Shown piece by piece: positions 1 through 46,963 of a DNA stretch of 46,963 bases. Both the position numbers and the translations under genes were made by a program. The stretch's first letter is position 1. The number at the start of each line of letters is the position of its first letter. Source of the DNA: Betaproteobacteria bacterium. Lineage in GTDB: Bacteria > Pseudomonadota > Gammaproteobacteria > Burkholderiales > CAIKXV01. The stretch lies in contig CANGXU010000009.1 of the NCBI GenBank assembly GCA_947457885.1, positions 1 through 46,963 of the forward strand, read 5' to 3'. The notes beneath the pieces were generated by a model. It had not been told where the DNA came from. It saw nothing but the letters and a program-made list of their open reading frames with translations, and made no database searches.

Positions 1-783
1 CTGGTGGAGAACCGGGCGGGCGCCAATGGCAACGTGGGCGCGGAGATCGTCGCACGCGCCACGCCGGACGGCCAGACGCTGTTGCTGGCCGACCTCGGCG
101 CGATCGCCATCAACCCTTCCGTGTACAAGCAGTCCTACGACCCGGTGCGCGACCTTGCCGGCGTCACCATGGTCGCCTACTCGCCGCACCTGCTGGTCGT
201 GCATCCGTCGGTGCCGGCGAAGACGGTGAAGGAACTGGTCGCGCTTGCCCGCACCCGGCCCGGGCAGCTCAACTTCGCGACCTCCGGCGTCGGCGGCCCG
301 CCGCACCTGGCCGGCGTCGCGTTCGCGCAGGTGACCGGGTTGAAGTGGGCGTTCATCCCCTACAAGGGCGGCGCCGCGGCGCTGATCGACGTCGCTGGCG
401 GCCATGCCGACCTCACCTTCAACGGCATGCTGGCCACCTATCCCTACGTGAAGAGCGGCCGGTTGCGCCTGGTGGCCGTGTCGGGCTCGAAACGCTATCC
501 GACGCTGCCCGAGGTGCCCACGGTGTCGGAGTCGGGCGTGCCCGGCTTCGAGACAGGTTCGTGGCAGGGCATCCTCGCAGCATCGGCGAGCCCGCGCGCC
601 GCACTCGAGCGGCTGTCCACGGACATCGCGCGCATCCTGAATGTCGCGGAGATGCGCGAATACCTTGGGCGGCAGGGTGCCGAGGTGTCCACGATGAAGC
701 CCGAACAATTGTCGGCGTGGATGAAGACCGAGGTCGCGAAGTGGGCAGAGGTCGTACGCAAGGGCGGCATCAAACTGGAGTGA
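1..783 (+). CDS. Bug/TctC-family periplasmic solute-binding receptor, 5' end cut by window
   Basis: The reading frame is open from the first base and codes for about 260 C-terminal residues, so the signal peptide and first beta strands lie outside the window. The opening residues VENRAGANGNVGAEIVARATPDG match the loop that tripartite tricarboxylate transporter receptors carry after their first domain. Further family segments follow: a V-HPS-P-KTVKELVALA stretch, GVGGPPHLAG, and an IPYKGG-AALIDVAGGHADL segment that contributes to ligand binding. Such proteins bind carboxylates in the periplasm for TctAB-type permeases, although most Bug receptors in Burkholderiales are orphans, and no permease gene is visible here. 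The ligand cannot be predicted. A second receptor of the same family follows after 94 bases, so the pair could be a duplication or a co-expressed set. Confidence 0.9.
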   Translation: MVENRAGANGNVGAEIVARATPDGQTLLLADLGAIAINPSVYKQSYDPVRDLAGVTMVAYSPHLLVVHPSVPAKTVKELVALARTRPGQLNFATSGVGGPPHLAGVAFAQVTGLKWAFIPYKGGAAALIDVAGGHADLTFNGMLATYPYVKSGRLRLVAVSGSKRYPTLPEVPTVSESGVPGFETGSWQGILAASASPRAALERLSTDIARILNVAEMREYLGRQGAEVSTMKPEQLSAWMKTEVAKWAEVVRKGGIKLE

Positions 784-877
784 GTGGCGCGGCTCGCGCT
801 CGCGAGGCCGGAGCACTTGTTAGCAGGCAGGAAACGACACGGGAGCCTGCTTTTCATCGAAAGTCGGACAGGCTGAC

Positions 878-1858
878 ATGCTTGCTATCGATCGAATCGT
901 CTGTGCCTCAGCCGCGGTCGGCGCGCTTGCGTTGGTGCCCTTGCTGGCGTGCGCGCAGGGCAGTTATCCCAATCGCGCGATCCGCATGATCGTGCCATTC
1001 GCGAGTGGGGGTGGGCCCGATGTCGTCGCGCGGCTTCTCTCGGAAAGCCTCGCGCCGGCACTGGGCACCACCATCGTGGCGGACAACCGCCCCGGCGCCG
1101 GGAGCGTGCTGGGCACGGACATCGTCGCAAAGGCGACGCCCGACGGGTATACGGTCCTGCTGGGCAGCATCAGCCTGGCCGTCAATCCCGCGCTCTACAA
1201 GAAACTGCCCTACGACACGCTTCGCGATCTCGTTGCGGTATCCCTGGTCGCCGAGCAGCCCAATATCCTGCTGGTCCAGCCTGCGCTGCCTGCACGAAAC
1301 CTCAAGGAGTTGATCGCCCATGTGCGGGCCAATCCCGGCAAGCTGAGCTTCGGTTCAGCCGGCATCGGCTCGGGCATCCACCTGGCGACCGAGCTGATGC
1401 TGGTATCCATGGATGGCAGCATGATTCACGTACCCTACAAGGGGGGCGGGCCTGCGCTGACCGCACTGATGGGTAACGAGATCACCGTGTACATGTCGAC
1501 ATTGGCTTCGGCGCTGCCGTACGTGAAATCCGGTCGGTTACGTGCGCTCGGGGTGACGCCGATCAAGCGGGTGAGTCTGCTGCCGGATGTGCCCACGCTG
1601 GACGAAGCCGGCATCCCCGGATTCGACTACACGACCTGGTACGGGCTGATGGCACCGGCGGCGACACCACGCCCGATCGTGGATCGGTTGAACGCGGAAA
1701 CCGTCGCACAACTGAACTCTGCGACCCTGCAGCGGCGAATGGAAGCGCAGGGCCTGAACGCCATCCCGTCCACACCGGCGCAATTCACGACCAAACTGAG
1801 GTCGGAGACGGAAAAATGGGCCAGGGCGGCGGCGGCGGCAAAGATCCTGCCGGAATGA
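878..1858 (+). CDS. Bug/TctC-family periplasmic solute-binding receptor
   Basis: This 326-residue protein is the usual length for a complete Bug receptor. Residues 1 to about 26 form a signal peptide with a hydrophobic core (AAVGALALVPLLA) and a likely cleavage site after ACA. The mature part begins SYPNRAIRMIVPFASGGGPD, the family's first strand and phosphate-loop-like turn. It also has the ADNRPGAGSVLGTDIVAKATPDG and VPYKGGGPALTALMGNE segments. It should capture a carboxylated metabolite in the periplasm; the substrate is unknown. The preceding 94-base gap holds no obvious strong terminator. The stop lies one base before the converging stop of the phosphoketolase gene on the other strand, so the two transcription units meet tail to tail with no spacer. 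Confidence 0.9.
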   Translation: MLAIDRIVCASAAVGALALVPLLACAQGSYPNRAIRMIVPFASGGGPDVVARLLSESLAPALGTTIVADNRPGAGSVLGTDIVAKATPDGYTVLLGSISLAVNPALYKKLPYDTLRDLVAVSLVAEQPNILLVQPALPARNLKELIAHVRANPGKLSFGSAGIGSGIHLATELMLVSMDGSMIHVPYKGGGPALTALMGNEITVYMSTLASALPYVKSGRLRALGVTPIKRVSLLPDVPTLDEAGIPGFDYTTWYGLMAPAATPRPIVDRLNAETVAQLNSATLQRRMEAQGLNAIPSTPAQFTTKLRSETEKWARAAAAAKILPE

Positions 1859-1859
1859 A

Positions 1860-4286
1860 CTAAGGGGCAGGCAACGTGTGCGCCACGGTACCAACCGCCG
1901 GCCACTGCCATTCACGGATCTCCGGCATGTCCTCGCCGTGCTGGCGGATGTACGCATGGTGGTCGGTGAGCCGGTCGCGCGCCCACTGCCGCAGGTGGGC
2001 TGCGCGGTAGCCGAGCATCGGCACCCGGTCGATCACATCCATCGCCAGGTGGAAGCGGTCGAGGTCGTTGCGCACCACCATGTCGAACGGGGTGGTGGTC
2101 GTGCCCTCCTCCTTGTAGCCGCGCACATGCAGGTTGGCATGGTTGGTCCGCCGGTAGGTCAGCCGGTGGATCAGCCACGGATAGCCGTGGTAGGCGAACA
2201 CCACCGGCTTGTCGGTGGTGAACAGTGCATCGAATTCGGGGTCGGTCAGGCCGTCGGGATGCTCGCTTGAATCCTGCAGGGTCATCAGGTCGACGACGTT
2301 GACCATGCGCACCTTCAGGCCGGGCAGGTGGGTGCGCAGCAGGTCTATCGCAGCCAGCGTCTCGAGCGTCGGCACGTCGCCGGCGCAGGCCATCACGACA
2401 TCGGGCTCGCCGTCGGCGTCGCTGCTGGCCCATCTCCAGATTCCGATGCCGGCGCTGCAATGGCGTACAGCCTCGTCCATCGACAACCATTGCGGCTGCA
2501 TCTGCTTGCCCGACACGATCACGTTCACCCGGTTGCGCGAACGCAGGCAACCGTCGGTCACATGCAGCAGCGTGTTCGCGTCCGGCGGCAGGTAGACACG
2601 GATCACCTGCGCCTTCTTGTTGACCACATGGTCGATGAAGCCGGGATCCTGGTGCGAGAAGCCGTTGTGGTCCTGTTGCCATACGTGCGAAGTGAGCAGG
2701 ATGTTGAGCGACGCGATCGGCCGCCGCCACGGCACTTCGCCGGCGACCTTCAACCACTTCGCGTGCTGGTTGAACATCGAATCGACGATGTGGATGAAGG
2801 CTTCGTAACACGAGAACAGGCCATGCCGGCCGCTCAGCAGGTAGCCTTCGAGCCAGCCCTGGCAGGTGTGCTCGGAGAGGATCTCCATCACGCGGCCGTC
2901 CTGCGCGAGGAACGTGTCCTCCGGCAGCGTCTGCGCCATCCAGGCACGGCCAGTCACCTCGAACAGCGCACCGAGGCGATTCGATGCCGTCTCGTCGGGC
3001 CCGACCACGCGGAAGTTGCGCGCATCCTCGTTGAGACGCATCGTGTCGCGCAGGAACCCGCCCATCACCCGCGTGGCCTCGGCCATCGACGCACCGGGCG
3101 ACGGCACCGGCACGGCATGGTCGCGGAAATCCGGAAGGCGCAGCTCGCGCAGCAGGCTGCCGCCGTTCGCATGCGGATTACATCCCATCCGGCGCGGGCC
3201 CGACGGTGCGAGCGCCAGCAGTTCAGGCCTCGGGCACCCCTGTTCGTCGAACAGTTCCTCGGGGCGGTAGGCCTTCATCCACTGCTCCAGGAGCCGCAGG
3301 TGGTCGGGATTACTGCGGGGATCGCTGAACGGAACCTGGTGCGAACGCCAGTGTCCCTCGGTCTTGAGGCCGTCGATCTCCTGTGGCCCCGTCCATCCCT
3401 TCGGGCTGCGCAGCACGATCATCGGCCAGCGCGGGCGTCCGGATACGCGGCCCGAACGGGCATCTGACTGGAGCAACCGGATCCGTTTCAGTACCGCCTC
3501 GAGCGTGGCCGCCATCTTCGCGTGCATCTCGATCGGATCGCTGCCTTCGACGGTGAACGGCTCGTAGCCGTAGCCGGCCAGCAGGCTGTCGAGTTCTGCC
3601 GGGGGAATGCGCGCGAGAATCGCCGGATTGGCGATCTTGTATCCGTTCAGGTGCAGAATCGGCAGCACCGCACCATCGCGCGCCGGGTCGAGGAACTTGT
3701 TCGAATGCCAGGCTGCCGCAAGCGGACCGGTTTCCGCCTCACCGTCGCCGATCACGCAGGCGACCACCAGATCCGGGTTGTCGAAGGCGGCGCCGAATGC
3801 ATGCGACAGCGCATAGCCGAGTTCGCCGCCTTCATGGATGGACCCCGGTACCTCCGGCGTCGCATGGCTGCCGATACCCCCAGGAAACGAGAACTGGCGG
3901 AACAGCCGTCGTATGCCTTCGAGGTCGCGGCCGACTTCCGGGTACTGTTCGCTGTAGCTGCCTTCAAGCCAGGTATTCGCGACCAGTGCCGGCCCGCCAT
4001 GGCCCGGACCCGCGATGAACAGCATGTCGACGTCATGCCGGCGGATCACCCGGCTCAGGTGAACCCACAGGAAGTTCAGCCCTGGCGTCGTTCCCCAGTG
4101 CCCGAGCAGGCGGGGCTTTACGTGGTCGACGGTGAGCGGTTCGCGCAGCAGCGGGTTGTCGAGCAGGTAGATCTGCCCGACCGACAGATAATTGGCCGCT
4201 CGCCACCACGCGTCGAGCCGTTGCAGTTCATCGTCCGGCGGAACGTCGGTGTCCGGCGGGAATACGTTGACTGACGTCGATGCCAT
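1860..4286 (-). CDS. xfp: Phosphoketolase (xylulose 5-phosphate / fructose 6-phosphate)
   Basis: This 808-residue thiamine diphosphate enzyme has the full family length of about 790 to 830. The N-terminal domain has [11 protein letters not shown] (62-72), [15 protein letters not shown] (152-166) and the cofactor-binding [11 protein letters not shown] (180-190). The C-terminal part has the family segments [13 protein letters not shown] and [10 protein letters not shown]. It cleaves xylulose 5-phosphate with phosphate to acetyl phosphate and glyceraldehyde 3-phosphate; many members also accept fructose 6-phosphate, and specificity cannot be read here. In a carbon-fixing or mixotrophic phototroph such a bypass gives two-carbon units without pyruvate decarboxylation, which is inference. 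No acetate kinase or phosphotransacetylase gene adjoins it. Confidence 0.96.
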
Positions 4287-4360
4287 CTGGATCGCCTCGA
4301 TGGGAAGAAGTTCGAATCAGCAACATTCGCACCCGCGGCATGCCTGCCGGCGATCGCCAG

Positions 4361-4651
4361 TCAGGCATCCTGGCCGTACGGAGGGATGCCGAGCCCCCTG
4401 CGCAGGAGTTCATCGACGACCTCGGTCATCGACAGGCCGCGAGAGGCCGCTAGGGCGGTGACCTGGACGACCAGGCGCTGGTCGAGCTTGACCGCGAACG
4501 GCACCAGCCCGGCCGCCTGGTCCAGCTTGCGCTGCTCTCGCCGGTCGGCAGCGGGCGCGGCACCCGGCTTGCCGGCCGCACGCGCCTGCTTCATCTGCCC
4601 CATAATCTTCGTGCCCTTGAGTCGGGCAAGGTCGGTGGCTTTCATCGCCAT
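4361..4651 (-). CDS. Small protein with ribbon-helix-helix-like C-terminus
   Basis: The chosen ATG at 4651 gives 96 residues and has a GGGAG ribosome-binding site 8 bases upstream; a start further out at 4723 would run through the yaeQ promoter region and is less likely. The N-terminal half is basic and Ala/Gln rich (KGTKIMGQMKQARAAGKPG). The last 45 residues read as a strand plus two helices, with PFAVKLDQRLVVQVTALAA followed by SRGLSMTEVVDELLRRGLG. That is the layout of CopG/Arc-type ribbon-helix-helix DNA-binding proteins, but I do not recognise a named family. It is divergent from yaeQ with only 46 bases between the starts, so it could regulate that promoter. No toxin-like partner gene lies next to it. 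Confidence 0.6.
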   Translation of the reverse strand: MAMKATDLARLKGTKIMGQMKQARAAGKPGAAPAADRREQRKLDQAAGLVPFAVKLDQRLVVQVTALAASRGLSMTEVVDELLRRGLGIPPYGQDA

Positions 4652-4697
4652 GGTCGTATCTCCCTCAATCCTGGTTTCATCTGCATATGGCGGGTGC

Positions 4698-5255
4698 ATG
4701 GCCCTGAAGTCCACGGTGTTCAAGGCGGAACTGCAGGTGAGCGACCTCGACCGCCACTATTACGAGACTCATGCGCTGACGCTGGCCCGCCATCCGTCCG
4801 AGACCGACGAGCGCATGATGATGCGCGTGCTGGCGTTCGCACTCAATGCCGACGCGGCGCTTTCGTTCGCCGGTGACGTGAGCGCCCAGGACGAACCTTC
4901 GCTCTGGATCAGGGATCTCACCGGCTCGATCCGGCTTTGGATCGAGGTCGGGCTGCCCGATCCGAAGCTGCTGCGCAAGGCTGCAGGACGCAGCGAGGCG
5001 GTGATCGTGTATGCCTACGGGCGCGGCGCCGATCTCTGGTGGGCGGGCGCGTCGCAGCACTGTGCGCAAGTCGATCGACTGACCGTATGGCACATTCCCC
5101 AGACGACCAGCCTGCCCCTCGCAGCCCTGGCCAGGCGCTCGATGCAGCTGCAATGCCTGATCCAGGAAGGCGACATCACGTTTTCCGACGCGTCGGATTC
5201 GGTCGGGGTCGAACGCATCCTCCTCAAGGCTGCGACGGCACGGATGGGCCGCTAG
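4698..5255 (+). CDS. yaeQ: YaeQ family protein
   Basis: The ATG at 4698 gives 185 residues, matching the usual YaeQ length of about 180; an upstream in-frame extension is antisense to the neighbouring small gene and was dropped. Family features are the start MALKSTVFKAELQVSDLDRHYY, LTLARHPSETDERMMMRVLAFAL (about 28-50), the acidic EPSLWIRDLTGSIRLWIEVGLPD stretch, and VYAYGR followed by a conserved tryptophan pair. The fold is known from structures to resemble PD-(D/E)XK nucleases, but the cellular role is not established. The gene stands alone between a divergent small gene and a convergent exporter gene that ends 12 bases further on. Confidence 0.93.
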   Translation: MALKSTVFKAELQVSDLDRHYYETHALTLARHPSETDERMMMRVLAFALNADAALSFAGDVSAQDEPSLWIRDLTGSIRLWIEVGLPDPKLLRKAAGRSEAVIVYAYGRGADLWWAGASQHCAQVDRLTVWHIPQTTSLPLAALARRSMQLQCLIQEGDITFSDASDSVGVERILLKAATARMGR

Positions 5256-5267
5256 CTGGCTAGCCGG

Positions 5268-7136
5268 TCACGCCGGCAGTGCCCGCTGTTCCTGCTGCGC
5301 CCACAGCCCTGCATACACGCCGCCCAGTGCCAGCAGTTGCGCATGGGTGCCGGCCTCGACCACGCGGGCACGATCGAACACGACCACATGGTCGGCGCGC
5401 GCGGCATCGCGCAACTGGTGGGTGACCAGCACGGACGTACGCCCGCCCGAGACGTCGAGCAGCGTCTGCATGACGGCACGCCCGGTGGCCGGGTCGAGCG
5501 CACTGGTCGGTTCGTCGAGCACCAGCAGCACGGGTTCGCGCACCAGCGCACGCGCGATCGCGATGCGCTGGCGCTGTCCGCCCGAGCAGGTGTCGCCCGC
5601 CACCATCGTGCCATAGCCCTCTGGCAGGGAATCGACCCAGGACGCGATGCCGGCGGCCTGCGCCGCCGCTGCGACCTGCGCGTCGGTTGCATCGAGCCGT
5701 CCCGCCCGGATGTTCTCCGCGATCGTCGCGTGGAACAGCAGGCTGTCCTGGAATACCGCGCTGACCCCGGACCAGTAGGCCTGCAGGTCCGCCTGCGCAA
5801 GGTCCAGGCCGTCGATCAGCACGCGGCCGGCGCGGGGTTGCTGCAGGCCGAGCAGCAGTTGCAGGGCCGTGCTCTTGCCGGAGCCGCTCGCACCGACGAA
5901 CGCGGTCATGCGCCCGGCCGCGATCTCGAACGTTGCATCGCCGAGCTGATCGGCTGGCGCGGCGGTCGTGTCGGCAGCCGCATCGCTGGCATAACGGAAG
6001 CTCACCCGCTCGAACGCGATCGCGGGCGGCCGCTGCAGGCTCATCGTGCGCCTGTTGCCTTCGCCCACGGCGCGATCGGCCTCGCCGGGGACGGAGACGG
6101 GGACGGGAGCGGCGCCTGACGGCACTGGCCCGGCTGGCATTCCGAGCAGTTCGGTGATCCGGCGCATGCCTGCCGACGCACCGATCAGCCCCGGCATCGC
6201 CGCGGTGAGCGAGTAGGTATGGGTAGCCAGGCTGGAGAACAGCAGGTAGAACGCGATCAGCCCGCCCGGCGTCATGTCGCCGCGCACGACCATCCAGCAG
6301 CCAAGCGCCAGCACCACCAGGTCGATCAGTTCGATCGCGATCCATGGCACGCGATGGCTGAAGTAGCTGAACACGTTGTAGCGCAACGACGCGCCGATGA
6401 TGCGCTGGTTGTGCGCATCGAACCGCTGCGCCGCGAGTGATTGCAGGCCGAATACGCGCAGCACGATCTGGTTCGCGAGGTTCTCCTGCAGGTGCGTGGC
6501 CAGCGCGCCGACAGCGGTCTTCGCCGCATAGCTCTCGCGCGCGGCCAGCGGCGTGAGGAAGCGGGGACCGATCAGCGCCAGCGGCAGCAGGGCGATGCCG
6601 GCGAGCGCGAGACGCCAGTCGCTCCACAGCAGCAGCCCGAGCGCGATCACGACGCCGCAGGCTGCAGTCGCCACGTACCCGAGGGACCAGAGCGCCGGCT
6701 CGACGCTGCCGGCATCGCTGGTGATGCGCGTGATCAGGTCGCCATGCGTCGACGTGCGCAGCCTGGACAGGGGCAGGCGCTGGGTATGTTCGAACAGCCG
6801 CGCCCGCACCTCGCCCGGCACCGATGCACACAACTTCGCCTGGAGGTACTCGTGCAGCAGCGCAGCGCCACCGGAGACGACGGCCGCCACCAGCAGCAGC
6901 ACCAGGATCAGTACGACCAGCCCGCCATCGGCCTTCAGCAGCGCGTCATCGACGAGCGTGCCGAACGCCTTGCGCTGGCCCAGCTGCAGCCCGAGTTCCA
7001 ACGCCATCAGCAGCCCGATCGTCGCGAGCTGTCCTCGATGCGGACGCAGCAGCGGCGCGAGACCACGCCACAGGCTGCCGGCCCAGCCGAAGCCTGCAAC
7101 CTCTTGCGCGGTGGCCGCCGGCGCGCGGTCGGTCAC
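5268..7136 (-). CDS. ABC exporter, fused transmembrane and ATPase domains
   Basis: A GTG at 7136 overlaps the stop of the preceding DUF3426 gene (GTGA), giving 622 residues. The first ~330 residues hold about six hydrophobic helices of a type I exporter; the rest is the ATPase. The Walker A motif GASGSGKST is at about 415-423 and Walker B is VLLVLDEPTSALD. The signature reads CSGGQRQR at about 517, so the usual first leucine of LSGGQ is a cysteine. The D-loop and the switch histidine (VTHQL) are intact. Half-size exporters of this type work as homodimers moving lipids, peptides or drugs out of the cytoplasm; nothing here identifies the substrate. It is the last gene of the housekeeping run that starts near 13603. 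Confidence 0.9.
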   Translation of the reverse strand: MTDRAPAATAQEVAGFGWAGSLWRGLAPLLRPHRGQLATIGLLMALELGLQLGQRKAFGTLVDDALLKADGGLVVLILVLLLVAAVVSGGAALLHEYLQAKLCASVPGEVRARLFEHTQRLPLSRLRTSTHGDLITRITSDAGSVEPALWSLGYVATAACGVVIALGLLLWSDWRLALAGIALLPLALIGPRFLTPLAARESYAAKTAVGALATHLQENLANQIVLRVFGLQSLAAQRFDAHNQRIIGASLRYNVFSYFSHRVPWIAIELIDLVVLALGCWMVVRGDMTPGGLIAFYLLFSSLATHTYSLTAAMPGLIGASAGMRRITELLGMPAGPVPSGAAPVPVSVPGEADRAVGEGNRRTMSLQRPPAIAFERVSFRYASDAAADTTAAPADQLGDATFEIAAGRMTAFVGASGSGKSTALQLLLGLQQPRAGRVLIDGLDLAQADLQAYWSGVSAVFQDSLLFHATIAENIRAGRLDATDAQVAAAAQAAGIASWVDSLPEGYGTMVAGDTCSGGQRQRIAIARALVREPVLLVLDEPTSALDPATGRAVMQTLLDVSGGRTSVLVTHQLRDAARADHVVVFDRARVVEAGTHAQLLALGGVYAGLWAQQEQRALPA

Positions 7137-8392
7137 GGATAGAAGAGATACAGCCGATAGCCGACCGGGCGCAGCTCGGTAGTGTCGAGCGTCAGGCGTA
7201 TGGAGAACTCGTCGCCGGCACGCAGCCCCTTGCGCTCCGGACTGCCGGCAGCCAGGTACTGGTCGGGAAGCAGGACCCTGCGCGCCAGCGGACGGTCCTG
7301 TGCATCGGTCAGCGTGACCTCGATCGCCGGGAAAGCGACATCGATCGCAGCCCGGCTGCGCACCGACGCGGCGAGCTGGATGAGGTTCGGCTTCGCCGCG
7401 TCCACCGCCTGCAGGTCCGAACTTTCGATCACCAGCTGTTCGGCAGCCTTCGGCAGGCCGACCTCGCAGCGGGCGATCCGGCAGAGATTCTCCAGCAGGG
7501 CCCGGCTGGCCGGGTAGTGAGCGGCAATCTGCGTGCGATACGCATGCACGACCTGCCCGGCCAGCAGCACGGCCAGCAGGATCGAGACGACGATCCAGGT
7601 CGCACGGTAGCGTCGCAGTACGACGCACAACAGGGCGAGCAGGGCTGCCGCGAGGGCGACCGGGTACTCGCGCAGCACCGTCGCCGGCGACACGCCTGCG
7701 ACGAGCCCGGCCAGAGGTGCCGGCAGGCGGTCGCCCGCCAGCAGCACTACGGCCGCGGCCACGGCCAGCAGGAGGCCGGCGGTGATACCGACCACACGCA
7801 TGCGGCTGGCGGCCGACGTCGTGCCCGGCGGCGGTGCCGGGGTGACCGAATAGTCGGTCAGCTCCGGTGCGAACCGCGGCGGCGGGTCGACGACGTCGCC
7901 GGTGGGTTGCGGTTGCGGTTGCGGTTGCGGTTGCGGCTGGGGTTGCGGCTGGGGTTGCGGTTGCGGCTGCAGTTGCGGCCGCACATTCGCCGTGCCGCGC
8001 GGCATTTCGGCTGTTGCCAGCCCTCCCTGCAGCGACCCTGGATCGGGAAGATCCAGCAGGTGATCGACCGTCATCGGTTCGCTCGACGACTCTGCGCCGA
8101 CCCGCGGGACCGGCACATCGGGCGTCCACTCGGCGACGCGCTCGCCACCGGGCGCGTCGCGCAGGGTGCCGGCCCTGGCCGGGGCATCGGGCGCTCGGTT
8201 GGCGTCCTGGACCTGCCCGGGCTCGGAGGCCTTCAGTGCCGCATCGGCGACCGTGGTCAACGAGGGAAAGGCGTCGAACACCGTGCTGCAGCTGCCGCAA
8301 CGCACCTGCCCGCCGGACGCCTGCAGCTGCGCCGGGGTGACGCGGAACATTGTCAGGCAGGCCGGGTTCGAGCAGCGCGTGACCAGTGCCAT
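7133..8392 (-). CDS. Zinc-ribbon plus DUF3426 membrane protein with Gln-Pro repeat linker
   Basis: The 419-residue protein begins with an MJ0042-type zinc ribbon with cysteines at 7, 12, 32 and 35 (CSNPACLTMF then RCGSC). A long low-complexity linker follows, including a run of about twelve Gln-Pro pairs. Three to four hydrophobic segments come next (for example VVGITAGLLLAVAAAVVLLAG and ALAAALLALLCVVL), then a C-terminal soluble DUF3426 domain ending VGYRLYLFYP. Proteins of this architecture are common beside prmA in betaproteobacteria and have no settled function; a cytoplasmic metal-binding sensor with an extracytoplasmic domain is a guess. It lies 9 bases after prmA and is coupled by overlap to the exporter gene. 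Confidence 0.88.
   Translation of the reverse strand: MALVTRCSNPACLTMFRVTPAQLQASGGQVRCGSCSTVFDAFPSLTTVADAALKASEPGQVQDANRAPDAPARAGTLRDAPGGERVAEWTPDVPVPRVGAESSSEPMTVDHLLDLPDPGSLQGGLATAEMPRGTANVRPQLQPQPQPQPQPQPQPQPQPQPQPTGDVVDPPPRFAPELTDYSVTPAPPPGTTSAASRMRVVGITAGLLLAVAAAVVLLAGDRLPAPLAGLVAGVSPATVLREYPVALAAALLALLCVVLRRYRATWIVVSILLAVLLAGQVVHAYRTQIAAHYPASRALLENLCRIARCEVGLPKAAEQLVIESSDLQAVDAAKPNLIQLAASVRSRAAIDVAFPAIEVTLTDAQDRPLARRVLLPDQYLAAGSPERKGLRAGDEFSIRLTLDTTELRPVGYRLYLFYP
7905..7976 (-). repeat. Twelve-unit hexanucleotide repeat coding for Gln-Pro
   Basis: Twelve consecutive 6-base units of the form GGTTGC, with GGCTGG, GGCTGC and AGTTGC variants, run without interruption on the plus strand. 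Read on the minus strand they code for alternating Gln and Pro in the linker of the DUF3426 protein. Six-base units keep the frame, so slippage would change linker length only. Five identical GGTTGC units lie together at 7905-7934. Confidence 0.95.
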
Positions 8393-8401
8393 GGGCAGTC
8401 C

Positions 8402-9313
8402 TCAGCGCACGCGCATGCCGGCGAGCAGCGCCCAGCCGTCAAGGGTGCGTACCGTGCCGAGTTCGCAACCGGGTGCATAGACCGCGGCGATCTGCTCTGC
8501 CTGGCTGTCGAGCAGGCCGGCCAGTGCGATCATGCCGCCTGGTCGCACCTGTGCCGCGAGCAGCGGCGCCAGCGCCATCAACGGCCGGGCAAGGATGTTT
8601 GCGACCACCACGTCATACCCCCCCGCACCGCCTGCATCGTCGGGCAGGCAGAAGGTCGCACCGTAGATGCCGTTGGCGATCGCATTGGCCGCAGCGGTGG
8701 CGACGGCTTCGGGATCGATGTCGATGCCACTGACCTTCGCGGCACCGAGCCTTGCCGCGCCGATCGCGAGCACGCCCGAACCGCATCCGTAGTCGAGCAC
8801 CGATTCGCCACCGCGCAGCGTCGCGGCCAGCCATTCGAGGCACAGCCGGGTGGTGGGATGGCTTCCGGAGCCGAACGCGCGCCCCGGATCAATCACCAGG
8901 TTGATCGCGGCGGGGTCAGGCGGCTGGTGCCAGGTCGGCACGATCCAAAGCCGGTCGGTGATGCGGATCGGCTCGAACTCGCGCTGGGTGAGCGCGACCC
9001 AGTCGGCATCCTCCACCGTGCGCGTGCCGCTCATCGACGAAGGATCGATCGCGCATTCGGCGAGCGCCGGCCCGACGAGCGCCTCGGCCTGCGCCGCATC
9101 CTCGAACAGCGCCGCGAGCCGCGCGCGCTGCCAGCGGATCGGTCGCAACGGCTCGTTCCATTCGCCGGGCTCGTCGAACACCGCCTGCTCCTCGGGCGTG
9201 CCGGCCAGCGCATCGCCGACGTCGACCGCGAGGGCTCCGGCCTCAAGCAGCGCATCACCGAGCAGATCGGCCTGCCCGGGCGTTACTTCGAAAGTGACGG
9301 CGGTCAGCGGCAT
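8402..9313 (-). CDS. prmA: Ribosomal protein L11 methyltransferase
   Basis: The ATG at 9313 (MPLTAVTFEVTPGQ) gives 303 residues, the normal PrmA length. The N-terminal ~100 residues are the L11-recognition domain, and the rest is a class I methyltransferase. Motif I is VLDYGCGSGVLAIGAARLG, followed by the acidic IDIDPEAV, and the VVANILARPL segment carries the conserved Asn-Ile-Leu. It trimethylates ribosomal protein L11 at several amino groups using S-adenosylmethionine. It follows accC by 13 bases and precedes the DUF3426 gene by 9, the usual accB-accC-prmA order of betaproteobacteria. Confidence 0.97.
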   Translation of the reverse strand: MPLTAVTFEVTPGQADLLGDALLEAGALAVDVGDALAGTPEEQAVFDEPGEWNEPLRPIRWQRARLAALFEDAAQAEALVGPALAECAIDPSSMSGTRTVEDADWVALTQREFEPIRITDRLWIVPTWHQPPDPAAINLVIDPGRAFGSGSHPTTRLCLEWLAATLRGGESVLDYGCGSGVLAIGAARLGAAKVSGIDIDPEAVATAAANAIANGIYGATFCLPDDAGGAGGYDVVVANILARPLMALAPLLAAQVRPGGMIALAGLLDSQAEQIAAVYAPGCELGTVRTLDGWALLAGMRVR

Positions 9314-9326
9314 GGCGGGCGCCCGG

Positions 9327-10688
9327 TCAGCCGGCTTCGCCCTTGCGATGCTTGCCGACCTTCTCTTCGAGGTAATGGATGTTCGAGCCGCCCTGCATGA
9401 AACGGGCATCGACCATCAGGTCGCGGTGCAACGGCAGGTTCGTCCGGATGCCGTCGACCACCATCTCGGAGAGTGCGCTGCGCATCCGCGCGATCGCCTG
9501 GTCACGCGTATCGCCGTAGGCGATCAGCTTGCCGATCAGCGAGTCGTAGTGCGGCGGCACCACGTAGTTGTTGTACACATGGGAATCGACGCGAATTCCC
9601 GGCCCGCCCGGCGGATGATAGAAGGTGATGCGCCCGGGCGAAGGCACGAAACTGTAGGGGTCCTCGGCGTTGATCCGGCACTCGATCGCGTGCCCCTTCG
9701 GGACGATATCGCGCTGGCGCAGACCCATCCGCTCACCGGCAGCGATGCGGATCTGCATCTGCACGATGTCCACGCCGGTGATCATCTCGGACACCGGATG
9801 CTCGACCTGCACCCGGGTGTTCATCTCGATGAAGTAGAATTGACCGGCCTGGTACAGGAACTCGAACGTACCCGCGCCCCGGTAGCGGATGCGCTTGCAG
9901 GCCTCGATGCATCGGTCGAAGATGCGCGCCCTGACGCGGTCGCTGATCAGTGGCGCCGGCGCTTCCTCGACGATCTTCTGGTGCCGGCGCTGCATCGAGC
10001 AGTCGCGGTCGCCCAGGTGCACGGAATTGCCGTGCTCGTCGGAGAGCACCTGCACCTCGACATGACGCGGGTCTTCGAGGAACTTCTCGAGGTAGACATC
10101 GGCCTGGCCGAAGGCCGCCTTCGCCTCCGAGCGGGTCATCGTCACGGCGTTGAGCAACGCCGCTTCGGTATGCACCACGCGCATCCCGCGGCCACCCCCG
10201 CCCCCCGCCGCCTTGATGATTACCGGGTAGCCGACCGAGCGCGCTATCTTCACGATCTCGACACCGTCCTCGGGCAGCGCCCCCTCGGACCCGGGCACCA
10301 GCGGCACCCCGGCCTTCTTCATCGCGGCCTTCGCGTTCACCTTGTCGCCCATCAGCCGGATGGTCTCGGGCCGTGGCCCGACGAACACGAAACCGCTCTG
10401 TTCGACGCGCTCGGCGAAATCGGCGTTCTCGGACAGGAAGCCGTAGCCGGGGTGGATCGCTTCGGCGTCGGTCACCTCCGCCGCGCTGATGATCGCCGGG
10501 ATGTTCAGGTAGGACAGGGTCGGCGAAGCCGGCCCGATGCACACCGACTCATCGGCCAGCCTCACGTACTTGGCGTCGGAATCGGCTTCGGAATGTACCG
10601 CCACGGTCTTCACGCCGAGTTCCCGGCAGGCACGCTGGATACGCAGCGCGATCTCGCCCCGGTTGGCGATCAGGATCTTTTCGAACAT
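9327..10688 (-). CDS. accC: Biotin carboxylase subunit of acetyl-CoA carboxylase
   Basis: The 453 residues cover the complete biotin carboxylase: N-terminal [20 protein letters not shown]-grasp domain with the glycine-rich [34 protein letters not shown], and the [25 protein letters not shown] catalytic stretch. The enzyme uses ATP and bicarbonate to carboxylate the biotin on AccB, the first half-reaction of fatty acid synthesis. The start is 6 bases after the accB stop, so the two subunits are translated together. The last residues ([13 protein letters not shown]) are basic and not specific. Confidence 0.98.
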
Positions 10689-10694
10689 GTCCGG

Positions 10695-11147
<453 letters not shown>

Positions 11148-11160
11148 CCGGCTTATCCCT

Positions 11161-11688
11161 TCATTCTTCTGGAATCAGCGTCGCGATCGCGTGATCGAGC
11201 GCGGCGCGGTAACTGCCCGCGCCGAGCCCGGTGATCACCCCGACGGCGATATCGCTGAGGTACGAGTGGTGGCGGAACGCCTCGCGGGCGAACACATTCG
11301 ACAGGTGGACTTCGATGAACGGGATCGCGACCCCCGACAGCGCATCGCGCAGCGCAACGCTGGTATGCGTATAGGCACCCGCGTTGATCAGGATGTAGTC
11401 GACCCGTTCGCGGCCGGCCTGCTGGATACGATCGACCAGTTCGCCTTCATGGTTGCTCTGGAACGTGGTCACCTGCACGCCGGCCGTGTGGCCGCGGTCG
11501 ACCAGCGAGCGGTCGATTTCCGCCAGCGTGGTCCGGCCGTACACGGCGGGCTCGCGGGTGCCGAGCAGGTTCAGGTTGGGGCCATGCACGACGAGTACCG
11601 ACTTCACGTGCAGCGGCGATATGCCACCTCGTGCCGGACGGTATGCGGACGACGCGCGGGACGCGGCAGACGACACGGGCTTGGTCAT
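11161..11688 (-). CDS. aroQ: 3-dehydroquinate dehydratase, type II
   Basis: This makes 3-dehydroshikimate in the shikimate pathway. Family motifs are all present: [12 protein letters not shown], the flexible-loop catalytic region with Tyr in [36 protein letters not shown] and [18 protein letters not shown]. The ATG at 11688 gives 175 residues with a 27-residue Ser/Ala-rich lead-in. A GTG at 11607 ([11 protein letters not shown]) gives 148 residues, nearer the usual ~145-150, and neither has a clear ribosome-binding site. The family core is certain; the start is not. It precedes accB by 13 bases and follows tlpA by 67. Confidence 0.93.
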
Positions 11689-11755
11689 GGGCGCGCAGTG
11701 TGCCCCCGGTAGCGGGATCTGTCCAGTTTTCCTGCGATCTGCGGGGATTCCCCGA

Positions 11756-12313
11756 CTACAGCAGCTTTTCGATGATCGGCGCGAGCGTGGCTTCCGTATA
11801 GATACCAGTCCGTCTGGCGACGATCTTCCCGGTGCGATCGAACACGACGGTGTAGGGCAGCAGATCGCCCAGGTTTCCGGCCTTGCGTGCAAGCTCGAAG
11901 ACCGACATGTCGCCCACGAGGAGGGGATAGTTCACACCGATCTCGGCTGCGAAGCGGCTGACCCGCTCCGGCTTGTCGATGGCGATACCGACAAAAGTAA
12001 GCCCCCGCTTACCGTACTGGTCCTGCATCTTGACGAAGTGCGGCATCTCCTCGCGACACGGAACGCACCAGGTCGCCCAGAAATTCGCGACGATTACCTG
12101 CCCCTTCCACTGCGAGAACGCCTGCGGTGTACCGGCCGGATCCGGCAGGGTGGTCGCGAAAAAAGTCGTCGCCGCCTCGGCCATGCCTGGAACATCGCGG
12201 CCGGTGCCATCGCGCCAGTGACGCAACGCGAACAGACCTCCGGCCATCCCGGCACCAGCGGCAGCGATGGCAGTCACGCCGAGGAGTGCGCGGCGACGAA
12301 ACACGGGATTCAT
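11756..12313 (-). CDS. TlpA/ResA-family membrane-anchored thiol-disulfide oxidoreductase
   Basis: The 185-residue protein starts with RRR before a hydrophobic stretch ([22 protein letters not shown], about 9-30), a membrane anchor or possibly a Tat-type signal. The thioredoxin fold follows, with [14 protein letters not shown] carrying redox cysteines 83 and 86. The cis-proline region and [12 protein letters not shown] are as expected. It probably reduces disulfides in the periplasm, for example in cytochrome c maturation; the partner cannot be told. Its ATG overlaps the cutA stop in an ATGA, so translation of the two is likely coupled. Confidence 0.9.
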
Positions 12314-12684
12314 CGATCACCTGCTTGCGGCATTACTTCGGATTTCCGGTCGCCATCTGCATCGATCGTCTCCGAAACAACCCATTGGAGATAACCGGGC
12401 AGGGCATGCTTCACGGGAATGGCCACGATCTCCGGCAGCGCGTACGGATGCAACCGGCGCAGTTCGGCCTCGAGGGCTGGATACCGGGCGCTGGTAGTCT
12501 TGATCAACACTGGTACTTCCTGGGCCTGTTCGACGGCGCCCTGCCAGCGGTAGACCGACTCGCAGCCGGACTGGATGCTGACGCACGCTGCCAGCCGACC
12601 CTCGACGAGCGCGCGCGCGAGGATACCGGCCGCCTGCGCATCGGGCATCGTCGTCATCACCAGCAGCATGTCGGCCCCGCCCAT
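12310..12684 (-). CDS. cutA: CutA family divalent-cation tolerance protein
   Basis: The ATG at 12684 (MGGADMLLVMTTMPD) gives 124 residues, close to the family's ~105-115. The fold is a trimeric ferredoxin-like barrel. Family segments include ILARALVEGRLAACVSI, the SVYRWQGAVEQAQEVPVLIKT core, and the HPYALPEIVAIPV strand with its conserved PEI. CutA is linked genetically to copper and other divalent metal tolerance, with the mechanism unresolved. Its stop overlaps the tlpA start, and it begins 13 bases after the epimerase-like gene; this cutA-tlpA pairing is frequent in proteobacteria. Confidence 0.93.
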   Translation of the reverse strand: MGGADMLLVMTTMPDAQAAGILARALVEGRLAACVSIQSGCESVYRWQGAVEQAQEVPVLIKTTSARYPALEAELRRLHPYALPEIVAIPVKHALPGYLQWVVSETIDADGDRKSEVMPQAGDR

Positions 12685-12697
12685 CGATGCTCCCCGC

Positions 12698-13603
12698 TCA
12701 GGGCGCGGCGCGCGGGACGATCCCGGCTGCCCGCGCAGCCTCTGCCACGCCCGCATGCACCGTAGGATAACGAAGACCGATCCGCAGTTCCCGTTTCAGG
12801 CGATCGTTCGTCAGTTGCCGCGACTCGCGCATGAACGACAGCAGCGGCGCCGGGATCTCTGCCTCCGCCTGCGTGCGGCTGATCCGCCGCGGACGTGTCA
12901 ATCCGAACTGATCGGCGACGAGGTCGAAGTAGTCGCCCATCCGCATAGCGCTGTCGTCGCCGGTGTTGCAGATGCGGCAGGGCCGCCCGGCGACCAGCGC
13001 GCGGACAACGATATGTGCCAGATCGTCGGCATGGATATGGTTCGAGAACGAGTCTTCTTCCGCGAAGATCGCGGGCGTTCCCTGCCGAAGGCGCGCCAGC
13101 GGCAGCCGATCGGCAGCGTAGATGCCAGGTACCCGAAGCACGGAAACCGTCACCCGGCTGCGCCGTCCCCAGGACCGCAGGCGGTCTTCTGCATCGGCGC
13201 GACGGACGGCGCGCGGGCTGGAGGGCCGGATCGGGCGCGTCTCCGGCACCGCTTCGCCGCCACAGTCGCCGTAGACCCCGGTGGTACTCAGGTAGACAAG
13301 GCGCTGTGGTAGATTCTGCGCGCACGAAAGGGCCGCGATCAGGTCTCTGGTGCGCGTGTCGATGCGGCCCTCTCCAGGCGGCGGGGCGCTGTGCAGCACG
13401 TCATCGGGCAGGCCGGCCAGCAGCCGGAGCGAATAGGGGCGATCGAGATCGCCGCGGATTGGCACGATGCCCATCGAACGAAGCATGTGCGCGCTGGATT
13501 CGCTGCGCGCAAGGGCGAAAACCCTCGAATACCGCGATTTCAGGACGGGCAGTGCCCTTCGGGCGACATCTCCGCAACCGATGATCAATAATCGCTTCAT
13601 CAA
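12698..13603 (-). CDS. NAD(P)-dependent epimerase/dehydratase-like SDR protein
   Basis: This 301-residue protein is an extended short-chain dehydrogenase fold. The Rossmann start is MMKRLLIIGCGDVARRALP with the glycine pattern GCGDVA at about 9-14, and YLSTTGVYGDCGG supplies the region where the active-site Tyr sits. It resembles the YeeZ-type nucleoside-diphosphate-sugar epimerase group of uncharacterised proteins, and the substrate is unknown. Two consecutive ATGs (13603, 13600) make the start uncertain by one residue. It is the first gene of the long minus-strand run to 5268 and is divergent from the reductase gene with only 26 bases between starts, so the two promoters must overlap the coding ends. 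Confidence 0.85.
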   Translation of the reverse strand: MMKRLLIIGCGDVARRALPVLKSRYSRVFALARSESSAHMLRSMGIVPIRGDLDRPYSLRLLAGLPDDVLHSAPPPGEGRIDTRTRDLIAALSCAQNLPQRLVYLSTTGVYGDCGGEAVPETRPIRPSSPRAVRRADAEDRLRSWGRRSRVTVSVLRVPGIYAADRLPLARLRQGTPAIFAEEDSFSNHIHADDLAHIVVRALVAGRPCRICNTGDDSAMRMGDYFDLVADQFGLTRPRRISRTQAEAEIPAPLLSFMRESRQLTNDRLKRELRIGLRYPTVHAGVAEAARAAGIVPRAAP

Positions 13604-13629
13604 GGCAGTGTAGCGGATACCCCGGCGCG

Positions 13630-14667
13630 ATGACCCAGCAGACCCACCCGACGATCACCCTCCAGCCCAGCGGCCGCATCTTCACCGTCGAACCGGGCGA
13701 AACCGTGCTGGAGGCGGCCATGCGCAACAGCCTGCAGCTGCCCTATGGTTGCCGCAACGGTGCCTGTGGCAGCTGCAAGGCGAAGATCGCCTGTGGCACC
13801 GTCGACCATGGCGCGCATCAGGCCGCGACCCTCACCGACGACGAAAAGGCAGCCGGCAAGGTCCTGCTCTGCTGCGCGAAACCCCTCGGCGACCTGACCC
13901 TGGAAGTTCGTGAACTGGACGGTATCGGCGGCGTACGTGTGCGCATCCTGCCGTGCCGAGTCGCGAAGATGGAGCGCCGGGGCAGCACGATGATGCTGTT
14001 CCTGAAGCTGCCGCAGAACGAACGCCTGCAGTTCATGGCCGGGCAATACATCGATTTCCTGCTGAAAGACGGTAAGCGGCGCAGCTTTTCGATGGCCAAT
14101 GCGCCGCACGACGACGAGTTCCTGCAGCTGCACATCCGCGACTACCAGGGCCTGTTCTCCGGCCATGTGTTCACCAAGATGAAGGAGCGCGACATACTCC
14201 GGCTGGAGGGTCCGTTCGGCAGCTTCTACCTGCGCGATTCCGCCAAGCCGATGGTGCTGCTCGCAAGCGGCACCGGCTTCGCGCCGATCAAGTCGATTGT
14301 CGAGCACTGCATCAAGACCGGGGTCAAGCGCGACATGGTGCTGTACTGGGGAAACCGAACGCGCGCGGACATGTACGCGCCGGAGCTCCCCGAGCAGTGG
14401 TCGCGCGAGCTGCCCGGTTTCCGCTTCGTCCCGGTGCTGTCCGACGCGACGCCCGACTGCGCGTGGACCGGTCGCACCGGATTCGTACACAAGGCAGTGA
14501 TGGACGATGTTCCGGACCTGTCCGGCATGCAGGTCTACGCCTGCGGTGCGCCGCCGATGGTCGACGCCGCCCGCCGCGAGTTCAGCGCGCTGTGCGGGCT
14601 GCCGGAAGACGAATTCTTCTCCGATTCGTTCACCGTGAACGAGCCGGCGACGATCCTCGCCGGCTGA
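13630..14667 (+). CDS. Plant-type ferredoxin plus FAD/NAD(P)H oxidoreductase (CDP-6-deoxy-glucoseen reductase-like)
   Basis: Residues 1-90 are a 2Fe-2S ferredoxin domain with cluster cysteines 41, 46 and 49 in CRNGACGSC and a fourth at 81 or 82. From about 100 there is a ferredoxin-NADP reductase module: FAD-binding RRSFSMAN, NAD(P)-binding GTGFAPIKSIVEHC, and YACGAPPMVDAARREF near the C-terminus. It moves electrons from NAD(P)H through FAD to the iron-sulfur centre and an unknown acceptor. Betaproteobacteria often name such proteins after AscD/RfbI, but no deoxysugar genes lie near, so that role should not be assumed. It converges on the Fic-like gene with 16 bases between the stops. Confidence 0.9.
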   Translation: MTQQTHPTITLQPSGRIFTVEPGETVLEAAMRNSLQLPYGCRNGACGSCKAKIACGTVDHGAHQAATLTDDEKAAGKVLLCCAKPLGDLTLEVRELDGIGGVRVRILPCRVAKMERRGSTMMLFLKLPQNERLQFMAGQYIDFLLKDGKRRSFSMANAPHDDEFLQLHIRDYQGLFSGHVFTKMKERDILRLEGPFGSFYLRDSAKPMVLLASGTGFAPIKSIVEHCIKTGVKRDMVLYWGNRTRADMYAPELPEQWSRELPGFRFVPVLSDATPDCAWTGRTGFVHKAVMDDVPDLSGMQVYACGAPPMVDAARREFSALCGLPEDEFFSDSFTVNEPATILAG

Positions 14668-14683
14668 GCAACGACGGCACTAC

Positions 14684-15778
14684 TCAAGCCATCGGCGGCA
14701 GGCGCTCGATCGCGGTCAGGATGCGCGGCATCAGGTAGATGCGCCCGCGTGGGCGGCCGGTGACCTCGCGCAACCAGCCCTTGCGGACCAGCGCCTGGAT
14801 CAGCACGCTCGCGGTCGATTGGGCGCGGCCGATCGCGACGCTCGCGCGCGGCAGTGTCGTGTACGGGTTCACCAGCAGGCTGTCGATCAGCGCGGGCGCG
14901 TTGGCGATATCGCGTGCTTCGCGGTGCAGCGACTCGCGCAGACGCAGCAGGTCGCCCGCATGGATCAGCGCACTGCGCGCGGCGGCACGCACGCCCAGCA
15001 GGAAGAACTCCAGCCACGGCTCCCAGATCCCTTCGTCCAGCGCGGTACGCAACCGCGCGCGGTAGCGCGCCCGATGCGCGTACCAGTAGGCAGACAGGAA
15101 CCAGAGCGGGGTGCCCAACTGCCGGCGCGACACGAGGTACAACGGCACCAGCGCCCGCGACAGCGGTCCGTGCTGCGCCTCGAACGGACGTAGCGCTTCG
15201 AACTGCGCATGCAGCAGCGCCGAGCGCACCAGTGGCGGCATCCAGATCCGCTCATCGGCGGAAAAGTGTTCCCAGGCCTCGAGCGCGATACGCAACGGCG
15301 CCGGCAGAGGCTCCGGCACTGGCAGGGCGCCCGGTGCGAGCCGCGCGTCGTCGCTGCCGTCATGGCCGGATTCGAGCCACTGGCGGGTTTCCTCGACCAG
15401 TGCGAGGTCGAACGCCGCGTCGCGCAGCCGAACGCGTCCACGCTGCAGCACTGAGGCCGAGCGCCAGAGTGCCACCGCCTGCGCAGCGCGCGGACTGCGT
15501 TCGTCGACGCCCCTGATCTGCGCGAGGTACAGATCCGACAGCCGCGCATCGATGCCGGCCAGCCGGCAGGAATACATGGCCTCGATCGCAAGGCAGGCGG
15601 GCACCAGCAGGCGTGTGTCAGGTGCCCGATCGCCCACCAGCGAGAGTTCCGCCAGCGCCGCTTCGGCCTCGGTGAGCAGCACGACCAGCTCAGCCTCCAT
15701 CGCCAGCGCGGGGGGCAATGGCTCCGGCACTCGCTGCCGCCGCTTCACTGCGCGGGCGCCTGCACGATCGGGACGCAC
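14684..15778 (-). CDS. Degenerate Fic-fold protein with C-terminal winged helix, probably inactive
   Basis: The 364-residue protein has the order of a class II Fic protein: N-terminal helices, Fic core, then a winged helix (about 295-360, ending GRPRGRIYLMPRIL). Around the active site, HAQFEALRPFE and the downstream PLWFLSAYWYAHRARY and EPWLEFFLLGV match Fic proteins closely. The catalytic motif HPFxxGNGRxxR instead reads RPFEAQHGPLSR (197-208), so the base histidine, the acidic residue, the Asn and the first Arg are all changed. The inhibitory (S/T)xxxE(G/N) helix reads YSCRLAG (69-75) with the Glu replaced by Ala. AMP transfer is therefore unlikely. It starts 10 bases after hemY; GTG at 15748 and ATG at 15700 are other possible starts. 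Confidence 0.8.
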   Translation of the reverse strand: MRPDRAGARAVKRRQRVPEPLPPALAMEAELVVLLTEAEAALAELSLVGDRAPDTRLLVPACLAIEAMYSCRLAGIDARLSDLYLAQIRGVDERSPRAAQAVALWRSASVLQRGRVRLRDAAFDLALVEETRQWLESGHDGSDDARLAPGALPVPEPLPAPLRIALEAWEHFSADERIWMPPLVRSALLHAQFEALRPFEAQHGPLSRALVPLYLVSRRQLGTPLWFLSAYWYAHRARYRARLRTALDEGIWEPWLEFFLLGVRAAARSALIHAGDLLRLRESLHREARDIANAPALIDSLLVNPYTTLPRASVAIGRAQSTASVLIQALVRKGWLREVTGRPRGRIYLMPRILTAIERLPPMA

Positions 15779-15788
15779 AGCGCGGCGG

Positions 15789-17090
15789 TCAGAGGAACGC
15801 GCGGCGGCGCCCGCCGGTCATGGCATCGAGCGCGCGCAACGCGAGCGACAGCGCCTGGTCACGGTGACTGGCTGCAGCCTCCTGGTGGCTGAGCGCCTGA
15901 TGCAGGTCGGCCAGCGCCAGGTGCGCGGAGTAGGTCGGTTCGATCGACAGGCTGGCCTCGAGGTAGCCCTGCGCCCTGGCCAGCAGGCCGGCGCGGATGC
16001 ACAGACGCCCGAGGCTGAGCAGCAGCATCGCGTCATTCGGATGGCTGGCGAGCCAGCCTTCGCAGCGCTCGATGCGTAGCGCGGTGTCGTTGTCGCCCGG
16101 CGCAACGCGGGCCGGGCTGTCCGACCCGGGGGCTCCACGGTCCGCCGAGGCGACACCCTCGACGGCCGCCGGCAGCGGCGCAGCCGTCATCGATCGAGAG
16201 TATTGCAGTACCAGCGCGCTGTCCCACCGCGTATCGAGTGCTCGCTCGATGATCGCGCGCGCACCGGCGGCATCGCCATGCTGCTCGAGCAGTTGCGCCG
16301 CAGTGAGTGCTACCACCTGATCGCTGCGCACCCGTTCCGGAATCTGGCGCCAGACCTCCTGTGTGGCGTCGCGGTCGGCCGAACGTGCCTTCAATGCCTC
16401 GCTGGCGACCTGACGCTCGTACTGATCGCGATCGGCCGCGGACAGCACATTGCGCTCGGCCAGCCGGTCGATCAGCCGTGCGGCCGCATCCCACTGCCCG
16501 ATCCGCACCCGCAGCCCCAGCTCCAGGCGCAGCGCAGCCGTATGCGGCGCGGGCAGAGTGCCCAGCACTTCGAGCGCATCCTCCGGCCGCCCTTCGGCGG
16601 CCAGCCATTCAGCCCGGGCCATCAGGCGTGCGGTCGGATCGTCGGCGTCGTGCCGGGCCGCTTCGCCGGCCAGCCGGTCGCGCTCCTCCGGCTGGCGCAG
16701 CTCATGGGCCGCTCGCGCGCCGATCATCGCCGACACGGCAGGTGCGGTACCGGCGGCGAGCGCCTCCGTCGCATGCGTCTTCGCCTTGCCGAAGCGGCCT
16801 CCCAGGTAGGCGCGCATCGCAGCCGCGAGTGCGGTCGCCCCGCGCTCGCGCTGGCCACGCGCACGCCATTCGCGCACCTCGCCCGGCAGGCCGGCCAATC
16901 GGCTGCCAGCGCGCAGCAGCAGGTAGCCGAGCGCGAACATGCCGGCGGTCACGGTCAGCGCGAGCCCGACCGAGAGCTCGACCCGGTAAGGCGGTACCAC
17001 GATCAGCACGTAGCCCGGGCTGTAGCGCAGAACGGCGGCCAGCAGCACCGCCAGCAGCGAGAGCGCCAGCAGCCAGCCCAGCGCCTTCAC
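15789..17090 (-). CDS. hemY: HemY-type tetratricopeptide membrane protein of the hem operon
   Basis: The 433-residue protein has two N-terminal membrane helices (LGWLLALSLLAVLLAAVL and LALTVTAGMFALGYLLL). The HemY N-terminal domain and tetratricopeptide-like helical repeats follow out to about 420, including a final AQGYLEASLSIEPTYSAHLALADLHQAL repeat. This is the proteobacterial HemY linked to protoheme synthesis by operon position, and not the Gram-positive protoporphyrinogen oxidase of that name. Its biochemical role is not established. The start overlaps the hemX stop (ATGA), so it is translated with hemC-hemD-hemX. Confidence 0.93.
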   Translation of the reverse strand: MKALGWLLALSLLAVLLAAVLRYSPGYVLIVVPPYRVELSVGLALTVTAGMFALGYLLLRAGSRLAGLPGEVREWRARGQRERGATALAAAMRAYLGGRFGKAKTHATEALAAGTAPAVSAMIGARAAHELRQPEERDRLAGEAARHDADDPTARLMARAEWLAAEGRPEDALEVLGTLPAPHTAALRLELGLRVRIGQWDAAARLIDRLAERNVLSAADRDQYERQVASEALKARSADRDATQEVWRQIPERVRSDQVVALTAAQLLEQHGDAAGARAIIERALDTRWDSALVLQYSRSMTAAPLPAAVEGVASADRGAPGSDSPARVAPGDNDTALRIERCEGWLASHPNDAMLLLSLGRLCIRAGLLARAQGYLEASLSIEPTYSAHLALADLHQALSHQEAAASHRDQALSLALRALDAMTGGRRRAFL

Positions 17091-18361
17091 TGGCGACGGT
17101 CGCGGCTGACGCGCAAGGTGCGCACCGCTTCGATGCTGGCGCCGATCTCCGGCAAGTCGATCCGTACCTGTGCGCGCTCGAGTTCGTCGAGCGTCTCGGC
17201 CAGAGCCACCGTCGCCGGGTCACGCGGATCGAAGTAGCGTGCCACCCAGGCGCGCGACGCGGCGATGTCGCTTCGGAATCCCGACTCGTCACGCGCGAGC
17301 AGCGCATGCCGCGCGCTGAGCAGGCGCAGGCGCAGGTTCTCGCGCAGGAACCACGACTGTTCCGGCGAAATCAGCGGCAGGACGTCGGCATCCATGCGGC
17401 GGATGCTGGCGAGCTGGCGGAAGTCCGCCTTGAACTCGGCCCAGATGCGTGCGAGCGTCGCCCGCCATCCGGCCACGGCCGGGCCGGCGTTCGCGGCCAC
17501 CGACGCCAACGCCGACGAGGTAGCGTCCGGACTGCGGGAATCGCCGCCCGGCCTGCCCTCCTCCCGTGCGGATACCGGGGGCGAAGTGCCGCCGGGCAGC
17601 GTCGCGAGGGTATCGATGCCAGCCACCGCCCGGTCGAGGCGCATCGCAATGCCGGTGGTGTCGACCAGCGGGACCCGCTGCAGGCGCTCTATGTCGGCTG
17701 CGAGGGCCCGTCGCAGTGGCGCGAACTGCGCGCGGTCGATCAGTGCCAGGCGCGCGTCGACGCTCTGCAGCGCGATCAATGCGACGCGCACGTTTCCCGC
17801 CAGCACCAGCTGCTGGTTGGCTGCGAACAACGTCTGCTCGATCTCGGCCAGCGCCGCCTCGTCGCGACCACGCGCGAGATCCTGGTACAGCGCCTCCAGC
17901 GCAAGTTGCTGGCTCTGCGATTCGGCAAGTTGCGACTGCACCGCATCGAGCGCAACTTCCATCTCGCGCACCGTGCGCTGCGCACCCTGGGCCAGTGCCT
18001 GGGTCTGGCGACCGAGGTCGTCGGCGCCGGCCAGCCGCTGTGCAAGCTCCTGGCGCAGCGTGTTGCGGTCGCGATGGCCGTCCCAGGCCAGGAAGCCGAG
18101 CAGCGCCACCGCAGCGCCGAGTACGCCGAGCGCGATGTCGCGGTTACGCATCGACGGTGCCAGCGCAGGCGCCAGTGGTGGTGGCGGCGGCGTGGGATCG
18201 CCGGCCGTGCCGACGCTGGGACCGGACGGCGGCACAGGCGCCGCCGGGTTCGGCGACTCGGCCGCTGGCGTCCCTCCGGGCACGGGCTCCGCCTCGGCTT
18301 CGTTCGCGGGTCGGGCGGCGAGCGGGTCGATCGCGCTGGGCGAGGGTTCGAGACGGCTCAT
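17087..18361 (-). CDS. hemX: HemX-like membrane protein of the hem operon
   Basis: The 424-residue protein has a Pro/Ala/Glu-rich cytoplasmic N-terminus of about 70 residues. One membrane helix (DIALGVLGAAVALLGFLAW) follows, then a long coiled-coil-prone region (LGRQTQALAQGAQRTVREMEVALDAVQSQLAE) and the conserved C-terminal HemX domain with ENLRLRLLSARHALLARDE. It is often misnamed a uroporphyrin-III methyltransferase, but no methyltransferase motifs are present. It probably scaffolds late tetrapyrrole enzymes at the membrane, which is inference. ATGA overlaps at both ends join it to hemD and hemY. Confidence 0.92.
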   Translation of the reverse strand: MSRLEPSPSAIDPLAARPANEAEAEPVPGGTPAAESPNPAAPVPPSGPSVGTAGDPTPPPPPLAPALAPSMRNRDIALGVLGAAVALLGFLAWDGHRDRNTLRQELAQRLAGADDLGRQTQALAQGAQRTVREMEVALDAVQSQLAESQSQQLALEALYQDLARGRDEAALAEIEQTLFAANQQLVLAGNVRVALIALQSVDARLALIDRAQFAPLRRALAADIERLQRVPLVDTTGIAMRLDRAVAGIDTLATLPGGTSPPVSAREEGRPGGDSRSPDATSSALASVAANAGPAVAGWRATLARIWAEFKADFRQLASIRRMDADVLPLISPEQSWFLRENLRLRLLSARHALLARDESGFRSDIAASRAWVARYFDPRDPATVALAETLDELERAQVRIDLPEIGASIEAVRTLRVSRDRRQ

Positions 18362-19161
18362 CGCGCACCACCACCCGAGACGGCGGCCGTTGCGTGCCCG
18401 GCAGCGAACGCCGCGAGCGCATCCAGCACCCCGCTGTCACCACCGGCGGTCTCGACCACCGACCCGAACCCGGCGCGGCGCGCCGCCTCGGCGATCCGCG
18501 CATGCGGCACGAAGAACGTGCATCCGGCCAGCGCGAAGGGCTGCGATCCGGCTCGGGACAGCATCGCGCACAGGTTACGCACGCCTTCGCTGCTGGTGAC
18601 CACGATCGCGTCGAGCTGGCCGCCGCGCACCCGGTCGATCAGCGCGGCTGCATCGACAGCAGGCGCATGCCGGCTGTAGCACTCGGCGTACTCGACCGCT
18701 GCGCCCCGGGCGCGCAGGCCCTCGGCCATCAGTTCGCGGCCTTCCTGGCCACGGAAGATCACTGCCCGCCGTCCCTGAAGGTCGGCGAGCGCGGGCAGTG
18801 CCAGCAGCGCCTCGCTGTCGAAACGCTCGGTCGGCACCAGCACGCGGTGGAAGCCCTGACGCGCCAGCGCACGCTGCGTACCCTCGCCGATCGCGGCAAT
18901 CGACCAGCCGGCAGGCAGCGGCCGGCGCGCGCGGATGCGCTCGATCGCGCAGTCGACCGCGGTCGGGCTGGAAAACATCGCCCAGTCGAATGCGTCCAGC
19001 CGGTCGATCAGCGCATCGAGCGCCGCCGGATCCGGCGGCGGACCGATCTCGATCAGGGGAAACACGAAGGCTTCACCGCCGGCAGCGTCGATCGCCGCGG
19101 CAAGCCGGCCCGACTGTTCGAGCGGCCGGGTCACCGCCACCCGGAGCCCGTTCAGATTCAC
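18358..19161 (-). CDS. hemD: Uroporphyrinogen-III synthase
   Basis: A GTG at 19161 overlapping the hemC stop gives 267 residues, the normal HemD size. The sequence is poorly conserved across the family, but the two-domain pattern is seen. [38 protein letters not shown] opens domain 1, [19 protein letters not shown] carries the conserved Ser-Pro, and [17 protein letters not shown] is the matching domain 2 segment. It closes hydroxymethylbilane into uroporphyrinogen III with inversion of ring D, the last precursor common to heme, bacteriochlorophyll, cobalamin and siroheme. Overlaps on both sides indicate coupled translation. Confidence 0.95.
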
Positions 19162-20096
19162 GGCAGGGCGGCGAGGATCTCTGCAGCACCGAGGTCGGTC
19201 AGCCGCTGGGCAAGCGACTGCCCGAGCGCTTCGCCGGTCTCCGGCGGACCGCTGACCCGGTCGCTGACCATGCGCTTGCCGTCGGGGCTGGCGACGAAGC
19301 CGCGCAGTTGCAGCGTGCCGTCGATGATCTCGGCAAAACCACCCAGCGGCACGGTGCAGCTGCCGCCCAGCGCGCGCGACAGCGCCCGTTCGGCACGCAC
19401 GCATGCGGTCGTGGTGGGATCGGCCAGCGCCGCGAGCGCGGCCTGCAGTGCCTGGTCCGCACTCCGGCATTCGATGCCGACCGCGCCCTGGCCAACAGCC
19501 GGCAGGCTCTCTTCGGTAGTGAGGAAGGAGGCGATGCGGTCGGCGAGCCCGAGCCGCTTCAACCCCGCAGCCGCGAGGATGATTGCCGCGTACTGGCCCT
19601 CGTCGAGCTTGCGCAGGCGTGTCTGCACGTTGCCGCGCAGCGGCTGCACGTCGAGGTGCGGGAAACGGGCACGCAGCTGGCTTTCACGACGCAGGCTGGA
19701 GGTGCCGACCACGCTGCCCTCGGGGAGGTCGGACAACTTCTCGTACCGGTTCGACACGAACGCGTCGCGCGGATCCTCGCGCCGGAGGATGGCCGGCAGC
19801 GTGAAGCCGTCCGGCAGCCACATCGGTACGTCTTTCATCGAATGCACCGCGATATCGGCGCGCGATTCGATCATCGCCTGCTCGAGTTCCTTCACGAACA
19901 GGCCCTTGCCGCCGATCTTCGACAGCGAGACGTCGAGCACGCGGTCACCTTCGGTCGTCATGCCGAGGATGCTTACGGCGATGCCGGGGTAGCGTTCGCG
20001 CAGCCTCGCCTGGACGTGTTCAGCCTGCCACATGGCAAGCAGGCTTTCGCGTGAAGCGATCACGATCGATTCGACGGGCGGGGCGGAAGCAGTCAT
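19158..20096 (-). CDS. hemC: Porphobilinogen deaminase (hydroxymethylbilane synthase)
   Basis: The ATG at 20096 ([18 protein letters not shown]) gives 312 residues, typical for HemC. Cys247 in [10 protein letters not shown] anchors the dipyrromethane cofactor, Asp89 in HSMKDVP is the catalytic acid, and [11 protein letters not shown] and [13 protein letters not shown] carry substrate-binding arginines. It joins four porphobilinogens into hydroxymethylbilane. The gene opens the hem run only 117 bases after crtB, downstream of the photosynthesis genes on the same strand. A -10-like TACCAT (minus strand, 20135-20140) lies 38 bases upstream of the start, so an independent promoter is possible. 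Confidence 0.98.
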
Positions 20097-20187
20097 CGGG
20101 AAACGAACACGCGGGGACGGGACGGATGCCGTCGATGGTAGCACCGCCGACCGGGGCAGAACCTCGATGGATGTCCCACGCGGGCAG

Positions 20188-20211
20188 CGCCCCGGCTTCG
20201 TTGCCGGCGCG
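20188..20211 (-). other. Stem-loop between crtB and hemC
   Basis: Nine-base arms (20188-20196 and 20203-20211) pair at eight of nine positions around a six-base TTCGTT loop (plus-strand reading), beginning 3 bases after the crtB stop. No T run follows on the minus strand, so it is not a standard intrinsic terminator. It might trim or slow transcripts between the photosynthesis and hem parts. Confidence 0.5.
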
Positions 20212-20213
20212 GT

Positions 20214-21359
20214 TCAGCTCCTTGCCGCAGCCAACCGGTCGCGCTCCCGCAGGCGTTCGCAGAGTTCGATCACCCACACCGCCCGTTCGTAGAAGGAATC
20301 GGGTGCGGCAGTGGCGGGCAGTGCCGCAGGTTCGACCGCGTGCTCCACGAGGTAGCGGATCGCTTCGACCATGACCAGCGCCCGTGCATCCGATGCGCCC
20401 GGCAACGGCCGCTGGGACGCGGCACGGGCCAGCATCGCGCGGGTGATCAGCCAGGTCTTGCGGCTGGTCGATACCACGGCCCGGCGGGTCACGCTGTCCA
20501 GGCCGTTGCGCTCGACCTCGCGCCCGATCTCGGCATACACCAGACGGGCTGCCATGATCGCCGCCCGGCAGTCGCGCGGCAGTTCGGCGATGCCCTGCTC
20601 GGCGCGCTGGTAGAGGGTATCGGCGAGCGCGAGAAGGCGCGCAACAACCCGCCCGATGCCGGGCACGAACGACGGCTGCCGCAGCCAGGCCTGGGGATCG
20701 ATGCCTTCCTCGCGCAGCCATTCGCGCGGCAGGTAGAGACGGCCGTTGCGGGCATCCTCGCCGACGTCGCGCGCGATGTTGGTGAGCTGCATCGCGACGC
20801 CGAGTTCGCAGGCGCGGGCGAGTGCCGTCTGGCTGCGCGTTCCCATCAGGATAGCCATCATCGCGCCGACGGTACCGGCCACGCGCGCGCAGTAGTCCTC
20901 GAGCTGGCCGATGGTCTCGTAACGACGGCCTTCGGAATCCCAGCGGAAGCCCTCGATCAGCGCGTCGAGCAGGCCGCGCGGCAGGTCGAAGCGGTCGACG
21001 ACCGCAGCGAGTGCGCGATCGGATTCGAACGCCTGTGGACGACGGGAGTAGATCGCATCGAGCCGCGCGTCCAGCCGTTCGACGGCTGCTGCCGGATCGT
21101 CGGCGAGGTCGATGGCGTCATCGGCCACCCGGCAGAACGCATAGAGGGCGATGGCCGGCGCTCGCACACGAACCGGCAGCACGCGGGATGCGGCAAAGAA
21201 CGACTTCGAGCCGCCGCGCATCAGCGCCTCGCAGGCAACCAGGTCGTCTGCGCCTGCGGGCGGCACGCCGGCGGCAGGCCCTTCGTCGGCGGTGGCGAAC
21301 GCAACCCTGTCAGCCATCGCATCGTGCACTTCGGCGGGAACCATCGCGGTATCAGGCAT
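20214..21359 (-). CDS. crtB: Phytoene synthase
   Basis: The ATG at 21359, with GAGGG 5 bases upstream, overlaps the end of crtI by 8 bases and gives 381 residues. The isoprenyl diphosphate-binding Asp-rich motifs are DDAID (80-84) and ARDVGEDARNGRLYLP (about 205-220). SKSFFAASRVLP is the usual squalene/phytoene synthase opening. It condenses two geranylgeranyl diphosphates to phytoene. The tight link to crtI and the photosynthesis genes favours phytoene over hopanoid squalene synthesis. The N-terminal ~45 residues are longer than in many CrtB proteins and not conserved. Confidence 0.95.
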   Translation of the reverse strand: MPDTAMVPAEVHDAMADRVAFATADEGPAAGVPPAGADDLVACEALMRGGSKSFFAASRVLPVRVRAPAIALYAFCRVADDAIDLADDPAAAVERLDARLDAIYSRRPQAFESDRALAAVVDRFDLPRGLLDALIEGFRWDSEGRRYETIGQLEDYCARVAGTVGAMMAILMGTRSQTALARACELGVAMQLTNIARDVGEDARNGRLYLPREWLREEGIDPQAWLRQPSFVPGIGRVVARLLALADTLYQRAEQGIAELPRDCRAAIMAARLVYAEIGREVERNGLDSVTRRAVVSTSRKTWLITRAMLARAASQRPLPGASDARALVMVEAIRYLVEHAVEPAALPATAAPDSFYERAVWVIELCERLRERDRLAAARS

Positions 21360-22947
21360 GGACCCTCGCAATCCGGTCTGGGTCGGGCACCACCGAGTCG
21401 AGCGCCTTGGCCGACATCAGTACACCCGGGACACCGGCCCCGGGATGTGTCCCGGCGCCCACGAGATAAAGATGCTGTACGTCTTCGCTGCGGTTGTGCG
21501 GCCGGAACCACGCGCTTTGCAGCAGCAAGGGCTCCAGGCCGAACGCTGCGCCCTTGTACGACAGAAGGCGGTCCTGGAAATCCTGCGGCGTCGTGATGCG
21601 CGAAGTGACGATGTCGCCCTCGAAACCCGGCAGCACGGTGCGGTCGAGCAGTTCGGCGATGCGCGCGCGATAGGTCTCGGCGAAGGCCGGCCAGTCGGTG
21701 CCGCTGTCGAGATGCGGAACGGGCGACAGTGCGTAGAACGTATCGCAGCCCGGCGGTGCCATCGATGCGTCGGTCGCGGTGGGCCGGTGCAGGTACAGGC
21801 TGAAATCGTCCGCGAGCTTGTGCTTGCGGAAGATGTCGTCGAGCAGTTCCTTGTAGCGCGGGCCGAGAAGCATCATGTGGTGCGGCACGTCGGGATAGGT
21901 ACGCTTGACGCCGAAGTACCAGACGAACAGGCTCATCGAGTAGCGGCCGCGGTCGATACGCCGGTCGGTCCAGTGCCTGCGATGCTGCGGCTCGACCAGG
22001 TGGCGGTAGGTCCAGGCCATGTCGGCGTTGGACACGACGATATCCGAACGAAGCCGTTCGCCACCCTCCAGTTCGACCCCGGTCGCGCGTCCGCCCTCGA
22101 TGGTGATGCGCTTCACCTGCGCACCATAGCGGATCCTGCCGCCGCGCCCTTCGAGCAGCCCGACCAGACCGCGAACCAGCGAGCCGGTACCGCCCATAGC
22201 CCAGTGCACGCCGGCACGCCGCTCGAGTGCGTTTATGAGGCTGTAGACGCAGGTAACGGAGAACGGATTGCCGCCGATCAGCAGCGTCTGCAGGCTGAAG
22301 GCGGCCTGCAGGCGGGGATCCTTCAGGTAGTGCGCGACCATCGAGAACATCGTGCGCCAGCCGCGCATGCGTACCAGCGACGGTACCGCGGCAAGCAGGG
22401 TGCCGACGTTGTCGTAGGCCACGCTGCCCAGTTCCTCGAAGCCCAGGCGGTAGCAATGCTCCGCTTCCACGATGAAGCGGTCGTAGCCGTCGGCGTCGCC
22501 AGGGCTCAGGCGGGCCACCTCCGCACGCATCTTCACCGGGTCGCCGCTGTAGTCGAAGTGGGTGCCATCGACGAAGCGGATCCGGTAGAACGGATCGAGC
22601 GCCTTCAGCTCGACGTCGTCGGACAGGCGCTGGCCGCACATCGCCCACAGTTCTTCGAGCATGAACGGTGCGGTGATGATCGTCGGGCCCGCGTCGAAGG
22701 TGAAGCCGTCCTGCCGATGCACGTAAGCACGTCCGCCCGGTGCATCGAGCTTCTCTAGAACGCTCACTGCGTAGCCACGGCACGAAAGCCGCACAGCCGC
22801 AGCCAGCCCGCCGAAGCCACTGCCGATCACGATGGCGGTCGGAGCGCCCGCAGGCACCGGGGCACTGGGCATGGCCAGCCCGGGCCCGTCGGGGGCAAGG
22901 AGAGTCTTGACGCCGCCAGTGGCGGCACGGACAAGCAACGATTTCAT
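21352..22947 (-). CDS. crtI: Phytoene desaturase
   Basis: The 531-residue FAD enzyme has the dinucleotide-binding motif IVIGSGFGGLAAAVRL (GSGFGG at 42-47) followed by APGGRAYVHRQDGFTFDAGPT. The CrtI C-terminal signature GAGTHPGAGVPGVLMSAKAL is present. It introduces double bonds into phytoene at the membrane; whether it makes neurosporene or lycopene cannot be read reliably. The first 35 residues precede the FAD fold, and an internal ATG at 22872 could be the true start. It begins 7 bases after puhE and overlaps crtB, so carotenoid entry genes are wired into the photosynthetic operon. Confidence 0.96.
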   Translation of the reverse strand: MKSLLVRAATGGVKTLLAPDGPGLAMPSAPVPAGAPTAIVIGSGFGGLAAAVRLSCRGYAVSVLEKLDAPGGRAYVHRQDGFTFDAGPTIITAPFMLEELWAMCGQRLSDDVELKALDPFYRIRFVDGTHFDYSGDPVKMRAEVARLSPGDADGYDRFIVEAEHCYRLGFEELGSVAYDNVGTLLAAVPSLVRMRGWRTMFSMVAHYLKDPRLQAAFSLQTLLIGGNPFSVTCVYSLINALERRAGVHWAMGGTGSLVRGLVGLLEGRGGRIRYGAQVKRITIEGGRATGVELEGGERLRSDIVVSNADMAWTYRHLVEPQHRRHWTDRRIDRGRYSMSLFVWYFGVKRTYPDVPHHMMLLGPRYKELLDDIFRKHKLADDFSLYLHRPTATDASMAPPGCDTFYALSPVPHLDSGTDWPAFAETYRARIAELLDRTVLPGFEGDIVTSRITTPQDFQDRLLSYKGAAFGLEPLLLQSAWFRPHNRSEDVQHLYLVGAGTHPGAGVPGVLMSAKALDSVVPDPDRIARVHA

Positions 22948-22954
22948 CGGGTTC

Positions 22955-23788
22955 TCAATCTGCTGTCTTCAGCGGCAGGGGGGCCAGATCGATCCGGCCG
23001 ATGGATGCTGGCGGCGCGGGCTCGGACTTGCGCCGGTTGCGCATCGCCCATTTCCAGAGGGCCGTCGACGACAGCGGCAGCACCATGAACCAGTGTTCGA
23101 GGATGGCCAGCGAAAGCAGCGTCGCGGCGAGCACGTTCTTCGCCACATCGAAGCCGGAGGTATGGGGCATCGCGGCATGTGCCCAGAGCACGGCGGCAAG
23201 CGCGGTCGCGGCGGTCACCGTCACCGGGAACAGCAGGTTGACCGACCGGCGCGCGAAGTAGCTGTCGATGTGGCGCATCTTCTCGGGCAGGAAATCCTCG
23301 CCGCGATTGCGCACGCCAAGGAAGAGGTTGAGCTTGGCCGACAGGCGCATCGCCCACAGGATCATGAACGTCCAGGTCCCGGTCTGGTTGGGTGCATCCA
23401 GCGTCACCACCACGACCGCCGCGCCGGCCACGAGGATGAACAGTTCGTGGTGCAGGATCGCGCCCACGGCATGGCGCAAGCGCTGGTAGTCGCTGGCGCC
23501 CGGTGGCGAAGGGTCGCGGCGTGGCCCCGTCACGAAGCCCATCAGGAAGGCGACCTCGATCCAGCCCCAGACCAGTACCGCGCTGCTGAACGCACAGTAC
23601 GCACCGGCGACCGTCGGGTCATAGGCTGTCTGCGACAGTGCGTACAGCGCGGCGATGCCGACCAGCGTCGCGCCCGCCATCGACCAGCGATAGGTCGATA
23701 CGGGCAAGCCATCGAGCCAGACGATCAGCCCGGTGGTGAACCACCAGACGAACATCGCATACAGCGCGGGGAGGATCAGTTCAGTCAT
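22955..23788 (-). CDS. puhE: Photosynthetic complex assembly protein PuhE (DUF3623)
   Basis: The 277-residue membrane protein has about seven hydrophobic segments (for example LPALYAMFVWWFTTGLIVWL, WSMAGATLVGIAALYAL and AYCAFSSAVLVWGWIEVAFLMGF). It carries the conserved MRLSAKLNLFLGVRNRGEDFLPEKMRHIDSYF stretch of the DUF3623 family, which occurs only in phototrophic proteobacteria. PuhE affects reaction-centre assembly and bacteriochlorophyll levels in Rhodobacter; the exact function is open. It lies 39 bases after acsF and 7 before crtI. Confidence 0.93.
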   Translation of the reverse strand: MTELILPALYAMFVWWFTTGLIVWLDGLPVSTYRWSMAGATLVGIAALYALSQTAYDPTVAGAYCAFSSAVLVWGWIEVAFLMGFVTGPRRDPSPPGASDYQRLRHAVGAILHHELFILVAGAAVVVVTLDAPNQTGTWTFMILWAMRLSAKLNLFLGVRNRGEDFLPEKMRHIDSYFARRSVNLLFPVTVTAATALAAVLWAHAAMPHTSGFDVAKNVLAATLLSLAILEHWFMVLPLSSTALWKWAMRNRRKSEPAPPASIGRIDLAPLPLKTAD

Positions 23789-23827
23789 TCAACACGGGCC
23801 TTGCCGTTCGATCGGGCGCTGGAGCGC

Positions 23828-24895
23828 CTACCAGGCCGGTGCCATCAGGACCTGGTCGGGCACCGCATTGCGCTTGACCGGCAGCAGGTAGAGACGCGCG
23901 AACATGCCGGCGGCACGGACCGCGCACGCCGCCTGCTTCACCTTGCCGACCAGCCCGCCCTGCGCCTTCGCGCGCTCGTTGGCTGCACTGATCCGGCACA
24001 GGGCCTCGAGCCCGCTACGGAAACGCGGGTCATCGATGTCCAGTTCGATCGGGAATACCTGCCGGGCGATCTCTGAGGTGATCCGGAACACCTGGAAGTC
24101 GTACTCGGTCGAGTCGAGGCCGAGCGCATGGTGCAGTTCTTCGCGGGTGTGGTCGCGCACGTACATCGTCGCGTACACCGCGACCAGGAAGAAGCGGATC
24201 CAGAGCGTGTTCAGGCCGGTCAGCAGCTTCGGGTCGGCACGCATCAGCAGCGCGAGCGACTCGCCGTGGCGGAACTCGTCGTTGCACCAGCGCTCGAACC
24301 ATTTGAAGATCGGGTGGAAGCGGTGCTCTGGATGGCGCTCGAGCTGGCGGAAGATCGAAATGTAGCGGGCGTAGCCGATCTTCTCGGACAGGTAGGTCGC
24401 GTACAGGATGAACTTCGGCCGGAAGTAGGTGTACTTCTTCTCGCGCTTGAGGAAGCCGAGGTCTACCGCGACGCCGAAATCCTTGAGCGACATGTTGATG
24501 AACCCGGCATGGCGCGACTCGTCGCGGGCCATGTAATGCATCAGCTTCTTGATGTCCGGGTTGGTGACGTTCTTCTCGATCTCCTTGTACAGCACGCAGC
24601 CGGAGAATTCGGAGGTCACCGACGAGATCAGGAAATCGAGGAACTCGCGCTGCAGCGGGTCCGGCAGGTCGCGGATCTCGGAGGTGAACTCGGGCGTGCG
24701 CTTGAAGTGGTCGATGTTGTTGTCGCCCTCGAATTCCAGCATCAGCTTGTCCCACTCGGCGCGCACCAGCGAGACGTCCATGCGGTTCATCGCGTCGAAG
24801 TCGGTAGTGTAGAAGCGCGGGCTGAGCATCGTGCTGACTTCCGCCAGGCGGGTCGCCTCGAGGCCGGAAGTGATGACGGGTGCTGTGGTTTCCAT
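23828..24895 (-). CDS. acsF: Mg-protoporphyrin IX monomethyl ester oxidative cyclase
   Basis: The ATG at 24895 has AGGAG 8 bases upstream and gives 355 residues. It is a di-iron ferritin-like enzyme with E96 in SEFSG, the first E-x-x-H in DESRHA (E126, H129) and the second in NDEFRH (E207, H210). It forms the isocyclic E ring of bacteriochlorophyll using O2, so the organism can make pigment in air. An anaerobic BchE cyclase is not encoded in this window. The gene sits between puhC and puhE, a placement seen in betaproteobacterial photosynthesis clusters. A small GGCGC/GCGCC hairpin overlaps its stop. Confidence 0.97.
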
Positions 24896-24911
24896 CGTAG
24901 GTCTCCTGGAT

Positions 24912-25418
24912 TTACGGGCGCGCAGACTGCGTGGCGAGAGGTGCGCTCTGCGGCGGCGCGACGTCGCGCGCCGATGTACCGCTGTCGAGCAGCAGGCGGG
25001 CGAACACCCCGGCGTTGGTCGGGCCGAAAGACTCGAGGTCGATCCGGGCACCGGTGGCGTTGTCGATCAGGGTAAGGCGTCCGTCCTTGCGGCCGACGAG
25101 CTGGAACGGAATCTCGGGGCCCAGCCCGTGCGCCTTGCGCTCGCGCGCCATCGCGCGCAGCGTCCCGCGCAGGAAGCCCTGCTCGCCGGTGAACGATTCG
25201 ACCACCCGGCCGGTTGCGGCGTCGATCACGGCGACGCCGCCTGCGGGGGTATCTTCGAAGCGCAGGTCGCGGGTCACCACCGCTTCGGCATCCGGCACGC
25301 GCATGTCGATGCCCGATACACGGACGGCCGTGACCGCGACCAGGGACACCGCCAGCAGGATGCCGACGCCCACCAGCGCGCCGCGCGGGACCTGGTCGTT
25401 TACGGAGACTTCGCTCAT
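24912..25418 (-). CDS. puhC: Photosynthetic complex assembly protein PuhC
   Basis: The 168-residue protein has one N-terminal membrane helix ([19 protein letters not shown]) and a periplasmic domain. That domain contains the PuhC signature segments [24 protein letters not shown] and [30 protein letters not shown]. PuhC is required for full reaction-centre/LH1 assembly in Rhodobacter. It lies 30 bases after puhB and 16 bases before acsF. The Ser/Ala/Pro-rich last 25 residues are not conserved. Confidence 0.94.
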
Positions 25419-25448
25419 TCGGATCAGCCTGTTCGTGCGGTTCTGGGG

Positions 25449-26171
25449 TCAGTGCGCCGGCAGGGCACCCGCGGTGCCGCCATGCGACGCCGGGTTCCGG
25501 CGCGGTGCGGCGGCGGCCTGCATCGCCGCAGGGCTCGTCGTGGCTGCGCTGCCGGTGGCAGCAATGCCCGTTTCGGCAGACCAGGCCTGTACCAGCAGGC
25601 GTGCGACGGCAGCCGCATCGGGGACGCTGCGCAGCATCGGCTCCGGATGCCTCATGCGCCACGGACGGGCATGCGGCCAGAGGTTCAGGTAGCCGATGTG
25701 GTCGGACGCCGGCAGCAGCACTGCGATGTCTCCGCTGCCGTCCCGGTCGAGCCGCAGGTCGGCGTTGCGCAGGGTGCGCAACGGCAGGTTGAAGGTCAGC
25801 GTGAGCACGATGCCGATGCGCATCACCAGCCGCTTGTCGGTCAGCGTGTAGACCGCCGTCCGGCTGGTCATCCATGCAAGCGAGGCGAGCATGGCCAGCG
25901 CGAGCAGCGGAACGGGCGCGAGCCACAGCAGATCGATGAGGGCATCCCCGACCGTCGCGCCGTCCGACACCAGCAGCGCGCCGCGCAATGCGAGGATCAG
26001 CGCGAAGTACACGGCCAGCTTGCGCACATGGAACACGCGCAGTGCCACCCCGCGCCATTGCGGCGACGCCTGCCAGAGGATGCGCTCGGAGGCGGGCAAC
26101 GGCTCCGGCAGCCCGAACTGCGGCTCGAGCTCGTGCTCGTGTCCGTTGTATCCGTCGCGGCTGTTGCTCAT
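25449..26171 (-). CDS. puhB: Photosynthetic complex assembly protein PuhB
   Basis: The 240-residue protein opens with a cytoplasmic segment (EPLPASERILWQASPQWRGVALRVFHVRKLAVYFAL), then has two to three membrane helices. A bacterial PH-like domain follows, with SRTAVYTLTDKRLVMRIGIVL and RTLRNADLRLDRDGSGDIAVLLP. PuhB assists reaction-centre assembly as a membrane dimer in Rhodobacter. Its start overlaps the puhA stop (ATGA), tying its dosage to the H subunit. The C-terminal 40 residues are Ala-rich and variable. Confidence 0.95.
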   Translation of the reverse strand: MSNSRDGYNGHEHELEPQFGLPEPLPASERILWQASPQWRGVALRVFHVRKLAVYFALILALRGALLVSDGATVGDALIDLLWLAPVPLLALAMLASLAWMTSRTAVYTLTDKRLVMRIGIVLTLTFNLPLRTLRNADLRLDRDGSGDIAVLLPASDHIGYLNLWPHARPWRMRHPEPMLRSVPDAAAVARLLVQAWSAETGIAATGSAATTSPAAMQAAAAPRRNPASHGGTAGALPAH

Positions 26172-26929
26172 AGCAGGGCTTCCGCGCGGTCGGGAGTGGC
26201 GTACAGCGTGCCGGCGCCGTAGAACGCGCTGATCTTCTCGTCCTCGAGCATGGTGATCAGGTCGGGATGCCGCGTCACCGGTGCCTGCGCGATCTGCGCA
26301 CCGAGTACCGCCTCGACCTTCACGCTGTCACGGCCGATGCGCACGAACAGCATGGGGATCAGCACGTTGCGCGCGGCGCCCGGCACCTCGATCTCGAGGA
26401 AGCGGAAGGCCATCTCCATGCGGTCGACCCAGAGGTCCTTGACCACGCCACCCGCGATGCCGTCGGCACCGATGACCTGCATGCCGCGCGGATCGCGATC
26501 CTGGCGCGCGATGCCGAAGCCTTCGGCCGTGCGCAACGGCACGATCTTCGGCTTGCCGTGTTCGTCGGGCTCGGGTACGTCGGCACGCTGCGCGTAGGCA
26601 CCGGGACCGACCCCGGCCAGCAGCGGATTGCCGGTCGGGACCAGCGGTGCGCCGATCCACGAATGGTTCGGCTCGGCGCTGATCGCCGGCTCCTTCTTGG
26701 CCGGATCGGGTACCACGACCGTCGACCCATCCGCCATCAGGTAGGTCTTCGGTGCGGGCACCGGCCAGCCGGTGATGGTGCCGCGCGAGTGGCCATCGGT
26801 CTCCATCGGATAGCCCTCGCGGTGGTTCTCGCGGATCAGGTAGTAGATCAGGCCGAAGAAGAATGCCCAGAACATATACAGCACGAGCTGCGCGACGTCG
26901 ACGTATTGCGTTATGGCGCCGGTTCCCAT
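26168..26929 (-). CDS. puhA: Photosynthetic reaction centre H subunit
   Basis: The 253 residues match the H subunit: a short periplasmic N-terminus, one membrane helix (YVDVAQLVLYMFWAFFFGLIYYL, about 9-31), then the PRC-barrel cytoplasmic domain. Landmarks are NHREGYPME, FGIARQDRDPRGMQVIGADGIAGGVVKDLWVDRME and the C-terminal AFYGAGTLYATPDRAEALL. It caps the L/M core and shapes proton entry to the secondary quinone. A strong AAGGAGA site precedes the ATG. It follows lhaA by 51 bases. The L and M genes are not in this window. Confidence 0.98.
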   Translation of the reverse strand: MGTGAITQYVDVAQLVLYMFWAFFFGLIYYLIRENHREGYPMETDGHSRGTITGWPVPAPKTYLMADGSTVVVPDPAKKEPAISAEPNHSWIGAPLVPTGNPLLAGVGPGAYAQRADVPEPDEHGKPKIVPLRTAEGFGIARQDRDPRGMQVIGADGIAGGVVKDLWVDRMEMAFRFLEIEVPGAARNVLIPMLFVRIGRDSVKVEAVLGAQIAQAPVTRHPDLITMLEDEKISAFYGAGTLYATPDRAEALL

Positions 26930-26980
26930 GTTTCGCTCTCCTTGTTGCGGACGTTCCGCTTCGGGTGATGACTGCTTCGA

Positions 26981-28447
26981 TCAGCCGGGCAAGCCGGCCA
27001 TTCCGAACTTCGATGCCGCCTCGCGGCGGGATTTGCCGACCGGCCGGACGAGGGGTCCGAGCGCGATCAGCGTTGCAAACAGCAGATAGATCTCGATGTG
27101 CCAGACGAAGCTGTATCCGGTGGTCGTGCTCATCAGCGCCTCGCCGAGCAGGCCCTGGGTGGCGACATGCGAGACCACGTCGCGGATCGCGCCACCGAGT
27201 GCGATCGCGACCCCGGCGCAGGTCGCTTGAACGGCGCCCCATGCGCCGAGCGCGAGGCCGACATGCTCGCGGCGCTCCATGCCCATCGCTGCGCACAGCG
27301 TGCCGACCGCAAACAGCCCGCCGCCGAATCCGATCAGCAGGGTGCCGGCCCGGAACAGCATCGGGGACTCGAGGGGCGCCGAGAACACGACGGCGGCGAA
27401 CGCCGGAAGCCCGAGCACGGCACCGACGGCAGCTACGCGCATCGCGTCCGCGCCGCGGGTCAGCACACGCGCGGCCAGCGCGAATGCGGCAAGGGAGCCG
27501 CCAGCGAGCACTGCGGTCAACCCGGAGGTGGCACCGACCGACAGGTTCAGCACTTCGGCGCCGTAGGGTTCGAGCACGATGTCCTGCATGTTGAACGCCA
27601 TCGTGCCCAGGCCGACGGTCCACAGGAAGCGGCGCGCCAGCGGCTGCGCGATGAACATCCGCCAGGTTGCGCGGAAGCCGGGCGTATCGGCAGTACGGTC
27701 TCGGTTGCGGCCCGGGTCGCGCGGCTCCTGCTTCCACAGCGCGACGACGTTCAGGAGCACGCTGAGCACCGCAGCGGTCTGGATAACCTGCACCAGCCGG
27801 GTCTCGGAGAAGTTCGCGAGCGCCACGCTGTAGACGATGCCGGCACCAACCATGCCGACCAGCAGCATCACGTACATGAGTGCGACCACGCGCGGCCGGG
27901 TCTCCGCAGACGCCAGGTCGGTGGCCAGTGCGAGACCGGCGGTCTGGGTGGTCTGCACACCGGCCCCGACCATCAGGAACGCCACCGCCGCACCGATATG
28001 GCCGAGCCAGATCGAGCCCGGCTCGCCGCGGCCGGTCAGGAGCAACAGTGCGAACGGCATGATCGCCAGCCCGCCGAATTGCAGGCACGAGCCCATCCAG
28101 ACATACGGCACCCGGCGCCAGCCGAGCGCCGAGCGATGGATATCGGAACGGAAGCCGACCAGGGCACGCAACGGCGCGACCAGGACCGGCAGCGACACCA
28201 TCAGCGCGACCAGCCAGGCGCCCACGCCCAGTTCGACGATCATCACCCGGTTCAGGGTGCCGACCAGCAACGCGATCGCGATGCCGACGGAGACCTGGAA
28301 CAGCGACAGCCGCAGCAGTCGCGACAGGGGCAGGTCTGCGGTCGCTGCATCGGCGAACGGCATGAAGCGCGGCCCGAGCGTCTGCCAGTTCGGCGCGAGC
28401 TTGCGGCTCAGGCCGTAGGCACGATGGGCGAGCGATGCGGCTCTCAT
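26981..28447 (-). CDS. lhaA: Light-harvesting 1 assembly protein LhaA (PucC-family MFS)
   Basis: The 488-residue protein has about twelve membrane helices in the BCD/PucC branch of the major facilitator superfamily. Typical segments are LSLFQVSVGIAIALLVGTLNRVMIVELGVGAWLV, RALVGFRSDIHRSALGWRRVPYVWMG and MAFNMQDIVLEPYGAEVL. LhaA sits between bchM and puhA in most purple-bacterial clusters and is needed for LH1 assembly, probably by delivering bacteriochlorophyll. The start overlaps the bchM stop by 4 bases. A second, shorter family member lies at 41372. Confidence 0.95.
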   Translation of the reverse strand: MRAASLAHRAYGLSRKLAPNWQTLGPRFMPFADAATADLPLSRLLRLSLFQVSVGIAIALLVGTLNRVMIVELGVGAWLVALMVSLPVLVAPLRALVGFRSDIHRSALGWRRVPYVWMGSCLQFGGLAIMPFALLLLTGRGEPGSIWLGHIGAAVAFLMVGAGVQTTQTAGLALATDLASAETRPRVVALMYVMLLVGMVGAGIVYSVALANFSETRLVQVIQTAAVLSVLLNVVALWKQEPRDPGRNRDRTADTPGFRATWRMFIAQPLARRFLWTVGLGTMAFNMQDIVLEPYGAEVLNLSVGATSGLTAVLAGGSLAAFALAARVLTRGADAMRVAAVGAVLGLPAFAAVVFSAPLESPMLFRAGTLLIGFGGGLFAVGTLCAAMGMERREHVGLALGAWGAVQATCAGVAIALGGAIRDVVSHVATQGLLGEALMSTTTGYSFVWHIEIYLLFATLIALGPLVRPVGKSRREAASKFGMAGLPG

Positions 28448-29172
28448 GCGCGCACCAGCTCCATTGCCTGGGAGATGTAGAAGCTGCGGGAGATACGCTG
28501 GGTGCGGCCGATCTGCCAGCCGTCGAGTGCCGGGTCGTTCGTCACCGCAAGGCGCAGGCGCCGTTCGGATACCGGCTCGATCATCGGCGATCGGTCGCCG
28601 CGCGGGAACAACTTGCCGACGCCGATCAGCATGGTCAGCAGCGGGGTGCGCGGTGCGAAGGTGAACACCATCGACCTGGACGTGCGTTCGGCCAGTGCTG
28701 CCAGGACCGAGATGACGTCGTCATTGTCGTAGTGGATCACCGAGTCCATGCCGACCACATGGTCGAACGAGCCGAGCGCCGGATCGAGCATGTCGCCGGA
28801 GCGGAAATCGATCGTGCCGCTACCGCCGCCGGCGCGGTTTCGCTCGGCGATATCGACCGGCAGACGCTCGCGCGCCAGGCCGACCAGCGTCGGCGAGAGG
28901 TCGATGGCCACGACTTCAGCGCCACGGCGGGCGGCTTCGACTGCCAGCGCGCCGGTGCCGCAGCCGGCGTCGAGCAGCCGGCGTCCGGTCAGGTCTGCCG
29001 GCAGCCAGCCGAGCAGGGTGCTGCGCATCTCGTCGCGTCCGGCGCGGACCTTGGCCCGCACGCCGCTCACCGGCGCATCGGAGGTCAGCCGCGCCCACGC
29101 CTGCACCGCGGTGCGATCGAAGTAGGTCTCGATCTGGCCGCGCCGCTGCTGGTAGGAACTCGCAAGGCTCAT
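28444..29172 (-). CDS. bchM: Mg-protoporphyrin IX O-methyltransferase
   Basis: The ATG at 29172 (MSLASSYQQRRGQIETYFDRTA) gives 242 residues; an upstream TTG at 29193 would overlap bchL. The SAM-binding motif I is LLDAGCGTGALAVEAARRG (about 66-84), followed by VVAIDLSPTLVGLAR. The FDHVVGMDSVIHY stretch is typical for BchM. It methylates the ring C propionate of Mg-protoporphyrin IX, making the AcsF substrate. It follows bchL by 17 bases. Confidence 0.97.
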   Translation of the reverse strand: MSLASSYQQRRGQIETYFDRTAVQAWARLTSDAPVSGVRAKVRAGRDEMRSTLLGWLPADLTGRRLLDAGCGTGALAVEAARRGAEVVAIDLSPTLVGLARERLPVDIAERNRAGGGSGTIDFRSGDMLDPALGSFDHVVGMDSVIHYDNDDVISVLAALAERTSRSMVFTFAPRTPLLTMLIGVGKLFPRGDRSPMIEPVSERRLRLAVTNDPALDGWQIGRTQRISRSFYISQAMELVRA

Positions 29173-29189
29173 GGTCGTCTCGCCGTCGA

Positions 29190-30182
<993 letters not shown>

Positions 30183-33100
30183 TCAGGCCGCCGCGCCGAG
30201 GCCTATGCCTTCGACGCGGTCTTCGAGTTCCTCTCCGGCGCGGCGCAGTGCATCGAGCGTCGCTTCATCCGGCTGCCAGTAGCTGCGCGCATGCGCTTCC
30301 AGCAGACGATTCGCCACCTTCGCCGAGGCGGTCGGGTTGAGCTGCGCGAGGCGCTCGCGCATCTCGGGGTCGAGCAGGAAGGTCTGGGTGATCTGCTGGT
30401 ACACCCAGGGCGCGACCTGGCCGGTCGTCGCGGACCAGCCCATCGTGTTCTTCACATGCTCTTCGATCTGCCGCACGCCTTCGTAGCCATGCTGCAGCAG
30501 GCCTTCGTACCACTTCGGGTTGAGCATCCGGGTGCGCGCCTCGAGCGAGACCTGCTCGGCCAGGGTGCGCACCACGCCGTCGCCGCGCGTCTGGTCGCCG
30601 ATGTAGACCGGGACCGCATGGCCGCCCTGCGCGCGCTGCACCGCCTTGCTGATGCCCCCCAGCGTGTCGAAGTAGGTGTCCTGCGTAGTCACGCCCAGTT
30701 CGACCGATTCCAGGTTCTGGTAGGTCAGCGCGACATCGGACAGTACGCTCTTGAGCAGCGCCGCCTGAGGCACCGGCCGGCCGCTGCGCCCATAGGCGAA
30801 GCTCTTGCGCCGGGTGTAGGTCTCTGCCAGCTCGTCTTCGTCTTCCCAGCGGCTGTTGTCGATCAGCAGGTTGACGTTGGACCCGTACGCGCCGTCGGCG
30901 TTGCTGAACACGCGCAGCGCGGCGGTCTCCAGGTCGCAGCCGTTGGCTTTCTGGTAGGCGATCGCATGCCGGCGCACGAAGTTGAGGTCCTCCGGCTCGT
31001 CGGCCGAGGCGGCCAGGAACGATGCCTCGGCCAGCAGCCGTGTCTGCAGCGGCAGCAGGTCGCGGAAGATGCCCGACAGGGTCATCACGACGTCGATGCG
31101 CGGACGACCGAGTTCGGCCAGCGGGATCAGCTCGGCGCCGGTGAGGCGGCCGTAGCTGTCGAAGCGCGGGCGGGCGCCGATCAGCGCAAGCGCCTGGCCG
31201 ATCGGGGCACCCTCGCTTTTCAGGTTGTCGGTGCCCCAGAGCACCATCGCGATCGACTCCGGGAACGGGTTGCCGGCATCGATATGGCGCGCGAGGATGC
31301 GCGCTGCCTGCCGCGCGCCGTCCTGCACCGCGAACGCGCTGGGCAGGCGGAACGGATCGAAGCCATGGACGTTGCGGCCGGTCGGCATGATCCCGGGCGT
31401 GCGCAGCAGGTCACCGCCAGGGGCCGGGCGCACGAAGCCCCCGTCCAGTGCGTGGACGATCGCCGGCACTTCGTAGTCGCGCGCGAGCATCTGGTCGGTC
31501 GCGGCCAGTTCGCGGTAGAGCGTCTCGACCGCGATGTCAGCGCCGGGAGTCACCTTCAGTGCCGCCGCCACGCTGCGGTCGATGATCATGCGGTCGGCCG
31601 CATCGGCGTCCTTGCCGGCCTTGCGCTGGTTGGGCCCTGCCTCGCGCACCATCGCCTCGAGCGCGACGCGCGAGGGATGCGCGCCATGCGCCGCCTCGGC
31701 CACGGCCACCAGCAGGTCGACGCGCTCGGCTTCCGACGGAACCTGGCCGACGACATGCAGCCCGTGCGGGATCCAGGTCTGTTCGAGTTCCAGCACCTGC
31801 CGGCCGAGGCGCGTGATCTCCGACCCGGCACTGCCGAGCCACTGCGGCTCGGCGGGCGCGAGGTCGAGCCCGGCCGCCTGCGCCTGGATCAGCGTCGCCA
31901 GGTCGGCAGCCTGCGCGGCCGCTTCCGGCGGCAGCACGCGCCACTGCTCGATCGAAGCCTTGAGGTCGACCAGTCCGCGGTAAAGCCCTGCATTTGACAC
32001 CGGCGGCGTCATGTAGCTCAGCAGGGTGGCTGCTGCACGGCGCTTGGCGATCGTGCCTTCCGAAGGGTTGTTGGCGGCGTAGAGGTACAGGTCGGGCAGC
32101 TCGCCGAGCAGGCGGTCGGGCCAGCAGGCAGCCGACAGGCCACTGTGCTTGCCCGGCATGAACTCGAGCGCGCCGTGGGTGCCGAAGTGCAGAAGTGCAT
32201 GCGCGCCGAAGTCCTCGCGCATGAAGCGGTAGAACGCCGAGAACGCATGCGTGGGGGCGAAGCCCTTCTCGAAGAGCAGGCGCATCGGGTCGCCCTCGTA
32301 GCCGAACGAGGGCTGCACGCCGACGAACACGTTGCCGAAACGCTCGCCCAGCACGAAGATCGAGGCACCGTCGCTCTGTGCACGGCCCGGCGCGGGGCCC
32401 CACTGGCGCTCGATCTCGTCGAGGTAGCGCTCGCGCTTGACATGGTCGTCTGCGCTGATGCGTGCATGCACGTTCGCATCGGCACCGTAGCGCTGAGCAT
32501 TGCCATGGATGATCCTGTCGCGCAGCTCGTCGACGCTCGCCGGCAACTCGACCGTGTAGCCGGCCTCGCGCATGCCGCGCAGCGTGTGGTGGAGCGATTC
32601 GAACACGGCGAGGAAGGCCGCCGTGCCGAGGTTCGCCGCGTTCGGCGGGAAGTTGAACAGCACGATGCCGACCTTGCGCTCGCTGCGAGCGGTGCGGCGC
32701 AAGGCGACCAGCTTGCCCACGCGTGCCGCCAGCCGCTCGGCACGCTCGCTGCACACATGCATGTCGCGCGACTGCTCGGTCGTGGAGAACGTGCAATGCC
32801 GGTCGCAGCCATTGCACGGCTGGCCGGACGCGCTGGAGCGGCCGCCGAACACCATCGGGCCGGTCGCGCCGTCGATCTCCGGGATCGCGACCATCATCGT
32901 GTTCTCGACCGGCATCAGGCCGCGCTCCGATACCGCCCACTGCTCGAGGGTCTGGAACTCGACCGGGTGTGCAGCGACATACGGGATGTCGAGCTGGGCG
33001 AGCACGTCCTCGGCGGCGCGCGAATCGTTGTAGGCCGGGCCGCCGACCAGCGAGAAGCCGGTGAGGGAGACCAGCGCATCGATCGTCGGGCGCCCATCCT

Positions 33101-34106
33101 GCATGAAGAAGGCTTCGATCGCCGGGCGCGCGTCCAGGCCACTGGCGAAGGCCGGTACCACACGCAGGCCCTGCGCTTCGAGGGCGGCGATCACGCCATC
33201 GTAGTGCCCTGCGTTGCCGGCAAGCACGTAGGACCGCATGATCAGAACGCCGACTGTGCCCGACTTGCCGCCCGTCCTGGGCAGACCCATCGTGGAGTCG
33301 GAAATGCGCCCCTTCATCCGCGGATGGTAGACACCGGTCTCAGGGTACTCGCAGGGGGCGAGCGGCTTCACGCGCCCGCGCAGGATGGTGCGCGGTCCCT
33401 CGGCGTAGCGATCGACCAGGTAACGCACCATGTTCACGACGTTGTCGTCTGAACCGGCGAGCCAGTACTGCAGGGTCAGGAAGTACGCGCGAACGTCCTG
33501 CGCCGTGCCCGGGATGAAACGCAGGATCTTCGGCAGCCGGCGCAGCATCTTCATCTGCTGCGCACCGCGTCCGCCGGCGTTGGCGCGGTTGCTCTCGCCA
33601 TCCTTGCCCGCGCTCGATCCGCGCAGCTTCTTCAGCAGGGCCATCGGGCCGCTGGCGGGCTGGCTCATGTCGAATCGCCCCACCCGGGTGAGCTTCATCA
33701 CCTCGCCGGCAGACATGCAGACGACCATCGCGTCGCAGCTGTCGCGGCGGGCGGCGAGCGCCGGCATCACCATCCTGATGTGGTCTTCCATGAACATCAT
33801 CGTCACGATGACGATGTCGCCTTGCGCGATGTCCGAGTTGCAGCGCTCCAGCGCCTGCGGGTCGTCGCCCCACTCGGAGGCTGCATGCAGCGACAGCGCC
33901 AGCCCCGGCAGTTCCCGGCGCAGGATGTGCTGAGCGCGCTCTGTGACGCTGGCGAGGTGGCTGTCGAGCGTGACGATCACGACGCGCACCGGCACGGCTG
34001 CACTGGTGCGTGCCTCGGCCGAAGCACGCGCGCTGGCGCGGCCTTCGGCGATGAGCGACAGACGCGTAGCGCGCCCTTCAGCGACCAAAGTGGGCTTTAG
34101 CTTCAT
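30183..34106 (-). CDS. bchH: Magnesium chelatase subunit H
   Basis: This 1307-residue protein is the porphyrin-binding subunit that, with BchI and BchD (not in this window), inserts Mg2+ into protoporphyrin IX. The conserved region starts at about residue 40 with [15 protein letters not shown]. Other landmarks are [48 protein letters not shown] and the C-terminal [24 protein letters not shown]. The first 37 residues are an Ala/Arg/Glu-rich lead with repeated AEGRA units, not shared with typical BchH. The start lies 29 bases inside the end of bchB. Confidence 0.97.
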
Positions 34107-35757
34107 AGAGCGTCTCGACCGTAATCTGGGCCAGCCCGCGCTCGCGGGCGAAGCGTTCGGTGTTCCGGCGTGCCTTGCCGCGCACGAAGAACGGGATCTT
34201 CTTCAACTCGAGTTCACCGGCACCGGTCCAGACCGGTTCGGCTTCAGCCTCGGCTTCGGTGACTGCGAAACCCTCGCCGGCCCGTGCATCCAGTGCGGAG
34301 GCCGAGGCGGGAGCAGCGTTGAGTACCGGAGCTGCAACGGGTGTTTCGGCCGGTGCTGCTGCCGGCACCGCCGGCCGCGCAACCGCGGGCAGGTGCGATG
34401 GCTTGGCGCCGTCGTTGAACTCGAAGTCGTCGCGGAACATCTGCAGCAGGTGTTCCTCGAGACCCATCACCAGCGGATGGACCCAGCTGTCGAACAGTAC
34501 GTTCGCGCCTTCGAAGCCGAACACCGGGCTGTAGCGCGCCGGCACGTCCTGCACATGGATCGGCACCGAGATCACAGAGCAGGCGATGCCCAGCCGCTTG
34601 GCGATATGCCGCTCCATCTGCGTGCCGAGCACCAGCTCCGGCGCGCACTCGCCGATCGCCTTCTCGACTTCCAGGTAGTCGTCGGTGATCAGCGCCTCGA
34701 CGCCGTACAGCTTTGCGGCCTCGCGCACCTCGCGAGCGAACTCGCGGCAGAAGGTGCCGAGACCCACGACGGTGAATCCCATCTCTTCGGACGCGATACG
34801 CGCCGCCGCAACGACGTGGGTCGCGTCGCCGAAGACGAACACCCGCTTGCCGGTCAGGTAGGTCGAGTCGACCGAACGGGCGTACCAGGCCATGCGCGAC
34901 TGCGACCCGGCGAGCGAAGCCACGCCTGGGTGTTCGCGCGACAACACCGGGTCGGCGCTGACGCCTGCCAGCGCGGCCACTTCGGCGACGAAGGCGCGGG
35001 TGCCGTTGATACCCATCGGCGTGGCCTTGGAATACGGCATGCCGAAGGTGCGCTGCAGCCAGGACGACAGGGTACGCGACACTTCCGGATACAGGCAGAC
35101 GTTGAAATCGGCATCCGGCAGGCGCCTGAGGTCGTCCGGCGATGCCCCCAGCGGCGCGACCACGTTGACGTCGATGCCCAGTTCACCGAGCAACCGGGTG
35201 ATCTCGACCACGTCGTCGCGGCAGCGGAAGCCGAGCACCGTCGGCCCCAGCAGGTTCGCCTTCGGACGCACACCCTCGGCACGCACCGCACGCACGGTAC
35301 CGGGCGCGGGGATGCGGTCGGCGAGCAGCGCTCGTGCGAGCTGGTAGAAGGTCTCTGCAGCGCCCCAGTGTTCCTTCTTCGAGTAGGCCGGCAGTTCGAG
35401 CGGCACCACCGGCACCGGCAGGCCGAGCGTCTGGCCCAGATGGCCGGCCTGGTCCTGCAGCAGTTCGGCCGTGCACGACTCGCCGACCAGCATCGCCTTC
35501 GGCTGGTAGCGCTCGTAGGCTTCGGCGACGGCGGACTTGACCATGTCGGCGGTGCTGCCGCCGAGGTCGCGCGCCTGGAACGTGGTGTAGCTCACCGGCG
35601 GACGCTTGTCCTGGCGCTCGATCATCGTGAACAGCAGGTCGGCGTAGGTATCGCCTTGCGGTGCATGCAGCACGTAGTGCACGTCGCGCATCGAGGTAGC
35701 GACGCGCATCGCGCCGACATGCGGGGGGCCTTCATAGGTCCACAGGGTCAGTTGCAT
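34078..35757 (-). CDS. bchB: Light-independent protochlorophyllide reductase subunit B
   Basis: The 559-residue protein opens [20 protein letters not shown] and has Asp36, the unusual fourth ligand of the BchN-BchB 4Fe-4S cluster. The nitrogenase-like core runs to about 450. The C-terminal ~45 residues ([21 protein letters not shown]) are the protochlorophyllide-reductase tail domain. Between them lies an Ala/Pro/Glu-rich linker of about 60 residues (455-514), making the protein longer than the usual ~510-530. It begins 7 bases after bchN and overlaps bchH by 29 bases. Confidence 0.97.
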
Positions 35758-35764
35758 CGCGGGC

Positions 35765-37593
<1,829 letters not shown>

Positions 37594-37676
37594 GCTTCGA
37601 CCCGCCCCCCGTCCCCTGCTTCCCGCATCTGGCTTCTCCACATCTGGATGCCCGTTTCCGGGCGCTGTTTGACGGC

Positions 37677-37705
37677 AATCTAGACGCGTCGGAATGCGAT
37701 GTCAA
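37677..37705 (-). promoter_or_regulatory. Predicted sigma-70-type promoter of the bchF operon
   Basis: On the minus strand a perfect -35 box TTGACA (37705-37700) is followed after exactly 17 bases by TAGATT (37682-37677), four of six matches to TATAAT. Transcription would start near 37670, giving a leader of roughly 77 bases before bchF that contains a small GCCCG/CGGGC hairpin (37650-37663). Confidence 0.65.
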
Positions 37706-37733
37706 CTTTTAGTTACGTCTAAAGTGCTTGACA
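37700..37733. promoter_or_regulatory. PpsR/CrtJ-like tandem operator overlapping both -35 boxes
   Basis: The known PpsR/CrtJ site is TGT-N12-ACA. Here TGT (37700) plus 12 bases leads to ACG (37715-37717), and CGT (37716-37718) plus 12 bases leads to ACA (37731-37733). The two near-sites share the central ACGT. The outer six bases TGTCAA and TTGACA are perfect mirror images about 37716.5. Each outer arm is also a -35 box, so a bound repressor would block both directions. Confidence 0.6.
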
Positions 37734-37757
37734 AGTGTAAAGCCGATTTGTTCTCAT
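37728..37757 (+). promoter_or_regulatory. Predicted sigma-70-type promoter of aerR-ppsR
   Basis: A perfect TTGACA (37728-37733) is followed after 18 bases by TCTCAT (37752-37757), four of six matches to TATAAT. Transcription would start near 37764, about 240 bases upstream of the strong aerR start at 38002 and 20 upstream of a GTG at 37786 in the same frame. Confidence 0.5.
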
Positions 37758-38001
37758 TTGACCTCTCGCGCCACTGGCGTATCGTGTGGGTTCCGGATCC
37801 AGCATTCGTCCGGCCCGAACGTCGGGAAGCAACCCGTTCGCTCGACAAAATAATCAGCCCGGACAGGCAGCGTCTCGTGAACTGGACACTGTCGGTATCG
37901 ACGCTGAAACATCGTCGGAAGTGGGTTCCCGTGGTGGGAATGGGCAAATACCGTTGCGCGGCCTTGATCTGGCTGCGCGGGTGCGAGAGACGGAGGGGTC
38001 G

Positions 38002-38913
38002 ATGACAGGCGCGCGAAGTGACGACAACGATCGGGACTACGAAGGTGGGCAGGTGCAGGAGCAGGTCCATGCGGACGAGGCGCTCGACGTCCTGTCCCAC
38101 CATGGGTCGAGATCGAGCGACGCCAGCGAACGACGCATCGCCGGGCTGGTGCGCACCATCGAGGGAGAAATCATTCCCCGCCTGATGCTCGCCCACGCGG
38201 CCCGCGGCCAGGAACTCGTCTCCGCGTCTGGTGCGCCCACGCGCCAGATAGAGTCCGAACAGGTCGACGCACTGGTCCGCGCCGTGATGACGCAGGACAC
38301 GGCAGCGGCGCTTCTTCTGGTCCGCGCGCTCATCCACGGCGGCGTGTCTCTGGAAGCGATCTACCTCGACCTGCTGAGCACGGCGGCACGCAGGACCGGC
38401 GAGATGTGGGAAGCCGATCTCTGTTCGTTCACCGACGTGACGATCGGTCTGTGGCGGCTGCAGGAAGTCATGCACGAGGTGGGCATGGCGAATGCGATTC
38501 CGCCGCGTACGGCAGAGCCTCCGCATCGTGTGCTGCTGCGCCAGACGCCCGGCGAACAGCACAGTTTCGGACTCAACATGGTGGCGGAGTTCTTCCGCCG
38601 CGCCGGCTGGCAGGTACACGACGACTCCAGCGAGGCAGGGACGGATCCAGTCGAGAACGTGCGCGGTCGCTGGTTCGACGTGGTTGGACTTTCATTGTCG
38701 GGAGAACGTCACCTCGACGTACTCGCGACCACGATTCACGCGATCCGCAAGGCGTCGCGCAACCGGGGCGTCGGCGTGATGGTCGGCGGCCCACTGTTTA
38801 TCGAGCATCCCGACTGGGTTGCACGTGTGGGCGCCGATACCACCGCCAATGATGGACGGCAGGCAGTGCTTCAGGCGCACAGCATGATCGGGTTGCTTGC
38901 CCGCTGCGGATAG
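38002..38913 (+). CDS. aerR: AerR/PpaA cobalamin-binding photosynthesis regulator
   Basis: The ATG at 38002 has GGAGGGG (37992-37998) just upstream and gives 303 residues. A helical segment (about 85-165, with RTGEMWEADLCSFTDVTIGLWRLQ) precedes a cobalamin-binding Rossmann-like domain. The AerR-specific GEQHSFGLNMVAEFFRRAGW contains His187, the likely axial cobalt ligand. In Rhodobacter AerR is a light-responsive antirepressor of CrtJ/PpsR. The neighbouring ppsR supports this role. The frame is open upstream to a GTG at 37786, adding 72 residues, comparable to the long and short AerR forms known in Rhodobacter capsulatus. The C-terminus overlaps the region before ppsR. Confidence 0.9.
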   Translation: MTGARSDDNDRDYEGGQVQEQVHADEALDVLSHHGSRSSDASERRIAGLVRTIEGEIIPRLMLAHAARGQELVSASGAPTRQIESEQVDALVRAVMTQDTAAALLLVRALIHGGVSLEAIYLDLLSTAARRTGEMWEADLCSFTDVTIGLWRLQEVMHEVGMANAIPPRTAEPPHRVLLRQTPGEQHSFGLNMVAEFFRRAGWQVHDDSSEAGTDPVENVRGRWFDVVGLSLSGERHLDVLATTIHAIRKASRNRGVGVMVGGPLFIEHPDWVARVGADTTANDGRQAVLQAHSMIGLLARCG

Positions 38914-38947
38914 CGCAGCAAGGCGGCAGTTCCAGGGAGTCTTGAAC

Positions 38948-40375
38948 TTGGCAGTCGAGGCAGCACGGCAGTTCCGGTCTCCGAAACGTTCCCTTGGCGA
39001 ACTCGACGCCGAGGCGGCGGCAGCGCTCATTGCGATCGCGACCGATGTCGCGCTGGTAATTGACGCCAGCGGCGTGATCCGCGATCTGGCCGTAGGCAGC
39101 GACGAACTCGCGGCAGAGGGCTATGCCGACTGGATCGGCCAGCCGTGGGTCGACACAGTGACCGCCGAAAGCCGCCGCAAGGTCGAAGAGATGCTGCGCG
39201 ACGCCGGCAGCAAGGCACCGGCCCGGTGGCGCCATGTGAACCAGACGTCGAGCCGCGGCGACGACATGCCGATGCTCTACTCGGCGGTGCAGGTCGGAAC
39301 CAAGGGCCGGGTGATCGCGGTCGGCCGCAACCTGCGTTCGATCGCCACGCTGCAACAGAAGCTGCTGGACGTCCAGCAGTCGATGGAACGCGATTACCTG
39401 CGCCTGCGCCATGCCGAGACCCGCTACCGGCTGCTGTTCCAGATGGCTGCCGAGGCCGTCCTGATCGTCGATGCCGGCACGCAGCGGGTGGTCGAGGCCA
39501 ATCCGGCCGCCGCACAACTGCTCGAGGAGACAGCGCGCCGGCTGGTCGGCCGCCCGTTCCCCGAAGGTTTCGATGCACCCAGCACACAGACCCTGCAGTC
39601 GCTGCTCGCGGCCGTACGCTCGGCGGGCAGCGCAGACGAAGTTCGCGTGCGGCTGCTGGAAGGTCGGCGCGAGTTCATGGTCAGCACGTCGATGTTCCGC
39701 CAGGACAACGCGTCACTGTTCCTGGTCCGTCTGTCCCCCATAACCACCGAATCGGGAGGTGGTCCGATGCCACGTGCACAAACCCGGCTGTCCGACATCG
39801 TCGAGACCCTTCCCGACGGTTTCGTGGTCACGGACGTCGAAGGGCGCATCCTGACCGCGAACCGGGCCTTCCTCGACGTGGTGCAACTCGCCACCGAAGA
39901 GCAGGCGCGCGGCGAATCGATCGAGCGATGGCTGGGGCGACCCGGCGTAGACCTCAACGTGCTGCTCGCCAACCTGAAGCAGCACGGTTCGGTACGCATG
40001 TTCGCCACGACGCTGCGTGGCGAGTACGGAACGAACACGGAAATCGAGATCTCGGCGGTGTCCGCACCGAACACGGAGCCGCCCTGCCTCGGGTTCACCG
40101 TCAGGAACATCATGCGCCGTCCAGTGGCAGAGAACCGCAGCAACCATGCGCTGCCGCGCTCGGTCGAGCAACTGACCGAACTCGTCGGCCGGGTCTCGCT
40201 GAAGGAACTGGTGCGCGAGACCACCGACGTGATCGAACGCCTGTGCATTGAAGCCGCGCTCGAGCTCACCGGCGACAATCGGGCCTCGGCAGCCGAGATG
40301 CTGGGACTGAGCCGGCAAAGCCTCTATGTGAAGCTCCGGCGCTACGGATTGGGCGACCTGGCACCGGATGCCTGA
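38948..40375 (+). CDS. ppsR: PpsR/CrtJ photosynthesis repressor
   Basis: A TTG at 38948 with AGGGAG 8 bases upstream gives 475 residues; no ATG is available near the conserved start (ARQFRSPKRSLGELDAEAAAAL). An N-terminal sensor region, two PAS domains (RYRLLFQMAAEAVLIVDAGTQ and LSDIVETLPDGFVVTDVEGRI) and a Fis-type helix-turn-helix (ELTGDNRASAAEMLGLSRQ) follow in the usual order. It should repress bch, crt and puc/puf genes in air by binding TGT-N12-ACA. Cysteines occur only at 380 and at 433, the latter just before the DNA-binding helices. It follows aerR by 34 bases. Confidence 0.94.
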   Translation: MAVEAARQFRSPKRSLGELDAEAAAALIAIATDVALVIDASGVIRDLAVGSDELAAEGYADWIGQPWVDTVTAESRRKVEEMLRDAGSKAPARWRHVNQTSSRGDDMPMLYSAVQVGTKGRVIAVGRNLRSIATLQQKLLDVQQSMERDYLRLRHAETRYRLLFQMAAEAVLIVDAGTQRVVEANPAAAQLLEETARRLVGRPFPEGFDAPSTQTLQSLLAAVRSAGSADEVRVRLLEGRREFMVSTSMFRQDNASLFLVRLSPITTESGGGPMPRAQTRLSDIVETLPDGFVVTDVEGRILTANRAFLDVVQLATEEQARGESIERWLGRPGVDLNVLLANLKQHGSVRMFATTLRGEYGTNTEIEISAVSAPNTEPPCLGFTVRNIMRRPVAENRSNHALPRSVEQLTELVGRVSLKELVRETTDVIERLCIEAALELTGDNRASAAEMLGLSRQSLYVKLRRYGLGDLAPDA

Positions 40376-40378
40376 GTT

Positions 40379-40409
40379 TCGGGAATGGCGGAATCCCGAC
40401 ACTTCCCGA
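40379..40409 (+). terminator. Weak stem-loop after ppsR
   Basis: TCGGGAA (40379-40385) can pair with TTCCCGA (40403-40409) across a 17-base loop that itself contains a competing TCCCG. It lies 3 bases after the ppsR stop. There is no T run, so a partial or Rho-assisted end is the most that can be suggested. Confidence 0.3.
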
Positions 40410-40436
40410 GGATGTCAGTCAGGTTTGCAGTAAAGC

Positions 40437-40454
40437 TGTAAATTAAAGTTGACT
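40437..40454 (+). promoter_or_regulatory. PpsR-like site upstream of bchG
   Basis: TGT (40437-40439), AA, ten bases ending just before ACT (40452-40454) matches TGT-N12-ACA except for the last base. It lies 30 bases before the bchG start. A TTGACT (40449-40454) at its right end could be a -35 box with TAGTGT (40472-40477) 17 bases further; that pairing would start transcription at or next to the ATG. Confidence 0.45.
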
Positions 40455-40459
40455 GCTTG

Positions 40460-40484
40460 CGCCGCCACTTGTAGTGTGGCGGCG
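40460..40484 (+). other. Perfect 9-bp hairpin ending at the bchG start codon
   Basis: CGCCGCCAC (40460-40468) pairs without mismatch with GTGGCGGCG (40476-40484) around a seven-base loop TTGTAGT. The ATG of bchG begins at 40485, the next base. No free Shine-Dalgarno sequence is left upstream, so this structure would bury the initiation region of any transcript that includes it. Confidence 0.7.
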
Positions 40485-41375
40485 ATGAATGCTCCTGCGC
40501 CCAGAGCGGTCCTGGAACTGCTCAAGCCGATCACCTGGTTCCCGCCGATGTGGGCGTTCGGCTGTGGTGCCGTGTCCTCGGGAATGCCCGCATCCGGCCA
40601 ATGGCTCACGATCGTCGCCGGCATCCTCCTGGCCGGTCCGCTGGTGTGCGCGACCAGCCAGGCGGTGAACGACTGGTTCGACCGTCATGTCGATGCGATC
40701 AACGAGCCGAACCGCCCGATTCCGTCCGGCCGCATCCCGGGCCAGTGGGGCCTGTACATCGCGATCGTCTGGACCCTGCTGTCGCTCCTGCTCGCCTGGT
40801 GGCTCGGCCCGCTGGTGCTCGCAGCCGCCTCGGTCGGGCTGGTGCTGGCATGGATGTACAGCGCACCGCCGTTCCGGCTGAAGCAGAACGGCTGGTGGGG
40901 CAACAGCGCGGTTGCGTTGAGCTACGAAGGCCTGCCGTGGATCACCGGGGCTGCCGTGATGCTGGCCGGCGCCACGCCCGACCTGCGGATCTTCGTGCTG
41001 GCCGCGCTCTACAGCTTCGGCGCGCACGGCATCATGACCCTGAACGACTTCAAGTCGGTCGAGGGCGACCGCCAGATGAAACTCGGCTCGCTGCCGGTGC
41101 GCCTCGGGCCGGAACGCGCAGCGCGCCTCGCCTGCGTGGTGATGGCCCTGCCGCAGTTGATCGTCGTCGCACTGCTGTTCTCCGGCTGGGGCAGGACGTA
41201 CCACGCAGTGATCGTGTCGGTCTTCCTGGCGGTGCAACTCGCACTGATGGTCCGCCTGCTGAAGAATCCGCGCAAACTGGCACCCTGGTACAACGCGACC
41301 GGGGTCAGCCTCTATGTCCTGGGCATGCTGGTCAGCGCGTTTGCGCTGCGCCACGGGCTGCCCGATCCCGCATGA
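40485..41375 (+). CDS. bchG: Bacteriochlorophyll synthase (prenyltransferase)
   Basis: The ATG at 40485 gives 296 residues with eight or nine membrane helices of the UbiA family. The Asp-rich motif is NDWFDRHVDAINEPNRPIPSG (62-82), and the BchG landmark LKPITWFPPMWAFGCGAVSSG is near the N-terminus. It esterifies bacteriochlorophyllide a with geranylgeranyl (or phytyl) diphosphate. A TTG at 40449 would extend it by 12 residues through the hairpin. Its stop overlaps the next start (ATGA). Confidence 0.96.
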   Translation: MNAPAPRAVLELLKPITWFPPMWAFGCGAVSSGMPASGQWLTIVAGILLAGPLVCATSQAVNDWFDRHVDAINEPNRPIPSGRIPGQWGLYIAIVWTLLSLLLAWWLGPLVLAAASVGLVLAWMYSAPPFRLKQNGWWGNSAVALSYEGLPWITGAAVMLAGATPDLRIFVLAALYSFGAHGIMTLNDFKSVEGDRQMKLGSLPVRLGPERAARLACVVMALPQLIVVALLFSGWGRTYHAVIVSVFLAVQLALMVRLLKNPRKLAPWYNATGVSLYVLGMLVSAFALRHGLPDPA

Positions 41376-42775
41376 ACGCGACCGCAGGCAACGGACTCGG
41401 CTGGCTGGGCATCGTCCGGCTCGGGCTGGTACAGACCGCACTGGGTGCGATCGTCGTGCTCACCACGTCGACCATGAACCGGGTGATGGTGGTCGAACTC
41501 GCACTGCCGGCGATGCTGCCCGGGGCGCTGGTCGCGATGCACTATGCCGTGCAGCTGCTGCGTCCGCGCCTGGGCTATGGCTCCGACGTAGGCGGCCAGC
41601 GTACGCCGTGGATCATCGGCGGCATGGCCCTGCTCGCGCTGGGCGGCATCAGCGCATCGATGGCCACCGCACTGATGGCCACGCATCTGGGCATGGGTGT
41701 CGCGCTGGCGGTGGTGTCCTTCCTGATGATCGGCGTCGGCGTCGGCGCGGCCGGCACCTCGCTGCTGACGCTGCTCGCCAAGCAGGTGGCACCGGAACGG
41801 CGCGGTGCCGCGGCCACCATCGTCTGGATGATGATGATCGTCGGCTTCATCATCACCGCCGCCACCGTTGGCCACTTCCTAGACCCGTTCACGACGATGC
41901 GGCTGGTCGCGATCACCAGTTGCGTAGCGGCGATCGCCTTCCTGCTGACGCTCGTCGCGGTACGCGGCATAGAGTCCCGCCCCGGCGCGGTCGCAGCGGG
42001 CAGCGCGACGGCGGCGGGAGGCAACGTGCAGACGCCGCAGGCTTTCCGGGCAGCGCTGGCCGACGTATGGGCCGACACCCGGGCGCGCCGATTCACGGTG
42101 TTCGTGTTCATCTCGATGCTCGCCTTCAGCGCGCAGGACCTGATCCTCGAGCCCTTCGCCGGCCTGGTGTTCGGCTACACGGTGGGCGAGTCGACGAAGC
42201 TCGCTGGCGTACAGAACGGCGGCGTGCTGCTCGGCATGATGCTGGTCGCGGTCGCCACCACCCTGGGCAAGCGCAGCCGCCGCTTCGGTTCGCTCGCGGC
42301 GTGGACGGTCGGTGGCTGCATCAGCTCGGCCGTCGCGCTCGCGCTGCTGGTAGTCGCAGGCCATGTCGGCGGCGAGTGGCCTCTGAAGCCCACGGTGTTC
42401 TTCCTCGGCGCCAGCAACGGCGCCTTCGCGGTAGCCGCGATCGGCTCGATGATGGCGCTGGCTGGCGAGGGTCCGCCGTCGCGCGAAGGTATCCGCATGG
42501 GACTGTGGGGTGCCTCGCAGGCGATCGCGTTCGGGGCAGGCGGCTTCGTCGGGGCCATGCTCTGCGACCTGATCCGGGCCTCGACCGGATCGGTGGTGAC
42601 TGGCTACACGACGGTGTTCGCGATCGAGGCCGTGCTGTTCATCGCGGCAGCCGTGCTCGCGGCACGCATCGGCATGACGGCCAGCGCCGCTTCGACTGCA
42701 GTACCTGCGCAGCAGTCCCAGGGGTTCGAGGGCGGACTTGCGCGCGCATTGAAACCCGGACTGAACGGTCGATGA
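41372..42775 (+). CDS. PucC-family MFS protein between bchG and bchP
   Basis: The ATG at 41372 overlaps the bchG stop and gives 467 residues with about twelve membrane helices. Family segments are LGAIVVLTTSTMNRVMVVELALPAMLPG, RPRLGYGSDVGGQRTPWIIGG and SAQDLILEPFAGLVFGYTVGESTKLAGVQNGG. The gene order bchG-this-bchP matches the ORF428/Bch2 homologue of Rhodobacter, thought to handle bacteriochlorophyll or its precursors. It is a paralogue of lhaA (26981). The C-terminal ~30 residues are variable. Confidence 0.92.
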   Translation: MNATAGNGLGWLGIVRLGLVQTALGAIVVLTTSTMNRVMVVELALPAMLPGALVAMHYAVQLLRPRLGYGSDVGGQRTPWIIGGMALLALGGISASMATALMATHLGMGVALAVVSFLMIGVGVGAAGTSLLTLLAKQVAPERRGAAATIVWMMMIVGFIITAATVGHFLDPFTTMRLVAITSCVAAIAFLLTLVAVRGIESRPGAVAAGSATAAGGNVQTPQAFRAALADVWADTRARRFTVFVFISMLAFSAQDLILEPFAGLVFGYTVGESTKLAGVQNGGVLLGMMLVAVATTLGKRSRRFGSLAAWTVGGCISSAVALALLVVAGHVGGEWPLKPTVFFLGASNGAFAVAAIGSMMALAGEGPPSREGIRMGLWGASQAIAFGAGGFVGAMLCDLIRASTGSVVTGYTTVFAIEAVLFIAAAVLAARIGMTASAASTAVPAQQSQGFEGGLARALKPGLNGR

Positions 42776-42836
42776 ACCGTGCGTCCGCCAGCTGTTTTCT
42801 CAACGATCGACTGACGATCCCGAGGGGAGTTTCAAG

Positions 42837-44114
42837 ATGATTGGCTCGCATGAGACGGCATCCAGGGCAGCGCGCGTCGCGTCTGCAACAGCCTGGGCAG
42901 TGGCACCGCAGCAGGCGGAATACGATGTGGTCGTGGTCGGTGGCGGGCCATCGGGCGCGACCGCGGCAGCCGACCTCGCGCGCAAGGGCCGTTCGGTACT
43001 GTTGATCGACCGCGCTGGTCGTATCAAGCCGTGCGGCGGCGCGATCCCCCCGGCGCTGATCCGCGAGTTCGAGATCCCGGACTCGCTGCTGGTTGCCCAC
43101 GTCACATCGGCACGCATGGTGTCGCCGAGCAACCAGGAAGTCGACATGCCGATCGAGGATGGTTTCGTCGGCATGGTCGACCGGGATGTCTTCGATGAAT
43201 GGCTGCGCGAGCGCGCCCGCGCCTGCGGTGTAGAGCGCGTGACCGGCACGTTCGACCGCATCGACCGTGGCACCGATGGCATCGCGGTCGTGCACTTCCG
43301 TACCAAGGGCGATGACAGCAACGCGCCGACGCATGCAGTGCGCGCACGCGCCGTCATCGGCGCCGACGGCGCACAGTCGGTGGTCGCGCGCACCGCCCTG
43401 CCGGACGTGGCACCGGCACCGTACGTCTATGCGTACCACGAGATCGTCCGTTCGCCAGTCGGAGCGGATGCAGCGGCGGCGCCAAAGTTCGACCCAGCGC
43501 GCTGCGACGTCTACTACCAGGGCAAGCTGTCCCCGGACTTCTACGGCTGGGTATTCCCGCACGGTGACACCACCAGCGTCGGCACCGGTACCGCCCTGCG
43601 CGGCTTCTCGCTGCGCAACGCAACCAGCGCGCTGCGCGACGCGGCGGGCCTCGGTGGCGCGATGGTCGTGCGCCGCGAAGGCGCACCGATACCGATGAAG
43701 CCGATGAAACGCTGGGACAACCAGCGCGACGTGGTGCTTGCAGGCGATGCCGCCGGCGTGGTCGCACCCGCTTCCGGCGAAGGCATCTACTACGCGATGG
43801 TCGGCGGCCGCTTCGCCGCCGATGCCGTACAGGCCTTCCTCGAGACCGGCCGCGCATCCGAACTGGCTGGTGCACGCAGGCGGTTCATGAAGGCCCACGG
43901 CAAGGTGTTCTGGGTGCTCGGCATCATGCAGAAGTTCTGGTACAGCTCCGATCGCCGGCGCGAGCGCTTCGTGTCGATCTGCCGCGACAAGGACGTGCAG
44001 AAGCTGACGTGGGAGTCGTACATGAACAAGAAGCTCACGCGCAAGAAGCCGATGGCGCATGTACGCATCTTCTTCAAGGACCTGGCGCACCTGCTGGGGC
44101 TGGTGCGCGCCTGA
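42837..44114 (+). CDS. bchP: Geranylgeranyl reductase
   Basis: The ATG at 42837 has GAGGGGAG 7 bases upstream and gives 425 residues. FAD binds at VVVVGGGPSGATAAADLARKG (GGGPSGA at 35-41). GRIKPCGGAIPPALI and LAGDAAGVVAPASGEGIYYAMVGGR are typical of geranylgeranyl reductases. It reduces three double bonds in the bacteriochlorophyll tail to phytyl. The first 28 residues precede the FAD fold and look unconserved. It follows the PucC-family gene by 61 bases. Confidence 0.96.
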   Translation: MIGSHETASRAARVASATAWAVAPQQAEYDVVVVGGGPSGATAAADLARKGRSVLLIDRAGRIKPCGGAIPPALIREFEIPDSLLVAHVTSARMVSPSNQEVDMPIEDGFVGMVDRDVFDEWLRERARACGVERVTGTFDRIDRGTDGIAVVHFRTKGDDSNAPTHAVRARAVIGADGAQSVVARTALPDVAPAPYVYAYHEIVRSPVGADAAAAPKFDPARCDVYYQGKLSPDFYGWVFPHGDTTSVGTGTALRGFSLRNATSALRDAAGLGGAMVVRREGAPIPMKPMKRWDNQRDVVLAGDAAGVVAPASGEGIYYAMVGGRFAADAVQAFLETGRASELAGARRRFMKAHGKVFWVLGIMQKFWYSSDRRRERFVSICRDKDVQKLTWESYMNKKLTRKKPMAHVRIFFKDLAHLLGLVRA

Positions 44115-44407
44115 GCACCGGTATCGGCTGGCTCGACCGCTGGATCACCAGCGGCGGCGCTATCGACTGGATCCTCGGGGCGATGGTGCTCGAGGTTGCA
44201 GTCCTCCTTGCTTACCGCTCGTACACCGGGCGCGGCCTGCCAGCCACGCAGGTGTTCACCGCAGTCGGCGCCGGCGCCGGTTTGTTCCTGGCGCTGCGCT
44301 TCGCGCTGGCCGATCCGTCCCAGACCGGGCCGATCGCGCTGTTCCTGATGGTCGCGCTGGTCGCCCATCTGGTCGACCTGCGCGCGCGCTGGAGCAGACG
44401 GCCGTGA
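44111..44407 (+). CDS. Small membrane protein downstream of bchP, function unknown
   Basis: About 98 residues with three hydrophobic segments: IDWILGAMVLEVAVLLAYRSY, TQVFTAVGAGAGLFLALRFAL and GPIALFLMVALVAHLVDL. A basic C-terminus (RARWSRRP) follows. The frame is open back to a GTG at 44009 within bchP. No ATG or GTG with a ribosome-binding site lies at the start of the membrane part, and the CTG at 44111 overlapping the bchP stop is used here as the latest sensible start. I do not recognise a family. Position suggests translation coupled to bchP and a membrane role near pigment synthesis. Confidence 0.5.
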   Translation: MSTGIGWLDRWITSGGAIDWILGAMVLEVAVLLAYRSYTGRGLPATQVFTAVGAGAGLFLALRFALADPSQTGPIALFLMVALVAHLVDLRARWSRRP

Positions 44408-44452
44408 ACAGGGTCGCTGCCGCCCGGCAGCTGCTGACCGGGGCGCGACGCG

Positions 44453-45253
44453 TCAATCGAAACCGTAGCTGAACATCATCTTCAGGGCCAGCCCGGTCAG
44501 CAGGACCGCGAACATCCGGCGCAGTACCGCCACCGGCAGACGGTGCATCAGGCGTGCGCCGATCGGGGCGAAGACCATGCTGGCCGCCACCAGCGCCGCC
44601 AGCGCGGGCAGGTAGACGAACCCCAGCGAGCCCGCGGGCAATCCCTGGACCGGCCATCCACTGATCACGTAACCGATCGTGCCGAAGACCGCGACTGGCC
44701 AGCCGATCGCCGCGCCGGTACCGATAGCGGCGCGGACAGCCACGCCGCAGTAGATCATGAAGGGCACGGTCAGGAAGGCACCACCCGCCGACATCAGTCC
44801 GCAGACGATGCCGATGCCGAACATCCAGAGCGTGAGCCAGCCAGTACCCGGCAGGGTGCGCGCGGCCTGCGGCCTGGTGCTGCGCAGCAACTGGGCAGCC
44901 CCGACGACGGCGATCACGCCATACGCGATGGCCAGCGTACGCTGGCTGAACCAGCCGCTCGCCGCACTGGCAGCGAACGAACCGAGCAGGATGCCGGGGA
45001 CCATGCGCCTGGCCACCGGCCAGTCGACCGAGCCCAGCCGGTGATGTTCACGCACGCTGGCAAATGAAGTGAATACCATCGACGCCATCCCGGTGCCCAG
45101 GGCGAGGTGCACGATATAGCCGGGTGCCAGCGACTGCGCCGAGAACAGCGCCGACAGGATCGGCACCAGCGTCATGCCGCCCCCGAGCCCGAGCAGGCCG
45201 GCGAGCAGCCCGACCAGCGCACCGGAGAGCAGGTAGGCGGCGATCCAGATCAT
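44453..45253 (-). CDS. TauE/SafE family membrane permease
   Basis: The ATG at 45253 gives 266 residues with eight hydrophobic helices in two homologous halves. The first half has LSGALVGLLAGLLGLGGGMTLVPIL and the second GIGIVCGLMSAGGAFLTVPFM, the paired glycine-rich signatures of the family. Members export sulfite, sulfoacetate or other small organic anions; the substrate is unknown. The start overlaps the tsaC stop (ATGA). It converges with the bchP-side genes, leaving 45 bases between the stops. Confidence 0.93.
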   Translation of the reverse strand: MIWIAAYLLSGALVGLLAGLLGLGGGMTLVPILSALFSAQSLAPGYIVHLALGTGMASMVFTSFASVREHHRLGSVDWPVARRMVPGILLGSFAASAASGWFSQRTLAIAYGVIAVVGAAQLLRSTRPQAARTLPGTGWLTLWMFGIGIVCGLMSAGGAFLTVPFMIYCGVAVRAAIGTGAAIGWPVAVFGTIGYVISGWPVQGLPAGSLGFVYLPALAALVAASMVFAPIGARLMHRLPVAVLRRMFAVLLTGLALKMMFSYGFD

Positions 45254-46293
45254 CGCCGACGGCCGGTGGCAGGGACGGACGCGGCATGTGCACCGGCAGG
45301 GCGGTCGGCGGCGGCTCGCAGCAGGCGATCGTGCACCGCGCTCCACTGGACGTCCAGGGGTGGCTGCTCGACCACGATCACATCGGTACCGGCTGCATCG
45401 AGTGCGCGCAGCACGGCATAGAGATCGTGCGCATAGGCCGCCGCGTCGGCTGGCGCACGGTTCCAGCGGGGAGCGCCGGACGCGGCATCGAACAACGGTT
45501 CACCCGCGGTGCGCGCCAGCACCGCGACCGACTTGCCATCGCCGTGCAGAAAGCGTGCGACCTCGACGACCAGGTCGGGCTCCACCAGCATCACCTGCGC
45601 CCGCGGCGCGTAGTGCGAGGCGAGCGTACCCGACGCACGCGGCGACCCTGCATCGGGTGCGGCCAGCGGCCCGCCCAGCGCATCGGCAAGCGCATCGACG
45701 CCGATCGCGCCCGGCCGCAGCAGTACCGCACGCCCGCCGGATACATCGACGATCGTCGATTCGATGCCGACATCGCTGTCACCACCGTCGATCACCATGC
45801 GCACTGCGTCGCCGAACTCGTCGACCACGTGCGCCGCCCGGGTTGCGCTCAGCCTGCCGAAGCGATTGGCGGACGGCGCGGCAATGGCACCGCTGCCCAC
45901 TCGCGTGAACGCCTGCAGCAGCGCGAGTGCGACCGGATGCGAAGGCACGCGCAGGCCGATGGTGTCCTGGCCGCCGGTCACGACCGTGTTCACATGCGGT
46001 GCACGGCGCAGGATCAGCGTCAGCGGACCGGGCCAGAAGCATTCGGCGAGGCGCCGCGCGAGGGGCGGCATCTCGGCGGCCCAGGCCGCTGCCGCGTCGG
46101 CCGAGGCCAGGTGCACGATCAGTGGATGGTCGGCGGGCCGCTGCTTGAGCGCGAACACGCGGCCGACGGCCTGCGGATCGGCTGCGTCCGCGCCGAGGCC
46201 GTAGACTGTCTCGGTGGGGAAGGCGACCACCTCGCCCGCGGCCAGCGCAAGGGCGGCCTGTTCGAGCGCCTCGGGCGTGGCCGGGACGATCAT
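45250..46293 (-). CDS. tsaC: L-threonylcarbamoyladenylate synthase, long (Sua5) form
   Basis: The 347-residue protein has the YrdC domain in residues ~1-205 with KQRPADHPLIVHL and SANRFGRLSATRAAHV. A linker and the Sua5 C-terminal domain (ARFLHGDGKSVAVLA) follow. It makes threonylcarbamoyl-AMP for the t6A37 modification of tRNAs reading ANN codons. The long form is usual in many betaproteobacteria. The ATG follows directly on the purC stop with no spacer. Confidence 0.94.
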   Translation of the reverse strand: MIVPATPEALEQAALALAAGEVVAFPTETVYGLGADAADPQAVGRVFALKQRPADHPLIVHLASADAAAAWAAEMPPLARRLAECFWPGPLTLILRRAPHVNTVVTGGQDTIGLRVPSHPVALALLQAFTRVGSGAIAAPSANRFGRLSATRAAHVVDEFGDAVRMVIDGGDSDVGIESTIVDVSGGRAVLLRPGAIGVDALADALGGPLAAPDAGSPRASGTLASHYAPRAQVMLVEPDLVVEVARFLHGDGKSVAVLARTAGEPLFDAASGAPRWNRAPADAAAYAHDLYAVLRALDAAGTDVIVVEQPPLDVQWSAVHDRLLRAAADRPAGAHAASVPATGRRR

Positions 46294-46962
46294 CTAGCCC
46301 GCGAGCAGGCGCAGCGCCTCGCGATACTTCTCGGCCGTCTTCGCCAGGATGTCGGGCGGCAGCTTCGGTGCGGGCGGGCGCTTGTCCCAGTGGACGCTCT
46401 CGAGCCAGTCGCGCACGAACTGCTTGTCGAACGCGGGCGGGCTGATGCCGGTACGGTACTCGGCCACCGGCCAGAACCGCGACGAGTCCGGTGTCAGTGC
46501 CTCGTCGATCAGCCACAGGCCACCGTCGGCATCGGTACCGAACTCGAACTTGGTGTCGGCGATGATGATGCCGCGCGCCAGCGCATGCGCCGCAGCCTCG
46601 CGATACAGCGCCAGCGAGACTTCGCGCACCTTCGCCGCCATCGACGCGCCGATCGTACGCTCGACCTCGTCGAAGGTGATGTTCTCGTCGTGCTCGCCCT
46701 TGGGCGCCTTGCTGGCGGGGGTGAAGATCGGCTCGGGCAGCTTCTCGGCCTGGGCCAGCCCGGCCGGCAGCGTCACGCCGCAGATCGAACCCGTGGCCTG
46801 GTAGTCCTTCCAGCCAGACCCCGCGACATAGCCGCGCACCACCGCTTCGACCAGCAGCGGCGTGAGCCGGCGCACCACCATCGCGCGGCCGGCGACCTGG
46901 TCACGCTCGGACGGCGTGACAACAGACAGCGGATCGTCGGGAAGCAGGTGGTTGCGGATCAC
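46294..46962 (-). CDS. purC: SAICAR synthase, 5' end cut by window
   Basis: The frame is open to the window edge and gives about 222 C-terminal residues, roughly three quarters of the usual ~295. Family segments are [49 protein letters not shown] and [18 protein letters not shown]. It joins aspartate to CAIR with ATP in purine synthesis. The first in-frame GTG at the edge (46962) is internal to the protein, and the true start lies outside. Confidence 0.97.
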
Positions 46963-46963
46963 C

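What the first reader, a model, noticed from the sequence alone, without database searches (positions are those of the whole stretch)
14684..15778. Fic-fold protein stripped of catalytic and inhibitory motifs at the end of the hem run
Flanking sequence and the C-terminal winged helix match Fic proteins, but HPFxxGNGRxxR reads RPFEAQHGPLSR (197-208) and the inhibitory Ser...Glu helix reads YSCRLAG (69-75). When the toxic activity is lost there is nothing to inhibit, so both motifs decaying together while the frame stays open for 364 residues suggests a kept non-enzymatic role. Its place 10 bases after hemY, at the end of a run that begins with bchF, raises the idea of a regulator or scaffold tied to tetrapyrrole synthesis. 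The winged helix could bind DNA.
Basis: partly seen in the sequence, partly recalled or inferred. Interest (0 to 1): 0.62.

Follow-up and report, generated by a model that had tools for sequence, protein, structure and literature searches.

The report
Catalytically dead Fic protein kept as regulator
In a group of uncultured freshwater photosynthetic bacteria, a gene descended from a protein-modifying toxin enzyme has lost every part needed for that chemistry but kept its pairing surface and its DNA-binding end under strong selection, so it probably survives as a gene regulator rather than as an enzyme.

Summary
The gene (minus strand, 15778-14684; conserved start at 15748, 40 nt after hemY) encodes a class II, SoFic-type Fic protein. 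The motif Asp, first Gly and Asn, the inhibitory Glu and the ATP-contacting Tyr are gone, and so is the target-docking flap. The catalytic His is lost in eight of nine. It is not a pseudogene: all nine orthologues in the genus are intact, in the same place wherever that can be checked, with dN/dS 0.10-0.25, like hemY. On the branch where activity was lost, the Fic part changed about 1.7 substitutions per site but the winged helix only 0.2. The most conserved stretches are the equivalents of SoFic's dimer helix and of the Fic/winged-helix junction. The best reading is a pseudo-enzyme kept as a dimeric DNA-binding protein; DNA binding is inferred, not shown. The link to tetrapyrrole synthesis is weak. 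The ancestral Burkholderiales order is hemY next to a convergent Fe-S reductase gene, and the Fic gene is an insertion there. Another family carries an intact Fic in the same junction, and its winged helix is the nearest relative (99.6 SH-aLRT).

The parts
14684..15778 (-). pseudo-Fic gene, ORF of 364 codons; conserved start probably at 15748 (GTG, residue 11, 354 aa)
15626..15694 (-). helix alpha1 (residues 29-51), equivalent of the SoFic dimer coiled coil; strongly conserved
   Evidence: dimer role of alpha1 from PMC12249575
15554..15574 (-). remnant of inhibitory helix motif, YSCRLAG (residues 69-75); Glu replaced by Ala/Ser/Asp in all nine orthologues
15302..15367 (-). site of the lost flap (residues 138-159): beta-hairpin GEFRxSQNWIG...FVPPP of active relatives is deleted; low-confidence loop in the model
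15155..15190 (-). remnant of the Fic motif, RPFEAQHGPLSR (residues 197-208); only Gly204 and Arg208 of the motif's defining residues invariant
15059..15061 (-). Arg240 in place of the ATP-contacting Tyr (SoFic Tyr241), Arg in all nine orthologues
14918..15022 (-). long helix (residues 253-287) joining Fic core to winged helix; 95% pairwise identity over 258-285 in the eight closest orthologues
14705..14911 (-). C-terminal winged helix (residues 290-358), the part least changed during loss of catalysis
15789..17090 (-). hemY, immediately upstream and probably co-transcribed
   Evidence: (HemY_N 1.6e-22)
13630..14667 (+). convergent 2Fe-2S/FAD/NAD reductase gene; the ancestral neighbour of hemY
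20132..20145 (-). GGTGCTACCATCGA, conserved extended -10-like element ahead of hemC (possible promoter of hemC-D-X-Y-fic)
   Evidence: not found by the sigma-70 consensus scan

Best explanation
This is a pseudo-enzyme derived from a class II (SoFic-type) Fic AMP-transferase. It can no longer bind ATP-Mg in the Fic way, dock a target on a flap, or be auto-inhibited (shown from sequence across nine orthologues). It is kept by selection (shown). It most likely works as a homodimer held by helix alpha1, with the remodelled Fic core acting as a rigid dimerisation and perhaps ligand-sensing body that positions two C-terminal winged helices on DNA, so that it is a transcription regulator (inferred). 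It is probably made together with hemY. Its regulon is unknown; autoregulation of its own transcription unit is the first guess, by analogy with CccR, whose repressor activity does not need the catalytic His.
For: Loss of the enzyme: motif Asp, Gly1 and Asn, E-inh, Tyr241 and the flap are absent in nine of nine orthologues and His in eight of nine, while the 47 aligned active relatives keep motif and E-inh without exception and the Tyr in 46; PF02661 does not match. Of about 65 other homologues in the order, all but one truncated copy have the intact motif. Kept by selection: orthologues in nine genomes, no stops; dN/dS 0.10-0.25, against hemY 0.20-0.29, crtB 0.11-0.20, epimerase 0.09-0.21. 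Which part is kept: on the stem of the clade the Fic part, active-site columns left out, changed 1.71 per site (60 site-bootstraps 1.24-2.23) but the winged helix 0.19 (0.00-0.49), while inside the clade both run at similar rates. Conservation moved away from the motif (0.81) and flap (0.63) to 161-196 (0.94), 258-285 (0.95) and the wing (0.95), against 0.71-0.84 for 258-285 in active Fics; these stretches correspond to the SoFic dimer and Fic/CTD contacts described in PMC12249575. Structure: model pLDDT 82, pTM 0.84; Z 35.8 to SoFic over 328 residues, and the C-terminus alone Z 7.6-9.4 to DNA-binding winged helices such as TFE, Fur, PerR, CadC. Precedent: CccR's HTH binds its promoter and the H192A mutant still represses (PMC9755527); Fic proteins with degenerate motif and no flap were predicted to have new functions (PMC3667792).
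Against: No DNA binding was tested. The presumed recognition helix (318-332) is one of the more variable stretches (0.68 pairwise identity), which argues against one fixed operator across the genus. A winged helix can bind protein instead; in EcSofic the CTD is needed for toxicity through contact with the Fic domain. The slow stem rate of the winged helix could also come from domain shuffling: the Fic part alone does not independently group with the hemY-junction Fic, although it does not reject it (p-AU 0.60). The structure model leans on an alignment of active Fics.
Confidence: 0.6

Rival explanations
1. Non-enzymatic protein-protein adaptor: the Fic body and winged helix bind another protein (for example an enzyme of the tetrapyrrole operon or a former Fic target) and sequester or scaffold it, as BepC recruits GEF-H1 without catalysis.
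For: Most extreme conservation is in helical surface stretches (161-196 and 258-285), not in the recognition helix; BepC and AvrB show that Fic folds can act by binding alone (PMC7842960; PMC2686095). The gene is 40 nt behind hemY on the same strand in most orthologues.
Against: The conserved stretches coincide with the SoFic dimer and Fic/CTD interfaces, which explains them without a partner; the winged helix was the part preserved during the transition; the peptide-docking flap is deleted.
Confidence: 0.22
2. Regulator or scaffold dedicated to tetrapyrrole and pigment synthesis.
For: Same strand as hemC-D-X-Y, downstream of a photosynthesis gene cluster, in every genome where this can be seen.
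Against: hemY next to the convergent Fe-S reductase gene is ancestral and Fic-free in many families; an intact Fic occupies the same junction in G331, in the other orientation, so position is explained by descent. All genomes of the genus with the gene also have the hem operon there, so correlation cannot be tested.
Confidence: 0.12
3. Decaying pseudogene of a Fic toxin caught while the frame is still open.
For: Motif decay is extensive and G005 has lost still more (ALPDGREGRLAR); an intact Fic exists in the same junction elsewhere.
Against: Nine intact orthologues down to 60% identity; dN/dS 0.10-0.25, as low as or lower than hemY; core helices 161-196 dN/dS 0.06.
Confidence: 0.02
4. Dominant partner or antitoxin of another, active Fic in the same cell (heterodimer).
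For: The dimer helix is conserved; in Campylobacter fetus Fic proteins regulate each other (PMC5651007).
Against: A full-length active class II paralogue is found in only three of the nine genomes with the gene (G002, G004, G010); the window's own genome has only two small Doc-like Fics (HPFVDGNKR).
Confidence: 0.04

Closest known systems
SoFic (SO_4266; PDB 3EQX, 3ZCN) and EcSofic, class II Fic AMP-transferases
   Same: Full-length homology (24% identity; Z 35.8 over 328 residues); Fic_N, Fic core, C-terminal winged helix; conserved dimer helix and CTD-contact helix
   Different: Active-site His, Asp, Gly1, Asn and R1, inhibitory Glu, ATP-contacting Tyr and flap are lost (His kept in one and R1 in two of nine orthologues)
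Intact Fic of G331 (locus L024/L066), same order, other family
   Same: Same hemY | Fe-S reductase junction; winged helix is the nearest relative (99.6 SH-aLRT); full-length sister 97/76
   Different: Intact HPFLDGNGRVGR, SSRIEG and flap; opposite orientation to hemY
CccR of Yersinia pseudotuberculosis (PMC9755527)
   Same: Fic core plus C-terminal HTH; represses its own promoter; repression independent of the catalytic His; DNA binding needs the dimer
   Different: Active AMPylator and secreted; different Fic subfamily (7xux, if that entry is CccR: 18% identity)
BepC FIC domain (PMC7842960) and AvrB (PMC2686095)
   Same: Fic folds acting without AMP transfer; AvrB lacks most motif residues
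   Different: Effectors delivered into host cells; no winged helix; BepC keeps all but one motif residue
NrtR (Nudix-related regulators; from own knowledge, papers seen only as search hits)
   Same: An enzyme-derived domain fused to a winged helix as a transcription factor
   Different: Unrelated fold; listed only as an analogy of mechanism

Membership tests
Fic AMP-transferase (catalytic Fic domain, PF02661) | HxFx(D/E)GN(G/K)RxxR motif | tested here: not met
   RPFEAQHGPLSR; Asp, Gly1 and Asn absent in nine of nine orthologues, His in eight of nine; PF02661 no match
Fic AMP-transferase (catalytic Fic domain, PF02661) | beta-hairpin flap for target docking | tested here: not met
   GEFRxSQNWIG...FVPPP deleted in all orthologues; no strands in the model there, low confidence
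Class II Fic (N-terminal inhibitory helix) | (S/T)xxxE(G/N) with Glu | tested here: not met
   SCRLAG; Ala, Ser or Asp at the Glu position in nine of nine, Glu in 47 of 47 active
Class II SoFic-type proteins (by descent and fold) | Fic_N domain and SoFic-like fold with C-terminal winged helix over the full length | tested here: met
   Fic_N 1.6e-8; phmmer to SoFic 1.2e-22 over residues 18-357; Z 35.8, 2.9 A over 328 residues
Class II SoFic-type proteins (by descent and fold) | equivalog score of the NCBI SoFic model (550 bits) | tested here: not met
   97 bits
Winged-helix transcription regulator | winged-helix fold, basic | tested here: met
   C-terminal hits Z 7.6-9.4 to TFE, Fur, PerR, CadC; pI 11.6 for residues 289-364; Z in this range can be mere common arrangement
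Winged-helix transcription regulator | sequence-specific DNA binding and effect on transcription | not testable with these tools
   needs EMSA, DAP-seq or reporter tests
Pseudogene | frame-breaking mutations, dN/dS near 1 | tested here: not met

The most novel reading that the evidence does not exclude
The first pseudo-Fic transcription factor family: a toxin or defence-type AMP-transferase captured at the end of a hem operon, stripped of catalysis, and turned into a ligand-sensing (anion-binding through the retained Gly204/Arg208) dimeric regulator of the hem and bacteriochlorophyll genes next to it.
Probability: 0.12. Interest if true: 0.75.

Novelty: new variant of a known kind. Interest (0 to 1): 0.5.

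Why it matters
Fic proteins with broken motifs had been predicted to have adopted new functions (PMC3667792), but the known non-catalytic cases I found are effectors delivered into host cells (BepC, AvrB). Here a housekeeping pseudo-Fic is fixed in a bacterial genus, and an intact relative in the same junction of another family gives a before-and-after comparison. The domain-specific rate shift (Fic part fast, winged helix slow) makes a simple prediction: the DNA-binding half is what selection kept. If true, it shows a route from an AMPylating toxin or defence enzyme to a transcription factor.

Tried and rejected
AlphaFold with only the three close orthologues failed (pLDDT 36); a second run with 67 Fic relatives from viral contigs worked. 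I did not hand genome-search loci to the structure tool, because its rule does not name them. A rough hemD rate control used a wrong frame (0.6-1.2) and is not used; a first dN/dS run had two sequences out of register and was redone. Pseudogene reading rejected. Consensus promoter and terminator scan found nothing in 14400-20400. No paper in the held library links Fic proteins to photosynthesis or to hemY, and none describes a pseudo-Fic transcription factor; most subscription journals are not held. G001 and G008 lack the gene but also lack both neighbours in their assemblies, so they say nothing. CccR and NrtR are used as analogies only. The domain-swap alternative (winged helix from the hemY-junction Fic, Fic part from elsewhere) is not excluded.

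Full report
What is there. The ORF lies on the minus strand, 15778-14684. It matches Pfam Fic_N (1.6e-8) but not the catalytic Fic model, NCBI's SoFic model at 97 bits against a cut-off of 550, and the solved SoFic structures at 1e-22 over residues 18-357. Seven of eight orthologues with a readable 5' end share a start at (M/V)K, six of them as (M/V)KR; this is residue 11 (window 15748), which puts the start 40 nt after the hemY stop.

The enzyme is dismantled. On an alignment with 47 active relatives, the motif Asp, first Gly and Asn are absent in all nine orthologues, the catalytic His in eight of nine and the first Arg in seven of nine. The inhibitory Glu is Ala, Ser or Asp. The Tyr that contacts ATP in SoFic (Tyr241; PMC12249575) is Arg in all nine. 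The flap hairpin is deleted. Gly204 and the second motif Arg (208) are invariant. [quoted passage not shown]

It is a kept gene. All eight other genomes of the genus that hold the gene have an intact frame, at 96 to 60% identity. It lies between hemY and the convergent Fe-S reductase gene in seven of the nine genomes; in the other two a contig end cuts off the hemY side (G005, G002), with the reductase neighbour still present. dN/dS among the eight closest is 0.10-0.25; hemY 0.20-0.29, hemX 0.03-0.24, crtB 0.11-0.20, epimerase 0.09-0.21, Fe-S reductase 0.06-0.13 by the same count. In the most divergent orthologue (G005) the motif has gone further (ALPDGREGRLAR).

Where it came from. In a tree of 56 Fic proteins the nine form a clade (100/100) on a stem of 1.93 changes per column. 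Its sister is L024 of G331 (97/76), a Fic with intact motifs. L024 lies between the end of hemY and the same Fe-S reductase gene, but in the opposite orientation to hemY. The winged helix alone groups L024 with the clade at 99.6 SH-aLRT; the Fic part alone neither shows nor rejects this (p-AU 0.60). In many other families hemY faces the Fe-S reductase with nothing between. So a Fic gene was inserted into an ancestral convergent junction, and the hemY neighbourhood is inherited position rather than evidence of function.

What was kept. With the topology fixed, the stem of the clade is 1.71 changes per site for the Fic part without the active-site columns (1.24-2.23 over 60 site bootstraps) and 0.19 for the winged helix (0.00-0.49). 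Within the clade the two parts evolve at similar rates. Identity of the clade to L024 is 0.46 in the winged helix and 0.33 in the Fic part. Within the clade, conservation is highest in 161-196 (0.94), 258-285 (0.95) and the wing (0.95), and low in the flap region (0.63) and the recognition helix (0.68); active Fics of similar divergence show the opposite at the motif (0.93-1.00) and 258-285 (0.71-0.84). In EcSofic the dimer is made by alpha1 and a residue 18 before the catalytic His, and the C-terminal domain docks on the helix equivalent to 253-287 (PMC12249575). The conserved stretches therefore correspond to dimer and domain-docking surfaces; this mapping is by alignment, not by a structure of this protein.

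Structure. AlphaFold with 70 sequences gives pLDDT 82 and pTM 0.84, with no strands at the flap and the motif as a low-confidence helix. The model matches SoFic at Z 35.8 over 328 residues, and its C-terminus matches DNA-binding winged helices at Z 7.6-9.4. The alignment consists mostly of active Fics, so the model cannot be used as independent proof that the fold is unchanged.

How it most likely works. A homodimer in which the former AMP-transferase body holds two winged helices for DNA binding. Shown: loss of the enzyme, selection, preferential retention of the winged helix. Inferred: dimer, DNA binding, regulation. CccR is the nearest functional precedent: a Fic-HTH protein that represses its own promoter, needs its dimer for this, and does so without its catalytic His (PMC9755527). 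The variable recognition helix and the protein-docking role of the CTD in EcSofic are the main reasons to keep a protein-binding rival open.

Membership. By descent and fold it is a SoFic-type class II protein; by function it fails each catalytic criterion tested and should not be filed as an AMP-transferase.

Noticed in passing
L066 (G331:C3) 309-1460: Intact class II Fic inserted between hemY and the Fe-S reductase gene in another Burkholderiales family, opposite strand to hemY.
   Followed up: yes
L015 (G008:C20:14041-14619): A second, unrelated degenerate Fic in the genus: shortened by an internal deletion and with HPFLDSHRGLGR in place of HPFxDGNGRxxR; close to the intact L018 of G004.
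   Followed up: no
window 20132-20145 (-) and the same place in L002, L060, L062, L063, L064: GGTGCTACCATC ahead of hemC is invariant in six genomes whose surrounding intergenic sequence differs; looks like an extended -10 element (TGC-TACCAT).
   Followed up: partly
L001 (CAMDXD010000020.1): Public MAG titled Bordetella parapertussis carries this phototroph-type locus; the organism name is almost certainly wrong.
   Followed up: no
G000:C31:685-918 and G000:C99:3730-3960 (L003, L004): Two nearly identical small Doc-like Fic genes (HPFVDGNKR) in the window's own genome.
   Followed up: no
L202 and L213: hemY and the Fe-S reductase gene are 550-650 bp apart in these two genomes instead of nearly touching; whatever lies between was not examined.
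   Followed up: no
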